From the NCBI GenBank assembly GCA_021286645.1, contig JAJTBZ010000069.1:1-64000 (forward strand): a DNA stretch of 64,000 bases, written 5' to 3'. This document shows, one piece after another, positions 1 to 64,000 of the stretch; position 1 is the stretch's first letter; each line of letters opens with the position of its first letter. Origin of the DNA: Ignavibacteria bacterium (lineage in GTDB: Bacteria; Bacteroidota; Ignavibacteria; Ignavibacteriales; Ignavibacteriaceae). Under the pieces are notes generated by a model. The model was not told the DNA's origin, made no database searches, and was given only the letters and a program-made list of their open reading frames with translations. The position numbers and the translations under genes are program-made.

Positions 1-660
1 CGCAAACGTTTCAATAGCGACGACAGGCCGGAACGTAAGCACTTCAATAGCGACGACAGGCCTGAACGTAAACGCTTCAACAGCGACGACAGACCCGAAC
101 GCAAGCACTTCAACAGCGACGACAGACCCGAACGCAGGCACTTCAACAGCGATGACAGACCCGAACGTAAACGATTCGACCGTGACGACAGACCTGAACG
201 AAAACGATTCGACCGTGATGACAGGCCGGAACGCAAACGTTTCAATAGCGACGACAGGCCGGAACGTAAGCACTTCAATAGCGACGACAGGCCTGAACGT
301 AAACGCTTCAACAGCGACGACAGACCCGAACGCAAGCACTTCAACAGCGACGACAGGCCCGAACGTAAGCACTTCGACCGTGACGACAGACCTGAACGCA
401 AGCGCTTCGACCGTGACGACAGGCCCGAACGCAAGCACTTCAACAGCGACGACAGGCCCGAACGTAAGCACTTCGACCGTGACGACAGACCGGAACGCAA
501 ACGCTTCAACAGCGACGACAGACCTGAACGCAAGCGCTTTAACAGCGATGATCGACCTGAACGCAGGAACTTCAATAGCGACGACAGGCCCGAACGTAAA
601 CGATTCGACCGTGACGACAGGCCCGAACGCAAGCGCTTCAATAGCGATGACAGACCCGAA
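1..660 (+). repeat. Tandem array of twenty 33-bp units inside the coding region
   Basis: Units begin every 33 bases from 1 to 628 and all stay in frame. They differ mostly at third codon positions and at the N-S/D-R switch. Units 1-3 (1-99) are base-identical to units 8-10 (232-330), and unit 4 differs from unit 11 by one base. This points to a recent seven-unit (231 bp) duplication on top of the basic array. The array continues off the left edge, so the true copy number is unknown. Confidence 0.9.
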
Positions 661-804
661 GGAAAACGTTTCGGACGTGATCAGAAGAGATATGGAAATA
701 AGAAACGTGACGAAGGGCAGGGAGGGAATTCTCATTCAGGGGAAAGAAAAGAAAATAGACCGGGGACGAAGTTTGTTGTTCGTCGTAAAGGAAATAATAA
801 ATAG
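1..804 (+). CDS. 3' end of a gene with a 20x 11-residue Arg/Asp-rich repeat tail
   Basis: The coding frame starts at base 1 (the gene begins outside the window) and runs open to the TAG at 802-804, giving the last 267 residues. Twenty consecutive 11-residue units of the form RKRFNSDDRPE fill residues 1-220, with N-S alternating with D-R at the fifth and sixth positions. A degenerate unit and a basic tail ending in FVVRRKGNNK follow. Such RPER/DDRP-rich disordered tails are known on RNA-acting proteins of this phylum, for example pseudouridine synthases and DEAD-box helicases. No catalytic domain lies in the window, so the enzyme cannot be named. The tail is expected to be unstructured and to bind RNA through its arginines (inference). 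A second open frame across the same bases from 152 gives a Thr/Asn/Ser-rich translation and is a by-product of the 33-bp periodicity. Confidence 0.75.
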   Translation, partial: RKRFNSDDRPERKHFNSDDRPERKRFNSDDRPERKHFNSDDRPERRHFNSDDRPERKRFDRDDRPERKRFDRDDRPERKRFNSDDRPERKHFNSDDRPERKRFNSDDRPERKHFNSDDRPERKHFDRDDRPERKRFDRDDRPERKHFNSDDRPERKHFDRDDRPERKRFNSDDRPERKRFNSDDRPERRNFNSDDRPERKRFDRDDRPERKRFNSDDRPEGKRFGRDQKRYGNKKRDEGQGGNSHSGERKENRPGTKFVVRRKGNNK

Positions 805-834
805 AATTTTTAAAAAGCACACTGTGGTGTATAT

Positions 835-871
835 TGTAAACCTCACTCACCGGTAGTGAATGAGGTTTACA
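835..871. terminator. Hairpin between convergent genes, probable bidirectional terminator
   Basis: TGTAAACCTCA at 835-845 pairs perfectly with TGAGGTTTACA at 861-871, and an inner TCAC/GTGA stem extends the hairpin. It sits between the end of the repeat-tailed gene (804) and the end of mgsA (878), which are transcribed towards each other. Only short T-rich stretches flank it, so efficiency is uncertain. Confidence 0.6.
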
Positions 872-877
872 CTGATT

Positions 878-1348
878 TTAGTGCTGTCCTAAATCAATCT
901 TTCTTGCTCGGTACGTATTGTAATCGGGTATATAACGATCATATTCCTGGTTCATTAGTGGTGAAGATATCAGGAAATCGGCAGAAGCAAGATTATTTGC
1001 CACCGGTATATTCCATACTACTGCCATACGCAATAATGCCTTAACATCCGGGTCATGCGATTGTGGTTCGAGAGGATCCCAAAAGAAAATTAAAAAATCT
1101 ATTTCACCCGTAACTATTTTAGCGCCTATTTGTTGATCCCCGCCTAATGGTCCGCTCTGAAAACACTCAATAGCGATACCCAAAGTTTCTTCCAATAATT
1201 TGCCGGTAGTTCCCGTTGCAAATATTTGATGCTTTATAATCTCTTCTCTATGAAGCGAAACCCAGTTGAGGAGATCATTTTTTTTATGATCATGGGCCAC
1301 CAATGCAATTTTCTTTCTTTCGGTCATTGCAATTTTAACGTCCTGCAT
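878..1348 (-). CDS. mgsA: Methylglyoxal synthase
   Basis: The product converts dihydroxyacetone phosphate to methylglyoxal plus phosphate, a bypass that relieves sugar-phosphate build-up in the cytoplasm. The 156-residue length fits the family. Visible motifs are ALVAHDHKK near residue 15, ATGTTG at 44-49, SGPLGGDQQIGA at 65-76 carrying catalytic Asp71, and the FFWDPLEPQSHDPDVKALLR block at 88-107 carrying His98 and Asp101. His19 and Asp20 are also present, and the numbering matches the E. coli enzyme. WNIPVANNLASADF follows as expected. The start at 1348 gives the usual N-terminal length; an internal ATG at 1327 would also leave the domain whole. It is a single gene ending against the convergent hairpin at 835-871. 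Confidence 0.96.
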   Translation of the reverse strand: MQDVKIAMTERKKIALVAHDHKKNDLLNWVSLHREEIIKHQIFATGTTGKLLEETLGIAIECFQSGPLGGDQQIGAKIVTGEIDFLIFFWDPLEPQSHDPDVKALLRMAVVWNIPVANNLASADFLISSPLMNQEYDRYIPDYNTYRARKIDLGQH

Positions 1349-2018
1349 GCTACGCTTTCTTCTATTTTTTTACCAACCAGCTGAATGCCAACGTGGTTTA
1401 CAATTTATTAAAATTTATCTTATCCTAATATACTACAATGAAGACATTTCATAAGCCTGTACAAATACTTTAGCATTCTACCTGCTCCCGGCGTGGATGT
1501 GCAGCAATGCACACCTTTGGCCAGGCACAGTGTTTTACAACTTTTGTTGTATTGTCCGGAAAGTTTTTTTCATCTATTTTTTTTCATCTTTTTTCGCGTG
1601 CTTCGCAACAAATGGCGCTTTGAGCGATAACGTTTTGTACGGGAGACAGATAAAAGTTTTGTGAAGTATAGTAGTACTCTGTTAGCTGCAGTAGTTTGGG
1701 GATTCCTGGGGATAGGAACCCAAACGCAATGGAAGAGCAGATCCGCGTTTGGGTTCTATTCCATTTCCATAACCAAAATACGGTCTTTGCCCCGTAAGGT
1801 GATGGATGGACAAAACATAAAGGTGTATACCACTCAACAGATTTTGAGAAATCATGAGTAGATAAACCTGTCGGGATCCCTGCAAGTGCAGATGGCTGCT
1901 GTCCGAAAACTTCAGGGTAATTTTAGTTGCTATAGGAAATAGATTACTATGGCAAAACTTTATTGAGTTTGGTGCCATAACTGGAAGGATGCAGCCTGAA
2001 CATACGTTGCTATGTAAT
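1349..2018. other. Non-coding or decayed stretch upstream of the sorting-domain remnant
   Basis: No intact gene is supported here. A GTG-initiated frame at 1661-1861 starts with a plausible signal peptide (MKYSSTLLAAVVWGFLG) and then turns into sequence with no protein-like character. It may be the decayed 5' end of the type IX-secreted protein whose C-terminus remains at 2019-2266, but nothing between them confirms this. No tRNA or clear riboswitch fold was seen. Confidence 0.4.
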
Positions 2019-2266
2019 TTGGAGCAAAATTACTGAATCCAATTAATCCTTCCACGGTAATTGGGCTTATAGTGGGAACTCCGCAAACGGTGGCTGGAAA
2101 AGTTTATGATAGGTTGGGGAATGAAGTGAAAACTCTGGTTGGGGGTATATTGCTTTGGGGATGTATGAATTCCGTTTTGAAGCTGAAAAATTTTCTGATG
2201 GGGTAAATATATTGGTTGACTTGCGGTGATAGGTCAGAAATGCAGAAAATGAGTTTATTGAGATAG
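2019..2266 (+). pseudogene. Remnant of a type IX secretion C-terminal sorting domain
   Basis: Read with frame changes, the translation is LEQNY, then NPINPSTVIGL, then KVYDRLGNEVKTLVGG, then YIALGMYEFRFEAEKFSDGV, and finally GDRSEMQKMSLLR with a TAG at 2264-2266. This is the familiar order of the Por-type sorting domain (LEQNYPNPFNPST ... KVYDLLGxEVxTLV ... GxYxxxFDAxxLxSGVY ... KKMxLLK). At least three indels break it: after 2033, near 2147-2155 and near 2223. No single frame covers it, so the gene is dead. The host must have, or have had, a type IX secretion system to make sense of such a domain. Confidence 0.85.
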
Positions 2267-2356
2267 CTCCTGATAAGTAGGATAACGGGAAAAATACTCC
2301 TCAATATATGGCAGGGCGTGGTGAAAACTGCGCCCTGTTTATATATTCCGTCACTA

Positions 2357-2992
2357 TTATTTTTTTAAGAACTTTACAACTGCTTCTGTTCGTGAGCGAA
2401 CGTGTAATTTTTCGTAAATACGGTGTATGTGAGTTCGAACAGTTTCAACGCTGATGAATAGTTTATCGGCAATTTCTTTATATCGGTATCCTTTAGCACA
2501 ATACTCAAGAATTTCCGCTTCTCTTTTGCTTAGTTCATCGTTCCCGCTATTGTTTTTCGAAATTGAAAAAGTTGAAACCACTTTTCGTGCGATACTTCCC
2601 GACATTGGTGCTCCGCCATGTGCAAGTTCCCTAATTGCATCGAGCAATTTAATTGGAGCGGTGTTTTTCAGAAGATACCCCGTAGCACCTGCCTTCAATG
2701 ATTCAAATATCTTATCTTCATCCTCGTACACAGTGAGCATCATTATCTGTAAATCAGGTAGTTCATCCTTTAACCGCCTGATACATTCGATGCCATTCAT
2801 TTTTGGCATCTGAATATCCATGAGAACAACATCTACCGGTAAGGAAGGTATTTGCTGAAAAGCCTCAAGCCCATTATTAAATGAGCCGGTACACTCTATA
2901 TCTGATGCAAGATTAATCAGTTCTGTTATGCCTGATCTAATTTCATCTTCATCTTCAACAATTACTACGGAGATTTTTTTCATATCAACCAT
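2357..2992 (-). CDS. NarL/FixJ-family response regulator
   Basis: This is a 211-residue two-domain regulator. An N-terminal receiver (about 5-125) has the acidic pair in VIVEDEDE, the phospho-acceptor Asp in VVLMDIQMPKMNG (Asp59), the Thr in MMLTVYED and the Lys in GYLLKNTAP. A LuxR-type helix-turn-helix (about 145-208) shows LSKREAEILEYCAKGYRYKEIA and FISVETVRTHIHRIYEKL. It should bind promoter DNA when phosphorylated. The gene lies 34 bp downstream of a propeller-domain kinase whose HisKA_3-type dimerisation domain is the class that pairs with NarL-type regulators, so the two are very probably partners in one operon. The in-frame ATG four codons in (2983) is an alternative start. Confidence 0.95.
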   Translation of the reverse strand: MVDMKKISVVIVEDEDEIRSGITELINLASDIECTGSFNNGLEAFQQIPSLPVDVVLMDIQMPKMNGIECIRRLKDELPDLQIMMLTVYEDEDKIFESLKAGATGYLLKNTAPIKLLDAIRELAHGGAPMSGSIARKVVSTFSISKNNSGNDELSKREAEILEYCAKGYRYKEIADKLFISVETVRTHIHRIYEKLHVRSRTEAVVKFLKK

Positions 2993-3026
2993 CGTGTCAA
3001 TTTACAAATTATTCCGAAAAGTGAAA

Positions 3027-6020
3027 TCAAACAAAAGTTGTATTTCGCAGCGTGATTCGTATTTCAGTACCCATGCCATCTGCCGATAAGATTTGAATTT
3101 CCGCACCGGCCATCCCTGCCCGTTCAGACATATTGGTTAAGCCGTTTCCATGGGAGGATGTGTTTCCAATTTCAAAACCTTTCCCGTTATCTCTACAGAT
3201 AAGTGTAAACGCATCCGTTGCAAACTCGATTGATGCAGTAAAACGGGTCGCGTTGGAATGTTTAATACAATTGTGTACTATTTCTTTTATTATTAAGAAT
3301 AGATTTCTCCGGTGCTCTGTACTAAGAGAAAGTTCCGGCAGCTCATCAGGGAAATTTATATCGCATTCAATGTTGGTATCTTCCAACTCCTTTTGTATAT
3401 ATTCACGAACATAGGCAGCGAAATTATTGAGCCCGTCGTTGCGGGTATTCATTGCCCAAACAATTTCACTTACATTTGTTATTGCCTCACGTGAAAGGAG
3501 TGAAATTTTCTGTAACTGTTCAGATAGTTTCCCTTCTTCAATTTTTTGCCTTTTTGCAAGTTCTGCAAGAATTGAAATTTTAGTTAAACTTGATCCGACT
3601 TCATCATGAATATCCTTCGATATTCTCGTTCTTTCCCGCTCAATTTTTATCTCGTGCTCCATCTGAAGCATTTTCCTGCGCGATTTTATCTGCGATATTT
3701 TGAATACAGCAAAACCAACCAGAATCATAAAAAATAAACCCGTACCGGTTTGAAACCAAATTGTAGCGTAGTATGGTTTCGGGATTTTTATGACCAATGA
3801 ATCACCCAACCGATTCCAAATGCCGTCATTATTGCTGGCAAGAACAATAAATGTATATTCGCCGGGAGGAATATTTGTATAAGTGGCCTCGTTTTTATTG
3901 CCAATAACACGATACTTATCTTCAAAGCCTTTGAGAATAATAGAATAGTTGTTGCGATTTGAATTGCTGTAGCTTAATCCGTAAAACGTGAAACTCAGAT
4001 TATGGTTGCCCGGTGTTAGTGAAAGTGTTTTACCGGTAGAGGTAATTGAAAAAACGGAATCATCAATTGCTGCATCTTCAATGAATACCGGAGGAGAAAT
4101 AGTGTTCTTAGACATCTTCTCCGGAGAGATTACCGCGATACCCTTTGACATAGCAAATAACAAACGACCATCTTTGGTTTTCCAGCCGGCCGGTTGAGTA
4201 CTTCCATTCCCTTCTTCGCTTTTTAATCCGTCGGCACGGGTATATAAGGTATAATGTACATGAGAAATCTTTTTTTGATCCAATTGGAAGAATTGACTCT
4301 TTGGGACAGAGTATATACCCGTATTGCAGCTAAACCAAAGATTACCGGAGTTATCTTCCAGAATTGTATGAAAGACATTATTATACAGCCCCTGCGAGGT
4401 TGTGTAACTAATAATTTTCCCTTTATCTAATCTGTTAAGGCCATAATCTGTTCCAATCCAGAGAGATCCCCGGGAATCATAGAATAACGTTCTAACCCAT
4501 GCATCAGAAAGCCCGTTTTGGATTGTAAAGTTTTGCATAAGACGGCCACTGTGAAAAATCTGTAATCCTCCCCGGGAACCCACAAATACGTTGCCATGCC
4601 TGTCACCCGTAATTGCACTGATATAGCCGTGTAGAATCCCCTTGCTCTTATCAATATGTTTGCAAGAGTCTTTAGTGATAATGTAAAGGCCGCTAAAAAC
4701 ACTTCCTCCCCATATTGTGCCATTTTCATCCTCATATAGTGCCTGTACACCCTGAATATTCGAATGTTGCGGGAACATATTTTCCAGGCCCTTTGAGGAT
4801 AGCCGCATGATTTTTGAGCATGCGATGGAAACGCTGCCATCATGCAGTGGAAGCGCTGCAATGAAATACATGCGGGCCGCGGGAGAAGGAAGGGGGATAT
4901 TCTCAATTTTCGAGTTGGTGATTTTGCCTATAACCGATTGCATGGAAGTTGACCAGATAGTACCGTTGTTATCTTCGCAAACGCTCCAAACCACATCACC
5001 CTTCAAGCCTTCATCACGAGATAGGAAACTAACCTTTGGTTCTGAAATTTTAAAAAGCCCTGCACCATCGGTACCCACCCACATATTGCCTTCTCTATCA
5101 AAGTACACGCAAATTATTATGTTTTTACCAATAGCCGAAGTAAGATTCATATTTTCTGCTGTAGTGGCAGTGTAGCGGGTCAGATCGGGCATTGCAGTCC
5201 AAATAGCACCGTTATAATCCCGGGTGAAAACATTGGGAAAATTTTCTCTATACGCGAATGGCTGTGACGTGTGTTTGCTAAGTGAAAAGATAGTGCCCTG
5301 ACAAATTATAGAAATTGTTCCGCCCGGTTCTGATGCCAGACCTAAAACCACCTTGTTTGGAAGAAGCTTTTTGTAGTCATACGATGTTATGCCTGAATTA
5401 TTAAAGCAATAAACTTTGTTACGCGTGTTAATATATATACAGCCGTCCCCTCCTTTTATCATAGTATAATAAAAATCAGGGCTTGTTTTGTTTTCGAAGC
5501 ATACTTCAGTAAACCTGTCTTTTTCCAGCTTATACAGCCGGTTTGCATCGGTTTGTGCCCAGAGTGTACCATATTTATCTTTTAGCAGGTGCCCCGTCAT
5601 TACGAATTCGCTGTTATTCCTGAAGTTACAGATAACATCTTCAAACCGTCCGTTTTTATAACGGATAACGGCTTTGCTCGTGGCAATATATAAAACTTTA
5701 TTATCGTCTTCGCATAACGCAACAATTCTGTTGCTTTTTAACTGTGGCAGATTTGCAGTTGTAAATACCGTAAAACGAACTCCGTTGAAGCGGAACAATC
5801 CTTCATATGAACCAAACCACATATAGCCGTCAGCGGTTTGGTAAATGCTCACTACAGAGTTTTGAGGGAGCCCATCCTTTACCTGCCAGTTCTTTATAAT
5901 ATACTGCGAGCATTTTTTCAAGGGGTCGAGTTTTTGTGCTTCAAGTAATTGCGGCGATATGAGAAATAGTACTACAAGCGTAAAGGGAAATGCGCGGAAG
6001 TTTTGTAGAAACATTTGCAT
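3027..6020 (-). CDS. Propeller-domain (Reg_prop/Y_Y_Y) membrane histidine kinase
   Basis: This is a large envelope sensor. After a signal peptide (FPFTLVVLFLI then LLEA-Q), many repeats with motifs such as GYMWFGSYEGLFRF, GNMWVGTDGAGLF, GSLWIGTDYGLNRL and GNLWFSCNTGIY make two seven-bladed periplasmic propellers over about 600 residues. A Y_Y_Y domain (NNYSIILKGFEDKY, YTNIPPGEYTF) follows, then one membrane helix (TGLFFMILVGFAVF). The cytoplasmic part has a HisKA_3 H-box (RISKDIHDEVGSSL), an N-box (EIVHNCIKHSNA) and a G-box (DNGKGF). Family members often sense sugars or polysaccharide fragments; no ligand can be read here. The frame is open to 6113, but starting there puts 31 extra residues before the signal peptide, so the ATG at 6020 is preferred (6053 is another option). 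It is followed by the NarL-type regulator. Confidence 0.93.
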   Translation of the reverse strand: MQMFLQNFRAFPFTLVVLFLISPQLLEAQKLDPLKKCSQYIIKNWQVKDGLPQNSVVSIYQTADGYMWFGSYEGLFRFNGVRFTVFTTANLPQLKSNRIVALCEDDNKVLYIATSKAVIRYKNGRFEDVICNFRNNSEFVMTGHLLKDKYGTLWAQTDANRLYKLEKDRFTEVCFENKTSPDFYYTMIKGGDGCIYINTRNKVYCFNNSGITSYDYKKLLPNKVVLGLASEPGGTISIICQGTIFSLSKHTSQPFAYRENFPNVFTRDYNGAIWTAMPDLTRYTATTAENMNLTSAIGKNIIICVYFDREGNMWVGTDGAGLFKISEPKVSFLSRDEGLKGDVVWSVCEDNNGTIWSTSMQSVIGKITNSKIENIPLPSPAARMYFIAALPLHDGSVSIACSKIMRLSSKGLENMFPQHSNIQGVQALYEDENGTIWGGSVFSGLYIITKDSCKHIDKSKGILHGYISAITGDRHGNVFVGSRGGLQIFHSGRLMQNFTIQNGLSDAWVRTLFYDSRGSLWIGTDYGLNRLDKGKIISYTTSQGLYNNVFHTILEDNSGNLWFSCNTGIYSVPKSQFFQLDQKKISHVHYTLYTRADGLKSEEGNGSTQPAGWKTKDGRLLFAMSKGIAVISPEKMSKNTISPPVFIEDAAIDDSVFSITSTGKTLSLTPGNHNLSFTFYGLSYSNSNRNNYSIILKGFEDKYRVIGNKNEATYTNIPPGEYTFIVLASNNDGIWNRLGDSLVIKIPKPYYATIWFQTGTGLFFMILVGFAVFKISQIKSRRKMLQMEHEIKIERERTRISKDIHDEVGSSLTKISILAELAKRQKIEEGKLSEQLQKISLLSREAITNVSEIVWAMNTRNDGLNNFAAYVREYIQKELEDTNIECDINFPDELPELSLSTEHRRNLFLIIKEIVHNCIKHSNATRFTASIEFATDAFTLICRDNGKGFEIGNTSSHGNGLTNMSERAGMAGAEIQILSADGMGTEIRITLRNTTFV

Positions 6021-6127
6021 ACAAGTTGAGTAAATAACAGTATACCGCCTCATTTGCTTTATACCATTCAACCGCAATGGTTTCTCTTCGGATAATATTC
6101 GTGGTAAATGCACAAAATCCTCTGGTG

Positions 6128-6994
6128 CTATTGTAATGACTCGTGAGCCTTAACAGAGCAACTGGCATAATGAACTACCATATTAACGAGCTCTTCAGGA
6201 CTTCGTGCAATAACTTCTCCACCACGGGCAACTACCCAACGTGCCACATCTTCCAAAGAGTTAGCGAGACAGGTAACTTCGGCAGTTCCATTACTGTTAA
6301 TAACTACGCTCTGGTTCTCAGCCAGTAAAGGCACCTTTCCTCCGGCCAGCCATTGCCTGGTAAACAAAAGTTTTACCTCCAGGCTTTTCTCACTTACCCA
6401 TGCCCCAAAGGAACTTTCTACAAGATGATTGAAATCGGTCTCCGGCATGGAGACGGATTTTTCGGGTAAAATCTCGATATCGATCATTTTCTGAAGTAAG
6501 AACTGCTTTCGTTTGCCATTTTCATCCGCGAGCAGGCGCCACTCGCATTGCTTTTCGAACAACAGCAAAGGAGCAATAATTCGAGTAAGGGATCCTGCCT
6601 TTGCATCTTTCCTGTAACTCAAACGCACCATCTTTTTCCCGTCAATAGCACGCTGTAGCAGAGTAAACGTAACGAGAGCCTTTTCGTGTAAGGCGCCGGC
6701 CAACAGACCTGCTGCCGTTACCAGAGTTCCGCCAGTGCGCGATGTAAGGGCATATTCGCTTAATAATTGCTTTACCAGATCGGGGGTTAGGCCCGAAGTG
6801 ATTGCTACTCCTTTTCGCGGAATGGAATGAATGGTGATTCCGAGCGACCTGATATCACTCAAATCCCTTTTAATAGTTATAGAAGTACAATCAAAAATAT
6901 CTTCCAGATCAAAAGTTGTATAGATGCCGGGGTAAGCCAGTACAAGACCTACAATCTCTATTTGTCGTTTGATTTTAATGCGAAGTTCAGACAT
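6128..6994 (-). CDS. WYL-domain transcriptional regulator
   Basis: The 288-residue protein has an N-terminal winged helix-turn-helix (about 1-65, with TSITIKRDLSDIRSLGI as the recognition region and PRKGVAI as the wing). A WYL-like domain follows from about 125 to 200 (KKMVRLSYRKDAKAG, IIAPLLLFEKQCEWRLLA) with a C-terminal WCX-like segment near 205-280. WYL proteins are ligand-responsive regulators, often binding nucleotides or nucleic acid, and many control stress or defence genes. The exact W-Y-L triad is not evident, so the sub-family is uncertain. It is divergent from the unknown pair at 7169-8286 with a 174-bp shared promoter region, which suggests it regulates them and itself. The propeller kinase follows on the same strand. 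Confidence 0.8.
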   Translation of the reverse strand: MSELRIKIKRQIEIVGLVLAYPGIYTTFDLEDIFDCTSITIKRDLSDIRSLGITIHSIPRKGVAITSGLTPDLVKQLLSEYALTSRTGGTLVTAAGLLAGALHEKALVTFTLLQRAIDGKKMVRLSYRKDAKAGSLTRIIAPLLLFEKQCEWRLLADENGKRKQFLLQKMIDIEILPEKSVSMPETDFNHLVESSFGAWVSEKSLEVKLLFTRQWLAGGKVPLLAENQSVVINSNGTAEVTCLANSLEDVARWVVARGGEVIARSPEELVNMVVHYASCSVKAHESLQ

Positions 6995-7168
6995 AGAATA
7001 CTTGTTTTGTTCTAATACAAAGATACACTACCATTTTGCCTTAACCAAAGAGTATCATTGAATGATACCATAAGCAGAGAGCAACTGCAATATTTTGGTA
7101 TAACATTTTTTATTGATTAATAAATGAAACTGTTGAATCCGCTTATAAAAAATAAGGAATAGTGAAAA

Positions 7169-7738
7169 ATGAAAGCTTTTGCAAATATTTCCCGTGAGTT
7201 ACTTAGCATAACCGGCAATGCATCAGTACGGATAATTATTCTCTGTATGCTCGCCGGATTAAATTTCGCAGTTATCTGGGGCAAAAAAGCCGAAAACAGG
7301 GGAATCGGTAATTATTCCCAGGATCAGCAGAAAGCCGGTTTATCGGGGGAAGTAATATTTGTAGACTCCCATTGGCAAATAGTAGATGTACATGAGTCAG
7401 TTATTCCTGAAAAACGTTACTCGGATTCAGTAATTAATGACCGGGAAAGGAAGAAGATTGTAAGAGTTACATATTTGGTAACTTATGCCAAAGGGTCCCC
7501 TGCAATTGATCTAAATAAACCAATTCTGATTGATTCGGCGAATCGGGAGTATTCCGGAGTGGAAATATATACCGGCGGAGTACTAGCAAAGCATACTCAG
7601 TCAGGGCGCTATAATAATACTACCGACTATAAAAAAAGTATAACTCTTGAATACATACTGCCGGAAGAAATATTAGACTTTGCTTGTCGGATTTATTCGC
7701 TTACCGATAAAGAAAACGCAGCCCAGATTATTTTATAG
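7169..7738 (+). CDS. Membrane-anchored or exported protein of unknown function
   Basis: This 189-residue protein is not recognised. It begins with a hydrophobic segment (IIILCMLAGLNFAVIWG, about 22-38) that could be an uncleaved anchor. A soluble region of about 145 residues follows, rich in beta-type strands (SGEVIFVDSHWQIVDVHES, KIVRVTYLVTY, KSITLEYILP), so it probably faces the periplasm. AGGAA lies 12 bases before the ATG, supporting the start. It opens a two-gene unit with the next gene (29 bp gap) divergent from the WYL regulator. No catalytic motif is visible. Confidence 0.6.
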   Translation: MKAFANISRELLSITGNASVRIIILCMLAGLNFAVIWGKKAENRGIGNYSQDQQKAGLSGEVIFVDSHWQIVDVHESVIPEKRYSDSVINDRERKKIVRVTYLVTYAKGSPAIDLNKPILIDSANREYSGVEIYTGGVLAKHTQSGRYNNTTDYKKSITLEYILPEEILDFACRIYSLTDKENAAQIIL

Positions 7739-7767
7739 AAACCATACAGAGAAGAAAGAATAAAGTG

Positions 7768-8286
7768 ATGTTATTGCCAAATTGGAAAAAATTACCAGAA
7801 CTTGAAATTACCCCGGCCATGCAGTTTATCAGGTCATTGTTTGCCGAACGGTTCCTTGAGGAGAAAACCAATGGGGCCTGCGGTTTTACGTATTTAGAAT
7901 ATATAACGAGAGCTTCGCTTGAGCGGGCAATGCAACATTCATTTGAGAACGGATATGTTGCTGTACATCCGGATTTTTGGCGAAGTACCGCAATCCGTAT
8001 CCTTGAAAACTCGGGATTCATTCGCATCGCGTTTGATGAAGATCATTTCCCGGCTCAAAAAAATATTGGTATTAGTCAGGGTATGGTAGATATGGCTAAA
8101 TATGCTTTAGGAATTTTTATGCAGTCGGGGAAGAAAGTAGTAAGCTTTGATGAATTGCGGGATTTATTACAAAAACAGCTCGCTTTATTTGAAACATGGA
8201 ACGAGGAATTAATTGAACAGCCTATAATACGAACTGTAGTACTGCTGGAGATTTTGCCATTAATAAATAGTTACCTGCAATGGTGA
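7768..8286 (+). CDS. Soluble protein of unknown function
   Basis: The product is about 172 residues, predicted cytoplasmic and largely helical, with no signal peptide or membrane segment. Not recognised. Features visible are a long N-terminal region with FTYLEYITRASLERAM, a central VHPDFWRSTAIRILENSGF and a hydrophobic C-terminus ending in NSYLQW. The ATG at 7768 directly follows a GTG at 7765, and either could initiate; a purine-rich GAGAAGAAAG lies upstream. It probably shares a transcript with 7169-7738, and the pair's expression may be set by the divergent WYL regulator. Confidence 0.6.
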   Translation: MLLPNWKKLPELEITPAMQFIRSLFAERFLEEKTNGACGFTYLEYITRASLERAMQHSFENGYVAVHPDFWRSTAIRILENSGFIRIAFDEDHFPAQKNIGISQGMVDMAKYALGIFMQSGKKVVSFDELRDLLQKQLALFETWNEELIEQPIIRTVVLLEILPLINSYLQW

Positions 8287-8505
8287 GAACGCGCCTTCCC
8301 GGTTAGGAACCACTTCCCGATATCAGGTATTTGAGCCCATTTGGTAATAACTATACGAAAGATTTTATTTTTTTGATATATTGCATCTCGAATTTTATTG
8401 TTGCATGATTGTTCGGGGAGCACATCATCAGGGCGGCAAACTGGGGAATTTCTTGGGCAGTGTATCCTGTCAATTCTAATTGTCAATTAACCCATTCGTG
8501 TTATT

Positions 8506-11500
8506 ATGGTGATGACTCACAAGGCTAAGGAAGTTCTGTTGCAGAAAGCAATGGATGCTATTAAAAAAGTAAGTTCGGCTCGAGGGCTTAAAGAACTATC
8601 ATGCGCGATAGTAAAGAATAGTTACGCGCTTCTTGGAGGGCAGAATATGTTTCTCCTGTATAAAATGGGTAATCGGTTGTATTATACCGATTTGCTATGC
8701 TCTCAAGTATCGCCACTTTTTTCTGATTCGGAAAGTCTTTACCCTCTATTTGAATACACAGGGTTAATTACTGAACAAGCGATTAAACTCAATGTGAACT
8801 TCCTCGGGGATAAAGGCGCTATAGCTGAATATACCAGTATTCGCTTATGTGCTCATCAGGAAGTAGTAGGAGTATTGCTTAGTGAAGGGGCGGTTTCGCC
8901 TATACCATCCGAGTACTCTCTCTTTATCGAATATACATCTCATCTATTATATAATATAATCCGGAACTTTCCTGCAATTCAGATTTTGGAAAATGGAGAT
9001 TCATCATATAGAGCTGAACAAGCTGCTGCAACTGAATTGGAGATTGGAGCGAAAGGTGATGTAATATACGGGGAACAGGATTCGTTACGAATCAAAAGGT
9101 ATATTGCAGCATATGAGCAAAGCCCTATGGCAATTGCTATTTATCGACAGGAGGATAAACAAATTGTTGATATTAATAAAGCATTCGAGAAGTTACTGGG
9201 CTATAACTACAGCGAAATTGTTGGGGTTCCAACCAACGACCTCGAATTATATTATGATATCGCGGATGTCGAAAACATTACTATGATCCTTCAGCGGAAT
9301 GAGTCGCTATACAATTACGAAATGGAGATGCGCAGAAAAGATGGCGAAACGATTACAATCTTAAACTCTGCCAATAAGATTCTACTCGATGGTAAAGTGC
9401 ATTTTCTTTCAACACTGATAGATATAACCGAGCGAAAAAAAAGCGAGCAACTGGTTGAACGAATAAACAGGAAATTAAAAGTTATCAGGGCTGTTATTCA
9501 AATAGCTTCGAACATACAACAGGAAAAAATACTAATGGAAGAAACATGCAAATTGCTATGCCATGAAGCAGGCTATAAATTTGCATGGATTGGTTTGGTT
9601 AATTCAACTGAAGAACAGTGCCTTTATCCGCTTGCATGGGCGGAAAGTGTAACGCATATTTTGGAAATGAGTGATATGTGTAAAATATTCGCGAAGGGCG
9701 AGCACGATCCGGCTTTGATTGCAATAAAAGAGGGGAGCATGACCTTTGTTCATGATTTACTCGCGGCGAATACTCCCTATGAATGGCGGGATATGGCATT
9801 GCTTGCCGGCTGTCGCTCGGTTGTTTCGCTTCCACTTCGTGATAGCAGCTTACATGTTTTTGCAGTGATAACCATTTTTTCAGATCAGCCAAATATGTTT
9901 GATGCGGAAGAGATTAAATTACTGAATAAAATTACTTTTAACATTGCTAATGCCATAATTATTCTTCGTAATAAAGATGAGCGCCGCAGAGCTGAGTTGG
10001 CTTTAAGACAAAGTGAAGCAAGGTACTATTCACTCTTTAACCTGATGGAAGAAGGAGTAGCCATTAATGAAGTTATTACCAACGAGCAGGGTGATATTGT
10101 TGATTATATTATTATTGACGTAAACCAGGGCTTTTATAAACATACGCCGTATAAAGATACTCAGGTGATTGGAAGAACAGCAACTGAGTTGTATTCAATG
10201 AGTAGCTCGATGATACGGCAATGGTGGAAAGAACATGCGGCAATAAAAACACCGGTAAAAACGGAATATTACCACGCCCCTGAAAATCGGTGGTTTTTAA
10301 TTACAACCACCCCGCCGGAGGAAAATCGGTTTGCAACTATATTTACCGAGATTACCGAGAGGAAACGGATAGAAGCAGAACGTAATGCTAATCTTGTCTT
10401 CTTTCAGAACATGAATGAAATAAACACTGCCATTCATTCCTCAAAAGACTTTGATACCATGATTCAGGAAACCCTGAAAGTTGTAGTGCGATTATTTAAC
10501 TGCGACCGTGCCTGGGTAATCTATCCCTGTGACCCAGAGGCAGAATATTGGGAATTGGTTAAGGTCTATACAAAGCCGGAGTTCGCTGAATCTGACCAAC
10601 AATATTTCAAAAAAATTCCGATGGATGATGAAGTAAGAAGAGTGAATCTATTGGCCCGTACGTACGACTATCCGGTTACTTTTGGCAGGGGAAGCCAATA
10701 CACACTCTCGGAGAAATTCTGTCAGGATTATAATTTCAGAGCACTTATTTGTACAGCACTTTATCCGAAAATAGATAAACCCTGGGGGTTTGGTTTGCAT
10801 CAGTGCTTGTATGACAGGATCTGGACTCCCGAAGAATTAAATCTACTTCAGGAGATAGGGCGCCGCCTTGCTGACGGGTTGACCGGAATGTTAATACTGC
10901 GAAACCTTCAGGAAAGTGAAAATAAATTTTCAAAGGCATTTAAACACAGCCCCACTGCCTTATCGATCAGTTCCTTCGAGACAGGCATCTATTTAGATGT
11001 TAATGAAAACCTTTTGCAGGCACTGGGGTACGAGCGAAGCGAGTTAATAGGTGCAAATGCCATAGATTTGCAGATTTGGGATGATATTAATAAACGTAAT
11101 GAGTTCTTGAAAATGCTTGTAAAAGACGGGCAGGTGAAAGAATATGAATTTAAATTCCGCTGTAAAAATGGTGATATCCGATTAGGGCAGACTTCGGGTA
11201 CTCTTATAACTATTAATCAAGAAAAATGTATTTTACTACAGGCAAATGATATTACGGATAAAAAAAATTCCGAAAGAGAACTGGAAAACTACCGGTTGCA
11301 TTTGGAGGAGCTTGTACGGGTACGCACAAAAGAGTATTCTGAATTGAATGAAAAATTGCATGAACAGCTTGAACAAAAAAGACAAATAGAATATTTGCTT
11401 AATAAATCATTGGAAAAGGAAAAAGAACTAAGCGAGATGAAATCGCGGTTTATTTCCACCACATCGCACGAATTTCGCACTCCTCTTACTTCGGTTCTCT

Positions 11501-12141
11501 CATCAATCCAGATGATTCGGCGCTATAAAGACAGGTGGAACGATGAATTGTTTGAGGAACATTTTGAACGTATTAACCGATCGATCGGAAATTTAACACG
11601 ATTGTTGGATGATATACTGACCATTAATAAAGTTGAAAGCGGAAAAACATCCTTTAACCCGCAATATGAAAATCTTCATGGCTTGTGCCTTGACATTATT
11701 GAAGAGATAGGTCAATACATAACACCATCACATTCATTTGATTTTATATATACGCCAAGTGAGCAGTTTTATTATTTTGATATTAAATTATTAAAGCGGA
11801 TTTTGCAAAACCTGCTCTCGAATGCCTTTCGGTACTCACCGGAAGGGGGGAAGGTAAAGTTAAAGATCGATTTTATTGCAAGAGAGAAACTACTCAGGAT
11901 TACCATTACCGATGAAGGCATTGGCATTCCCCAAAAAGAACGGTCTCATCTATTTGAGCCGTTTTTTCGGGCTCGGAATACCGGCGATATCGTTGGTACC
12001 GGATTTGGCCTGTCGATTGTGAAGCATTCGGTAGATTTGCATCGTGGTGGAATTTCTTTCCAGTCGCGTGAGGGTTCGGGTACAAAATTCATTATTACAA
12101 TCCCAACGGAAATACATGAAACGGAAAATACTGATCATTGA
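8506..12141 (+). CDS. Cytoplasmic multi-PAS/GAF sensor histidine kinase
   Basis: The 1211-residue kinase has no signal peptide or membrane span, so it senses cytoplasmic or diffusible signals. Order: a GAF-like N-terminus (about 20-160), PAS (about 195-312, with PMAIAIYRQEDKQIVDINKA), GAF (about 330-490), PAS-like (about 505-625), GAF (about 640-795), PAS (about 800-920), a coiled coil, HisKA with the H-box SHEFRTPLTSVL (about 970), and HATPase with NLLSNAFRYS, DEGIGIP and GTGFGLSIVKH. All catalytic boxes look intact. Its 3' end overlaps the following LytTR regulator by 26 bases, so the two are translationally coupled and probably cognate. ATG at 8506 and 8512 are both possible starts. Confidence 0.92.
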   Translation: MVMTHKAKEVLLQKAMDAIKKVSSARGLKELSCAIVKNSYALLGGQNMFLLYKMGNRLYYTDLLCSQVSPLFSDSESLYPLFEYTGLITEQAIKLNVNFLGDKGAIAEYTSIRLCAHQEVVGVLLSEGAVSPIPSEYSLFIEYTSHLLYNIIRNFPAIQILENGDSSYRAEQAAATELEIGAKGDVIYGEQDSLRIKRYIAAYEQSPMAIAIYRQEDKQIVDINKAFEKLLGYNYSEIVGVPTNDLELYYDIADVENITMILQRNESLYNYEMEMRRKDGETITILNSANKILLDGKVHFLSTLIDITERKKSEQLVERINRKLKVIRAVIQIASNIQQEKILMEETCKLLCHEAGYKFAWIGLVNSTEEQCLYPLAWAESVTHILEMSDMCKIFAKGEHDPALIAIKEGSMTFVHDLLAANTPYEWRDMALLAGCRSVVSLPLRDSSLHVFAVITIFSDQPNMFDAEEIKLLNKITFNIANAIIILRNKDERRRAELALRQSEARYYSLFNLMEEGVAINEVITNEQGDIVDYIIIDVNQGFYKHTPYKDTQVIGRTATELYSMSSSMIRQWWKEHAAIKTPVKTEYYHAPENRWFLITTTPPEENRFATIFTEITERKRIEAERNANLVFFQNMNEINTAIHSSKDFDTMIQETLKVVVRLFNCDRAWVIYPCDPEAEYWELVKVYTKPEFAESDQQYFKKIPMDDEVRRVNLLARTYDYPVTFGRGSQYTLSEKFCQDYNFRALICTALYPKIDKPWGFGLHQCLYDRIWTPEELNLLQEIGRRLADGLTGMLILRNLQESENKFSKAFKHSPTALSISSFETGIYLDVNENLLQALGYERSELIGANAIDLQIWDDINKRNEFLKMLVKDGQVKEYEFKFRCKNGDIRLGQTSGTLITINQEKCILLQANDITDKKNSERELENYRLHLEELVRVRTKEYSELNEKLHEQLEQKRQIEYLLNKSLEKEKELSEMKSRFISTTSHEFRTPLTSVLSSIQMIRRYKDRWNDELFEEHFERINRSIGNLTRLLDDILTINKVESGKTSFNPQYENLHGLCLDIIEEIGQYITPSHSFDFIYTPSEQFYYFDIKLLKRILQNLLSNAFRYSPEGGKVKLKIDFIAREKLLRITITDEGIGIPQKERSHLFEPFFRARNTGDIVGTGFGLSIVKHSVDLHRGGISFQSREGSGTKFIITIPTEIHETENTDH

Positions 12142-12880
12142 AGATGACCCTGATGTACGGGCGAATTTAGTTTCGCTGCTTACTGAAGAGGGGTATGGAG
12201 TTATCGCGGTGAAGAATGGAATTGATGGTATTGTTACCGCGCGTGAAGAAAAACCTGATCTGATTCTATGCGATATAATGATGGAGGGGAAAAATGGCTT
12301 TGAAGTATTGCAGGAGTTACTAACAGATATTGTGACCAAGACTATTCCATTTATTTTTCTTACTGCCAAGGCAGAACGAAATGATATACGGCATGGCATG
12401 CAGCTTGGTGCCGATGATTACCTGATAAAACCATATGATTTGAATGATCTGTTACAATCTATTGAAACACGTCTAAAGAAAAGTGATGTTTTGCATGTTC
12501 TTTCCGCCAAGAAAGGTCATGCACCGAAGGAAGAATCGTTTCACCCCGACGACACAATTATTGTACAAATTGGTAACGCGAGCCAGGCAGTAAAAATTAA
12601 AGATATAGTGTCCATTACCGCGAACCGCCAGTATACCCTGATACTCTTCGCGAACAAGGAAACCAGTTTAGTGCGTAAGTCATTAAATTATTGGCAGGAG
12701 ATTTTACCCGCCAATTCCTTCTTCAGGGTACACAGGTCATCTATTATTAATCTTGAGTTCATTCGGAAAACAGAAAAATTACATAATGCCGGATTCTATA
12801 TATACCTTAAAGATATAAAGGATCCCATTATTGTTAGCAGAAGCTATGCTCAAAAATTTAGGAAGAAAATGGTTAAATAG
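12116..12880 (+). CDS. LytTR-family response regulator
   Basis: This 254-residue regulator has an N-terminal receiver (ILIIEDDPDVRANL, phospho-Asp in LILCDIMMEGKNG, Lys in YLIKPYDLNDL) and a C-terminal LytTR DNA-binding domain. The latter is marked by VKIKDIVSITANRQYTLI, SLNYWQEIL and FFRVHRSSIINLEFI. LytTR regulators bind direct repeats upstream of target promoters. The frame is open further upstream, but ATG 12116 places MKRKILIIEDD at the normal receiver start. It begins inside the last 26 bases of the preceding kinase gene. LytTR regulators are usually paired with LytS/HisK-type kinases, so pairing with a PAS/GAF HisKA kinase is less common. Confidence 0.93.
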   Translation: MKRKILIIEDDPDVRANLVSLLTEEGYGVIAVKNGIDGIVTAREEKPDLILCDIMMEGKNGFEVLQELLTDIVTKTIPFIFLTAKAERNDIRHGMQLGADDYLIKPYDLNDLLQSIETRLKKSDVLHVLSAKKGHAPKEESFHPDDTIIVQIGNASQAVKIKDIVSITANRQYTLILFANKETSLVRKSLNYWQEILPANSFFRVHRSSIINLEFIRKTEKLHNAGFYIYLKDIKDPIIVSRSYAQKFRKKMVK

Positions 12881-13010
12881 TTTCAATTCCGGCTATTTAA
12901 CTGTCCGGAACAAAAAAACGCACTTGGGAACATAAATACGACTGTTAGTTCCATTTTTATATTCTACTAAGCAAATGCATTATAATTTCGCATTTTAATG
13001 TGAACTTATT

Positions 13011-14120
13011 ATGCATACTATCTTAGTAGTTGAGGTCGATATGGCATTACGAAAACACCTCAACTTACTTCCTAAAAGAGAATTTGAAATATTATTTGCT
13101 CAGGATTGCCACACAGGTTACAACATTGCGGTTAAACGCCTGCCTGATTTAATTCTGCTAAATGTACAGCGTGCACTGCACAACGGCTATGCATTGCTCG
13201 AAAAACTACAAAAAAATTCACTTACATCATGCATTCCGCTTATTGTAATTGCTGATCTGGGTGTTGACGGATTCCGTAAAATTATGTCATTAGGCGCTGA
13301 TGATGCGTTGGATAATTCGGCATCCTTCCTCGAGTTACATTCTTCTATTTCTGCAAGACTGGCCAAATACGAGAGAATCCTCTCTTATATTCACGAAGTC
13401 CATTACTCCATCATACGTAAAGTTCCGCATGAACTTAGAACCCCATTACATGGTATTCTTGGTTTCGCAGAAGTTATCGAAACGCAAGGCAGGGCCTTAC
13501 ATCCCGAAGAAGTTTGTTTTTTAGGTAAAAGTATTCGGAACGCGGGGAACAGGCTTCGCCGTCGGTTGGAGAAATATTTGCTGTATTTGGAATTAGTGGA
13601 TTTGAACAACGATACTCTTACTCACGGTATTTATGAGGATAACTACCGGGTTAATCCCACGGACCTTAAAGACGCATTACTACAAAAAGCTTCAGAATTT
13701 GGCAGAGAACAAGATATAAAGGTCCATAGTAGACCTGCAAATGTGCATATCCCCCATGGATATTATATAAAACTCGTGGAAGAATTAATTGAAAACTCGG
13801 TAAAATTTTCGGCAGTAAACACTCCGGTCAACATTAGTGCATTCAGGAGGGGGAATTATTATGTGACAGTTGTTGCTGATTGCGGCGTGGGAATACCTGC
13901 GATTGAACCTGATCAAATACATGTGTTTAACCAATTCGACAGAGAGTCTATGAATCAGGAAGGGATTGGGCTGGGGCTTGCTATAGTTCAATCCATAATT
14001 AACCGCTTTAACGGTTACCTGAAAATTTCCCGAAGAAATAAGTATCGAACTATTATAGAGTTCGGGTTACCCATTAGTAAAGGGGGGAACAAATCGATAA
14101 CTCAGGGGATAGAATTTTGA
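13011..14120 (+). CDS. Histidine kinase with a degenerate N-terminal receiver
   Basis: The 369-residue soluble protein has a receiver-like domain (about 1-120) followed directly by HisKA (H-box KVPHELRTPLHGILGF, about 138-153) and HATPase (N-box ELIENSVKFS, G1 VADCGVGIP, G2 GIGLGLAIVQS). The receiver is not canonical. The phospho-acceptor position in PDLILLNVQRAL is Asn51 (codon AAT at 13161-13163), the acidic pocket reads VVEVDMA, and the KP motif is replaced by SASFLEL. It therefore probably cannot be phosphorylated on the receiver and may act as a protein-interaction or constitutive module. The kinase core looks functional. It lies 130 bp after the LytTR regulator and 75 bp before the MCP gene. 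Confidence 0.9.
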   Translation: MHTILVVEVDMALRKHLNLLPKREFEILFAQDCHTGYNIAVKRLPDLILLNVQRALHNGYALLEKLQKNSLTSCIPLIVIADLGVDGFRKIMSLGADDALDNSASFLELHSSISARLAKYERILSYIHEVHYSIIRKVPHELRTPLHGILGFAEVIETQGRALHPEEVCFLGKSIRNAGNRLRRRLEKYLLYLELVDLNNDTLTHGIYEDNYRVNPTDLKDALLQKASEFGREQDIKVHSRPANVHIPHGYYIKLVEELIENSVKFSAVNTPVNISAFRRGNYYVTVVADCGVGIPAIEPDQIHVFNQFDRESMNQEGIGLGLAIVQSIINRFNGYLKISRRNKYRTIIEFGLPISKGGNKSITQGIEF

Positions 14121-14195
14121 GTTGTGAGGGTAGTGATACAACAAGAATATCTATCAATAAAAGGTGTATTAACCACAAAAGAATAGGAATGAAAT

Positions 14196-16289
14196 ATGAA
14201 ATGGTTTGAAAACCTGAGCATCCGAAATAAACTAATGGCAAGCTTCGGCTTACTGATAGTAATTAGTATAATCCTGGGCATTAGCGCGCTAATTGCCATC
14301 TTTAAGTTGAATGATGGCAGCAGGGAATTGTATAATAATAACACGTTAGGGATAGCCGATATTTCGCGTGTAGCAACAGATTTTCAGGAAATCCGCCTCC
14401 AGGTAAGATATGCTAATATTGAGATTCTTAAAGGGAATGCCGGCTCTGAAGAAAAAATACAACAGAGTATAGGTAAGATTGAAAATCTTAAAAATAGTAT
14501 TCGGAAAAATTCGAATGCCTATGAGGGGACTTTCATTGACGAGAACGATAAAAGGGAATATGAAACACTTGTAAGCGACCTGAATACTTTTTATGAGCCG
14601 ACAGAAACATTTGTACAATTCGTGAGAGCAAAGAATTATACGGATGCATTAAAACCATTGGAATTAATGGTTCCCCGCGCGATAGTGGTAAAAGCGCAAA
14701 TAGAAAAAATTGTAAAACTGAATGAAGACGCGGCTGAAATGACAAATAAGGATAATAACTCGCTCGCCAACAGCCAGCGAAATATTATCGTAGTAATACT
14801 TTTGTTAGGTATAGTAGTGGCTATATACGCTGCTTCGCGCCTCTCGAGGTATCTTTCCGAGTCTGTGCAGCAGATTATGTCACGTATCGAAAGCCTGAAT
14901 ACAATTTGCGTTGATAATTTGTTTAAGGGTGGCAAACAACTTGCCACGGGCGATATGAATATTAAAATTGCAACGGGTACCAAATTACTCGAAATCGACA
15001 GTACTGATGAAATGGGAATTCTTGCAAAAGGAATAAACGAAATTATCAGGAAAATTCAGGGAACGGTAAAAGCTGTTGAAGAGGCGGTGGATAGCATTAA
15101 ACTTACCATTGGTGAATCGCAAAAAGTTGTTGATCATGCCCGCAAGGGTGAGCTGAATTTTCATGCTGACGAATCCCGCTATGAAGGAAGTTACCGTGAG
15201 TTGATAGTGGGACTTAATGATACTTTGCTTGCAGTGCGTACGCCGCTTGAAGAGGCAGGGCATATTTTAGCAGGCCTTGCGGATGGCGATTTACGTGGAC
15301 AAATGGCGGGGTCGTATAACGGATCATTCAATACCATTAAAGAAAATATTAATACGGTAAGTATTTCATTAAGCGACGTACTTTCCAATGTTACCGAAGC
15401 AATTGCAGCAACTGCAAGCGCAACAACCCAGATATCTTCATCAGCCGAAGAGCTTGCTGCCGGTGCCCAGGAACAAAGCATGCAAACCTCTGAAATTGCA
15501 GGCGCGATTGAAGAAATGGCAAAAACCGCAATCGAAACTTCCAGACATGCTGCAATGGCGGCAGAAAAATCCAAATTGGCATCTTCGCAGGCTAAAGATG
15601 GCGCTGCCAAGATTAAAGAAACAAAAGAAGGAATGGATAAGATTGTCAGCTCTACCCGCTTAACGGGAAATATTATTTCTGCATTGGCGGAAAAAACAGA
15701 GCAGATTGGTCAAATAACCCAGGTAATCGATGATATAGCGGATCAGACGAACCTGCTGGCGCTGAACGCTGCAATAGAAGCTGCCCGGGCCGGTGAGCAG
15801 GGACGAGGTTTCGCGGTTGTTGCCGATGAAGTACGAAAATTGGCAGAACAAACAACGAAAGCGACCAAAGAAATTGCCGCTACTATAAAGGGCGTACAAA
15901 AAGAAGCCAGAGAAGCTGATGATTCCATGAAAGAAGCTGGTGAATCTGTAAGAGGCGGCCTTGAATTAACCGAAGAAATTTCTCGTGTGCTCGGTCAGAT
16001 TCTCGATGTCAATATGAGTGTTGCGGGTCTTATTGAGCAGGTAGCTGCTGCCAGTGAAGAACAATCTGCCGCTGCCGAACAGATAAGCAAGAATATAGAG
16101 ACTATCAGCGGTATAACCAATGAAAATGCCGCCGGTACAACACAAATTGCCCGGGCTTCCGATGACCTTAACAGGCTTACGGAAAATCTGCAGCAATTAA
16201 TATCATCCTTCAGGCTGGCAGATACCCGCAGAACTGGCACCGCCAGAGTCGGTGGAGCACCCGGGCAACGACTGCTGCAGGGAAGGTAG
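14196..16289 (+). CDS. Methyl-accepting chemotaxis protein with 4-helix-bundle sensor and serial HAMP units
   Basis: This 697-residue transducer has an N-terminal membrane helix ([20 protein letters not shown]), a periplasmic all-helical ligand domain (about 35-190), a second helix ([19 protein letters not shown]) and then HAMP-like units. At least two further HAMP-like segments follow (about 240-400, for example [13 protein letters not shown]). The signalling domain runs from about 410 to 670, with the conserved tip [19 protein letters not shown] and [18 protein letters not shown]. No C-terminal NWETF-type pentapeptide for CheR/CheB binding is seen. AGGAATGAAAT before the ATG supports the start. 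cheW follows 8 bp later, so they are co-transcribed. Confidence 0.95.
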
Positions 16290-16297
16290 TATATACC

Positions 16298-16780
16298 ATG
16301 AAAGAAGAATTTAACAAAGCAGAAGCCACCCGGCAATACGTAAGCTTTTCACTGGAAAGTGAAGAATTTGCAATCGAGATATCCCGGGTACAGGAGATCA
16401 TCCGTCAGGAGAGTATAACTAAGGTGCCCAATGCCCCTGAATATGTAGTTGGTATTATTAATCTGCGGGAAAGAATAATTCCTGTTATTGATATGAGGGC
16501 GCGCATGGGGCTGCCCCCAGCAACTGCGTCCGACTCCCTTGTAGTGATTATTGCCGAGGTAAATAATAGAAGTATCGGATTTATCGTTGATTCAGTAAAC
16601 CAGGTAATTCAACTTCCCGCGGCAATCACTCCGCCGCCGCCGGGCATTTTCCAGGGTAATAAACAGGATCTGATAATGGGAATTGCGAAACTACAGGATT
16701 CGCTTTTATTTCTGGTGGATATTCAAAAAGTGCTGCTCCTTGAAGAGCAGCAGGAACTTGGAGAATTAGCAACAAATTAG
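16298..16780 (+). CDS. cheW: Chemotaxis coupling protein CheW
   Basis: CheW bridges receptors to the CheA kinase. The 160-residue length and motifs fit: YVSFSLESEEFAIEISRVQEI at the start, VPNAPEYVVGIINLRERIIPVID in the centre, and GFIVDSVNQVIQLP and DLIMGIAKLQDSLLFLVDI later. It follows the MCP gene by 8 bp and is closed by a strong terminator at 16856-16889. No cheA, cheR, cheB or cheY is in the window, so the signal must reach a kinase encoded elsewhere. Confidence 0.96.
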   Translation: MKEEFNKAEATRQYVSFSLESEEFAIEISRVQEIIRQESITKVPNAPEYVVGIINLRERIIPVIDMRARMGLPPATASDSLVVIIAEVNNRSIGFIVDSVNQVIQLPAAITPPPPGIFQGNKQDLIMGIAKLQDSLLFLVDIQKVLLLEEQQELGELATN

Positions 16781-16855
16781 CAGAGTGACAGGAACATGTT
16801 TTCGATGAGGATGGTGCGGCTAAGAGAAGTGAAGCGATGAACTGATGTAAATGAA

Positions 16856-16889
16856 GGGATAGCAATTGTACCTGCTATCCCTTTTTTTT
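16856..16889 (+). terminator. Rho-independent terminator after cheW
   Basis: GGGATAGCA (16856-16864) pairs perfectly with TGCTATCCC (16873-16881) around an eight-base loop and is followed by eight T residues (16882-16889). It ends the plus-strand MCP-cheW transcript. Confidence 0.92.
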
Positions 16890-17027
16890 ATTTAATCGAT
16901 GATTTTTGTAGGGAAAAGTTTATTTAGCTAAATTGACGCATTATCAATATCATTCAATGATACGTAAAACGAGTTATAATTTTGTATGTTGCATAGAAAT
17001 TATTACCATCACTGAAAAGAGGAAATT

Positions 17028-18014
17028 ATGGGGTACATTCCATATAAGGAACGTGAGCGGAGCAGGGCAAAAAATATTGCCGCTGAACTTGAGATCAGAG
17101 GAATTGAGAATGAGCCATCGGAGATTTTGTCCGTACCCGAGGCTAATCTATACAAGAAATACCGTAAAGGCATATTGACGTATTTTGCCGATAACGGCAT
17201 CTCCTGGTGGCGGGCAGAGAGAGGGGAGAGTAAGGATGAGGACGGGGCCACAAAAGATGCCGCTAAGAAAAAGATGCCCACCGGACACATGCTTTCATCA
17301 CAAGTATGCTGCCTTAATCATTTATTTTTCTTACGATATGATGCCTCTGCTGCCCTGGATGTTTTGCAGGTAATCGATTCCCGATTTACCGAGGCTTGCC
17401 CTGATTTTGAAGGAGCTTACATCGGGTTCGAAGTGATCAGCAAGGGTTCATACCTAAATGAAGGTGAAAAACTTACCAGGGGCGCGAATTGTACTTCCAT
17501 TGATGCAATGATGAGCGGAAAATTGAGCGATGGCAGAAAAATTATTGTTTTTATTGAGTGGAAATACACCGAGAAATATGGTAATGAATGCCTCGCGGAT
17601 GAGCCTGGTTCCGGGGAAGTGCGACTGAAACGATATACAGATCTTATTCAGGATATTAATTCGCCGTTTAAGCAAACTGTTGTTGTGCGGGATCTATTCT
17701 ACGAACCATTTTACCAGATGATGCGACAAACTCTTCTTGCATGGCAGATGGTTAAGCATGGTGTGGATGAATTGAACGCCAACGATTGGATACATATTGA
17801 TGTTGTCCCGGAAAATAATATTGCTCTGCGATATAAGATAACCTCACCGGGCTTGAGGCAACATGCAACAAATGTTTGTGACGCGTGGAAGTCACAGCTC
17901 AAAGAACCGGAAAAGTACCGGATGCTTACGCCCCAGTATTTACTGCATCGGTTACTCTGGTCTGAAAAGCATTACAGGGGCTTAATGCAATACCTCGAAA
18001 AAAGATATTGGTAA
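17028..18014 (+). CDS. PD-(D/E)XK nuclease-like protein, PGN_0703 type
   Basis: The 328-residue cytoplasmic protein resembles the PGN_0703 group of putative restriction endonucleases, recalled by overall pattern and not by search. The central region carries a likely PD-(D/E)XK core: CTSIDAMMSG supplies the Asp and IIVFIEWKYTEKYG supplies the E-x-K. A helical N-terminus (KERERSRAKNIAAELEIRG) and a long helical C-terminus follow the family layout. No methyltransferase or specificity gene flanks it, so a classical type II system is not evident. It could be a solitary nuclease, a modification-dependent enzyme or a repair enzyme. GAGG lies five bases before the ATG. It sits alone after a strong terminator. 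Confidence 0.65.
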   Translation: MGYIPYKERERSRAKNIAAELEIRGIENEPSEILSVPEANLYKKYRKGILTYFADNGISWWRAERGESKDEDGATKDAAKKKMPTGHMLSSQVCCLNHLFFLRYDASAALDVLQVIDSRFTEACPDFEGAYIGFEVISKGSYLNEGEKLTRGANCTSIDAMMSGKLSDGRKIIVFIEWKYTEKYGNECLADEPGSGEVRLKRYTDLIQDINSPFKQTVVVRDLFYEPFYQMMRQTLLAWQMVKHGVDELNANDWIHIDVVPENNIALRYKITSPGLRQHATNVCDAWKSQLKEPEKYRMLTPQYLLHRLLWSEKHYRGLMQYLEKRYW

Positions 18015-18113
18015 CAATAATATTTTCAAAAATTAAAAATACATTTCGAAAAAAATAGTTGTTCGGTAAAACCCGGGGGCGGTTTTTCACAGATACCCGA
18101 TCTTGTTTTATCA

Positions 18114-18151
18114 TTAAATGGCTGCTTTACGAAACTCGGGCAGCCATTTAA
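18114..18151. terminator. Strong hairpin between convergent nuclease and DUF3667 genes
   Basis: TTAAATGGCTGC (18114-18125) pairs perfectly with GCAGCCATTTAA (18140-18151) around a 14-base loop. It lies between the plus-strand nuclease gene and the minus-strand gene ending at 18278. No long T-run follows on either strand, so termination is plausible but not certain. Confidence 0.45.
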
Positions 18152-18277
18152 GTAAAGCTCAGGTTATCTCTTTGCTAAGTTTAGTTGATACGCGGTAGTT
18201 ATCAGTACGTACTGTGCTGTTAACTTTCAACAGTTTGCAGACAACTTATACGAAGCAAACACATTTCCTATTAATAA

Positions 18278-19177
18278 CTAAAAGAATATCAGGCTTAATA
18301 CAATTACACTTAATAACACAATGGCTACAGTGAAGAAATAGATTACTGCAAGAACAAAAGTTCGAGAGACCGATTTCTTCAAAGCCGGAAATGCTGTGTG
18401 CAGACTTCGGTGCAAATAGAATATACCGCTGATGTTGAATATAAATAGCAATAGATCACTTGAATATATCAAGGTTGTAAGAAAATACACGGTCATCATC
18501 AAAAATAAAAAACAATGAATGTGTATTGAAAAAACAAGGTTATCTATATAAAATGATTTCCTGTTCAACAGATAAACGTAAAAACCAAAGAGCGGCATAA
18601 GGAAAAACATTGCATACGAAACATACTTTATCAGTGTGTGTGTATAGGCTTCCATACCTTCATTAATGATGCGGGCAAGCTGATGCAATAAGATATGATC
18701 AAATTTACTGCGGCTCGTGCTATCAGCATTAATCACCGAATCAAGTTCTGTCTCTGATTTATTGGACAAATGAGCCATGCTGGTTGAATCCATCTTTATA
18801 AATGATGGAAGCGGATGATGCCCATGCTCGGTTTCGGGCCCCTGATTGAAGTGATTCACAAAATTAAACACAAGAAAAAATACAAACGAAATAAAAACAT
18901 AGAGTCGAATGGGTGGTACATTTGTTACCCGTTTGCCCTGGATAAATTCAGACGAAAGTTTTCCCGGGGACAAGACAAGAAGTTTAAGCGATGTGAAAAT
19001 TTTGGAATCAAGGTGCAAGGTGCCCTCCAAAGTTTCCATTAAAAGATGTTTAAAAGGCACGCGTAAATCATGGTTTTCTTGTCCACATACAGGGCAAAAA
19101 TTATTTTCAGCAGTGAAGTGGTATCCACAATTCAGACAGTCAGCAGGCTTGTGACCGTGTATATTTTCATCTTGCAT
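18278..19177 (-). CDS. DUF3667-family zinc-ribbon membrane protein
   Basis: The product is about 299 residues. An N-terminal zinc ribbon (CLNCGYHFTAENNFCPVCGQEN) is followed by the family's marker segment (a long His-containing region, then LLVLSPGKLSSEFIQGKRV and PPIRLYVFISF). Several membrane helices run to the C-terminus (for example YAMFFLMPLFGFYVYLL and FLLMMTVYFLTTLIYS). Proteins of this family are common in the Bacteroidota and have no established function. The ATG at 19177 is preferred to a TTG three codons upstream because it starts just before the zinc ribbon. It stands alone between a hairpin downstream and a short gap upstream. Confidence 0.85.
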   Translation of the reverse strand: MQDENIHGHKPADCLNCGYHFTAENNFCPVCGQENHDLRVPFKHLLMETLEGTLHLDSKIFTSLKLLVLSPGKLSSEFIQGKRVTNVPPIRLYVFISFVFFLVFNFVNHFNQGPETEHGHHPLPSFIKMDSTSMAHLSNKSETELDSVINADSTSRSKFDHILLHQLARIINEGMEAYTHTLIKYVSYAMFFLMPLFGFYVYLLNRKSFYIDNLVFSIHIHCFLFLMMTVYFLTTLIYSSDLLLFIFNISGIFYLHRSLHTAFPALKKSVSRTFVLAVIYFFTVAIVLLSVIVLSLIFF

Positions 19178-19428
19178 AGCAACCAATAATTGTTTTAATA
19201 AATATACGATTTCTTGAAGAAAACTGAGCGAAGAATTGCCGGAAGCCTGACATATGGCGATTGAAAAGGGTGCTACAAAAAGTTTTTAGTAAGGCGGCAT
19301 CATCAGTAATAACAGGACTCGCTTTGTTAGTGCCTTTATAGTGGTGCGCAAACACAATAAAAATATTGGGGAGCATTGTCAACCCGGAAAGCAGTTATTC
19401 CTCTTGATGCCGGTTTAATGTCAATTTA

Positions 19429-21849
19429 TTATTTCTGACTCTGATTCTCTAATACCGGGAATTTCACCGTGAAGGTGGAACCCAAGCCTAAAGTGCTTTG
19501 TACTTCAATCTTGCCGCCCAGCAGATCAACATATTTTTTTGTCAATGTCAAGCCCAGTCCTGAGCCTTCAAAGCTTCGTGATAATCCTTCGCTTACTTGT
19601 CTGAATTCTTCGAATATCAGTTCATGATTTGATTTATCTATCCCAATCCCGGTATCCTGTACGGCTATGCTGATCCAGTTTTCATTCTCAACTTTTTCTT
19701 TGTTTATTGTAACAGTAATTCCTCCTTTTGCTGTATAAACCACCGCATTTTTTAACAGGTTATTCATAATATCAACGAAGAGACGGTTATCCAGCAGAGC
19801 GAATGACTTATTGGATAAATCATTTACTGTTAAGTACAATCCTTTCTGTTTCGCAACGCCCGCGAAAAGCTCAACACAATTCGAAATAACCAGCGAGATA
19901 TCCAGTTCTCCCAAGAGTAATTGTATTTGATTCGCTTCGACTTTCGAAAGATCAAGAATCATATTCAAGGTATTTTTTAAACGTTCGCCCGAACTACGGA
20001 TTGTGTTAATCATTTGCAGGCATTCTTTACTACTAATTTCATCGAGCAGTATTTCAGAATATCCCAGAATCCCGATCAGGGGAGTTCGAAGTTCGTGACT
20101 CATATTTGCAAGGAAATTGGATTTCAGTTTGTTCATTTCTTCCGCGGTTTCCTTAGCCGCAATTAACTCTTCCAATATTTTTTTCTGCTTGGTCATATCT
20201 ACTTTGATACCAAGATAATTGGTAATATTGCCACGCTCATCCACTATGGGTGAAATTGAAGATGCCTCCCAATAAAGTTCACCATTCTTCCTTTTATTCA
20301 GAAATTCGCCGCTCCAGGTATGGCCTTGCGATATTGTTTCCCAAAGTTTTGAATATAGTTCACGCGGAGTATGTTCAGATTGTAATATCCGGGGATTTTT
20401 GGAGAGCACTTCTGCCGAGCTATATCCGCTAACTTCTTCAAAACATGGATTAACGTACTCAATATTGCCGGCGGTATCGGTAAGAACAACAGAAACGGGG
20501 CTTTGCTCGATGGCTCTGGAAAGGAATCTGAGTCGTTGTTCATGCAACTTTTGCTCGGTAATATTAGTGATTGTGCCAATATAGCCGCATAGTTTTCCGT
20601 TCATAATTTCCGGAACTGCTTCACCCAGTACCCAGACAAGGCTCCCATCAGATTTTAAGAAACGATACTCTGCGGTTGATTTGTGGTTAGCAACTGTATC
20701 TTTGGTCCAATTCTGTTGCAGCATTTCTCTATCCTCCGGGTGAACTGCCCGCAGCCAGCCATCGCCCATTGCCTCACGTGAAGAAAGGCCGGATAATTCT
20801 GACCATTTAGGGTTGACATAGGTAGTAGCCCCTGAAGGGTCGGTTTTAAAAATGCCTACCGGCGAAAGTTGAGCGAGAGTTAAAAATAAATGCTGGCTTT
20901 CTTCCAACTCATCTTTCATTCGTTTTTGCTCGGTGATATCTTCCACGATACCATCAAAATAGAGAATTTCTCCCTTGGAATTTCGTATCGCCTTCGCGTT
21001 TTCCCGAACATGCACTACATGTCCATTTTTGCATCGCCAGGTACTTTCCAAATCAAATACTTCATTCTCGGTAACGAAGTATTCTATAAACCTGGCTCGT
21101 TCTCCTTTTTCCAAAAAATCAATAACCGAGACATTGCGCCCGATAATTTCCTCAATAGATTCATAGCCGAGTATCTTTACGAGGGTTTCATTAATAAGTA
21201 GAATTTCACCTTTCGGTGTGGTTCGGTAAAATCCAAACACGGCATTATTATATAACGAGCGGTACCTCTCTTCGCTGATACGAAGCGCGGCTTCTACCTT
21301 TTTGCGTTCCTTTAACGTATCTTCCAGTTCTTTAACGTAGCTGCGCAGTTTCTTTTCATTTTCTTCTGCCTCAAGCATCTTATCTTCAAGCTTCCGAATT
21401 AAGGTTTCATTATACTGCTTCAGCACTACAGATTCTTCAGGAGCCTCAATTCCAACAGAAATACTTTGTTTCCCTTTCACTTCATCCAGTAAAGATCGTA
21501 TTATTTGCTCGAAAAGTTCCGGGTCCTCAGGTTTAATGATATATCGATCGGCCCCCAGGCTTTGCCCAAATTCTATATCGTAAGGCCCTGTGTAAGTAGA
21601 TGTGTAGAAAATAAAAGGGACAACTTTTAATGCATTGTCTTTTTTTATTTCACGACAAAAACTGAAACCGTCCATTACGGGCATTAGAATATCCGATATT
21701 ATCATATCGGGTTTATTTATACGAGCTAAACCAAGTGCCTCTGCACCGTTCCTTGCAGCAATTACTTCATATCCGATATTTTTCAACCAGTATTCAAGAA
21801 GGTATATATTTTCTGCTATATCATCAACAATGAGAATTTTTTCAGACAT
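19429..21849 (-). CDS. Hybrid histidine kinase: receiver, three PAS domains, HisKA-HATPase
   Basis: This 806-residue soluble protein starts with a canonical receiver (ILIVDDIAENIYLLE, phospho-Asp in MIISDILMPVMDG, Lys in RYIIKPEDPEL). A coiled coil (about 135-190) follows, then three PAS domains (about 190-310, 315-435, 440-560). The third is the NPRILQSEHTP/GEFLNKRKNGELYWEAS type. HisKA (SHELRTPLIGILGYSEIL) and HATPase (NLLKNAVVYT, DTGIGI, GSGLGLTLTKK) complete it. An N-terminal receiver suggests it is itself the target of an upstream kinase. It is the last gene of the minus-strand unit starting at the TonB receptor, 8 bp after the DivK-like receiver gene. Its C-terminal half is a close paralogue of that of the 1631-residue kinase at 31407. 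Confidence 0.93.
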   Translation of the reverse strand: MSEKILIVDDIAENIYLLEYWLKNIGYEVIAARNGAEALGLARINKPDMIISDILMPVMDGFSFCREIKKDNALKVVPFIFYTSTYTGPYDIEFGQSLGADRYIIKPEDPELFEQIIRSLLDEVKGKQSISVGIEAPEESVVLKQYNETLIRKLEDKMLEAEENEKKLRSYVKELEDTLKERKKVEAALRISEERYRSLYNNAVFGFYRTTPKGEILLINETLVKILGYESIEEIIGRNVSVIDFLEKGERARFIEYFVTENEVFDLESTWRCKNGHVVHVRENAKAIRNSKGEILYFDGIVEDITEQKRMKDELEESQHLFLTLAQLSPVGIFKTDPSGATTYVNPKWSELSGLSSREAMGDGWLRAVHPEDREMLQQNWTKDTVANHKSTAEYRFLKSDGSLVWVLGEAVPEIMNGKLCGYIGTITNITEQKLHEQRLRFLSRAIEQSPVSVVLTDTAGNIEYVNPCFEEVSGYSSAEVLSKNPRILQSEHTPRELYSKLWETISQGHTWSGEFLNKRKNGELYWEASSISPIVDERGNITNYLGIKVDMTKQKKILEELIAAKETAEEMNKLKSNFLANMSHELRTPLIGILGYSEILLDEISSKECLQMINTIRSSGERLKNTLNMILDLSKVEANQIQLLLGELDISLVISNCVELFAGVAKQKGLYLTVNDLSNKSFALLDNRLFVDIMNNLLKNAVVYTAKGGITVTINKEKVENENWISIAVQDTGIGIDKSNHELIFEEFRQVSEGLSRSFEGSGLGLTLTKKYVDLLGGKIEVQSTLGLGSTFTVKFPVLENQSQK

Positions 21850-21857
21850 TTTATTTC

Positions 21858-22229
21858 TTATGAGTTTTTTACAAATGAGTACATCTCCGCCATAAAAGTA
21901 TCAGGATTAATGGGCTTTTCTATGTATCCTGTCGCACCGGATTCCAGTGCTTTTTCTTTATCCCCGGGCATCGCGTAAGAAGTTACCGCGATAATTACAA
22001 CATCGTGCAGACTTTCATTTTCGCGGATTTTTTTTGCAACGGTATAGCCATCCATTTCAGGCAATTGGATATCGAGTAGAATTATATCCGGTTGCTGCTC
22101 AATAGCAGCATTAATTCCGTCAATACCGCTAAAAGCCTGTAATACCACATATCCTTCATTTTCCAGCAGATATGACAACAGATACATATTTTGTTCATTA
22201 TCTTCTATTATTAGAACTTTATTGCCCAT
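21858..22229 (-). CDS. DivK-like single-domain response regulator
   Basis: The product is a 123-residue receiver with no output domain. It has VLIIEDNEQNMYLLSYLLE (the DN-x-NM pattern of DivK/CheY-like regulators), phospho-Asp in DIILLDIQLPEMDGY, Thr in VIIAVTSYAMPGD and Lys in GYIEKPINPDTF. The open frame extends upstream into the kinase gene, but ATG 22229 is the correct start: it gives MGNKVLIIEDN and follows the kinase TAA by one base with a GGGAGCG ribosome-binding site. This close coupling makes it a likely phosphate acceptor of the YfiR-domain kinase, passing the signal by protein contact and not by DNA binding. Confidence 0.95.
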   Translation of the reverse strand: MGNKVLIIEDNEQNMYLLSYLLENEGYVVLQAFSGIDGINAAIEQQPDIILLDIQLPEMDGYTVAKKIRENESLHDVVIIAVTSYAMPGDKEKALESGATGYIEKPINPDTFMAEMYSFVKNS

Positions 22230-22230
22230 A

Positions 22231-24513
22231 TTACGCTCCCTTTTGTAAAGGTAAAAATATTGAAAATGTACTTCCGGAACCAAAGGTGGTTGAGACTTCA
22301 ATTTTTCCACCCAGAATGTCAAGTATGTGTTTACAGATAGATAACCCCAGCCCGGTTCCTTCATGTTTCCGGGTTAACCCGGTATCAACCTGCATAAAAG
22401 GTTTAAATAGTTTCTCCAATTGATTTTCCTCTATGCCCACTCCGGAATCGATGACATTAACGCGAATACAATCATCGCATTTTAGCGATTCAATTTTTAC
22501 AGAACCAAAATCAGTGAATTTTATTGCGTTTGAAACCAAATTGAACAGAACCTGCTGAATACGCAGTTTATCGCTTGTTAACACGTCTATATCAGGGTCT
22601 ACATTGATATGTATGGGTAGATTCTTTTTCTGGGCCAATGGATTGCACAGAGATACAACCTTTGTTATAACATCGGAAATGCTGAACTCCTCCAAAACAA
22701 CTTTCATTTGTCCTGATTCTATCTTGGAAATATCCAAAATATCATTGATAAGCGAGAGGAGATGTTTAGCGCTATTCTGTGCCATGCCAAGTTGTTTTTT
22801 CTGCTCCGGGTTCAGTGGGCCTGGGCGCTCCTGTAGCAATATTCCCGTGAACCCAATGATTGAATTTAGCGGGGTTCGCAATTCGTGTGACATTGTTGCC
22901 AGGAATGCCGATTTTGTTCTGTCAGCCGACTCGGCGCGTTCCTTCGCTATTTCCAGTTCATAAGTCCGTTGCTTTACTTTCTCTTCCAGCGACTCCTGAT
23001 ACTCCTTCAATGCTTGTTCAGCCGCTTTTCGTTCGGTTATGTCATTTATTACCGCAATACGAGCCGTTTTTCCATCGAATGTCAGCTCATGTGAACGCAC
23101 TTCAATGGTAACTTTTCTTTCATCCTTTGTTATATGGTGCCATTCACCCACATACTCCATTCCCCGCAGGTGTTTTGATAACTCGGTAATTGCCGGTTTT
23201 TCTTCTTCCGGGTATAAATCGGATAGTTGAAGGAGCAAAGCTTCATCAAGTGAGTACTTATAATGATAAATAAACGCGTCATTTACCGCTAATATGCGCA
23301 AATTACTAAGCTCGTAAACAAGCATAGGCATCGGGTTCTGATGAAACAAATATCGGTAATGAATTTCGCTTTGCCTTAAGGCTTCCTCTATAAGAGTACG
23401 TTCCTGTAATTCCACTGATAGTTTATCGTTGGAATTTCGCAGTTCCAAAGTTCGGTCATTTACTTTTACTTCCAGCTCTTTATTTAGTTTTTTATTTACT
23501 GCATAACGGTAATAGACAATACTAAAAATGAAGATTGTACATAAAGCTATCAGGTAGAGAAAATCCAATCGAAATTGCTGCTTATTAATTGTTTTCATTT
23601 TTTCCTGCAGCGCGTTTTCCTGATTTCTGATTTGCATCATTTGAGTTTCAAGAGTATGTTTTTGAACCGCAAGAGAATCGTTCCCTTTGGCAATTTTTTT
23701 ATTCTGAGCAAGCAGCTCCATTGATAACTTATCGGAGAATTCCTGTTGCCGATTGATTTCTTTAATTTTTGCGGCCAGCTCATTTTCGCCTTTGCTAAGT
23801 TCTGCAGCCTGATTATTCAGAATTGTCTGTTGTTCTCTAATCTTTTCTGCCTGACGAACAAGATTCTCTTTCTGTTTGTCTATCTCGAACGATTTCTCTT
23901 CAATGCTATTCTCCAAACCATCTATACGCTGCTGAAGTTTACGCAAACTTTCCTGCCCTTGCCGATACAGCGAAGCGACATCAACCTCGCTGCCGCCCAA
24001 AAGAATAATATCCTGCAATACAATCAGGTGTTGATTCAATATGTTTGCTTTATTGATTTCAAATCGTATAGTTTTTTCATCTCCCGCCTGAATGAAATTA
24101 ATCATCATTATCCGTTTATCAGAATACCCGTCTGTTATCAGCAGTATATTCTTCCCCTCTATTTTATCGAATATGTTTACCACACTGCTTAACTTATCTC
24201 TGGTAACAAATATCAACTGAACGTTGCTGAAATCATGTTCTTGAGAAGCTACCGATATTTTTATACTTTTATCCCGGATTTTCTTGGTTTTGGAAAGATT
24301 CTGCATCTCCCTGATAATGTTTTCATCTTTCCCGATAATCAAAAAATTAAATTCACGCAGCGATTCTTCATTCGGCCAATAAATGTTTTTTGCAAAATTG
24401 TAAATGTATGCACTAATAATTTGATCACGCGGCAATGTCTGGCCAACTGCAATGCCGGTATAAGCAAACAAGAATGCCCAAAAACAAAACCAATGCTGAC
24501 GATTATTTTTCAT
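22231..24513 (-). CDS. Histidine kinase with a periplasmic YfiR (DUF4154) sensor domain
   Basis: The 760-residue protein starts with a signal peptide (to about residue 24, ending AVGQ). A YfiR/DUF4154 domain (about 30-175) is recognised by ISAYIYNFAKNIYWPNE, the VQLIFVTRD strand, KNILLITDGYSDKRIMMINF and IRFEINKANI. A long coiled coil (about 180-310) leads to a membrane helix (LYLIALCTIFIFSIVYYRYA). The cytoplasmic part is PAS (about 385-500), HisKA (SHELRTPLNSIIGF) and HATPase (NLVSNAIKFT, DSGVGIE, GTGLGLSICKH). YfiR itself is a separate periplasmic inhibitor of a diguanylate cyclase; here the domain is fused to a kinase. It lies between a TonB-dependent receptor gene (60 bp upstream) and a DivK-like receiver (1 bp downstream). 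Confidence 0.9.
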   Translation of the reverse strand: MKNNRQHWFCFWAFLFAYTGIAVGQTLPRDQIISAYIYNFAKNIYWPNEESLREFNFLIIGKDENIIREMQNLSKTKKIRDKSIKISVASQEHDFSNVQLIFVTRDKLSSVVNIFDKIEGKNILLITDGYSDKRIMMINFIQAGDEKTIRFEINKANILNQHLIVLQDIILLGGSEVDVASLYRQGQESLRKLQQRIDGLENSIEEKSFEIDKQKENLVRQAEKIREQQTILNNQAAELSKGENELAAKIKEINRQQEFSDKLSMELLAQNKKIAKGNDSLAVQKHTLETQMMQIRNQENALQEKMKTINKQQFRLDFLYLIALCTIFIFSIVYYRYAVNKKLNKELEVKVNDRTLELRNSNDKLSVELQERTLIEEALRQSEIHYRYLFHQNPMPMLVYELSNLRILAVNDAFIYHYKYSLDEALLLQLSDLYPEEEKPAITELSKHLRGMEYVGEWHHITKDERKVTIEVRSHELTFDGKTARIAVINDITERKAAEQALKEYQESLEEKVKQRTYELEIAKERAESADRTKSAFLATMSHELRTPLNSIIGFTGILLQERPGPLNPEQKKQLGMAQNSAKHLLSLINDILDISKIESGQMKVVLEEFSISDVITKVVSLCNPLAQKKNLPIHINVDPDIDVLTSDKLRIQQVLFNLVSNAIKFTDFGSVKIESLKCDDCIRVNVIDSGVGIEENQLEKLFKPFMQVDTGLTRKHEGTGLGLSICKHILDILGGKIEVSTTFGSGSTFSIFLPLQKGA

Positions 24514-24573
24514 GCCGCTCCTACAATTTCCGAAATGTGAGTGCCAGAGTATTGCACATGTAAAATCCTACGA

Positions 24574-26760
24574 TTAAAAAAGTACCCGGCAGCCGAATGT
24601 GGCATTAAAACCAGGATCCATAAACTGCCAGGGCATCTTAAATTTATTATTCGTTACATTATAAAGTTTGACAAGGAATTCAATATTCGTTTCGGATGAT
24701 AATGCTACCTGCTTTGTCATCAAAACATTTAGTAAAGCTCCTGAAGTGTAAGAATTTCTTCCACTTTTCGAATTACTGTCGTAAATAGTGCCCCCGAAAT
24801 GTACCGATGTACGAATCAGTAAATCATATAGGGTGCTAAACGTAATTCCCGCGTTTCCCATCATTTCGGGCACAAAAGGTATTTCTGCACCGTTTTGGTC
24901 ATTATCATAGTCATCATTAATCTCGGACTTTGTATATGTTATATTCCCAAACCATCCGAACCCCTGGCTCATATTTTGTTGTATCCCAATTTCATAGCCA
25001 ACAGCCTTAGTTTTACCGGAAACATTTACTGATTTTGTCTGCGAGGGCGTTAAACTTACCACATTATCAATAATTGCATCAGAGATGGAATTGATAAATC
25101 CCCGTGCTGTGATAGTTAAATTAGGACTAAGTTCTATATCAATCCCAATATCTGCTCCGATTCCGCTTTCCGGCTTTAAGTCGTGATTTGGCAACTGGCC
25201 ATCGGTAGTGTCCTTAAATGCAATTGTTCCTCCCATAGCCTTCAAGCCCGGCAAAAGGAAGCTATTCCCTGCATTGGCAAATATTGTCCACCCTTGAGAG
25301 AGTTTATACTTAACTCCTGCACTCCAGATAACATGGTTGTAATCTCTGGATAGTTGTTCGCGTGTCTGGCTTTCGAATTTGTAAATTGTCTGCTTCGAAT
25401 AATTGAGGCGCAATCCTCCACGAAGAATCAGATTATTAAAACGCATCTCCTCCTGTGAATATAGGCCTAATTGAATGGCCGAGGCATCATTCCCATCTAC
25501 TTCTTCTTTGCCGCTTGGTTGGTTTGTTGTTTTATATGCAGCATACTGGTAATCAATTCCAACAATAAGAGCTTTCCCGGCATCATGATGATATGTAACA
25601 GACAGGTCGGTTGGTACAATCATTTGTTTAACAGTATTTTTTGATGCAAGGGATAAATCTCTTGCTGATGCATAGTTGTCTTCTTCCCACTGCCTGTTAT
25701 AAGAGCGAATACCGGCCTTTGCAGATACATTCATAGAATCAAAGAGATCGCCTGAATAGCCGATATTAAATAAACCGTAATAATTATCAAACCCGCGATT
25801 TGTTCTGCCATAATCGCCATGTTGTATATCAAAATTCCCGAATAACGATATTTTACTGTTCGTGGCATTGTTAAGTGGAATTGTTGAGCCTAAATAAAAA
25901 CGGCTTTTCTTATATTCAGGATCTTTTAGCATGTTTAACCAGGAATCGGATGTGCCGTAGTTGGTATAGTTCGATTTTTCGAAATCAATTCCGCCTAAAA
26001 CACTTACAGCCCCGATCCGATTTTCATGATATATCTGCCCTGTTATAGTGTTATAGGAGCCATAGTATACTGCCGCCATTGTGGCAGGTTTTGTAACCAC
26101 TTCTTTTGTAACCAAATTTATTGTGCCGGCCAAAGAACTTTGGTTCCCTGAAAAATCCTGTGACATATAATTAGGGTAGAGTACGGAAGCAGGACCTCTT
26201 TGTACTTCTATGCGGTATATAGAATTGCCGTCCAGACTCATTGGATCAATGAACGCGTCCACGGGAAGGCCTTGGAGAAGATAAATATTGTATTTGCCCC
26301 CTATGCCGCCATAGGCTCCCCAATTAGCATCATTTCGGGATAATACTTTAACCGAGGCGCCTGGCAGGTATTGAATTATTTCGGAGAGATTCCGATTACT
26401 TGTTACCGTATGTTGTATTTGAGATTCGGTTAGTACATCAACTTTTTGAGAAACATCAGAAAGTAATTTGGGAGTTTTTGATGATATTACCGCTATCCGC
26501 CCCAGTTGTTCGAGGCTGAGTTCATATCTGTCAATTTTTGCGCTTGAGTCCTTCGTTTCGGCCAGGGGTGCTGCTGTGGGTAACAGAAGGAATAAAACTA
26601 CTGCCGTCAATAGATAGTTATTTAGATTAAATATAATATTTAATCCAGCCTTTACCCAACATAACCTGTCGGTAAAGTATGATGACTCTTCATTTATTGT
26701 ACTTGAAGGTTTTCGTTTATTCCATCTCGTATCGTCTAATCTCACCATAGATGCCAGCAT
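24574..26760 (-). CDS. TonB-dependent outer membrane receptor
   Basis: The 728-residue protein has a hydrophobic export segment (LLTAVVLFLLLPTAAPLAE, about 50-68), a short mature lead (YELSLEQLGRIAVISSKTPK) and a plug domain (about 95-215, with VDVLTESQIQ, YLPGASVKVLSRN, IYRIEVQRGPASVLYPN and AGTINLVTKE). A 22-strand-type barrel runs to a terminal Phe (FGCRVLF). It lacks the N-terminal carboxypeptidase-regulatory domain of SusC-type importers, and no SusD gene is near. Its position ahead of the YfiR-domain kinase suggests a role in signal uptake or sensing. The substrate is unknown. The start at 26760 leaves an unusually long stretch before the signal peptide; ATG 26748 is the only other ATG. 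Confidence 0.9.
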   Translation of the reverse strand: MLASMVRLDDTRWNKRKPSSTINEESSYFTDRLCWVKAGLNIIFNLNNYLLTAVVLFLLLPTAAPLAETKDSSAKIDRYELSLEQLGRIAVISSKTPKLLSDVSQKVDVLTESQIQHTVTSNRNLSEIIQYLPGASVKVLSRNDANWGAYGGIGGKYNIYLLQGLPVDAFIDPMSLDGNSIYRIEVQRGPASVLYPNYMSQDFSGNQSSLAGTINLVTKEVVTKPATMAAVYYGSYNTITGQIYHENRIGAVSVLGGIDFEKSNYTNYGTSDSWLNMLKDPEYKKSRFYLGSTIPLNNATNSKISLFGNFDIQHGDYGRTNRGFDNYYGLFNIGYSGDLFDSMNVSAKAGIRSYNRQWEEDNYASARDLSLASKNTVKQMIVPTDLSVTYHHDAGKALIVGIDYQYAAYKTTNQPSGKEEVDGNDASAIQLGLYSQEEMRFNNLILRGGLRLNYSKQTIYKFESQTREQLSRDYNHVIWSAGVKYKLSQGWTIFANAGNSFLLPGLKAMGGTIAFKDTTDGQLPNHDLKPESGIGADIGIDIELSPNLTITARGFINSISDAIIDNVVSLTPSQTKSVNVSGKTKAVGYEIGIQQNMSQGFGWFGNITYTKSEINDDYDNDQNGAEIPFVPEMMGNAGITFSTLYDLLIRTSVHFGGTIYDSNSKSGRNSYTSGALLNVLMTKQVALSSETNIEFLVKLYNVTNNKFKMPWQFMDPGFNATFGCRVLF

Positions 26761-27412
26761 TTTATTAAACTATAAAATTATCAAGACGCGTTAGAACCAG
26801 AACAGGGACGTTGGTGAAGAGCAGGATAAATGCATTCTGACACTTCATCATTTTACAATTTAGCTAAATAGTTAACCAATTCAAAATAGTAATCCGGGGG
26901 TGGGCACCCGGATTACTACTACAGCACAATTGGAGAGTGCAGCTCATGGATTTTTCCATCCGCCTCGAACATTTTTAGAATAGTCTTTTGCGAGAAGTGC
27001 AATATTATATCATAGAATTAAAGCCGGGTTTTACCAGCTCGCATAAGCCATAATTGGACCAAAATATGAAGTAGAGCTGATTGCCACGCGGGGCGGGGAA
27101 CAATATTTGGGAGAGGGTGTTCGAATGATCGCATGCTTCCCGGGCAGAGTATTTGATGGGTGCCTGTATATGTCCAGTTCTTTCAATAATCTATGTTGAT
27201 GGTGATTCTGCATTATTTGCCAGCCCGGCCGATTAAGTCTTGCATGGTCATTTGTTTATGAAATAGGTCTTCTAATTAAAGGTTAAATGCCAAATACGTA
27301 TCATTGGTAATAACCGCTTATAAAATCATCTGGTGTTTTTTATGTTCGAAACTGATAAATTGCACTATAGAACTTCAGGTCTCTACAAATTATTAAATAG
27401 CAGGATACAAAT
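26761..27412. other. Intergenic region between divergent TonB receptor and membrane-protein genes
   Basis: No gene is supported in these 650 bases. A perfect 12-bp inverted repeat lies at 26887-26918. A 60-residue minus-strand frame (27031-27213) has no recognisable features. I did not recognise a cobalamin or other riboswitch upstream of the receptor. The promoters of both divergent genes must lie here. Confidence 0.5.
26887..26918. promoter_or_regulatory. Perfect inverted repeat upstream of the TonB receptor gene
   Basis: TAGTAATCCGGG (26887-26898) is the exact reverse complement of CCCGGATTACTA (26907-26918), with an eight-base centre. No T-run follows on either strand. It could be an RNA hairpin in the receptor leader or a terminator of unknown transcripts. 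It lies about 130 bp upstream of the receptor start. Confidence 0.35.
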
Positions 27413-29146
27413 ATGCAATTTCTTCTGGCACTAGTAGCAGCTTTTCTGGGAGCTGGGGCCGTTTTTCTTACTTCATTTACCAGAAAAATCAAAGCAATAC
27501 TTTTTCCCATATTGCTGGTACTTTTCTTCTGCATAGCTTTCTGGAACACTTACGTCGCGATGCCTTCATTGGCGTACCCGTTGTATGGAGCTTTTGGCGG
27601 ACTCATTCTGGCCTTCTGGGCTGGTGTTACGATGCTGGCAGTTACTACGAAGAAGAAGTTACCGTACGCTGCGTGGCTGCCAATATTGGGATTCGCGGCA
27701 ATTGTTATTACCGCTATATCGGGCTGGGAAGTTTTTAACAGCTCACGGTATGCCGGATTAATTGGTAAAGTGCAGGATAAGACACAGAAACACTGGGCGC
27801 AGGAGATTCCTCCGCTTGATCCGACTCATATACGACTCGTGCCCCGCGAATTGGCATTGTCACTGGCCAGAACAGCTTTGAGTCAGGATGGTAATACTCT
27901 GGGCAGCCAGTATCCTCTAAGCGAAGAGTATTGTACATTACAGAAAATCAATTCGGATTACTGGTACCTGATCCCGCTCGATTTTAAAGGCTATACTGTA
28001 TGGACAAACTCGGATGGTGTACCGGGTTATGTTAAAGTTTCAGCCGTTGATCCATACGCGAAACCAATGCTGGTTACCGGTAAGAAGTTTAAATATACAC
28101 CCGAAGCATTTTTCGGCGATAACCTGCAGCGTCGGCTCTATCAGAAATATTATAAAAAAGTATTACTTGATTACTCCTTTGAAGAAGATGATAATGGTCA
28201 TGCATACTGGGTGATAACCGCATGCAGTCCGACAATAGCCTACTCGGGACTGGTTGTTGACGGTATTATTATTTTTAACCCCGAAACAGGCGAGGATCGT
28301 TTTGTTAAGCAGAAAGATATTGAAAATGACAGCACGCTTCGGTGGGTCGATCGGGTAATGCCTGCAGAAATTGTTGCCGAATACATAAACTACTGGGGCA
28401 ACCTGAAAGACGGCTGGTGGAATTCGTTTTGGAGCCACATCAATTTACTTAAGGCTGAAACTCCTACAATGAATTACGCCGATAACGGCCGATGCATCTT
28501 TGTGACTCCCATAACCTCGAGTAGCAATGCAGATCAGGCCATGACCGGACTGATGTACACCGATTCACGTTCAGGTAAATTTACCTATTACACTACTTCC
28601 GGTGGTGCTACTGAAGAGGCTATCATTCAGGCAGTGAACAGCGCCGTCAGTTACAAAAACTGGCATGGCTCTGAGCAAATCATCTACGAAAGCGTGTACG
28701 GCAAAATGACCGGACTGGTGCCGATCCTCGGGCAGAATGGTAATTATCAGGGCCTGGCTTTGGTTGAAAACGAAAACAAAAGGGTAGCCATCGGCGCAAC
28801 CCCGCAAGAGGCTTTGGTTGAGTATCAAAAACTTCTGATGAATTCGGGAGGACAGATCAGCGTTGAATCGGTTCGAAATACCCTGGAATTTACCGGACCG
28901 ATAAAGCGGCTGGGCTGGGAGATTTCAAACTCCGGTAAGCAATATTATATTTCGGTCGAGGGACTGAAAACCTCATTCATGATTTCAAGTAACTTACAGT
29001 CGGAACTGGCACTGACGCGTGAAGGTGATATTGTTTATATCAAGTATATAAACTCGCAGCAGGCGGCTGTTCCGGTTATGGCTTTCAAAAATCTGACTCT
29101 CGGACTTCAGGCTGCTGCCCGTGTAGATACAGCCGCAAAGAAATAG
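27413..29146 (+). CDS. Large membrane-anchored protein of unknown function
   Basis: The 577-residue protein is not recognised. Four hydrophobic helices occupy the first 115 residues (LLALVAAFLGAGAVFL, ILFPILLVLFFCIAFW, LYGAFGGLILAFWAGVTMLAV, WLPILGFAAIVITAIS). A soluble region of about 450 residues follows, probably outside the cytoplasm. It contains strand-rich blocks such as YWYLIPLDFKGYTVWTNSDG and AYSGLVVDGIIIFNPETGE that loosely resemble PepSY-like folds, and a Trp-rich stretch (YINYWGNLKDGWWNSFW). The stop is followed by a clear terminator at 29240, so it is a single-gene unit. Its codon use and protein-like composition leave little doubt that it is real. Confidence 0.75.
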   Translation: MQFLLALVAAFLGAGAVFLTSFTRKIKAILFPILLVLFFCIAFWNTYVAMPSLAYPLYGAFGGLILAFWAGVTMLAVTTKKKLPYAAWLPILGFAAIVITAISGWEVFNSSRYAGLIGKVQDKTQKHWAQEIPPLDPTHIRLVPRELALSLARTALSQDGNTLGSQYPLSEEYCTLQKINSDYWYLIPLDFKGYTVWTNSDGVPGYVKVSAVDPYAKPMLVTGKKFKYTPEAFFGDNLQRRLYQKYYKKVLLDYSFEEDDNGHAYWVITACSPTIAYSGLVVDGIIIFNPETGEDRFVKQKDIENDSTLRWVDRVMPAEIVAEYINYWGNLKDGWWNSFWSHINLLKAETPTMNYADNGRCIFVTPITSSSNADQAMTGLMYTDSRSGKFTYYTTSGGATEEAIIQAVNSAVSYKNWHGSEQIIYESVYGKMTGLVPILGQNGNYQGLALVENENKRVAIGATPQEALVEYQKLLMNSGGQISVESVRNTLEFTGPIKRLGWEISNSGKQYYISVEGLKTSFMISSNLQSELALTREGDIVYIKYINSQQAAVPVMAFKNLTLGLQAAARVDTAAKK

Positions 29147-29239
29147 CAGGGAAGAGAGACTTCCGAAAACCGGAATTGTTTCAGGAAGTAATATCTATCC
29201 GGAAAGAATGAAAACCGGTCTGTAGAAATGTAACTTACA

Positions 29240-29266
29240 AAGGCGCCGAAAGGCGCCTTGTTATTT
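29240..29266 (+). terminator. Rho-independent terminator after the 577-residue membrane protein
   Basis: AAGGCGCC (29240-29247) pairs with GGCGCCTT (29252-29259) around a GAAA tetraloop, followed by the T-rich GTTATTT. The GNRA loop makes it very stable. Confidence 0.85.
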
Positions 29267-29876
29267 GGGGCAGATGTGATTATGAATGGATTGCTGTTCA
29301 CTAAAACAGTATTGCTATATCAATTATTTTGTTGGATGATAACTCGCGCCGGGCATACCAGAACCACTAATGATTTGTTTTAAAATGATCGACAAGGCGG
29401 TAAAGTGTTATTTTGTATTAACGCACGTGTTATTGACACAGTGTTTGCAAGAGTTTGAAGGGTGATCAAATAATTGAAAAATATTTTAACTGTCAGGTCA
29501 TCGAATCTTTCTTCCGGTATCGGTTTCTCCCCGACGTAGATAGAGTGTGTACAGACATTGCAAAACAGAAAAAAATAAGTGGAACTGCAAGTGTATTCAT
29601 TGGGGAACAATTCAATTCCTTTGAGTTCATTTATAATCACTATCAAATTACACATTCATGGGGCGATAATTCAATTTAACTATTGATCGCGTTCACATTA
29701 TTCCCGTGTTTACTATCATGTTATTTTTAGCTAATATGAGGTTAAGCCTGTTTTTTTTTTATAGGATAAAAACAATATTGTAAGCATATCCAATTAATTA
29801 TTGCTTTAAGCCGATATTATTATTCAGTATAAAGCAGTGGTAATGTGAAACTAACACCAACAATTCATTATAAGTA
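29267..29876. other. AT-rich intergenic stretch
   Basis: No gene is firmly supported. A TTG-initiated plus frame (29455-29679) gives 74 residues that look somewhat protein-like but lack a recognisable family or ribosome-binding site. A ten-base T tract lies at 29752-29761. The promoter of the Crp/Fnr-type gene at 29877 must be in the last part. Confidence 0.4.
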
Positions 29877-30461
29877 ATGGAACGAATAAGAAAATATATT
29901 GAGAATACATATAAGTGGAATGGAGACGATATTCCAACCGAGAAAGATTGGAATTTGTTCTTTTCAAAAATCATCAAACAAGAGTTTCCTAAAAAACGCA
30001 TTCTCATCAAAGCGGGACAAACTGAAAATTATCTTTCTTTTATTGAAAAAGGGATGGCGCGATTTTACATTCCCAAAGAAGAAAACGACGTGACTTTTAA
30101 CATCGTTTTTGATAATGGATTTTTAAGCGCATACGACTCATTCTTAACAAGAACACCTTCATCTTACAACATTGAAACGCTGACCAATACTGTACTATGG
30201 CGAATAACCTATGATAATTTGCAAACGGTATTCAACGAATCAAAATATGGCAACATCATAGGGCGGCAGGCAAGCGAAGAATTGTTTTTCGAAAAACAAA
30301 AACGGGAGCTTTCATTGCTCAATGAAACTGCCGAACAGCGTTATCTTAATCTATTCAAAGAACAGCCAAAATTAGTAACTCAAATTCCATTAAAGTACAT
30401 CGCTTCGTATATCGGAATTACCCCACAGGCATTGAGCAGAATTCGTAAACGTATTTCTTAA
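29877..30461 (+). CDS. Crp/Fnr-family transcriptional regulator
   Basis: The 194-residue protein has an N-terminal cyclic-nucleotide-binding-like jelly roll (about 25-125: KRILIKAGQTENYLSFIEKG, ARFYIPKEENDVTF, NGFLSAYDSFLTRTPS) and a helical linker. A short C-terminal helix-turn-helix follows (IPLKYIASYIGITPQALSRIRKRI, about 170-194). This compact form is common in the Bacteroidota, where ligands are mostly unknown. No ribosome-binding site stands out before the ATG. The surrounding sequence is more AT-rich than the flanking kinase genes. The DUF2147 gene follows 63 bp later on the same strand. Confidence 0.93.
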   Translation: MERIRKYIENTYKWNGDDIPTEKDWNLFFSKIIKQEFPKKRILIKAGQTENYLSFIEKGMARFYIPKEENDVTFNIVFDNGFLSAYDSFLTRTPSSYNIETLTNTVLWRITYDNLQTVFNESKYGNIIGRQASEELFFEKQKRELSLLNETAEQRYLNLFKEQPKLVTQIPLKYIASYIGITPQALSRIRKRIS

Positions 30462-30524
30462 CCCGGGTTCATTGCGTAAAAAAGTTAATCCTCATAATTT
30501 TACGGTAAAAAATAGTGAGGAAAT

Positions 30525-30968
30525 ATGAAGTATTTATTTGGAATAATTGCGATTTTGATATTACAACATTCAATAACCTTTGCTCAGAGTAAAGCTGATG
30601 ATGTAATTGGCAATTGGCAAACCAGCAGTAAAGAACCGGCAAAAGTTCAAATCTTTAAATCAGAAGAAAAATATTACGGTAAAATATTTGGGATAAAGAC
30701 CCCATTGAATGATAAAGGCAATCCAAAAGCAGATATTAATAATCCTGATAAAAACAAACGAAGTAATCCTATTGTCGGGTTGTTGATTCTTAAGGATTTT
30801 AAATTTGATGGAAAGAACGAGTGGACTGAAGGAACAGTTTATGACCCCGAGAGCGGCAAAACTTACAGTGCATATTTCTATTTGTCGGATATAAACACCT
30901 TAAAAGTAAGAGGGTATGTTGGCTTTGCTGCATTAGGAAGAACTGAAACCTGGACAAGAATTAAATAA
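30525..30968 (+). CDS. Exported DUF2147 protein
   Basis: The 147-residue protein has a clean signal peptide (YLFGIIAILILQHSITFAQ) and a DUF2147 domain. The markers are DVIGNWQTSSKEPAKVQIF near the start, YYGKIFGIKTP, NPIVGLLILKDFKFDG and the closing VRGYVGFAALGRTETWTRI. It is a small lipocalin-like beta protein expected in the periplasm or outer face, and its function is not established. AGTGAGGAAAT precedes the ATG. It probably shares regulation with the preceding Crp/Fnr-type gene. A terminator at 31072-31097 follows. Confidence 0.93.
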   Translation: MKYLFGIIAILILQHSITFAQSKADDVIGNWQTSSKEPAKVQIFKSEEKYYGKIFGIKTPLNDKGNPKADINNPDKNKRSNPIVGLLILKDFKFDGKNEWTEGTVYDPESGKTYSAYFYLSDINTLKVRGYVGFAALGRTETWTRIK

Positions 30969-31071
30969 ATTCCAGTCAAATTATACTTAAAGAAAAAGGA
31001 TAAATTGCTCAAGAGCTTACCAGAGAACGAAAAAGAACTTGAATTTTTTGCAAAAATAAAATTAGATACTG

Positions 31072-31097
31072 GCCGGGTTTAGCCCGGCTTTTTTTTT
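31072..31097 (+). terminator. Rho-independent terminator downstream of the DUF2147 gene
   Basis: GCCGGG (31072-31077) pairs with CCCGGC (31083-31088) around a five-base loop and is followed by nine T residues (31089-31097). Confidence 0.9.
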
Positions 31098-31180
31098 AGG
31101 GCATTTATAGTCAATTCTGGAGAAAATAGACACAAATTTATTACTTCCGAGCAAGGACAATGGAGATTTTAAAAAACAAA

Positions 31181-31216
31181 AACCCGCAAAACGGTTAAAT
31201 TTTGCGGGTTTTTTTT
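31181..31216. terminator. Bidirectional terminator next to tRNA-Lys
   Basis: AACCCGCAAAA (31181-31191) pairs perfectly with TTTTGCGGGTT (31200-31210). On the plus strand eight T residues follow. On the minus strand the stem is followed by TTTTTGTTTTTT. It lies directly 3' of the minus-strand tRNA and can also stop plus-strand read-through from the DUF2147 gene. Confidence 0.88.
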
Positions 31217-31217
31217 G

Positions 31218-31289
31218 TGAGCGCGGGTGGGCTCGAACCACCGACCTCTTGCTTAAAAGGCAAATGCTCTACCCCTGAGCTACGCGCCC
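31218..31289 (-). tRNA. trnK: tRNA-Lys (anticodon UUU)
   Basis: On the minus strand the acceptor GGGCGCG pairs with CGCGCTC (one G-U). The D arm is GCTC-AGGGGTA-GAGC, the anticodon arm TTTGC-CTTTTAA-GCAAG puts TTT at positions 34-36, and the T arm is GGTGG-TTCGAGC-CCACC. The discriminator is A and the CCA end is not encoded. Confidence 0.97.
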
Positions 31290-31406
31290 GTTTTCGCAAG
31301 TTACGTGTGTAACATTGTTAAAAACTTAGATTCTAAAATTACGATTTTCCGATATATTTTCCAAATTACCGGTTACTTTTTTTAATAATTCAGGAAGAAT
31401 CTCCAA

Positions 31407-34400
31407 TTATTTAATTATTTCAGGAGAAAATGACTTTTCTATTATATGGCGTAAGTCTTTAGCAGTAAAGGGTTTAGAAATATAGTCATCCATGCCGCTC
31501 GAAAGGAACTCTGTTCTGTCTTCTTCCATGGCAAACGCTGTTATCGCGATAATAGGTACCCGGGTATACTCTGTTTTTTCTCTGATGAGTCGAGTGAGTT
31601 GCACTCCATCCATCCCTTTGCCAAGATTGATATCCATCAGGAGTAAATCATATACACGTTTTTCTACCAGTTGCAGGGCTGTAAGCGCGTCCGGGGCAAA
31701 ATCGAGTTTATATTGCTGCCCTAATAGTCGTTTCACAAAATCGCGGGAAACCCCGTCATCCTCAACATATAAAATATTTTTCTGTATTCCGGAGCCATGG
31801 GTAAGGGGTTGCCCATCTGTATCGAGTAATATCTCGAGTTTATGTATAGGTTCAGCGTCTTTTTCCAATAGGGGAATTGCCAGTGTGAATGCAGCACCTT
31901 CTCCCGGTTTACTGCTGAGAGTAATAGTGCTGTTCAGTATTTCCGCGTATCTTCTTGCAATAGTTAAGCCAAGTCCCGTGCCTTCAAAACTCCTTCCGAT
32001 ACCTTCGCTTACCTGTCGAAACTCTTGCCAGATTACACTCTGCTTTTCTTCGGGTATTCCCGGTCCGGTATCAAATACACTAATATAAGCCAACGAATGC
32101 TGCCGCCAAACTTTTATTCCAACTTTACCCTGTTCGGTAAATTTAATGGCGTTGTTGAGCAAATTATTCAGAATACTACGAAGCATCTGCCCGTCTGTTT
32201 TACAAATTAATTCGTCATCGAGAATTTCAAGATCACATTCCAGTGACTTCTTTTTTGCCACAGGAACATACAACCGAAAAATTTCGCTGATAATTTGTAC
32301 AAGATTATGTTCACGAAGCTGAGGAGTAATTTTATCGGCTTCCAATTTTGAAAAGCTAAGGATTAAATTCAAAGTTTCCAGCAGTCTTCTGCCCGAAGTA
32401 TTGATTATATCTGCCATGTTCCATGAATCGGGGTCGTTATCGAGCTTTGCCTGTAGTAATTCTGAAAAACCCATGATTCCGATCAGGGGAGTGCGGAGTT
32501 CGTGGCTCATATTGGCAAAAAAGGAAGATTTAGCGATATTCATTTGTTCTGCACGTTCTTTTGCTTGCAGAAGATCTTGCATCATTTGTTTGCGCTCGGT
32601 AATGTCCTCCTTAATGGCAATGAAAGAAGAAATTTCATTAAACTGATTTTTAACCGGTGAAATGACTGCTGATTCCCAGAACAGTTCTCCATTTTTCTTC
32701 CGGTTATGGAACTCGCCTATCCAATCCTTACCACTTTGAATGGTATTCCATAAATTGCCATATTCATTTGTCGGCGTCTCACCGCTTTTTAAAATACGGG
32801 GATTTTGCCCCATTAACTCTTCTTCATTGTAACCGCTTACTTCGGTAAATTTTCTATTAACGTATGTAATATCACCGTTCATATCGGTAATGCATACGGA
32901 TACGGGGCTTTGATGCAGGGCCAGATACAGCTTCATTAATTCATCTTCATCCCTTTTTTCCGTAATAATTTTCCATGCTTCATTCATAAAAATTTGCAGC
33001 TCGCGTGCATCTTCGCTATGATAATCATAATGCTTATTAAATACACCGGCTAACAATACATGGGTCCCGCGGTCTTTAACTGAAATAGAGATATGCCGAT
33101 TTACCATGGCCGAAAACGTGTGTTCTTCAGAAGAGAATTCAATCACGTCGGTGCTATTATGAATGATCGGGCCGTTTTGTTTTATACAATCTGTCCAAAT
33201 ACCCGCCTCATCGGCTCTCGCAAAAGCGGGAATGTCAATTATTTTCCGCCCGATTGAATGATCGGTCCAGGCACATAGCTGCAAAGTATTTTGATCGTTG
33301 GAAACAAATGCAAGATACCCGCCCTTACTGGAAGTAAGTCGAATAATTTCCTGCAAGGCAAATTCGATGATATCTTTTTCGTTTTGGAAAGTAGACATAC
33401 TCAGTTGATGGAGCGAGTTAAGACGTTCCTGGTTAAGTTCTAAAGCGCGCTCGGCACGTTTTTGTTCGGTAAGATCCAGAATATAACCATGAATACGGAA
33501 AATATCGCCTGATTCGCGTGTTTCAGCAATAGCATTTGCCAATGAAGGTATTAGCGTGCCATCTTTGTGCCGCAGGTTCAGAACTTCCTTTTCAATCTTT
33601 CCAAAACTCCGTAGACGTTCCAGGATAGTATGCTTTTCGGATCCATCATAGAGCAGTTGCCAAAAGTTATGAAACGTAATTTCTTCCGTATTGTCATACC
33701 CGAAAATATTTGCAAAAGTTTTATTGCAGAACAAGATCATCCCTTCCGGAGTAGATATAAAATCGCCGGAAATATCGTCGTCAACAAATTGTTTATACTT
33801 GCGCTCACTTTCTTCAAGCGCCAACTCGTAAATTTTTCGGTCGGTAATATCTGTTATAAAACCTTCAAGGTAAAGAAAATTGCCAGTGGAATCGGTAATA
33901 CACTGACCTGTTTCAGAAACCCAGCGTACCATGCCATCGGCGTTTTGCAGACGATACTCTACGGTAAAGGAATCTTTAGTATATACGGCAGCTCCAATAA
34001 CCTCATACAGGTTCTCCCTATCCTCGGGAACCACAATGCTCATAAAGCTTATTGAACTGTTCAGTAAAATAGATGAAGGTAAGTAGCCGGTTAAATTTTT
34101 ACAGCCTTCACTAAGGAACAGCATGGTACGGGCCTCATCAACTTTGCATCGATAAACTACTCCCGGCAGGTTATTCATAAGGGTTGAGAGCATTTTCTGA
34201 TTTGACTGCAATTGTTCCTTTGCCTTGTATTCTTCGGTAATATCATCACCAATACAAACAATACCCGATGCAATTCCCGAAATATCTCTCAATACCAGAT
34301 AAGTCCAATTTATCAGTCTCCTCTCGCTATGTTTAGTACGAATATATACAGGCTCGGGAGCAGTTGAAATTGCCCCGGAGCGAATATTTGCCAGAAAAGT

Positions 34401-36302
34401 AGAACCGGTAATAGAATCACTGGTGAGCAATATTGACAAATTTTTATATAATAATTCGTCACGTTTATACCCGGTAACCTCAAGGCAAAAATCATTAATA
34501 AAAATGATGTTTCCTTCATCATCAAGCATTAAGCTGAGTAAGCGTATATTTTCCAGTACTGTCCTAAAACGGCGCTCGGATTCGAGCAAAGATTTTTCGT
34601 TAAACTTCTTGTATGTAATATCCTGAATGGTTCCCATCATAGTAACAGGAAGTCCCTCGGAATTTATTTGTAGTTGTCCTTTCCCATGTACCCACCGGAT
34701 CAGGTTTGTCTTTTTATTTAAGACCCGGTAGTCCTTGTCGAATATCTTTTTATCGTGGATCACATCCTTTAAAAAATAATGCTCCATCATGGTGCGGTCT
34801 TCCGGGATGATAAGAGAGAGCCAACTTTCAACGTTATGGGGATCGGTTTCATCTATCCCGAATATATCATCAAGAGTAGAGGTGGATTCCCATTTATCCT
34901 GTTGTATATAAAATATATACGAACCAATGCCGGCAACAACCTGTGATTCTTTCAGCCAAAATTCTTTAGCCTCAATTTCTTTTTGTGCTTCTTTTTCCTG
35001 AGTAAGATCGCGGAAATAGCCCAAGGTTGCGGAGCCATCATCCAGTTGAATCAAAGCAAGGTTGGCATGGAAAGAAAATTCCTCGCCATTTTTCCTTAAT
35101 CCCAAACATTCATACGAACTTAATACAGAATCCCCGGCTTCCCGCAAGCCATTGCGTGCAATGATATCTTTGCGTACACTTTCTGCTACAAAATTAGAGA
35201 GTGAATTCCCGATACATTCATTTACCGAAGAATATCCGAACATTTGTGCAAAAGCCATATTTACCAATAAATAACGGCCATTTCGGGAAATAGCAATAGG
35301 AATGGGCGCAGCCTGATATAGCGTTCCAAACTGATTGGCTTTCCCTTCAATCGCGAGCCGGTCTGCTTCAATTTGCACTTCCGCAACAACCCGCTTTGAA
35401 AGTAATTCCAGAAGCAGCTCTATTGTCCGGGTTTCTTCAAGAGGTTTTGTGTCAATCAGTAATATTAATCCAATAGCTTTCCCGTCGGGCGAAAAGAGAG
35501 GGTAGCCAATATAGCTGCGGGCATTAGTATTTAAAAGAAATTCATCGGAGGGGAACAATTCGGTAATCTTATCCCGATAGATTCTTGGCTTTTGATCGAT
35601 AACGGTTGCGCAGGGGGTACCCTGTAAATTGTATGAAAACGGAGGTATCTGTGTACCGTTTTCAGAGGCGGCGAAGACTGAAACAGTGTTTTGATCCGTT
35701 TCACTCAATTTGCCAATCATAGCAAATCTTACATCAAATACCCGTGTAAGCGAATTCACCGCGGCTTCGAAGAAAGCTTTGCCATTAAGAGAAAAACACT
35801 CCGCAAGAGTAGATATAATTGTCTCGTATTTTCTGAATTCGGTTAATAACTGCCCTCGTATACAGATGCCGGTAATCTCGCCATGCCCGTCTTCTATCGG
35901 GAAAAATGTAGTTCGTACAAGCTCATTATTCATTGCCTCATCAAGAGTAACAATTATCTTATTCTTAATGCAGTCACCGAGCTTTTCCATATATTTTTGC
36001 GCTATATTCGGCGGGAATAAAGAGGAGCAGTCGAGTCCGATCAAATCAGCTGGTTTACGCTGAAATCGTAGTGCTGCAATTGCATTGATATGGGTAATAC
36101 AACCTTTTAAGTCGAGAAAAACGATAGCATCGTTGCCTGAATTAAATAGTTTATATAAAGTGAGAAGCTGTGTTTCTGTTTGCTTGAGTAAAAGGTTCTG
36201 TTCACTAAGTTGATTGTGTAATTTATCAATTTCATCGTGCAGCTGTTTTACCAACTGTTCCTGTGCAATGGGAGTAATGTGTGAATTGCCCGGTGATTCC
36301 AT
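31407..36302 (-). CDS. 1631-residue hybrid histidine kinase with about seven PAS and two GAF domains
   Basis: This soluble sensor kinase begins with a coiled coil (about 14-50). Next come PAS (about 50-155), GAF (about 160-315), a series of five PAS domains (about 325-960), a second GAF (about 975-1110) and a final PAS of the NPRILKSGETP/GEFHNRKKNGELFWES type (about 1115-1240). HisKA (SHELRTPLIGIMGFSELL), HATPase (NLLNNAIKFT, DTGPGIPEE, GTGLGLTIARR) and a C-terminal receiver (ILYVEDDGVSRD, phospho-Asp in LLLMDINLGKGMDG, Lys in YISKPFTAKDL) complete it. No membrane span is seen. All catalytic positions are present. No separate regulator is adjacent. It is a lone minus-strand gene between tRNA-Lys and an amidohydrolase. 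Confidence 0.95.
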   Translation of the reverse strand: MESPGNSHITPIAQEQLVKQLHDEIDKLHNQLSEQNLLLKQTETQLLTLYKLFNSGNDAIVFLDLKGCITHINAIAALRFQRKPADLIGLDCSSLFPPNIAQKYMEKLGDCIKNKIIVTLDEAMNNELVRTTFFPIEDGHGEITGICIRGQLLTEFRKYETIISTLAECFSLNGKAFFEAAVNSLTRVFDVRFAMIGKLSETDQNTVSVFAASENGTQIPPFSYNLQGTPCATVIDQKPRIYRDKITELFPSDEFLLNTNARSYIGYPLFSPDGKAIGLILLIDTKPLEETRTIELLLELLSKRVVAEVQIEADRLAIEGKANQFGTLYQAAPIPIAISRNGRYLLVNMAFAQMFGYSSVNECIGNSLSNFVAESVRKDIIARNGLREAGDSVLSSYECLGLRKNGEEFSFHANLALIQLDDGSATLGYFRDLTQEKEAQKEIEAKEFWLKESQVVAGIGSYIFYIQQDKWESTSTLDDIFGIDETDPHNVESWLSLIIPEDRTMMEHYFLKDVIHDKKIFDKDYRVLNKKTNLIRWVHGKGQLQINSEGLPVTMMGTIQDITYKKFNEKSLLESERRFRTVLENIRLLSLMLDDEGNIIFINDFCLEVTGYKRDELLYKNLSILLTSDSITGSTFLANIRSGAISTAPEPVYIRTKHSERRLINWTYLVLRDISGIASGIVCIGDDITEEYKAKEQLQSNQKMLSTLMNNLPGVVYRCKVDEARTMLFLSEGCKNLTGYLPSSILLNSSISFMSIVVPEDRENLYEVIGAAVYTKDSFTVEYRLQNADGMVRWVSETGQCITDSTGNFLYLEGFITDITDRKIYELALEESERKYKQFVDDDISGDFISTPEGMILFCNKTFANIFGYDNTEEITFHNFWQLLYDGSEKHTILERLRSFGKIEKEVLNLRHKDGTLIPSLANAIAETRESGDIFRIHGYILDLTEQKRAERALELNQERLNSLHQLSMSTFQNEKDIIEFALQEIIRLTSSKGGYLAFVSNDQNTLQLCAWTDHSIGRKIIDIPAFARADEAGIWTDCIKQNGPIIHNSTDVIEFSSEEHTFSAMVNRHISISVKDRGTHVLLAGVFNKHYDYHSEDARELQIFMNEAWKIITEKRDEDELMKLYLALHQSPVSVCITDMNGDITYVNRKFTEVSGYNEEELMGQNPRILKSGETPTNEYGNLWNTIQSGKDWIGEFHNRKKNGELFWESAVISPVKNQFNEISSFIAIKEDITERKQMMQDLLQAKERAEQMNIAKSSFFANMSHELRTPLIGIMGFSELLQAKLDNDPDSWNMADIINTSGRRLLETLNLILSFSKLEADKITPQLREHNLVQIISEIFRLYVPVAKKKSLECDLEILDDELICKTDGQMLRSILNNLLNNAIKFTEQGKVGIKVWRQHSLAYISVFDTGPGIPEEKQSVIWQEFRQVSEGIGRSFEGTGLGLTIARRYAEILNSTITLSSKPGEGAAFTLAIPLLEKDAEPIHKLEILLDTDGQPLTHGSGIQKNILYVEDDGVSRDFVKRLLGQQYKLDFAPDALTALQLVEKRVYDLLLMDINLGKGMDGVQLTRLIREKTEYTRVPIIAITAFAMEEDRTEFLSSGMDDYISKPFTAKDLRHIIEKSFSPEIIK

Positions 36303-36479
36303 TGAGTAATCCTTCTATCAATACATGATTCAGTAGAGAGCCAGAATTTGCCCCGATTAAGTACGTATAAGAATATAGCGGATTCCTCCTGAAAACCATC
36401 CCAAAGAAGAATCTCTTAAAAAAGACACTTCCTGAAAGTACAAAATTGTTTACTCAAAATCCAGTTGCGAGTTTAGCGC

Positions 36480-38081
36480 TTAAGCCTGCCAAACAGGGTT
36501 CGCTCCAACAATAGTCATTAATACACGCGTTTCAGGAATTTGGTCGGGGGGAATTGAAAGCAAATTCCTGTCAAGGACGACAAAATCAGCAAGTTTCCCG
36601 ATCTCTATCGTGCCCTTACTATTTTCCTCGCCTGCTGCAAATGCAGCGTAAGAAGTAAAGCAGCGAATGGCTTCCTTTACTGAAATTTTTTCAGAAGGAT
36701 TAAAACCACCAGGGAACAGATTATTCTTTACATTCCTTGTTACAGCGGTGTAAATTGCCGGCAGAGGATTAATTGATACGATTGGGAAATCGCTGCCAAA
36801 GCACACAATGCACCCTGCACGAAGCAGTGATCCGATTGGATAAGCTTCGTTACAACGGCTTTCACCCAATCGTTCGGTCATCCAACAGCCATCTTCGAAT
36901 AAATGAAAGGGCTGCATGGAGGCAATAAGACCGAGTTCGGCAAACCGGTTAATATCTGCCTGGGTTATATGTTGCGCATGCTCAATACGCATGCGTCTGT
37001 CAGTTTTAGGAAAATGCCCCGCGGATCTTTCAAAAATATTGAGGACTTCATGATTCGCGCGGTCGCCGATTGCATGTACGCTTAACTGGATATTATGAGT
37101 AAAGCACTCTTTGGTTATGCTTTCTAACTGCCCGTTCGTTAAAATATCCATGGCAAGGCCGGTATTCCTCGGGTCATCTGCATAAGGGGCAAACATGTAA
37201 GCGGTTCCGGCGCCCAAAGAGCCATCGGCAAAGGCTTTTAGAGCACCGGTTCTAATGAACATTGAACCAAAACCGGCTTGAATTCCTGAATAGGTAAAGC
37301 ATTTATAATCTTCGATCGGCAGCCTGGCGTAAACCCTACAGTTCAGGTTCCCCTCGGCTTCCAGTTCCTGCAGCACTCTGAGATGCGCTGCCTGTGATAT
37401 ATCGTGTACCGAAGTAACCCCAAACCGGTTCGCTTCCTGGATAGAACGTAGCAAGTATCGACGAATATCCGCCTGAGTGGCGGGTGGAATGACTTTTGTA
37501 ACTAATTCAATAGCGGTATCCTTCAGTATACCGGTTAGCGCCCCGGCGGCATCCCGCTCAATTTCTCCTCCGGGAGGGTTCGGTGTACTTTCGGTAATAC
37601 CTGCCCTTTCCAATGCAGCAGTATTTGCCAACGCCAGGTGATAATCCATTCGGTAAAGGAGTACCGGCTGAAATTCAGAAAATGGATCAAGCCATCGGCG
37701 GTGAGGCATTTCTATTGTCTGGAAATTAAACTGGTTCCAGTTCCCTCCAGTTACCCAGCGATCGGGATTTTCTTTAATAAATTCTTCTGTTTTAAGTACA
37801 AATTCCGAGCGGCTGCGGACGAAAGAGAGATCAAGACCGCATAAATACTCGCCTCCCCACGCAAGGTGTGTATGTGCATCAATAAAACCAGGCATCATGA
37901 ACGTACCCTGAAGATCGATAATATCCGCACCCGCGCCATATACCTGTCGTGCTTCGTAGTTTGTTCCGGTATAAATAATCCGGTCATTAGCTGTAACTAC
38001 AGCTTCGCAAAACCTGTTGTCTGGTGCGCCTGTATAAATAATGCCATTCAAAAAAATCTTTATTGCTTTTCCTCTGCGCAT
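36480..38081 (-). CDS. YtcJ-like metal-dependent amidohydrolase
   Basis: The 533-residue enzyme belongs to the amidohydrolase_3 group. Motifs in order are MMPGFIDAHTHLAWGG (metal-binding H-x-H), NPDRWVTGGNWNQF, KAFADGSLGAGTAYMFAPYAD, LSVHAIGDRANHEVLNIFE (metal-binding His), MRIEHAQHI (metal-binding His) and VCFGSDFPIVSINP (catalytic Asp). It ends with the composite beta-sandwich segment LADFVVLDRNLL. It should hydrolyse an amide-type substrate in the cytoplasm; the specific substrate cannot be predicted. No signal peptide is seen. It stands alone, divergent from the glycosyltransferase gene. Confidence 0.93.
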   Translation of the reverse strand: MRRGKAIKIFLNGIIYTGAPDNRFCEAVVTANDRIIYTGTNYEARQVYGAGADIIDLQGTFMMPGFIDAHTHLAWGGEYLCGLDLSFVRSRSEFVLKTEEFIKENPDRWVTGGNWNQFNFQTIEMPHRRWLDPFSEFQPVLLYRMDYHLALANTAALERAGITESTPNPPGGEIERDAAGALTGILKDTAIELVTKVIPPATQADIRRYLLRSIQEANRFGVTSVHDISQAAHLRVLQELEAEGNLNCRVYARLPIEDYKCFTYSGIQAGFGSMFIRTGALKAFADGSLGAGTAYMFAPYADDPRNTGLAMDILTNGQLESITKECFTHNIQLSVHAIGDRANHEVLNIFERSAGHFPKTDRRMRIEHAQHITQADINRFAELGLIASMQPFHLFEDGCWMTERLGESRCNEAYPIGSLLRAGCIVCFGSDFPIVSINPLPAIYTAVTRNVKNNLFPGGFNPSEKISVKEAIRCFTSYAAFAAGEENSKGTIEIGKLADFVVLDRNLLSIPPDQIPETRVLMTIVGANPVWQA

Positions 38082-38243
38082 AAAGAACCTGCTTGCCCGT
38101 ATAATGGAAATATATTGTCAGTTTAAAAATAGAATCACTATTTTTGTATTCTAATTAATGCAATATAAGAAAAATACTAAACCATTCTGCCCCCGTGCGT
38201 ATGGTAAAACAAGGTCCACTACAAGGGAACAAAGTAATAATTG

Positions 38244-39311
38244 ATGCGTGATAAATCAACAGGCAGTACCTGGATGAGTATTGTGAACATGTTCAGGAAG
38301 AAACGACCGATCCCCGCTCAGATCCGGTCGATTGGCATTCTTCTGCCCTATAGTACCGGTACATGTGTTTTAACACAAGCGTTGCTTACCGATATGAAAG
38401 CATCCTCTCCTAAAACGCAGGTTATATTGTTTGCCCCGGCAGAGATTAGTGCCTTGGCAAAACTTATGGGATACGCGGATCATGTTGTTAAAATCGATTA
38501 CACTCAAATTGCAGCATCGGCCCGGTTAATTAAACTGCGGAAACCGGATGTGTTAATTGATTTGAATAAATGCTCTAAGAGTAGTGCTCTGCTGTGTCAT
38601 CATTCGGAAGTGCAGCATATCCGTGGTTTTTGCTTTGAAAATAAAGGTGCTGATAAAATTTATGATTCTACGGTGCTATATCGGTCCGATGTACATGAAT
38701 TAGATAATATCAAGGCAATGCAGGTATTTTCACTTGTTACTGCCGGCACCTTGCCGAGAATTTCTCTGCCGAATCAACCACCCGACAGGCAGGGGAGAGC
38801 GGTATTGCATATTGCCCCGGGTGGTGCAGGAAGCGCCCGTAAAGCCTGGCCAATAGAATTTTGGGAAATTTTACTCCTATTTTTTATAGAAAAAGATTTT
38901 GAAGTTCATTTTACCGGTGCCGAAGAAAATTCGGAAATGATTAATAAACTGATTGAGAAATTTTCGAACAAAAAACTGCACAATGCCGCAGGTGAATTAA
39001 GTATGGTAGATACTGCGGTGTTGCTCAAAAGTGCTGAAATTGTTGTCGCGGTCGATTCCGGTATTATGCACCTTGCTTCAGCATTGCAATGCAATCTTGT
39101 TGCTCTTTTCGGGCCGACTCATAGCAGACGGTGGGGTCCTTTAAACAGGAATTCAATTTCATTAAACAGCCCACATACTTGCGCCCCCTGTGTTACCGAG
39201 CCGGGTGATTGTTCCTGCCCCGATCTTACAGGAGAGTGCATGCGTCTTATTTCACCCCAAATGGTTATTGAGTCGGTAATAAGGCTTCTTGATACCGATA
39301 TTAAGGTATAA
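38244..39311 (+). CDS. Family 9 (heptosyltransferase-type) glycosyltransferase
   Basis: The protein of about 355 residues matches the ADP-heptose:LPS heptosyltransferase fold. The N-terminal Rossmann half has IGILLPYSTGTCVLTQALL and KPDVLIDLNKCSKSS. The C-terminal half has VLHIAPGGAGSARKAWPIEFW, FTGAEENSEMI, HNAAGELSMVDTAVLLKSAE and VAVDSGIMHLASALQCNLVALFGPT. The tail has the usual Cys cluster (CAPCVTEPGDCSCPDLTGEC). It probably adds a sugar to lipopolysaccharide core or another envelope glycan. The GGVGDxxL-type donor loop near the N-terminus is replaced by PYSTGTCV, so activity towards ADP-heptose is doubtful. A TTG one codon upstream is an alternative start. Confidence 0.88.
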   Translation: MRDKSTGSTWMSIVNMFRKKRPIPAQIRSIGILLPYSTGTCVLTQALLTDMKASSPKTQVILFAPAEISALAKLMGYADHVVKIDYTQIAASARLIKLRKPDVLIDLNKCSKSSALLCHHSEVQHIRGFCFENKGADKIYDSTVLYRSDVHELDNIKAMQVFSLVTAGTLPRISLPNQPPDRQGRAVLHIAPGGAGSARKAWPIEFWEILLLFFIEKDFEVHFTGAEENSEMINKLIEKFSNKKLHNAAGELSMVDTAVLLKSAEIVVAVDSGIMHLASALQCNLVALFGPTHSRRWGPLNRNSISLNSPHTCAPCVTEPGDCSCPDLTGECMRLISPQMVIESVIRLLDTDIKV

Positions 39312-39365
39312 AGTTTTACACTTCCTAACAGTTGTCAAGTCGCAACTATTTCCTTATACTACAGT

Positions 39366-39809
39366 ATGGTACGGAAAATATTTATTGGAATGCTTTCGCT
39401 GGTACTATTATGTAATTTTACCGGAATTCCTCTCCTGCTGCATTATTGCCAAATGGAGGGTGGTATTTCATTGTCTTCGTGTCCATCATGTTCAGGGAAT
39501 GATGAAGAAGAAACATCCGATATAGCAGATAATGCCTTGCCCGTTACCAACGACTATCCGGTTTCCATTGATGAAAATTCTGCCTGTTGTCAGTATAAAA
39601 TCATGGTTAGCCCTTCATCTGCTGACACCGAATTAGTAAAGACGCTGTCGGCGAAAACCGAAATTAATTCCATTCCTCTTGCAGCAACCTTCAGGGCTGT
39701 AGATGAGTATGGGATTTTACGTTCGGGAATGCTCGATCCTCATCATGGCCCGCCGCCGGGTATGAATTTTCAACTCCGACAAAGTTACCTTTCAATCTTC
39801 CTGATTTGA
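39366..39809 (+). CDS. Small exported Cys-rich protein preceding the CusA-like pump
   Basis: The 147-residue protein has a signal sequence (IFIGMLSLVLLCNFTGIPLLL). A short Cys/His cluster follows: HYCQMEGGISLSSCPSC, then CCQ after an acidic linker (NDEEETSD), and a C-terminal HHGPPPGM. Proteins with an HYC...C-x-x-C...CC pattern are often found next to heavy-metal efflux genes in this phylum, so a periplasmic metal-binding role is likely (inference). The pump gene starts 149 bp downstream on the same strand. No enzyme motif is visible. Confidence 0.7.
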   Translation: MVRKIFIGMLSLVLLCNFTGIPLLLHYCQMEGGISLSSCPSCSGNDEEETSDIADNALPVTNDYPVSIDENSACCQYKIMVSPSSADTELVKTLSAKTEINSIPLAATFRAVDEYGILRSGMLDPHHGPPPGMNFQLRQSYLSIFLI

Positions 39810-39958
39810 CAAACATATCATTGTAATTCCTTGTCACAGGAGAGATATGCTCTTCCTGTTATAACTATTATTTTTTTTACCAGGCCATCAGGATGCGATA
39901 TGTTTCTGTAACGGAAGTATATATAAGCATAGAGTGCCTGAAATTTCAAGGAAATGAT

Positions 39959-42900
39959 ATGATTGAAAAAATTATTGATTGGTGTACGAACAACCGCGCT
40001 ATTGTATTATTATTTTACACGATTCTAAGTATTGCCGGTATTTATTGTGTTATTCATTTGCCAGTTGATGCAATACCGGATTTATCTGAGAATCAGGTAA
40101 TTGTTTATACAGAGTGGATGGGGCGTTCTCCGCAGGTTGTGGAAGATCAGGTTACCTTTCCCCTGGTCTCGTCTCTACAAGGGTTGGCAGAAGTTAAAGC
40201 GGTTCGGGCCTCTACCATGTTTGGTATGTCCTTTGTCTTTGTCATTTTCAATGATAATACCGATATATATTTTGCACGTAACAGGGTGGCAGAAAGATTA
40301 AATACCATTACATCACAATTGCCTCAGGGCGCCGTGCCGACAATTGGTCCCGACGGCAGCGGTACGGGACATGTTTTTTGGTATACGCTCGAAGGGCCCG
40401 GATACGATTTGGGTAAATTGCGAAGTTTGCAGGATTGGTTCGTTCGATATAAACTAGCCTCAGTGGAAGGCGTGGCCGAGGTTGCCGGAATAGGGGGCTT
40501 TGTCAGGCAATATCAGGTAGATGTTCTTCCGGAAAAATTGAAGGTGTATGATCTCAGTTTTTCTGATATAGTTCGCGCCATTCAACGAAATAATAATGAA
40601 GTGGGCGGAAAGATTATTGAGAGTTCAGGGGCAGAATATTTTATTAGGGGGCAGGGATATATTCAGGGTTTGAATGATGTAAGTGATATTCTTATTTCGA
40701 CTCTGCCAAACGGGTACCCTGTTAAGATTAAAGATATTGCCCATGTTCAGGAAGGCGGCGATATTAGAAGGGGTAGTTTGGAGGCTAATGGCACGGGTGA
40801 GAGAGTTGGCGGTATTATTGTGATGCGGAACGGCCAAAACGCCCGTGACGTAATCAACAGAGTGAAGCAAAAGATTGCTGAGGTTTCCACCGGTTTGCCA
40901 CCGGGCGTTACTATTAAGATTGCGTATGATAGGAGCTTATTGGTAGAACAGGCCGTAGGTACATTAAACAGGGCATTGATTGAAGCTGCTATTGTTGTAT
41001 CGATTATGGTTGCACTTTTTCTCATGCATTTCCGAAGCATTATCCGCATTCTTATCGAATTACCGGTCTCGGTACTTATCGCCTTTATTATGATGTACGT
41101 TTTCAAAATCACCTCAAATATTATGAGCCTGGGCGGAATTATTCTGGCGGTGGGAGTTGTGGTTGACTCTTCAATTGTATTGGTTGAAAATGCATACAGG
41201 AACCTGGCCCGCGCTCAAAAGGAAAACCCCTCCATGAACGCGGGTGAATATGTGAAAGTATCGGTACGGTCTGCAAAACAGGTTGCCCGGGCGATTTTCT
41301 TTTCTGAATTAATTATTCTTATTTCTTTTCTCCCGGTGTTCTTGCTTAGCGGGCAGGAAGGGAAATTGTTTTCACCATTGGCATATACAAAAACATTTAC
41401 AATGCTTGCTTCAGCAATTGTGGTAATAACTTTGATACCCGTACTGATGACTATGTTGATGCGGGGTAACTTTAAGGAAGAAAAAGAAAACATAATTACA
41501 CGCTTTTTCAATAACCTGTACGAACCGGTCATCAAATGGGTTTTAAAACATAGGAAAATTACCATCGCGGTAAATATTGCAGCGCTTCTCATTACAATTC
41601 CAATGCTTCTAAAAACAGGTTCTGAATTTATGCCCCCATTGGATGAGGGGTCGTTATTATTCATGCCCGTTACACTGCCGAATGTTTCGATAACAGAAGT
41701 AAACAGGATATTGCAGCAGCAAGATGCAATCATTAAATCGGTACCGGAAGTAGAAATGGTTCTGGGTAAAGCCGGTAAGGCTGAAACGGCAACAGATAAC
41801 GCGCCCCTTAGTATGATTGAGACTATCATTCAATTAAAGCCAAAATCGCAATGGCGGTCTGGTATTTCGAAACAGGATATAATTCAGGAACTGGATAGGA
41901 AATTACAGATACCAGGCGTACGCAACGGCTGGACACAACCAATAATTAACCGGATAAATATGCTCTCAACCGGAGTTCGAACCGATCTCGGGTTGAAAAT
42001 ATTTGGTGCTAACCCTGATACCCTGGAAGCTTTGGCAATACAGGCAGAGTCAATATTAAAACAGGTCCCCGGCGCGGCAGATGTAGTTGCCGACAGGGCG
42101 CAAAACGGCTATTATATTGATGTTGAGGTTAATGATACTGCCGCTGAGCGATTAGGAGTTGATAAGAGAACGGTTCAGGATATTATCGAATCGGCGATCG
42201 GCGGTCAGAATATCGGGTTAATATCCTCGGGTAGGGAAAGGTTCCCGATTCGTGTCCGTATGGCCAGAGAATTTCGCGATGGTGTCGATGAATTAAAAAA
42301 ACTGATCATACCGATCCCTGCCCCCAATATCTCGGGTCAGGGGGCAGGTGTTGAGTTTTACGGTACCCGTTTATCTACGGCATCAGCAACTTCCGGAATG
42401 ACAGGGATGCAGATGGAAAATAATGCTACGGCATCCTCCAATGCTGTACCATCTTCTGCCGGTGAAGATAATGCTTCACCCGCGCGGCAAATTTTTATAC
42501 CACTTGGCATGATAGCAAATGTACGAGTATCCAATGGCCCCTCAATGCTTAACAGTGAAAACGGGATGCTGCGATCTGTGGTGTTTATGAATGCCCGTGG
42601 TGCTGATATGGGAGCGGTGATGGATAATGCCGACAGGCAAATAAAGAAGAACCTGGTACTGCCAAAGGGGTATACTATAGAGTGGAGCGGACAGTACGAA
42701 AGTAAAACCCGTGCGCAAAACCGTATAATGATGATTATGCCTGTTGTATTTGTAGTAATCTTTATACTCTTATTTTTTACACTCAAAGATTATCGCGAGG
42801 CGGCAGTGGTTATGCTTTCTGTACCGTTTGCCCTGATTGGGGGAGTATATATGATTTACTTTTTAGGATATAATTTTTCTGTCGCTGTATGGGTCGGCTT

Positions 42901-43306
42901 TATTGCTTTATATGGAATAGCAGTCGAAACGGGTGTCGTTATGGTAGTGTACCTCCATGAAGCACTTGATAAAAGACTCATCGCATCACAACGTACCATT
43001 TCCGGTAGCCTTACGAACCGGGATATCTATGAAGCCGCGGTTGAGGGTTCAGTATTGAGGCTTCGCCCGAAATTAATGACAGTTTTTACGAGTATGATCG
43101 GACTGGTGCCTGTTATGTGGTCAACCGGTACCGGGGCTGATGTGATGAAACCCCTTACCGCTCCAATGATTGGAGGATTACTGACTTCGGCAATTCATGT
43201 ACTGGTAGTTACTCCTGTTCTCTTTGTTATTATGAAAGAACGCGCGCTCCGGAAGGGTTCATTACATATATCAAAAATGTCTGCATGGATGAAGGAAGGA
43301 GAATAA
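39959..43306 (+). CDS. cusA: CusA/CzcA-family heavy-metal efflux RND pump
   Basis: The inner-membrane proton-driven pump is about 1115 residues. The frame is open from 39893, but ATG 39959 with AAGGA seven bases upstream gives the normal MIEKIIDWCTNN start. Visible marks are LPVDAIPDLSENQVIV, the large porter loops, VVVDSSIVLVENA in the fourth-helix region, FMPPLDEGSLLFMP, GKAGKAETATDNAPL and INMLSTGVRTDLG. These match CusA sites including the methionines in MPPL and NMLSTG that bind Cu(I)/Ag(I). C-terminal helices include YGIAVETGVVMVVYLHEAL. An extra segment of about 50 residues (from VEFYGTRLSTASAT to SPARQIF), with GMTGMQMENN inside, interrupts the second porter half. It heads a three-gene efflux operon. 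Confidence 0.94.
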   Translation: MIEKIIDWCTNNRAIVLLFYTILSIAGIYCVIHLPVDAIPDLSENQVIVYTEWMGRSPQVVEDQVTFPLVSSLQGLAEVKAVRASTMFGMSFVFVIFNDNTDIYFARNRVAERLNTITSQLPQGAVPTIGPDGSGTGHVFWYTLEGPGYDLGKLRSLQDWFVRYKLASVEGVAEVAGIGGFVRQYQVDVLPEKLKVYDLSFSDIVRAIQRNNNEVGGKIIESSGAEYFIRGQGYIQGLNDVSDILISTLPNGYPVKIKDIAHVQEGGDIRRGSLEANGTGERVGGIIVMRNGQNARDVINRVKQKIAEVSTGLPPGVTIKIAYDRSLLVEQAVGTLNRALIEAAIVVSIMVALFLMHFRSIIRILIELPVSVLIAFIMMYVFKITSNIMSLGGIILAVGVVVDSSIVLVENAYRNLARAQKENPSMNAGEYVKVSVRSAKQVARAIFFSELIILISFLPVFLLSGQEGKLFSPLAYTKTFTMLASAIVVITLIPVLMTMLMRGNFKEEKENIITRFFNNLYEPVIKWVLKHRKITIAVNIAALLITIPMLLKTGSEFMPPLDEGSLLFMPVTLPNVSITEVNRILQQQDAIIKSVPEVEMVLGKAGKAETATDNAPLSMIETIIQLKPKSQWRSGISKQDIIQELDRKLQIPGVRNGWTQPIINRINMLSTGVRTDLGLKIFGANPDTLEALAIQAESILKQVPGAADVVADRAQNGYYIDVEVNDTAAERLGVDKRTVQDIIESAIGGQNIGLISSGRERFPIRVRMAREFRDGVDELKKLIIPIPAPNISGQGAGVEFYGTRLSTASATSGMTGMQMENNATASSNAVPSSAGEDNASPARQIFIPLGMIANVRVSNGPSMLNSENGMLRSVVFMNARGADMGAVMDNADRQIKKNLVLPKGYTIEWSGQYESKTRAQNRIMMIMPVVFVVIFILLFFTLKDYREAAVVMLSVPFALIGGVYMIYFLGYNFSVAVWVGFIALYGIAVETGVVMVVYLHEALDKRLIASQRTISGSLTNRDIYEAAVEGSVLRLRPKLMTVFTSMIGLVPVMWSTGTGADVMKPLTAPMIGGLLTSAIHVLVVTPVLFVIMKERALRKGSLHISKMSAWMKEGE

Positions 43307-43307
43307 T

Positions 43308-44609
43308 ATGACTGCACGTATAATCGTTCTTTTGTTTTGGGTGTCTATTGTAACTATGCCTGCACAAACAATCGATTCATTAATCTCGGCAGGGCTGACA
43401 CATAGCTATTCACTAAAGGAACTTAGCCTGAAAAGACGGGCGAATGAACTGCGGGCTAAGCAACTCGACTATCTTCCTGCTCCAAGCCTGGCACTGGAAT
43501 TCAGCCAGGTGCCGGTTACTTCTCCGAATATTTTTACACAGGCCTTATCACAGTCGGTTTCTTTTTCACAAATGTTGCCGCTTGGTGGTAAGCTTTCAGC
43601 TATGCAAAAGGCGGAAAATAGTGCCTTGGTTGTAATTGGACATGAAGAGCGAATGGAACGGGTGACGATCTCCTCTTCAATTCAGATGCAAGTATTAAAA
43701 ATTGCATTCCTCCGCTCAAAGGGCCATTTACTGCTTGAATTGGCAGATTTTTATAAAGCTTCGAGGGGTGCTGCCTCTGTTACTTATGCTTCCGGGCGTT
43801 TAAATAGTACGGATGTGTATATGGCTGAGGCTTTGCTGGCAGAAAGCGAGCAGCAGTTGTTCAACAATGAAAAAGAGATATCCACTGAAGAAAAGAATCT
43901 GCAGAACCTGACGCAGACTGATGGTGGTTGGAACAAACCATTGTTGGAGTTTATTCCGGATATTTCCAATTATATCCCCGATACATCAACGTCCGGGGCA
44001 GTTGATCGTAACCCTGATTTGCATGCCATGTCCGCTATGATAGATATGAAGAAGGCGGAAGCAGCAGCTAATCGTAGAGAACTCATACCTGATTTAATGC
44101 TTCAGGCAATGGTGATGCGTATGCCAAAAGGCATGATTGTTACTACGGCAATGCCGGGAGAAATGTTAACCGGAAGTTATTCGCCTGAATACATGTTCAG
44201 TATAATGGCTTCGGTTACACTGCCCTTTATGCCCTGGGCCAGTGGAAAGATAGAATATCGAACTGAAGAATTACTGGCTGAATCGGAGCGGGTAGCTGAA
44301 TCGAGGAAAAAGATGAGTCAGAATATGCAATCTTCTTTCAATACATATTATACACAATATAAACAGGGTATGGAATTCTTACAGATATATAAGACTCGCG
44401 TATTGCCGGCTATGGAAAAGGCTGTTACAAATGCCACGCAGTTATACGGCTCCGGTTCAGTGACATTCATGCAATATGTAGAATACAAAAAAATGCTCTC
44501 AATGGAGCGAATGAATTACCTTATGAAAATAATGGAATGTAAAATGGCCATCGTGAATCTGATGATGTCTGTTGGCAATGAAGAAATAATTAGGAGTTTA
44601 TATGAATAG
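43308..44609 (+). CDS. TolC/CusC-like outer membrane efflux protein
   Basis: The 433-residue protein has a signal peptide (IIVLLFWVSIVTMPAQ) and two OEP repeats rich in long helices. Examples are SYSLKELSLKRRANELRAKQ and SERVAESRKKMSQNMQSSFN. A Met-rich stretch (MLQAMVMRMPKGM, MPGEML, YMFSIMASV) lies in the middle, as often seen in Cu(I)/Ag(I) channels. It forms the outer-membrane exit duct of the efflux complex. The ATG lies one base after the pump's TAA, and its own stop overlaps the next gene by eight bases, so translation is coupled through all three genes. Confidence 0.92.
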   Translation: MTARIIVLLFWVSIVTMPAQTIDSLISAGLTHSYSLKELSLKRRANELRAKQLDYLPAPSLALEFSQVPVTSPNIFTQALSQSVSFSQMLPLGGKLSAMQKAENSALVVIGHEERMERVTISSSIQMQVLKIAFLRSKGHLLLELADFYKASRGAASVTYASGRLNSTDVYMAEALLAESEQQLFNNEKEISTEEKNLQNLTQTDGGWNKPLLEFIPDISNYIPDTSTSGAVDRNPDLHAMSAMIDMKKAEAAANRRELIPDLMLQAMVMRMPKGMIVTTAMPGEMLTGSYSPEYMFSIMASVTLPFMPWASGKIEYRTEELLAESERVAESRKKMSQNMQSSFNTYYTQYKQGMEFLQIYKTRVLPAMEKAVTNATQLYGSGSVTFMQYVEYKKMLSMERMNYLMKIMECKMAIVNLMMSVGNEEIIRSLYE

Positions 44610-46059
44610 TAATAAAAACAACAACTTTGGAAATTTATTTTTAACAAATAGTATTCCTCTAATAGTAGCAATCTTTATACTGATTATTGGTATAGTAACA
44701 ATCACGGGGTGTAAGCAGGAAAGTGGGGACAAAAATACGGCTCTCTCAACTACAGAGGAGCAGTATTATTGCCCGATGCATCCAACAGTTCATTCGAGCA
44801 AACCCGGAGTGTGCCCGATTTGCCATATGGATCTCGTAAAAAAAACTGTCACGGATGCACAGATAAACTCTGATCTACATTTGCAGGAAGAAGAGGTGAA
44901 TGCGGCCCAGGTTCGAACGGTAAAAATAGCGGAAAGCCCGCTGGCGCGGGAAATTTCGGCGTACAGTACTATTGAGGTGCCCGAGGATCAGAAGCGTATT
45001 GTCTCGGCAAAGTTCAGTGGACGAATCGAAGTGTTATATGCAGCCAAAACGGGAATGGTAATACATAAGGGTGAAAAATTATTTACTGCATACAGCCCGG
45101 ATGTTTTAAAAACATTCCGGGAGCTAATTACGGCGAAAAATTCACCGGGTGATCAGGCATTGGCACAAATGGCAAGGCAGAAATTGCTGCTTTTCGGCCT
45201 GAGTCAGGATTATATCGCTTCTGTTGAAAAACAGAACGCTGTTGAAAATATCTTCCCGTACAATGCACCCTTCGCGGGGATTATTGTGAAGAAGAACATT
45301 CAGGAGGGTGCCTATTTTGCGGAAGGAACGGTGTTATATGAATTGAGTGATATTTCCCGGCTATGGAGTGTGGCAGAAGTATATGAACAGGATGCTGCAT
45401 CGGTGAAACAGGGCATGGAAGCTGTAGTAATTTTGCCGGGGCAATCTGCTAAAACATATAAGGGCGTTGTTGAGTACGTATCGCCTCTGTTGGACCGGCA
45501 AAAACGAACCGTGCAGGTGCGCATCCCGCTCCACAATGATAATGGACAATTGCGTCCTGGTATGTATGCAAATACTGTAGTAAAAATTTCCATGGGTAAA
45601 GGAATCGTTGTGCCGACCGATGCTATAATATTCACGGGTAGACGTGAACTTGTATGGCTGAAAACATCCACAAAATCCTTTCGGATGCAGGAAGTAAAAA
45701 TAGGAGCCAAAGTTGGGGAACAGTACCAGATCATTTCCGGGTTGAAAGCAGGAGATGAGGTGGTTCTTAACGGAAATTATTTGCTCGATTCTGAAAATCG
45801 TTTACGAAAATCAATAGAATCAGAAGATAATACTACCACGGAGTTAGAAAATATGAAAGCCGTATCTATTCCGCCGAATGATCCCCGAATAAAACAACTT
45901 GGTGTTTATAATAAGAATTGTCCGGTACAAGGTGAAGAAATAAATGGTGAGGGGCCATTTGTTTTCTATCGGGGTAAAGTGATTGGTTTTTGCTGTAACG
46001 GGTGCGATGGTAAATTTAAGCAAAACCCGGAGAAATATTTCCAAAAGATAAAGAAATGA
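44602..46059 (+). CDS. cusB: CusB-like membrane fusion protein with HMBD and C-terminal YHS-like domain
   Basis: The 485-residue lipoprotein adaptor has a lipobox (IVTITGC, Cys near residue 37). A heavy-metal-binding domain (YYCPMHPTVHSSKPGVCPIC-H-M) lies at about 52-75. The HlyD-type core follows (SAKFSGRIEVLYAAKTGMVI, FAGIIVKKNIQEGAYFAEGT, QKRTVQVRIPLHNDNGQLRPG). At the end a YHS-like segment (CPVQGEEI, FYRGKVIGFCCNGCDGKF) adds further metal ligands. It links the pump and channel and probably delivers Cu(I)/Ag(I). The gene order pump-channel-adaptor differs from E. coli cusCFBA. Its fused HMBD and YHS-like parts may replace the separate CusF chaperone (inference). Confidence 0.93.
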   Translation: MNSNKNNNFGNLFLTNSIPLIVAIFILIIGIVTITGCKQESGDKNTALSTTEEQYYCPMHPTVHSSKPGVCPICHMDLVKKTVTDAQINSDLHLQEEEVNAAQVRTVKIAESPLAREISAYSTIEVPEDQKRIVSAKFSGRIEVLYAAKTGMVIHKGEKLFTAYSPDVLKTFRELITAKNSPGDQALAQMARQKLLLFGLSQDYIASVEKQNAVENIFPYNAPFAGIIVKKNIQEGAYFAEGTVLYELSDISRLWSVAEVYEQDAASVKQGMEAVVILPGQSAKTYKGVVEYVSPLLDRQKRTVQVRIPLHNDNGQLRPGMYANTVVKISMGKGIVVPTDAIIFTGRRELVWLKTSTKSFRMQEVKIGAKVGEQYQIISGLKAGDEVVLNGNYLLDSENRLRKSIESEDNTTTELENMKAVSIPPNDPRIKQLGVYNKNCPVQGEEINGEGPFVFYRGKVIGFCCNGCDGKFKQNPEKYFQKIKK

Positions 46060-46066
46060 ATTGAAA

Positions 46067-46097
46067 AGCTGGCATGGCTGTCCGGGCCATGTCAGCT
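46067..46097 (+). terminator. Hairpin after the efflux operon
   Basis: AGCTGGCATGGC (46067-46078) pairs with GCCATGTCAGCT (46086-46097), with one G-U pair, 8 bases after the cusB stop. Only a weak T-rich stretch follows, so it may be a partial terminator or an mRNA 3'-end stabiliser. Confidence 0.5.
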
Positions 46098-46155
46098 GTG
46101 TTATACTTATTTGAGCGCGCGTTGTATATTAGTACTTCGAATAATCAGGAATAAT

Positions 46156-47100
46156 GTGGAAGCATTTACGTTAATTTTTGACATAGTTGCCCCGGTGTTC
46201 GTAATAATAGCTATTGGTTATATGCTATTCAGATTTCGAATTATCAATGATGAATTTATTCGAATTTCTTCGAAACTTGTTTTTATGATTGGCCTGCCGT
46301 GTTTAATTTTTAAAGAAACGTCAACACTTGCATTTACACAAGAAATACAATGGAATTCCATAATTGTATTATATGGTGTAACATTCATTTCTGTAATTGT
46401 AACCTGGATTGCCGCATCAAAAATGAAGCTTCAACCGGAACTTAAAGGTGCCTTCGTTCAGGGAAGCGTCCGGGGAAATTTTGCAATAATTGGATTGGCG
46501 CTGTTGGCCAATATGCAACGACCGGGTATTGTTGCAAAAGGGGCGGTGATTTTGGCATTTATAATGCCTTTATACAATATCATATCAATCATTGTACTCA
46601 CACTTCCTTTTCACGGCCGTAAAAATTTATCGTATTCTGCCGTTGCACGTCAGCTCTATACCAATCCTCTTATTATTGCACTACTATTAGCCGTACTATT
46701 CTCCTTCAGCGGTATTCAGTTACCGCAGTTGGCGGGAAAAAGCATTGCATATTTGTCCTCTCTCGTTTTTCCTCTTGCCCTCATCAGTATTGGGGGGGAA
46801 ATGGCCAGGACACAGATAAAAATGCTGCATAAATGTGTGTATGTAGCGGCAGGTTTTAAGGTGCTTATCTTACCCATTTTTTGTACAGCAGCGGCATGGG
46901 CAGCAGGTATACAGGGCGACTATTTAATAATTCTGTTCATTGTGTTTTCATCGCCAACTGCCGTGGTTTCATATATAATGGCTGAAGGTATGGGGGCAGA
47001 TAGCAGTGCTGCCGGAAGTATAATTCTTACGTCAACCCTGTTTTCACTATTTTCAATGTCTGCGGGTATTACCGTATTGCACATTTATGGTGTTATTTAG
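46156..47100 (+). CDS. AEC-family transporter
   Basis: The 314-residue protein has ten predicted membrane helices in the two five-helix halves of the auxin-efflux-carrier family. Examples are FDIVAPVFVIIAIGYMLF, IVLYGVTFISVIVTWIA, MPLYNIISIIVLTLPF and FIVFSSPTAVVSYIMAEGMG (the conserved P-T-A-V region in the last third). Family members move small carboxylates or similar organic anions across the inner membrane; the substrate is not predictable. The frame is open from 46111, but GTG 46156 with AGGA five bases before gives the usual short N-terminus. It stands alone between the efflux operon and a hybrid kinase. Confidence 0.9.
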   Translation: MEAFTLIFDIVAPVFVIIAIGYMLFRFRIINDEFIRISSKLVFMIGLPCLIFKETSTLAFTQEIQWNSIIVLYGVTFISVIVTWIAASKMKLQPELKGAFVQGSVRGNFAIIGLALLANMQRPGIVAKGAVILAFIMPLYNIISIIVLTLPFHGRKNLSYSAVARQLYTNPLIIALLLAVLFSFSGIQLPQLAGKSIAYLSSLVFPLALISIGGEMARTQIKMLHKCVYVAAGFKVLILPIFCTAAAWAAGIQGDYLIILFIVFSSPTAVVSYIMAEGMGADSSAAGSIILTSTLFSLFSMSAGITVLHIYGVI

Positions 47101-47214
47101 GCAAATCTCCTGCCGAACATGGTTTTTATGAACAGTTGCCGGTGTATTTTTTTATTTTTTTTATGTAAATTACCGGTTCAACTGGATTTTATCAGTAACT
47201 AATTCTTTCGGGTC

Positions 47215-50200
47215 ATGTTGAACGACAATGCATCTCTGAGTATAGGAATTGCTACGGCAACCCTCACCCCTTCCCGGTCACTTACGGCCAAGTTACAAGC
47301 CGCGGGTTATTTTAATATTTCGCTGTTTCAAACAGCAGATGAAGTATTTTCCGCTGATGTGATAAAAACACTGGATTTTCTATTTCTGGATAGTCGGTTT
47401 TTATTCAACAGCTCAGAATTTCGTCGGTATGTTGAATTACTTGAACCACTCAAAGGTTCCATTGTATTGATTACGCGTAAAAATGACAATCAGGATATAC
47501 CGGATGCCCCGATTGTATCGTTGGCCCCGACTGTAGCGTATCCATTCCAGAAGGAACAATGGGACGCTATACTGAATTATCTGAAAAATTATACCAGTCC
47601 GCAAGGTGATACTACCAGAGAAGACCCGATTACCGTAAAACCGGATGGCGGGGAGGTGTTTTGGCGACTTATGGAGTTAAGTTCGGACGCAATCTGGCTT
47701 CTGGAGTTCCGAAAACCCATTCCAATTAATCTGGATACAGATAACTTGCTGGACGAAATACAATCCTGCGGATTTATTGCCTCCTGCAATAACTCGTTCG
47801 CACGATTAAATGGTTTGCATGAATCCGCTCAGATTCACTGCGTCCCGGTCCTGGAATGTCAATGCCCATCGGCTGAGGAACTTAGTTCTGTGCTATATGA
47901 GCTGATTCGATCGAATTTTACAATGCAAAGTTATTTGTATCCCGGGTTGGATAAGGAAAATGGGAAGGTAACTTATGAATACACCGTATCCGGTGAGATT
48001 AATGATGGACACATTTATAAAATAGGGTTTGTCCGTCGTATCAGATTTGGCAAATCATCTGAGCCGGGTAATTCATCTGAATACTTAGGTATTTTTGAAA
48101 ATGCACTTGATGGGATATACAAAAGTACCATTGACGGGCGTTTTATTACATTAAATCCTGCTATGGCAACTTTATATGGATATACAAACCCTGCCGAAAT
48201 GATAGCCGCCATCAATAACATTCCTGTTCAATTATATGATTCACCGGGCGACCGTACCAAGTTTATCGAAACTTTATTGGGCGAGGGTAAGGTTGAAGCG
48301 ATTGAGACGATTGCAATCAGAAAGGATGGTACTCGTTTCTGGATTTCCGAAGATGCTCGGCTGATTTATGATGTTGATAACGGTGTTAAGCATATCGAGG
48401 GAATCATTGAGGATATAAGCAGAAGAAAGCATGCGGAGAATTCACTTCGGGAGAGTGAACGTAGATATAGAAATCTTGTTGAATTTTCGCCTGAAGCTAT
48501 AGTGGTATATACAAACGACCGGATAGTATATGTTAATCACGCCTTCGTTTCACTGATTGGGGCTTCCGGCCCCGAAATGATATTGGGAAAACCGCCATTA
48601 AGCTATATTCATCCTGAGTATCATTTGGTGGAAAAGGATCGGCAGGAGACATTAATGAATTCATTCGCACAACTGCCTGCTATAGAAGAAAAAATTATTA
48701 AGCTCGATGGAACTCCCATCTATGTTGAAGTGTCTTCAATGTCTCTTATCTGGAATGGGCATCCTGCGGTACAATACATTTACCGTGATATGTCAGAAAA
48801 AAAACGGGAAGAACTTATCCGTGTAAGTGAGAGCGCGGTTCTTACAATGGTAGCCCATAGTGTTCCGTTAAGAAATATACTTGAAAAAATTTGTGAGCTT
48901 AATGAAGACATTTATCCCACTAGTCAATGTGCAGTGTATCTCTATAATCACGATGTTATTTCATTGGCCGCAGCGCCTTCAATAGATACATTGGCTGCAC
49001 AACAGTTAGAATCGGTTGAGCAGACAGGGATTATGCATGCTTCGGCCAAATACAAAATGCCATTTTATATACGCAGCCTTGCCGAAGAAGATCAATGGCA
49101 AGACTACGCCAAGTTGGTTAACATGCTGGGGGTACAAGGATGTTGGGCAATTCCGATTACTGATATGAGGCGATCTGTCTATGGAGTTCTGGCCTATTAT
49201 TTCCCGGGCCCCGTTGGCCCTAGTTTATTGAATGAGCGAATGGCTGAGCATTTTGTGAATCTGCTTACTATAGTAATTGAAAAACGCCGGTTGGAAGATG
49301 AAATCGTTATTTTATCATCGGTGGCACGGCAAACAACAAATGCTGTTTCAATTCTTGACATGAATTTTAAAATTGTTTGGGTGAATGAAGGCTACGAAAA
49401 ACTAACCGGATATAAGTTTGAAATGGTAAGGGGAAAATCGGCTTTTGAAACACTCAATACTCCCGATAGCGATGCAATTTCATTTTCAGAAACGGCTGAA
49501 CAGCTTCGGAAAGGTATCCCGGTGCGATATAGGACGTATAAGTATTCACGGGAGGGACGTGGTTTCTGGGTTTCCGTGCATATCGATTTGATGATGGATA
49601 TGCAAAGGCGGCATACAGGGTATATTGTTATTGAGAATGATGAAACAGAAACCGTGTTACAGGAATTGGCTTTACGCGAGGCTAAAGAAAAGGCAGAAGA
49701 GGCAAGCCGCCTGAAATCTTCGTTCCTCGCGAATATGAGTCATGAAATCCGGACACCCATGAATGGCATTCTCGGTTTTGCAGATATTTTGCGTGATGAG
49801 TTGTTAATAAATGAGCAGCAGGAATTATATAAGTTTGCCGAGACAATATATAACAGTGGTAAGCGGCTCTTAAATTTACTTAACGATATTTTGGATATCA
49901 GCAGAATTGAGGCAAACAGGCTGGATCTTGAGATTAGCCGCTGCCAGGCTGAGGATATTTTATTGAAAGCTATTACACTGCTTAAACCACTTGCCGAACG
50001 GAAAGGCATAACTCTTGAATACAGCCGGTTGGCATCGGCTTCTGTTATGGCAGATGATAACCGTTTGTATCAGGTGGTAAATAACGTAATTGGCAATGCT
50101 ATCAAATTTACGGCACAAGGTTCGGTGGAAGTTTCCTGCCAGACTTTAGAGGGAGAAAAAGCAGATAAGGTGGAAATCGTAGTTCAAGACTCGGGTCGGG

Positions 50201-50862
50201 GTATCGAGGCTGAATTTCTGCCCCGGATTTTTGAACCTTTTTCGCAAGAATCTTCGGGCTTTTCACGTTCTCATGAAGGTTCAGGTCTAGGTTTGGCTAT
50301 ATCACAACGACTGCTTCGCCTGATGGATGGCAATATAGAAATCAGGTCACAGATAGATATTGGTACAACGGTTATTATTACATTACCCGTTGCTGTAGAA
50401 AAAAAGGATGCAGTGCAGGAAGATGGTCAGCTTTCTCCCGATCCTGATGATCTGGAAAGATTACGCAAGCTTAGGCCGCGTGTTCTAATTGTTGAAGACG
50501 ATCCTACCAGTCGCTCATATTTTCAATTGACACTTAGTCCTCTGGTTGAACTTTATGTAGCCGGCAACGGGAATGAAGCGATGGAAACTGTTAATACTTT
50601 GTTAAAAAAGAAAACGCCACCTCAGGTTTTGCTTATTGATATTGGACTGCCTGAGCCTTGGGATGGATTGATTCTACGAAAAGAAATTTTGAAGCGTTAT
50701 AATGCTTTACGTTCTACCCCAATGATAGCACAAACGGCCTACGCGATGAAGGATGAGTACGAAACTTTCATGCGCGAAGGGTTTAATGCAGTTCTCCTTA
50801 AACCTATAAACCGGCACTCTCTTATACATGTACTCTCGCAGGTATTACATCCGGCAGAATAA
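47215..50862 (+). CDS. Hybrid histidine kinase: pseudo-receiver-like N-terminus, four PAS, GAF, HisKA-HATPase, receiver
   Basis: The 1215-residue soluble kinase starts with a receiver-like region (about 8-128) that has FLFLDSRFLF at the phospho-Asp strand but no normal acidic pair. PAS domains follow at about 145-275, 290-405 and 410-530, a GAF at about 545-690 and a PAS at about 700-820. HisKA has SHEIRTPMNGILGFADIL. HATPase has NVIGNAIKFT, DSGRGIE and GSGLGLAISQR. The C-terminal receiver is canonical (VLIVEDDPTSRSY, LLIDIGLPEPWDG, VLLKPINRHSL). No adjacent regulator is present, so its output goes through the attached receiver or an unlinked partner. A terminator at 50887-50917 closes the gene. 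Confidence 0.93.
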   Translation: MLNDNASLSIGIATATLTPSRSLTAKLQAAGYFNISLFQTADEVFSADVIKTLDFLFLDSRFLFNSSEFRRYVELLEPLKGSIVLITRKNDNQDIPDAPIVSLAPTVAYPFQKEQWDAILNYLKNYTSPQGDTTREDPITVKPDGGEVFWRLMELSSDAIWLLEFRKPIPINLDTDNLLDEIQSCGFIASCNNSFARLNGLHESAQIHCVPVLECQCPSAEELSSVLYELIRSNFTMQSYLYPGLDKENGKVTYEYTVSGEINDGHIYKIGFVRRIRFGKSSEPGNSSEYLGIFENALDGIYKSTIDGRFITLNPAMATLYGYTNPAEMIAAINNIPVQLYDSPGDRTKFIETLLGEGKVEAIETIAIRKDGTRFWISEDARLIYDVDNGVKHIEGIIEDISRRKHAENSLRESERRYRNLVEFSPEAIVVYTNDRIVYVNHAFVSLIGASGPEMILGKPPLSYIHPEYHLVEKDRQETLMNSFAQLPAIEEKIIKLDGTPIYVEVSSMSLIWNGHPAVQYIYRDMSEKKREELIRVSESAVLTMVAHSVPLRNILEKICELNEDIYPTSQCAVYLYNHDVISLAAAPSIDTLAAQQLESVEQTGIMHASAKYKMPFYIRSLAEEDQWQDYAKLVNMLGVQGCWAIPITDMRRSVYGVLAYYFPGPVGPSLLNERMAEHFVNLLTIVIEKRRLEDEIVILSSVARQTTNAVSILDMNFKIVWVNEGYEKLTGYKFEMVRGKSAFETLNTPDSDAISFSETAEQLRKGIPVRYRTYKYSREGRGFWVSVHIDLMMDMQRRHTGYIVIENDETETVLQELALREAKEKAEEASRLKSSFLANMSHEIRTPMNGILGFADILRDELLINEQQELYKFAETIYNSGKRLLNLLNDILDISRIEANRLDLEISRCQAEDILLKAITLLKPLAERKGITLEYSRLASASVMADDNRLYQVVNNVIGNAIKFTAQGSVEVSCQTLEGEKADKVEIVVQDSGRGIEAEFLPRIFEPFSQESSGFSRSHEGSGLGLAISQRLLRLMDGNIEIRSQIDIGTTVIITLPVAVEKKDAVQEDGQLSPDPDDLERLRKLRPRVLIVEDDPTSRSYFQLTLSPLVELYVAGNGNEAMETVNTLLKKKTPPQVLLIDIGLPEPWDGLILRKEILKRYNALRSTPMIAQTAYAMKDEYETFMREGFNAVLLKPINRHSLIHVLSQVLHPAE

Positions 50863-50886
50863 TTCTTAAGGAACTTTTTTTTATGA

Positions 50887-50917
50887 GGATTCACAAATTA
50901 TGTGAATCCTTTTTTTA
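50887..50917 (+). terminator. Rho-independent terminator after the 1215-residue kinase
   Basis: GGATTCACA (50887-50895) pairs perfectly with TGTGAATCC (50901-50909) around AATTA, followed by eight T residues. Confidence 0.92.
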
Positions 50918-50962
50918 TTCCGTGAATCATATTCTTAGAAAATTAAAAAAAGGAAAGTTGTT

Positions 50963-51289
50963 ATGAAATATGTCGTTGAAGGAACTGACTCGAATTTTGA
51001 TAGTGAAGTTTTAAAATCTGATTTACCTGTTTTAGTTGATTTTTGGGCACCTTGGTGTGGTCCATGCCGTATGGTTGGGCCGGTAGTTGAAGAGTTGGCT
51101 GAGAAATACAATGGAAAAGTTAAAGTGGTGAAGGTTAATACTGATGAGAACCAGGAAGTAAGCATGCGTTTTGGTATTCGCAGTATTCCCACTCTGGGTA
51201 TTTTTAAGGACGGTGAAGTTGTTGACGGGGTTGTGGGTGCTGTTGCTAAACAATACCTGGAATCGAAATTGCAGCCGTTTATACAGTAA
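50963..51289 (+). CDS. trxA: Thioredoxin
   Basis: This 108-residue cytoplasmic disulfide reductase has the active site [15 protein letters not shown] (about 30-44), then [14 protein letters not shown], the cis-Pro loop [12 protein letters not shown] and a C-terminal helix. The length is standard for TrxA. AAAAGGAAAG precedes the ATG. It is a single-gene unit between two terminators. Confidence 0.97.
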
Positions 51290-51314
51290 TTGTGAAAAGG
51301 ACGTACGTGTTAAT

Positions 51315-51350
51315 GCCGGATGGAGCCGTGTGTACTCCATCCGGCTTTTT
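51315..51350 (+). terminator. Rho-independent terminator after trxA
   Basis: GCCGGATGGAG (51315-51325) pairs perfectly with CTCCATCCGGC (51335-51345), followed by TTTTT. It separates trxA from the convergent wecB gene, whose stop is at 51354. Confidence 0.92.
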
Positions 51351-51353
51351 ATT

Positions 51354-52445
51354 TTACAGTAATTCTTTTAATTTCTCTACGATTCGCTCTGCAGCATGTC
51401 CATCCCATAATTCCGGAATTGAACCGGCTTTTACTTTGCCTTGCAGAATTTCATTCAACGCCTCTAAAGCCCTGGGAAAATCATCACCCATAAGCTGATT
51501 AGTGCCTACTTCAATGGTAACAGGCCGCTCGGTATTTTTCCGTAAAGTAAGGCAGGGAATGCCCAGATACGTGCTTTCTTCCTGAATGCCGCCGCTATCG
51601 GTAACAATTGCCTCGGCATTTTTAATTAAGTTCAGAAAATCCAGATAACCTGCCGGATCAATTAAAGTAATATCAGGGTGTAATGTTTCGAGCAAATTAC
51701 TGTCAGCCATATTGCGCTTCGTACGGGGGTGGATAGGGAAAATTACTTTCCTCTTTGCGGCAACAGTATTTAAGAAATTGATTAATTCACCTAATTTTGC
51801 AGGGTTATCGACATTGGAAGGGCGGTGCAGCGTAATTAAAATATATTGTTTGGGAGATAGTTTGTATTGAAGGAGTATTTCGGATTGCTCAGCTTTGGGA
51901 AGATACCGTACAACTGAGTCAATCATACAATTTCCCGAAAAGAAAACTTTATCAGACGAAACACCCTCGCGATGTAAATTTTCCAAACCGCTTTTTTCGG
52001 TAACAAACAAATAATCCGCGATAGAATCTGTTAAAACACGGTTTATCTCCTCGGGCATCGCTCGGTCAAAGCTTCGTAACCCGGCTTCGACATGGGACGT
52101 TTTTATGCCCAGTTTCGCTGCCGTTAAGGCGCAGGCTATTGTGGAATTTACATCTCCTACAACAAGTATCATATCAGGTTGTTCTTTTAATAGAACCTGC
52201 TCAAATTGTATCATTACATTAGCGGTCTGAACAGCATGCGAGCCGCTTCCAACTCCCAGGTAATAATCCGGAACCGGCAATTCAAGATCTTCAAAAAAAA
52301 CTTTTGACATATTGGCGTCATAATGCTGCCCGGTATGGCAAATCAAATGGGTAAATGTATCACGATGCTCTAAAAATGCCCTGTGTATAGGGGCCACTTT
52401 CATGAAATTTGGGCGGGCTCCAACGACCGAGATAATTTTATACAT
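51354..52445 (-). CDS. wecB: UDP-N-acetylglucosamine 2-epimerase (non-hydrolysing)
   Basis: The 363-residue enzyme interconverts UDP-GlcNAc and UDP-ManNAc in the cytoplasm, supplying ManNAc-type sugars for surface polysaccharides. Motifs include VVGARPNFMKVAPI at the N-terminus, CHTGQHYDANMSKVFF, VVGDVNSTIACALTAAKL, HVEAGLRSFDRAMPEEINR, ITLHRPSNVD, FPIHPRTKRNM and VTDSGGIQEESTYLGIPCLT. Length and order match the family fully. No other polysaccharide gene is adjacent; the nearest glycan-related gene is the GT9 enzyme 13 kb away. A terminator-like hairpin lies in its 5' leader (52473-52497). Confidence 0.97.
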   Translation of the reverse strand: MYKIISVVGARPNFMKVAPIHRAFLEHRDTFTHLICHTGQHYDANMSKVFFEDLELPVPDYYLGVGSGSHAVQTANVMIQFEQVLLKEQPDMILVVGDVNSTIACALTAAKLGIKTSHVEAGLRSFDRAMPEEINRVLTDSIADYLFVTEKSGLENLHREGVSSDKVFFSGNCMIDSVVRYLPKAEQSEILLQYKLSPKQYILITLHRPSNVDNPAKLGELINFLNTVAAKRKVIFPIHPRTKRNMADSNLLETLHPDITLIDPAGYLDFLNLIKNAEAIVTDSGGIQEESTYLGIPCLTLRKNTERPVTIEVGTNQLMGDDFPRALEALNEILQGKVKAGSIPELWDGHAAERIVEKLKELL

Positions 52446-52460
52446 GTACTCTGACCTCTT

Positions 52461-52497
52461 TATTAAAAAATAAATAGTCTGCAGGCTTGCAGACTAT
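52461..52497 (-). promoter_or_regulatory. Terminator-like hairpin in the wecB leader
   Basis: On the minus strand AATAGTCTGCA and TGCAGACTATT (plus coordinates 52473-52483 and 52488-52497 with one flanking base) form an 11-bp stem with a four-base loop. It is followed directly by TATTTTTTAATA. It lies 28-52 bases upstream of the wecB ATG. No minus-strand gene lies between it and the divergent ycaQ gene, so it is either an attenuator for wecB or a guard against antisense transcription. Confidence 0.5.
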
Positions 52498-52642
52498 TAA
52501 AATCACGTGTTAAAATATACAAAATTTTACAGTAGAATCTGTGCTCTGCACGGCATAGAATGTAAGATTAATGTAGGCAGGCTATTGGTCTATTCAGAGT
52601 ATTTTCATATCATGTTGCTCCTCAAATATAGAAAGTTTTCAG

Positions 52643-53902
52643 ATGATGGTTGACCGATGTGATACTGTTTTAAGCCCGGCCGAAGTTCGTTCTATTGCGG
52701 TTAACTCGCAAAGATTTGCATCCGTTTCCTCCAGGAATGTAATTGCAGAAAATGTACTTGAGATAAGCAATCATATAGGATATGTACAGATAGATACAAT
52801 CTCGGTAGTCCGAAGGGCGCACCATCATGTGCTGTGGTCAAGAAACCATTTGTATACCGAAGCGGTACTAGATGAAGTTTTTATGAAAAATCATGAGTTA
52901 TTTGAATACTGGACGCATGCGATGTCGTATGTACCCATGCAAGACTATCGTTTCTTTCTTCCCCGTATGAAAAACTTTCAATCAGCCCGGCATCCGTGGT
53001 TTAAGGCATTAGAGAGTCGCGCGAAACCGATTATTGATGAAGTATTTAATCGAATTAAAGATGAAGGGCCCCTCGGTACCCGCGATTTTGAAGATACCAG
53101 GAATAAGAAAAGGGAAGGTTGGTGGGATTGGAAACCTGCCAAGGATGCTCTGGAGGTACTTTTTTGGCGTGGTGATCTGATGGTTTCGGGTAGAGATAAA
53201 TTTCAGAAAATTTACGATATCACCGAAAGGGTAGTTCCGGCACACATTAATACCACTTTCCCGGGCCCCATTGAAACAGCAAAGTTTTTGGTACAAAAGG
53301 CTTTGAAAGCACATGGCATATTATCTCTGAAGGACTTTCAGGCATTCATGCAGCCTGATGCCGGTCGGGATTCCGATATGCGAGCCTGCGGGCGTGAATA
53401 TATTCAGCAGGCAGTTAACGAATTGCGAGATGAAAATACTATTGTAAAAGCTCAGATTAGCGGCTCAGATGAGGTGTATTATGTTCAACAAGAAACATTA
53501 AATACTCTTGTTGATCAGCGCTTAATGAAAGGCAAAACCCGCGTCCTTTCACCCTTTGATAATTTGGTTATAAATCGTGACCGGCTGGAAAGGCTTTTGG
53601 GTTTTCGCTATATGATTGAGTGTTATACTCCGGCTCCTAAACGAAAATACGGATATTTTTCACTCCCTATTTTATATCAGAATACATTTATTGGCCGGGC
53701 AGATATGAAAGCAGATAAAATGGCAAATCAACTGGAAATTTTAAACTGCCATTTTGAGGATGGCTGCAAACTTTCTGCTACTATGGCTGAATCAATTATT
53801 AAAGAGTTTTCGGCATTTGCCAGATTTAACAATTGTAATAAAGTTCGGCTGAAAAAGAGTAACAGAACGAATTGGATGCCTGAAGTGATTACACTCCGGT
53901 AA
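52643..53902 (+). CDS. ycaQ: YcaQ-family winged-helix DNA glycosylase
   Basis: The 419-residue protein belongs to the HTH_42/YcaQ family, whose characterised members unhook DNA interstrand crosslinks. The catalytic QxD motif is present as IGYVQIDTISVVRRAHHHVL (Gln and Asp near residue 48-50). FEYWTHAMSYVPMQDYRFF, the GTRDFEDTR and WWDWKPAKDALEVLFWRGDL segments and RVLSPFDNLVINRDRLERLLGF also match the family. Three tandem winged helices are expected. The start ATG 52643 gives a normal N-terminus. Its last 14 bases overlap the end of the convergent TPR-kinase gene. Confidence 0.93.
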   Translation: MMVDRCDTVLSPAEVRSIAVNSQRFASVSSRNVIAENVLEISNHIGYVQIDTISVVRRAHHHVLWSRNHLYTEAVLDEVFMKNHELFEYWTHAMSYVPMQDYRFFLPRMKNFQSARHPWFKALESRAKPIIDEVFNRIKDEGPLGTRDFEDTRNKKREGWWDWKPAKDALEVLFWRGDLMVSGRDKFQKIYDITERVVPAHINTTFPGPIETAKFLVQKALKAHGILSLKDFQAFMQPDAGRDSDMRACGREYIQQAVNELRDENTIVKAQISGSDEVYYVQQETLNTLVDQRLMKGKTRVLSPFDNLVINRDRLERLLGFRYMIECYTPAPKRKYGYFSLPILYQNTFIGRADMKADKMANQLEILNCHFEDGCKLSATMAESIIKEFSAFARFNNCNKVRLKKSNRTNWMPEVITLR

Positions 53903-55916
53903 CGGGCTGCGGAAGAATAAGAGTAAATACCGAACCATGAGTCAGGGTGCTTTCTACAGCAATTGACCCGTTATTTGCCTCTGCCAGGACTTTGCAAATA
54001 TATAAACCAAGGCCTGCCCCTTCTTCATTATCGGTACCTTTAGTAGGCGTAATATCCAAACTAAAGATATGTTTTAACACCGCGGGTTCTATTCCAACTC
54101 CATTATCAGCGATAGAAATGATAAATTTACCGGCATTTTCCGAAATCACAATGCTAATCTCGCCACCTGCATGCGAATACTTAATAGCATTTGAAATCAG
54201 GTTTCTGAAAATAGAATCAACCGAATTATTACTCCCGTAAGCAACCGCGTGTGCCGGGTAAGTTCGCCTGAATAAAATCCTTTTATCTTCGGCAACCTCT
54301 TCGAAATAAGCGATGGCACGATTCATAAGCATTACTAAATCGATATTTGTTGCGGTAATATCAGTTTTACGCCGTTGCAGTTTTGCCCAAAGCAATAATT
54401 GGTCAAGCAACGAAAGCATGTGTTTGCTGCGAATACGTATATTCCGGATCTTTGCCATTATCTGGTCGCGCGGTAATAGATCCACGTTTTCTGCAAGAGC
54501 GACAGTATCATCCTGGAGCATGGAAAACGGCGTTTTTAGGTCGCCGGCTATAATTGAAAAAAGCCGGTCATGTTGCTGATTTACAACAGTCAATTGGTGA
54601 TGCAATGCAATAAGCTGCCTATTCTGTTCAGTAATTGCCGCATGATTTTGTTCAAGTTCATTCTGGATTTTTCTGCGGTATAAACTGCGGTTAATAACCA
54701 CGCCAATAAACGCCAGTCCCAAAACAGCAAAAATACCCGCGATAATAATCAGGTTTTTCTGTAGCGAAGCTGCTTTTTCAAGGTGTTCCAAATTTTTTCT
54801 ATGTTGTTCAGAATTGAATTTGTCTAATATTTCCGAAGCCTGTGCGGCTGAATTTTCATTATAGATAGAATCGGTCAGCTCTTTGTAATTTTTTTGATAC
54901 TCCAATGCAGTTTTGTAGTCTTTCAGTTCTTCGTACACGTTGCCAAGTATATTATATCCAAAAGCAACACCTCGAAGGTCGCCAATTTCTTTTCGAATTT
55001 TTATTGACTCCAGAGTGTTATCAATTGCCGATTGATATTTTTTTTCTTTCCTGTATATTAAACCAAGGTAAGAATAGATACTGGCCACGCCCTTCGTGCT
55101 GTGCATTTCTCTTCTCATCGCGAGAGCAGCTTTAAGACTATCGATTGCCTGAGGTACCTTATTATTCATCTGCAGCGCAACAGCTACTGTCTCCAGGACA
55201 TCGGAGATTCCGGGCCGGTCCCCAATTTGGTAGCGAAGTTCAAGTGCTTTCGTTATATAAGTAAGAGCTTCAGGCAAACTATCGTTCAGCGTAAGAAATC
55301 CTTTATGTTCATTGCTGAGAGCAATGCCTTCCTGGTACCCGATCTCCTGACTAAGCGCGAAAGCTTTTGCAATATATCCTTTTGCCTTTTCTTTATCCTT
55401 AAGAATATAATGTGTTATACCAATATAATTGTGTGCGTCGCAAATAATTTCATTATTGTGAAGCCCGGTACCTAATGCAACGGCATCTGCGAGCAGGTTA
55501 AGCGCGCTCTGGTATTTTGTTAAAATTATTTCAATACGGGCTCGCAATATATCTATCCGTGCTTTTCGGTATTTATCGGTGGAGTTCACCATTAAATTAC
55601 TCGCGGAGGTAATATATTCGTACGCGGTTGAGAAATCTCTCAGCAGGTGATAGTAATAGGCAGTGTAATATAAAAGATCAATTTCGGAATAAGTATCATT
55701 ACATTTGCGCGCGAGAGAGAGCCCTAACTCGGCCTCTTTTATGCCTTCCCAGGGAGAAGAATGCAGATACCGCGAAGCATGAGTAACTATCCCCGTTAAC
55801 CGTTCTTTATCGGTAGTTGAAGAATAATTTGTCGAATCGATTTTTTCAGATTCAGCAAATAAATAAATTTGACATATAAGCAGAAGGAGTAATACTCGTA
55901 CAGTTGATCTACTCAT
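53889..55916 (-). CDS. TPR sensor kinase-like protein lacking the phospho-acceptor His
   Basis: The 675-residue protein has a signal peptide (VLLLLLICQIYLFA-E). A tract of TPR repeats (about 30-360, for example ASIYSYLGLIYRKEKKYQSAID) lies in the periplasm, followed by one membrane helix (LIIIAGIFAVLGLAFIGVVI) and a kinase-like cytoplasmic region. The H-box reads SIIAGDLKTPFSML: Gly458 (codon GGC, plus coordinates 54543-54545) stands where the tandem paralogue has His461. The ATP-binding domain keeps NLISNAIKYS, DNGVGIE and GAGLGLYICK. It is therefore probably a pseudokinase or a dimer partner of the upstream kinase, which ends one base before this gene starts. Its stop overlaps ycaQ by 14 bases. 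Confidence 0.92.
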   Translation of the reverse strand: MSRSTVRVLLLLLICQIYLFAESEKIDSTNYSSTTDKERLTGIVTHASRYLHSSPWEGIKEAELGLSLARKCNDTYSEIDLLYYTAYYYHLLRDFSTAYEYITSASNLMVNSTDKYRKARIDILRARIEIILTKYQSALNLLADAVALGTGLHNNEIICDAHNYIGITHYILKDKEKAKGYIAKAFALSQEIGYQEGIALSNEHKGFLTLNDSLPEALTYITKALELRYQIGDRPGISDVLETVAVALQMNNKVPQAIDSLKAALAMRREMHSTKGVASIYSYLGLIYRKEKKYQSAIDNTLESIKIRKEIGDLRGVAFGYNILGNVYEELKDYKTALEYQKNYKELTDSIYNENSAAQASEILDKFNSEQHRKNLEHLEKAASLQKNLIIIAGIFAVLGLAFIGVVINRSLYRRKIQNELEQNHAAITEQNRQLIALHHQLTVVNQQHDRLFSIIAGDLKTPFSMLQDDTVALAENVDLLPRDQIMAKIRNIRIRSKHMLSLLDQLLLWAKLQRRKTDITATNIDLVMLMNRAIAYFEEVAEDKRILFRRTYPAHAVAYGSNNSVDSIFRNLISNAIKYSHAGGEISIVISENAGKFIISIADNGVGIEPAVLKHIFSLDITPTKGTDNEEGAGLGLYICKVLAEANNGSIAVESTLTHGSVFTLILPQPVTGV

Positions 55917-55917
55917 A

Positions 55918-57966
55918 TCAGGCTACCTTTTCCTGCATTTGGGAAGTAAGAGGTAACAATACCGTGAACGTGGAGCCATTATTTGGTGTGCTGCTAACCA
56001 GTATCTCGCCTTTATTAAAGTCGGCCATTTCTTTACAGAGCAATAGCCCCAGACCGGTTCCGCGCTCATTTCCTGTGCCTACGGTCGAATGTGCTTCCAT
56101 AGTAAACAGAGTATTGATTACTTCCTCGTTCATCCCAACTCCGTTATCGGAAATACTAATTGCTGCCAGCTGATTTTGTTCCTTAACAGAAAGACTTATT
56201 ACCCCATTCTGAGGAGTAAATTTAATGGCATTTGTTACAAGGTTGCGGAGGATAATTTCAACAGTTTCTTTATCGGCATACAGTAAGACTTCATCGGTAG
56301 TTTCAAACTGCAAAGTTATTTTCTTAGCCAATGCAATGGCCTGGTAGAAATTGATAATTTCATGAATTTGGCGAGTAACGCTGTAAGCACGCGGGGTGAA
56401 GTTGATATTGCCGGTTTGAACTTTCGCCCACAACAACAGTTTATCCAGTAACTCCATAAGATTTTTACTAATGCCTGTTATTGATTGTGTAAACTCATGG
56501 ATCTCTTCATTGCTTAATTCATCCATTTCGCGTACAAGCAAATCTGTGTATCCGAAAATACCCGTGAATGGGCTCCGGAGGTCATGCGCGATAATTGAGA
56601 AAAGTTTGTCTTTGTGTTTGTTTAATATATTTAATTCTTCGTTAAGTGTGTTCAACTGCTCATTTTGAATCTGGATCTTTTCATTATCTGCAATAAGTTG
56701 TTCCTGAGTGGCCTTGCGATATCGGATATACCGCAGCATTATAAATATGCCGATAATGCTAATCACTATAGTGAGTAATAAACCGATGATTAGTTTATTT
56801 CGTAACTTTGAACGTTCTTCTAACCTGGTAATTTCGTGCTGTTTTGTCTCTACGCTATATTTTTCCAATGATTCATGATAAGCCCTGGTAGCCTTTTCAG
56901 AATAAATAGAATCGCTAAGAGTTTTAAAAAGCTTCTGATATTCAAGGGCATTTTTGTAATCGGCTGCTTTTTCGTAAACTCTGGCGAGGGCTTTAGCTGT
57001 TGATGACATGCCACGGATATCGCCGTTTACTTTCCGTAATTGCATTGCGAGCTTAAAATTCTCAATTGCATCCTGTAAATGGTTAAGTGTAAAGTATATG
57101 ATTCCAAAATTTGTATATATTGAAGCATCGGCCAGTTCGCTATGTAGTTTCTTCCGATACTTCAGTGCGACGTTTAAGGTATCTATGGCTTCCTGAAAAT
57201 GGGACATCTCTCGTAAATTAATCGCGGTTGTTTCCAGTGCTTCACTCAACCCGGGCAGGTCTCCCATTTCATATCGGGTTTTTATCGCGCTTTTATTCCA
57301 CTGAAAAGCCTGTGTATATTTTTTCTCTTTCATAGAGAGAATAGCTTTATGTTCGGAACTCAAAGCCAGCGATGCGGGATCCTGCGTTTCAAGAGATAGT
57401 TGATAGGCCTTCTCAATAAATGTTTGGGCTTTTTCATCATTCCGCATAATATAATTTAAGATGCCAATGTAGTTATACGCTTCAGCCAGAACTATTTTGT
57501 TATTCAGTTTTTCGCCAATTGAAACGGCTTTCAGTAACGATTGGGTGGCCTGATCGCTTTTCCCCAGAATAATTTCATTCCTACCGCGCAAATTATACAC
57601 ATTTGCAGCCTGTTCTGAAACAGCCCCCTGTTGCAATAACCCGCATGCCGCAATAATATAATTGTACGATATATAGTAGTTATGCAAAATGCAATGTGCC
57701 AGCGATAGATAATAGTCGAAGCTTATAGTCGAGGGGGTATCGTGTAACGATTTTGCGAGCATAAGGCCTTGTTCTGCTTCAGTAACTGCCGTTTGTGGCG
57801 ATCTGAGCATGATCTGAGGCATACTTAAAAGAATTTTCTGTGCCTTGTCTAGTTTCTCAACTCGGTCATCACCATCATTTCCCTGACCGGCAAATAAAGG
57901 CAGGCTGACCGTAAAACTGAAAGCCAGAATAATCAAAATGGATTTGACTTGATACATTTTGCTCAT
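55918..57966 (-). CDS. TPR-domain membrane histidine kinase
   Basis: The 682-residue kinase has a signal peptide (ILIILAFSFTVSLPLFAG), periplasmic TPR repeats (about 60-370, for example ASIYTNFGIIYFTLNHLQDA), a membrane helix (LIIGLLLTIVISIIGIFIML) and a coiled linker. HisKA has an intact H-box (SIIAHDLRSPFTGI, His461). HATPase has NLVTNAIKFT, DNGVGMN and GTGLGLLLCKE. This layout is widespread in the Bacteroidota; ligands are unknown. It is the first gene of a two-gene unit with its degenerate paralogue and is divergent from the TonB receptor at 58188 across 221 bp. No response regulator is next to it. Confidence 0.94.
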   Translation of the reverse strand: MSKMYQVKSILIILAFSFTVSLPLFAGQGNDGDDRVEKLDKAQKILLSMPQIMLRSPQTAVTEAEQGLMLAKSLHDTPSTISFDYYLSLAHCILHNYYISYNYIIAACGLLQQGAVSEQAANVYNLRGRNEIILGKSDQATQSLLKAVSIGEKLNNKIVLAEAYNYIGILNYIMRNDEKAQTFIEKAYQLSLETQDPASLALSSEHKAILSMKEKKYTQAFQWNKSAIKTRYEMGDLPGLSEALETTAINLREMSHFQEAIDTLNVALKYRKKLHSELADASIYTNFGIIYFTLNHLQDAIENFKLAMQLRKVNGDIRGMSSTAKALARVYEKAADYKNALEYQKLFKTLSDSIYSEKATRAYHESLEKYSVETKQHEITRLEERSKLRNKLIIGLLLTIVISIIGIFIMLRYIRYRKATQEQLIADNEKIQIQNEQLNTLNEELNILNKHKDKLFSIIAHDLRSPFTGIFGYTDLLVREMDELSNEEIHEFTQSITGISKNLMELLDKLLLWAKVQTGNINFTPRAYSVTRQIHEIINFYQAIALAKKITLQFETTDEVLLYADKETVEIILRNLVTNAIKFTPQNGVISLSVKEQNQLAAISISDNGVGMNEEVINTLFTMEAHSTVGTGNERGTGLGLLLCKEMADFNKGEILVSSTPNNGSTFTVLLPLTSQMQEKVA

Positions 57967-58187
57967 TTACAATGAATTCTCTCGTTACAAATAGTAATAT
58001 ACAAAAAAAAATTTTACATTGGCGAAGCATCCGGAAAGTGCCTGGAAACGATTATTTGTTTTTTTCAATAAATTTAATATTTTGGCTCCGTGGAACATGA
58101 TACTACGTAATACAGAACGAATGCCACGCAGGTATCTCCACGTGTGTTACTATGATAGTATAATAATTAAATTTGTAAGAGAGTGAT

Positions 58188-60203
58188 ATGGGTGCTCCCG
58201 TTCGGCTTGTTGTCATTTTTGTTCTATGCTTTATTTGGCAAGTCTACGGGGAAAAGTCTGTATCAGTATTTTACCCGCCCGATGATACTGCAAGCACGCA
58301 ACTTAGTGATATGAGCCTTTCGGAATTAATGGAAGTTACTGTAAATGTCGCTTCACGCACAGATTATACTATTCGCGAAGCACCGGGGATAGTATCCCTA
58401 ATTACACATGAAGATATTGAACTTTCTGGTGCCAGGGACTTGATTGATGTGTTGCGCTTGGTCCCCGGATTCGAATTTGGAATTGATGTCCGTGGAGTTA
58501 CCAGTCTGGGAATACGAGGCAATTGGGCGCATGAGGGTAAGGTGCTGTTGTTATGGGATGGACAGGTTGTGAATGAGGCACTTTTCCAAACAATACAGCT
58601 GGGTAACCATTATCCTGTTGAACTGATTGAACGTATCGAAATTATTCGGGGACCCGGTTCTGCTATATACGGCGGTAATGCTGAATTAGGTGTTATTAAT
58701 ATTGTTACATTACCCGCAGCTTCACTGAATGGTGCAGTAGTTAGCGTGGTGAACAGCCGCATGTCCCGAAGTTTTGGCAGACAGAATTGTACCTTTGGTT
58801 TCTCCCGAAAAACCGATGAGATGAATCTTGATTTTTCCTTTTTTGCCGGGAATGCTAACCGCAGCGACGCGGTAATGACAGATAATAGCAAAGATAACCC
58901 GTATCACCAATTTTCCATGGGTGACCAATCCGGTATTTCGTCATATTTCATGAATGCCGGTTTTACATACAAGGGGTTGAGGATAAGAATTATTTCTGAT
59001 TCCTACCATTTATACGACAGAACCATGTATGGCATTAATCTGCCTTCACCGGTACAGGTCGATTTCCTTTCAAATTTATATAGTATTGATTATAGTTATG
59101 CTTTTTCCGATCAACTGCAGGTTAGTCCACGGGTGAGTTATAGTAAATTCTTTCCTTATGCGATGGAGGATAAAAATTACGCTCGTCCGGTATACCTGGA
59201 TAAGTGGGCGGAGCGGTTAGTTGGAGGAATATTGGTTAATTATCAACCGAATTCGGCCTTAAACATTCAGGCTGGGGTTGAGGCCAATAAGGATGAAGGC
59301 CACGCAAAGGATAGCTCTTTCTATATGCGGGATCCTGCACAGAAGGAGATCAGTTTCACGAATATAGGCTATTTTGCTCAAGTATCTTTGATTGATAATA
59401 TTGCAAATTTTACTGCCGGGTTGCGCTATGAAGATAACAGTCGTGCAGGGTCCTCAGTTGTACCGAGGTTTGCAGTAACTAAAGTTATTAATGACTGGCA
59501 TTTTAAGTTGCTATACAGCTTTGCATTCCGGTCTCCCGGTCTGGAAAATATCAGCAGGTATTCGAGTAAACCAATCGAATCGGAAAAAACCAGGGTTCTT
59601 GAGTGCGAAACCGGGTGGCAATTATCTGAAGAAATGAATTTTGTTGTTAATGCGTTTCAGGAAAAGATAGAAAAACCAATAATTTTCTTTAATGACACGG
59701 TACTAAATGCGTATGCTTACCAGAATGCAGATCCAATTAGTACCTTTGGTCTTGAAGCTGAATACCGTTACCGAAATAAATATATATCAGCGGTCTGTTC
59801 GTATTCATTCTACAAGGCAGATAAGAATAATGTCCCGAGCTATCAGGTACAACAAGATGATAATTTACTTTTGGGGTTACCACAGCACAAAATAGGCTTT
59901 AGTGTTACCTGGTTCATACCTGAAAAAAAGAGCCTGAATATTTCGGGAACATGGCTGTCTAAAAGATATTATTATGCTACGGAATCCGGCTTTGACCGTG
60001 AATCGCCGTCAAAATTTCTCCTGAATATCTTTTATAGCCACAAAGATTTTTTACTCGAGGGACTTCATTTAGGTGCGGGGGTATACGATATTCTTAACGT
60101 ACAATATCAGTTCCTTCAACCTTATGTCGGAACTAATTCACCCATGCCGGGCCCCACACGGGAATACTTGATAAGATTAAGTTATCAATACGATTTTTTC
60201 TAG
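58188..60203 (+). CDS. TonB-dependent outer membrane receptor
   Basis: The 671-residue receptor has a signal peptide (LVVIFVLCFIWQVYG-E). A lead motif (LSDMSLSELMEVTVNVASRT) is followed by a plug (REAPGIVSLITHEDIELSGA, LIDVLRLVPGF, GIRGNWAHEGKVLLLWDG, LIERIEIIRGPGSAIYGGNA) and a barrel ending in SYQYDFF with a terminal Phe. It has no carboxypeptidase-regulatory N-terminal domain and no SusD partner. AGAGAGTG lies before the ATG. The divergent TPR kinases may monitor or control it (inference from position). Its lead motif resembles that of the receptor at 24574, which also sits beside a kinase. Confidence 0.93.
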   Translation: MGAPVRLVVIFVLCFIWQVYGEKSVSVFYPPDDTASTQLSDMSLSELMEVTVNVASRTDYTIREAPGIVSLITHEDIELSGARDLIDVLRLVPGFEFGIDVRGVTSLGIRGNWAHEGKVLLLWDGQVVNEALFQTIQLGNHYPVELIERIEIIRGPGSAIYGGNAELGVINIVTLPAASLNGAVVSVVNSRMSRSFGRQNCTFGFSRKTDEMNLDFSFFAGNANRSDAVMTDNSKDNPYHQFSMGDQSGISSYFMNAGFTYKGLRIRIISDSYHLYDRTMYGINLPSPVQVDFLSNLYSIDYSYAFSDQLQVSPRVSYSKFFPYAMEDKNYARPVYLDKWAERLVGGILVNYQPNSALNIQAGVEANKDEGHAKDSSFYMRDPAQKEISFTNIGYFAQVSLIDNIANFTAGLRYEDNSRAGSSVVPRFAVTKVINDWHFKLLYSFAFRSPGLENISRYSSKPIESEKTRVLECETGWQLSEEMNFVVNAFQEKIEKPIIFFNDTVLNAYAYQNADPISTFGLEAEYRYRNKYISAVCSYSFYKADKNNVPSYQVQQDDNLLLGLPQHKIGFSVTWFIPEKKSLNISGTWLSKRYYYATESGFDRESPSKFLLNIFYSHKDFLLEGLHLGAGVYDILNVQYQFLQPYVGTNSPMPGPTREYLIRLSYQYDFF

Positions 60204-60664
60204 TGTTTATAAATATCTTCCAGTTGAACCAGGCACGCTTGCAATAGACATGGTAATTTGAAAGTGCCTGCATACGAATTACTTACAGGAGAAAACCCTT
60301 CTATGGTTCCCGTCACAACAGTAAAAAAAACTGGTCCCGAGCTTAATTATTTCTGTATATTATCGATAATAATATAGAGGAAATATGAGATTCTGAAGAA
60401 AGCGCGAAGTAATTCCATTTTGAGAATAATCTCATAATGATACATGGATGTGGTTAAGAAGTTATCAATTCGTTAGTTTGTACCCTGTTGAAAATTGAAA
60501 AACATCTACCCCGGTAGCGCTGAAATCGTTAAAATCTCACTTTTTCCCGTGTTTTTGTCCCCGTGCTAGCGTGACAGGCAATTTGCATTTTAGGGGGTAC
60601 CATGGCATGATATTTGTAAAATTTCACTTGTTTGATTTAAATAACTAACTAATTAAGGTGTATT
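60204..60664. other. Intergenic region before the thioester/SdrD-repeat protein
   Basis: No gene is supported in these 461 bases. A weak CAGGCAC/GTGCCTG pair lies near 60230-60270. TTTG at 60582-60585 and TATTTG at 60611-60616 loosely resemble Bacteroidota promoter elements, but the 25-base spacing is long, so this is only a hint. The region is otherwise featureless. Confidence 0.4.
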
Positions 60665-63600
60665 ATGCACAAATTCTGGGTACGATTCTCGGTATTGATT
60701 GCAGCTTTTGTATGGTCAACGGTAACAGTTTTTGCTGCCGGTGATACAACGGTTGTGCAAACAATGCCTCAGAGCTATTTCGCTCTTAAGAATATAAATT
60801 GCTCAACCACTATGAAAATTGATGCGGTTGATGTTGGTACCAATAGTATTACATTCAAGGATCCATACAGCGCAACAGGTGCTACCAAAACAGTATGGGC
60901 CGGATATTTCCGCGGAACCATCGATGGGGCTGCTGCGAAATTCTACTGTATAGATATTGGCCACAATTTGGCTTTTTATACAACGGCAAATCCACATACT
61001 TACGGTGATAATGGTTCTACACCGGCAACAATTACATATATACTTAATAATTATTGCCCTTATAAAGCATTACCGTATACCGGTTCTCTTTCAGCCGCAG
61101 AAGAAGCAGCAGCAGTTCAGGTTGCTGTTTGGCATTTTAGTGATGGTGTTGACGCTACTACAGTTACCAATACAACCATTAAGAACCGTGCTATTGCGAT
61201 AATAAACGATGCGGTCGCTAATTCGAACAATTTTGAAACTTTAACTGCTTTTTCGATGCTCCCGGCAACTCAAACTATAGTAGCCGGAACAAAAGGCCAG
61301 CTGTACGTAAAAGCAATTGATAATCTTGGTGCCGGATTTGCAAATCTGGCAGTCGCGATAACAACCTCCAGTGGAACATTAAGTTCTGCTTCAGTAACAA
61401 CCGGTTCAAACGGGCAGTCACCATATTTTACTCTTACCCAGGGTAGTGCTTCACAGGCAACAGTAACAGCCACAACCTCATATACAATCCCCCAGGGAAC
61501 AAAATATGAACACACTGTTTCTCCCAACAGTTATCAAAAAGTAGTTTTAGCTACTCCTACAGTTGCTAATCGCCAGGCACAGGCTGTTGTCAATTGGACT
61601 CCATTTAATGGCACCTGTACGATGACCGGATATACAACTTATACACAGGGTGGATGGGGCAGTCCGTCAAACAGCACTCCGGGTGCTCTTCGTGATGCAA
61701 AGTTCTCCTTGGTGTTTCCAAATGGTTTAACAATTGGTGGAACAAAAACTGCTACTTTTTCTTCGGCTGCAACAGTTAAGGCATATCTGCCGGCAGGCGG
61801 TACTGCGGCTGCATTTACTTCTAATTATACCGACCCTGTTAGTACCAGTGCTGGTGTATTTGGCGGGCAGCTCGTTGCATTAATGCTTAATGTGCAGTTA
61901 AACGAAGCAGGGTTCCTTGGCACTAATTCTGTAAAATTAGGCCAGTTGGTTATTACTACCGGATCATTAACCGGTAAGACCGTTTACGATTTATTGAACT
62001 ATGCAAATATTGCAATCGGTGGCGGAACAACACCTTACTCAATAGCAGATCTAAATTCTGCTTTGGATGGTGTTAATAATAACTTCGATGGCGGAAGCCA
62101 GAATTTAGGATTCCTTACATGCCCATCAACACAACCTGTTACCATTGGTGATAAGGTATGGGTGGATGCAAATAAAAACGGCATTCAGGATTCTGGTGAA
62201 TCTGGTTACGCGAGTGCTACAGTTAAATTGTATGATTGCAGCAATAATCTTATTGCAACAACAACAACTGATGCAAGTGGGAATTATTTATTTAGTAATA
62301 TCACCCCTGGTAGTTATTATATTCAGGTCGTTCTTCCTTCAGGGTATGCTTTTAGCCCGAAAAACCAGGGCAGTGATGCTTCCAAGGATAGCGATGTAGA
62401 TCCGGCAACCGGAAAATCAACATGTAATACCTTTACTGCCGGGTCAATTGATCTGAAATGGGATGCCGGTATCTATTATAATGTTGCTACTTTAGGCGAT
62501 AAAGTTTGGAACGATGCAAATCTTAATGGCGTTCAGGATGCCGGTGAGGCCGGTATTTCAGGTGTTACGGTAACCTTGTTTACCTGTGCGAATGCTCAGG
62601 TGGCAACAACTACTACCGATGCAAATGGTAATTATATATTTGCTAACCTGGCCCCGGGAAGCTATTATGTTCAGTTTACCAAACCTGCGGGTATGACTAT
62701 AACCGCGAAGCAGGTCGGTAGTGATAATACAAAAGATTCTGATGCAGATCCCTCAACCGGTAAAACAGCATGTGTTACACTTGCTGCCGGTGACAACAAT
62801 ACTACTGTTGACTGCGGTATGTATGCCACCCGTGCCACTATAGGTGACAGGGTTTGGAATGATCTAAACAAAAACGGAATTCAGGATGCAAACGAACCGG
62901 GACTCTCCGGTGTAACAGTAAAACTGTATGATTGTAATAATAATCTTAAGGCTACTGCTGTTACCGATACGGCAGGCTTATATTCTTTCCCTGATATAGC
63001 TCCTGGCGACTATCAGTTAGTATTCACTTTGCCGGCTAATTACTTATTTACCGCTAAAAATCAGGGTACTGATGCTACAAAAGATTCCGATGTAGATCCT
63101 GCAACCGGAAAAACTACCTGTGTTACTTTAGCTCCCGGTAAAATTGACCTAACCTGGGATGCCGGTATGTACCTTAATAAAGCTTCTATTGGCGATAAGG
63201 TATGGAAAGATGTTAATGAAAATGGTATTCAGGATAGCGGTGAACCCGGAATTTCCGGTGTTACCGTGAAGCTCTACGACTGTGCAACAAACACACTTCA
63301 GGCTACTGTTACCACAGATGCCAATGGCTTGTATACATTCTCGAATATTACTCCGGGCAGTTATTATGTCGCTTTTACATTACCAGCCGGTTATGTATTT
63401 ACTGCAAAAGCTCAGGGTAATGATGTAACTAAAGATAGCGATGTAGATCCTGCTACCGGTAAAACAACATGCTTAACAGTTGCCGGCGGCGATAATTTAA
63501 CAACTATCGATGCTGGTCTTGTTGTCAGCAAGGTTGCAATTGGTGATTTCGTCTGGAGAGATGACAATCATAATGGAATTCAGGATGCCGGCGAGCCGGG

Positions 63601-64000
63601 CATGAAAAATGTAACCGTAAAATTATTCGATTGTAATAATAATTTTATCGGTACTACTACTACCGATTCTACCGGTAAATACCTGTTCACAAATCTCGCT
63701 CCCGGTAGCTACTATGTATTGTTCGTTCAGCCGTTAGGTTATGTATTCACTACAAAAGATGCCGGCTCGGATAACACAAAAGACTCAGATGTTGATCCGG
63801 TTACCGGAAAAACTGCTTGTGTAACTCTTACTGCCGGTACTACCGATCTTACTGAAGATGCCGGTATGTATTTACCAAAAGCCAGCGTTGGCGATAAGGT
63901 TTGGAATGACCTTAACCATGATGGTACACAGGATAACCCATTGGTAGAATTGGGTATTGCAAATGTTGTTGTGAAACTGTACACATGCGATGGTGCGTTA
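60665..64000 (+). CDS. Large exported surface protein with thioester-type domain and SdrD B-like repeats (3' end outside window)
   Basis: The frame is open from ATG 60665 to the window edge (at least 1112 residues). A signal peptide (FSVLIAAFVWSTVTVFA-A) precedes a domain at about 35-190 that resembles a Cys-Gln thioester (TQxA) adhesin domain: FRGTIDG, KFYCIDIGHN with Cys95, and AAVQVAVWHFSDG with Gln152. Residues about 205-300 look like a bacterial Ig-like domain (LYVKAIDNLGAGFANLAVAI). A further beta domain (GYTTYTQGGWGSP) lies at about 320-490. Then come repeats of 116-117 residues from residue 494, each opening with GDKVWxDxNxNGxQDxxE. The mature protein is probably on the cell surface, perhaps exported by type IX secretion, but its C-terminus is not visible. 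Confidence 0.88.
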   Translation, partial: MHKFWVRFSVLIAAFVWSTVTVFAAGDTTVVQTMPQSYFALKNINCSTTMKIDAVDVGTNSITFKDPYSATGATKTVWAGYFRGTIDGAAAKFYCIDIGHNLAFYTTANPHTYGDNGSTPATITYILNNYCPYKALPYTGSLSAAEEAAAVQVAVWHFSDGVDATTVTNTTIKNRAIAIINDAVANSNNFETLTAFSMLPATQTIVAGTKGQLYVKAIDNLGAGFANLAVAITTSSGTLSSASVTTGSNGQSPYFTLTQGSASQATVTATTSYTIPQGTKYEHTVSPNSYQKVVLATPTVANRQAQAVVNWTPFNGTCTMTGYTTYTQGGWGSPSNSTPGALRDAKFSLVFPNGLTIGGTKTATFSSAATVKAYLPAGGTAAAFTSNYTDPVSTSAGVFGGQLVALMLNVQLNEAGFLGTNSVKLGQLVITTGSLTGKTVYDLLNYANIAIGGGTTPYSIADLNSALDGVNNNFDGGSQNLGFLTCPSTQPVTIGDKVWVDANKNGIQDSGESGYASATVKLYDCSNNLIATTTTDASGNYLFSNITPGSYYIQVVLPSGYAFSPKNQGSDASKDSDVDPATGKSTCNTFTAGSIDLKWDAGIYYNVATLGDKVWNDANLNGVQDAGEAGISGVTVTLFTCANAQVATTTTDANGNYIFANLAPGSYYVQFTKPAGMTITAKQVGSDNTKDSDADPSTGKTACVTLAAGDNNTTVDCGMYATRATIGDRVWNDLNKNGIQDANEPGLSGVTVKLYDCNNNLKATAVTDTAGLYSFPDIAPGDYQLVFTLPANYLFTAKNQGTDATKDSDVDPATGKTTCVTLAPGKIDLTWDAGMYLNKASIGDKVWKDVNENGIQDSGEPGISGVTVKLYDCATNTLQATVTTDANGLYTFSNITPGSYYVAFTLPAGYVFTAKAQGNDVTKDSDVDPATGKTTCLTVAGGDNLTTIDAGLVVSKVAIGDFVWRDDNHNGIQDAGEPGMKNVTVKLFDCNNNFIGTTTTDSTGKYLFTNLAPGSYYVLFVQPLGYVFTTKDAGSDNTKDSDVDPVTGKTACVTLTAGTTDLTEDAGMYLPKASVGDKVWNDLNHDGTQDNPLVELGIANVVVKLYTCDGAL
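62144..64000 (+). repeat. Tandem SdrD B-like domain repeats, 348-351 bp period
   Basis: Repeat starts are at 62144, 62492, 62840, 63188, 63539 and 63887; the last is cut by the window edge. Each encodes an opening W-x-D-x-N-x-N-G-x-Q-D calcium-binding-type loop, a central KLYDC strand, a TPGSYY or APGxY turn and a closing DSDVDPATGK-T-C segment. The units are diverged at base level, so this is an old array under protein-level constraint. Confidence 0.93.

Follow-up and report, generated by a model that had tools for sequence, protein, structure and literature searches.

The window analyzed here is a stretch of 64,000 nucleotides from a contig (C22) of 79,712 bases. Close to its end an open reading frame starts on the forward strand at position 60665. 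The gene continues past the end of the window, with the last base of its stop codon at contig position 66928, and the product has a length of 2087 amino acids. Based on the open reading frame and on profile searches, positions 60665..64000 (+) were assigned to this gene, and all features of the protein given below lie on the same strand.

The protein starts with a predicted N-terminal signal peptide for Sec export (residues 1-24, MHKFWVRFSVLIAAFVWSTVTVFA, 60665..60736, read from the sequence). This is followed by a predicted class II-type thioester domain (TED; residues ~45-300, 60797..61564), which was delimited with Pfam PF08341, an AlphaFold2 model and fold matches and which includes an Ig-like insert and a C-terminal strand with a glutamine. 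Repeats of the SdrD B type, which the first-pass annotation had noticed behind the head domain, are indeed present (PF17210): they form a stalk of residues 494-1310 (62144..64000 and on to contig position ~64594) with seven repeats of ~116 amino acids each, starting at residues 494, 610, 726, 842, 959, 1075 and 1193. Outside the window, profile searches identified a DUF11 domain (residues 1311-1399), a choice-of-anchor A/pAdhesive_15 domain (residues 1405-1645) and, with the Por_Secre_tail profile, a sorting tail of the type IX secretion system (T9SS), type A (residues 2009-2083). A propeller-like region is located at residues ~1735-1990. The stretch between TED and stalk (residues ~300-490, window ~61565-62130) has no Pfam match. 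It contains a recurring GYxTYTQGGWG motif, is common to many long homologs and is possibly an undescribed domain.

The DNA of the SdrD_B region showed no tandem array, thus the repeats are protein-level repeats. An Rfam scan upstream of the TED gene detected no known RNA element, and promoter-like sites at the gene were not more frequent than in shuffled sequences. Downstream of the TED gene, at a distance of about 5 kb, lies the gene for a 1199-amino acid protein with a T9SS tail and alternating fibronectin-like repeats (L005:12118-15717 (-)). Two TPR-histidine kinases (675 and 682 amino acids) are located adjacently in tandem at window 53889-57966 (-), apparently as the result of a duplication.

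Residues 93-184 score 46.2 bits (6.6e-12) against the Pfam TED profile PF08341, whose gathering score is 22; this is far beyond chance and confirms the proposal of the first-pass annotation that a thioester domain is encoded here. That annotation had placed the domain at 60665-61240, which falls short of its end, since the domain extends to residue ~300 (window ~61564). The NCBIfam model TQXA_dom (TIGR03934) reached 25.3 bits, below its cut-off of 30.4. No TED was recovered from the PDB sequences by phmmer with the single window domain, and a profile built from 30 sequences yielded only weak TED matches among the PDB sequences (5dcq 0.16, 4c0z 0.31); linking the domain to solved TEDs required a comparison of folds.

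In solved TEDs, also called chemical harpoons, the thioester is formed by a cysteine and a glutamine located in a C-terminal strand with the motif PhiQzetaPhiPhi; known pairs are Cys109-Gln261 in SfbI, Cys138-Gln267 in CpTIE, Cys88-Gln292 in EfmTIE86 and Cys296-Gln467 in SaTIE (PMC4450167, PMC6194298). The window TED contains Cys95 in KFYCIDIGHN (60947..60949), where the first-pass annotation had located it, and YCID at this position agrees with the cysteine motif [YFL]C-Phi-zeta. Its C-terminal motif is SYQKVVLATP, in which YQKVV fits the bond glutamine motif with Gln291 (61535..61537), 196 residues past Cys95. The residue preceding this glutamine is a lysine in about half of the homologs, departing from Phi. 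Cys-Gln spacing in the homologs is 188-205, compared to 171 in SaTIE and 204 in EfmTIE86.

To determine the conservation of these residues two sets of homologs were available. The first consists of 33 TEDs from the same genome and from relatives, gathered with the Pfam profile, and in all of them Cys95, Gln152, Trp156, Asp160 and Gln291 are identical. The agreement at Gln291 (33/33) is not built in because the match of the gathering profile in the window protein stops at residue 184, before Gln291, while the conservation of Cys95 and Gln152 in this set is partly due to the profile. The second set (n=79) was gathered with peptide patterns containing both glutamine motifs and is biased toward them; here, 14 of 292 columns are invariant, among them the columns of Cys95, Gln152 and Gln291 (79/79), and only two invariant glutamine columns are present. 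Cys95 is the only conserved cysteine column, and a disulfide role for this residue was rejected on this ground. From sequence conservation and the structural model, Cys95 and Gln291 are expected to be the thioester pair.

A structural model of the window domain was computed with AlphaFold2 using the domain and 78 homologs as input (pLDDT 94.2, pTM 0.85), and the predicted model has the TED fold. Foldseek searches with this model returned TEDs as the best four matches (9.2e-11 to 1.9e-9). In VIA-align comparisons the top match was 6fwv (BaTIE; Z 16.1, rmsd 8.8, 241 residues aligned), followed by 6fwy (EfmTIE86; Z 14.9, rmsd 7.5, 235 aligned); the class II TED 6fx6 gave Z 11.0, rmsd 9.0 and 209 aligned residues, and class I TEDs gave Z 9.9-11.9 with rmsd 3.0-3.9 over 144-161 residues. 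That the class II superpositions have such a high rmsd (7.5-9.0) is probably due to another angle between head and insert in the model.

Strand 64-70 of the model ends with Cys95 (model residue 70), and helix 119-135 contains Gln152 (model residue 127). At their C-terminal ends the class I alignments put 5a0g residue 275 opposite model residue 274 and 5a0l residue 270 opposite model residue 275. Counted back over the last 8-9 residues on the assumption of no gaps, both CpTIE Gln267 (5a0g) and SfbI Gln261 (5a0l) map to model residue 266, which is Gln291; the 5a0d alignment is off by one. Model strands 239-258 and 268-287 flank this residue, an arrangement that would fit the hairpin bearing the bond glutamine in class II TEDs. 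Between the last helix (145-164) and the glutamine at 266 the model contains strands 168-258, as expected for a class II insert. This beta-sandwich insert (residues ~196-287, 61250..61525) is Ig-like or Big_1-like and resembles the Ig domains of intimin and invasin in profile and fold matches. A comparison with a profile of the Gram-positive class II set (eight Bacillus plasmid TEDs) was not significant (probability 0.6%), thus the predicted class II assignment rests on the fold and the residue spacing.

Class II TEDs (BaTIE, EfmTIE86, SaTIE; Miller et al., 2018, PMC6194298) resemble the window TED in overall fold, in the helix motif, in the cysteine motif, in the Ig-like insert ahead of the C-terminal glutamine strand and in a Cys-Gln spacing near 190. 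In both cases a stalked surface protein carries the TED at its N-terminal tip. They differ in that the window TED has no recognizable sequence similarity to class II TEDs past the Pfam profile and carries an insert of the Big_1/intimin type. In addition, the window protein is a predicted T9SS export with a C-terminal sorting domain in place of LPXTG, and it has a stalk of SdrD_B and DUF11 domains. The class I TEDs of SfbI, Cpa and CpTIE (Walden et al., 2015, PMC4450167) share the head and the positions of the cysteine and the bond glutamine, but have only a short linker where the window TED has the sandwich insert. TIEpLS20 from the Bacillus subtilis plasmid pLS20 (PMC8092201) is likewise a class II TED with a YCID cysteine, a C-terminal glutamine, a Sec signal and a spacing of 188 (Cys68/Gln256); in contrast to the window protein it is a Gram-positive conjugation adhesin, and the profiles are not significantly similar.

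DUF11 has been described as an isopeptide "CLIPPER" domain that is found in Gram-negative fibrillar adhesins and alongside Por_secre_tail (PMC12617251). Lys1316 (kept in 32/32) and Asp1350 (31/33) are candidate isopeptide residues in DUF11 of the window protein, and since both are retained in a known isopeptide domain, a TIE-like pairing of thioester and isopeptide in one protein is possible. Asn1412, located just beyond DUF11, is nearly invariant and might be the isopeptide partner.

The C-terminus of the window protein is a T9SS sorting domain and not a sortase LPXTG anchor. Like other T9SS type A cargo (PF18962/TIGR04183), the protein carries a Por_Secre_tail that scores over the cut-off (38.5 bits, cut-off 27). 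The same genome encodes SprA (989 bits) and the T9SS sortase PorU (892.6 bits, cut-off 420), and 126 Por_Secre_tail matches were found in it, nearly all over the cut-off. By sequence, the window protein is thus a T9SS type A cargo in a genome that has a T9SS. We scanned 35 full-length proteins (the window protein and 34 homologs), and all 35 combine TED and Por_Secre_tail; choice-of-anchor A/pAdhesive_15 and DUF11 are present in 32 proteins each, Big_1 in 22 and SdrD_B in 18.

The window TED is not an isolated oddity; it belongs to a family found across most of the order Ignavibacteriales. Of the 113 genomes and 56 genera of the order, 70 and 42, respectively, encode a TED over the cut-off. 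Sampling 395 genomes from the phylum, in the delimitation used by the tool, yielded 33 with a TED, and only two of these belong to the ~355 genomes outside the order. Named relatives are Ignavibacteriaceae, Melioribacteraceae and unplaced Ignavibacteria, among them Stygiobacter electus 09-Me, which has close homologs (L074 and L087), and the relatives named in sequence records are environmental bacteria. A second, diverged TED copy (43% identity, 762 amino acids) is encoded in the same genome on contig C54 (L006:12411-14699 (-)). This protein contains TED, DUF11, choice-of-anchor A and a T9SS tail and has no SdrD_B stalk. The C54 TED belongs to another clade of the tree, which is common to other Ignavibacteriales; from the sequences, the paralogy of the two proteins is therefore old.

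A close TED relative was observed in one Anaerolineae MAG labelled Chloroflexota (JAGHDS010000266.1, L118:4129-5790 (+)) with the motifs YCIDIH, VQLAIW and KQKLVLATP. Its protein carries GEVED and a C-terminal hydrophobic tail in place of the T9SS domain, and the finding suggests inter-phylum transfer or mis-binning. Another class of the phylum yielded a TED-like protein of 228 amino acids with a PEP-CTERM tail (G206, L151:779-1462 (+)), with YCVDLF, LQAAIW and the candidate glutamine motif KQGLV; at 21.7 bits it lies just below the TED cut-off of 22, and such a protein is present in one of 98 genomes of that class.

The analysis shows to which family the domain belongs, which fold is predicted for it and that Cys95 and Gln291 are invariant, and further that the protein has a sorting tail and that SprA and PorU are encoded in the genome; surface anchoring, bond formation and covalent attachment to a target are what we infer from this. 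The window gene would accordingly encode a T9SS-exported fibrillar adhesin of an Ignavibacteriales bacterium with a class II-type TED whose Cys95-Gln291 thioester captures its target covalently, a reading to which we give a probability of roughly 0.78. The Sec signal would take the adhesin across the inner membrane, and the C-terminal tail would address it to the type IX secretion system. PorU links T9SS cargo to the surface in P. gingivalis; by analogy, removal of the tail and attachment of the adhesin to the cell surface are probably the work of this sortase. The SdrD B-like repeats would act as a stalk holding the N-terminal TED off the cell. Cys95 and Gln291 would form an internal thioester that stays buried until docking, and reaction with an amine (lysine or amino sugar) or a hydroxyl on the target would then tether the cell covalently via Gln291. 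The odds are about even that both ends of the protein are covalently fixed, with PorU transpeptidation joining the C-terminus to the outer surface and the thioester joining the N-terminus to the target.

The residue pair of the first-pass annotation has to be weighed against this. It proposed a thioester between Cys95 and Gln152 in AAVQVAVWHF (61118..61120, at the position given there), and it is true that both residues are invariant and that TQXA domains are named after the motif to which Gln152 belongs (VQxAVW, corresponding to TQxxPhiW). In solved TEDs, however, the glutamine of this motif is located on a central helix and hydrogen-bonds the backbone of the cysteine, and the thioester forms without it (PMC4450167, PMC6194298). 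Gln152 likewise lies within a helix of the model, and a B. subtilis plasmid TED family has an invariant cysteine and C-terminal glutamine without the TQxA glutamine. Since the bond glutamine of solved TEDs is found in the C-terminal strand, the Cys95-Gln152 pair was rejected and is highly improbable; Gln152 is predicted to have a structural role. The annotation had also hesitated because the motif reads VQVA and not TQxA. This is no objection, because the bond glutamine is the one in the C-terminal strand and not that of the helix motif. The earlier interpretation is thus partly supported: it identified the domain correctly and named the wrong residue for the bond.

Two further explanations concern the function of the head. 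The TED fold could serve as a structural head without a reactive thioester, binding non-covalently or stabilizing the stalk at its tip. Such a role would suit organisms that are not known host colonizers, and the bond in this lineage is a prediction from sequence and model; yet both Cys95 and Gln291 stay invariant in homologs with only 35-50% identity to the window domain, and a disulfide offers no explanation for the single conserved cysteine, which makes an inert head improbable. A serious rival, though still an unlikely one, is a variant of the preferred reading that differs in the target only: the thioester forms and reacts with the cell's own surface layer or with sister proteins, giving a covalent mesh or biofilm matrix and not attachment to foreign surfaces. 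Three observations argue for it: in part of the order a genome carries several diverged paralogs, 32 of the 35 proteins also contain the choice-of-anchor A/ice-binding-like adhesive domain, and many relatives originate, by their record titles, from groundwater, sediment or mat metagenomes. Where the target of a TED is known, it is a host protein or a recipient cell, while the relatives named in records are environmental bacteria.

TEDs have been described as occurring "exclusively in Gram-positive bacteria" (Walden et al., PMC4450167), Monzon et al. assigned them to Firmicutes and Actinobacteria, and a pLS20 survey gave a Firmicutes share of 99.6%. A stalked surface protein with a TED in a Gram-negative bacterium of the FCB group lies outside this published range, as the first-pass annotation had supposed. 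In the open-licence literature we found no paper reporting a TED in Ignavibacteria, in Bacteroidota or together with a T9SS tail. Awareness of Ignavibacteriales TEDs at the level of databases is likely because Pfam's own model already recognizes the domain.

Compared to the published Gram-positive TEDs, a fibrillar TED adhesin with T9SS in place of sortase as its delivery route is new. If true, the two-ended tether would be the diderm counterpart of the sortase-anchored TIE proteins, in free-living environmental bacteria and not in host pathogens. Sortase and T9SS anchoring would be interchangeable backends of one TED head, and the Ignavibacteriales TEDs offer many diverse domains for probing target specificity. 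Conserved TEDs on the T9SS cargo of a diderm order would mean that covalent adhesion extends beyond Gram-positives and beyond host-associated bacteria.
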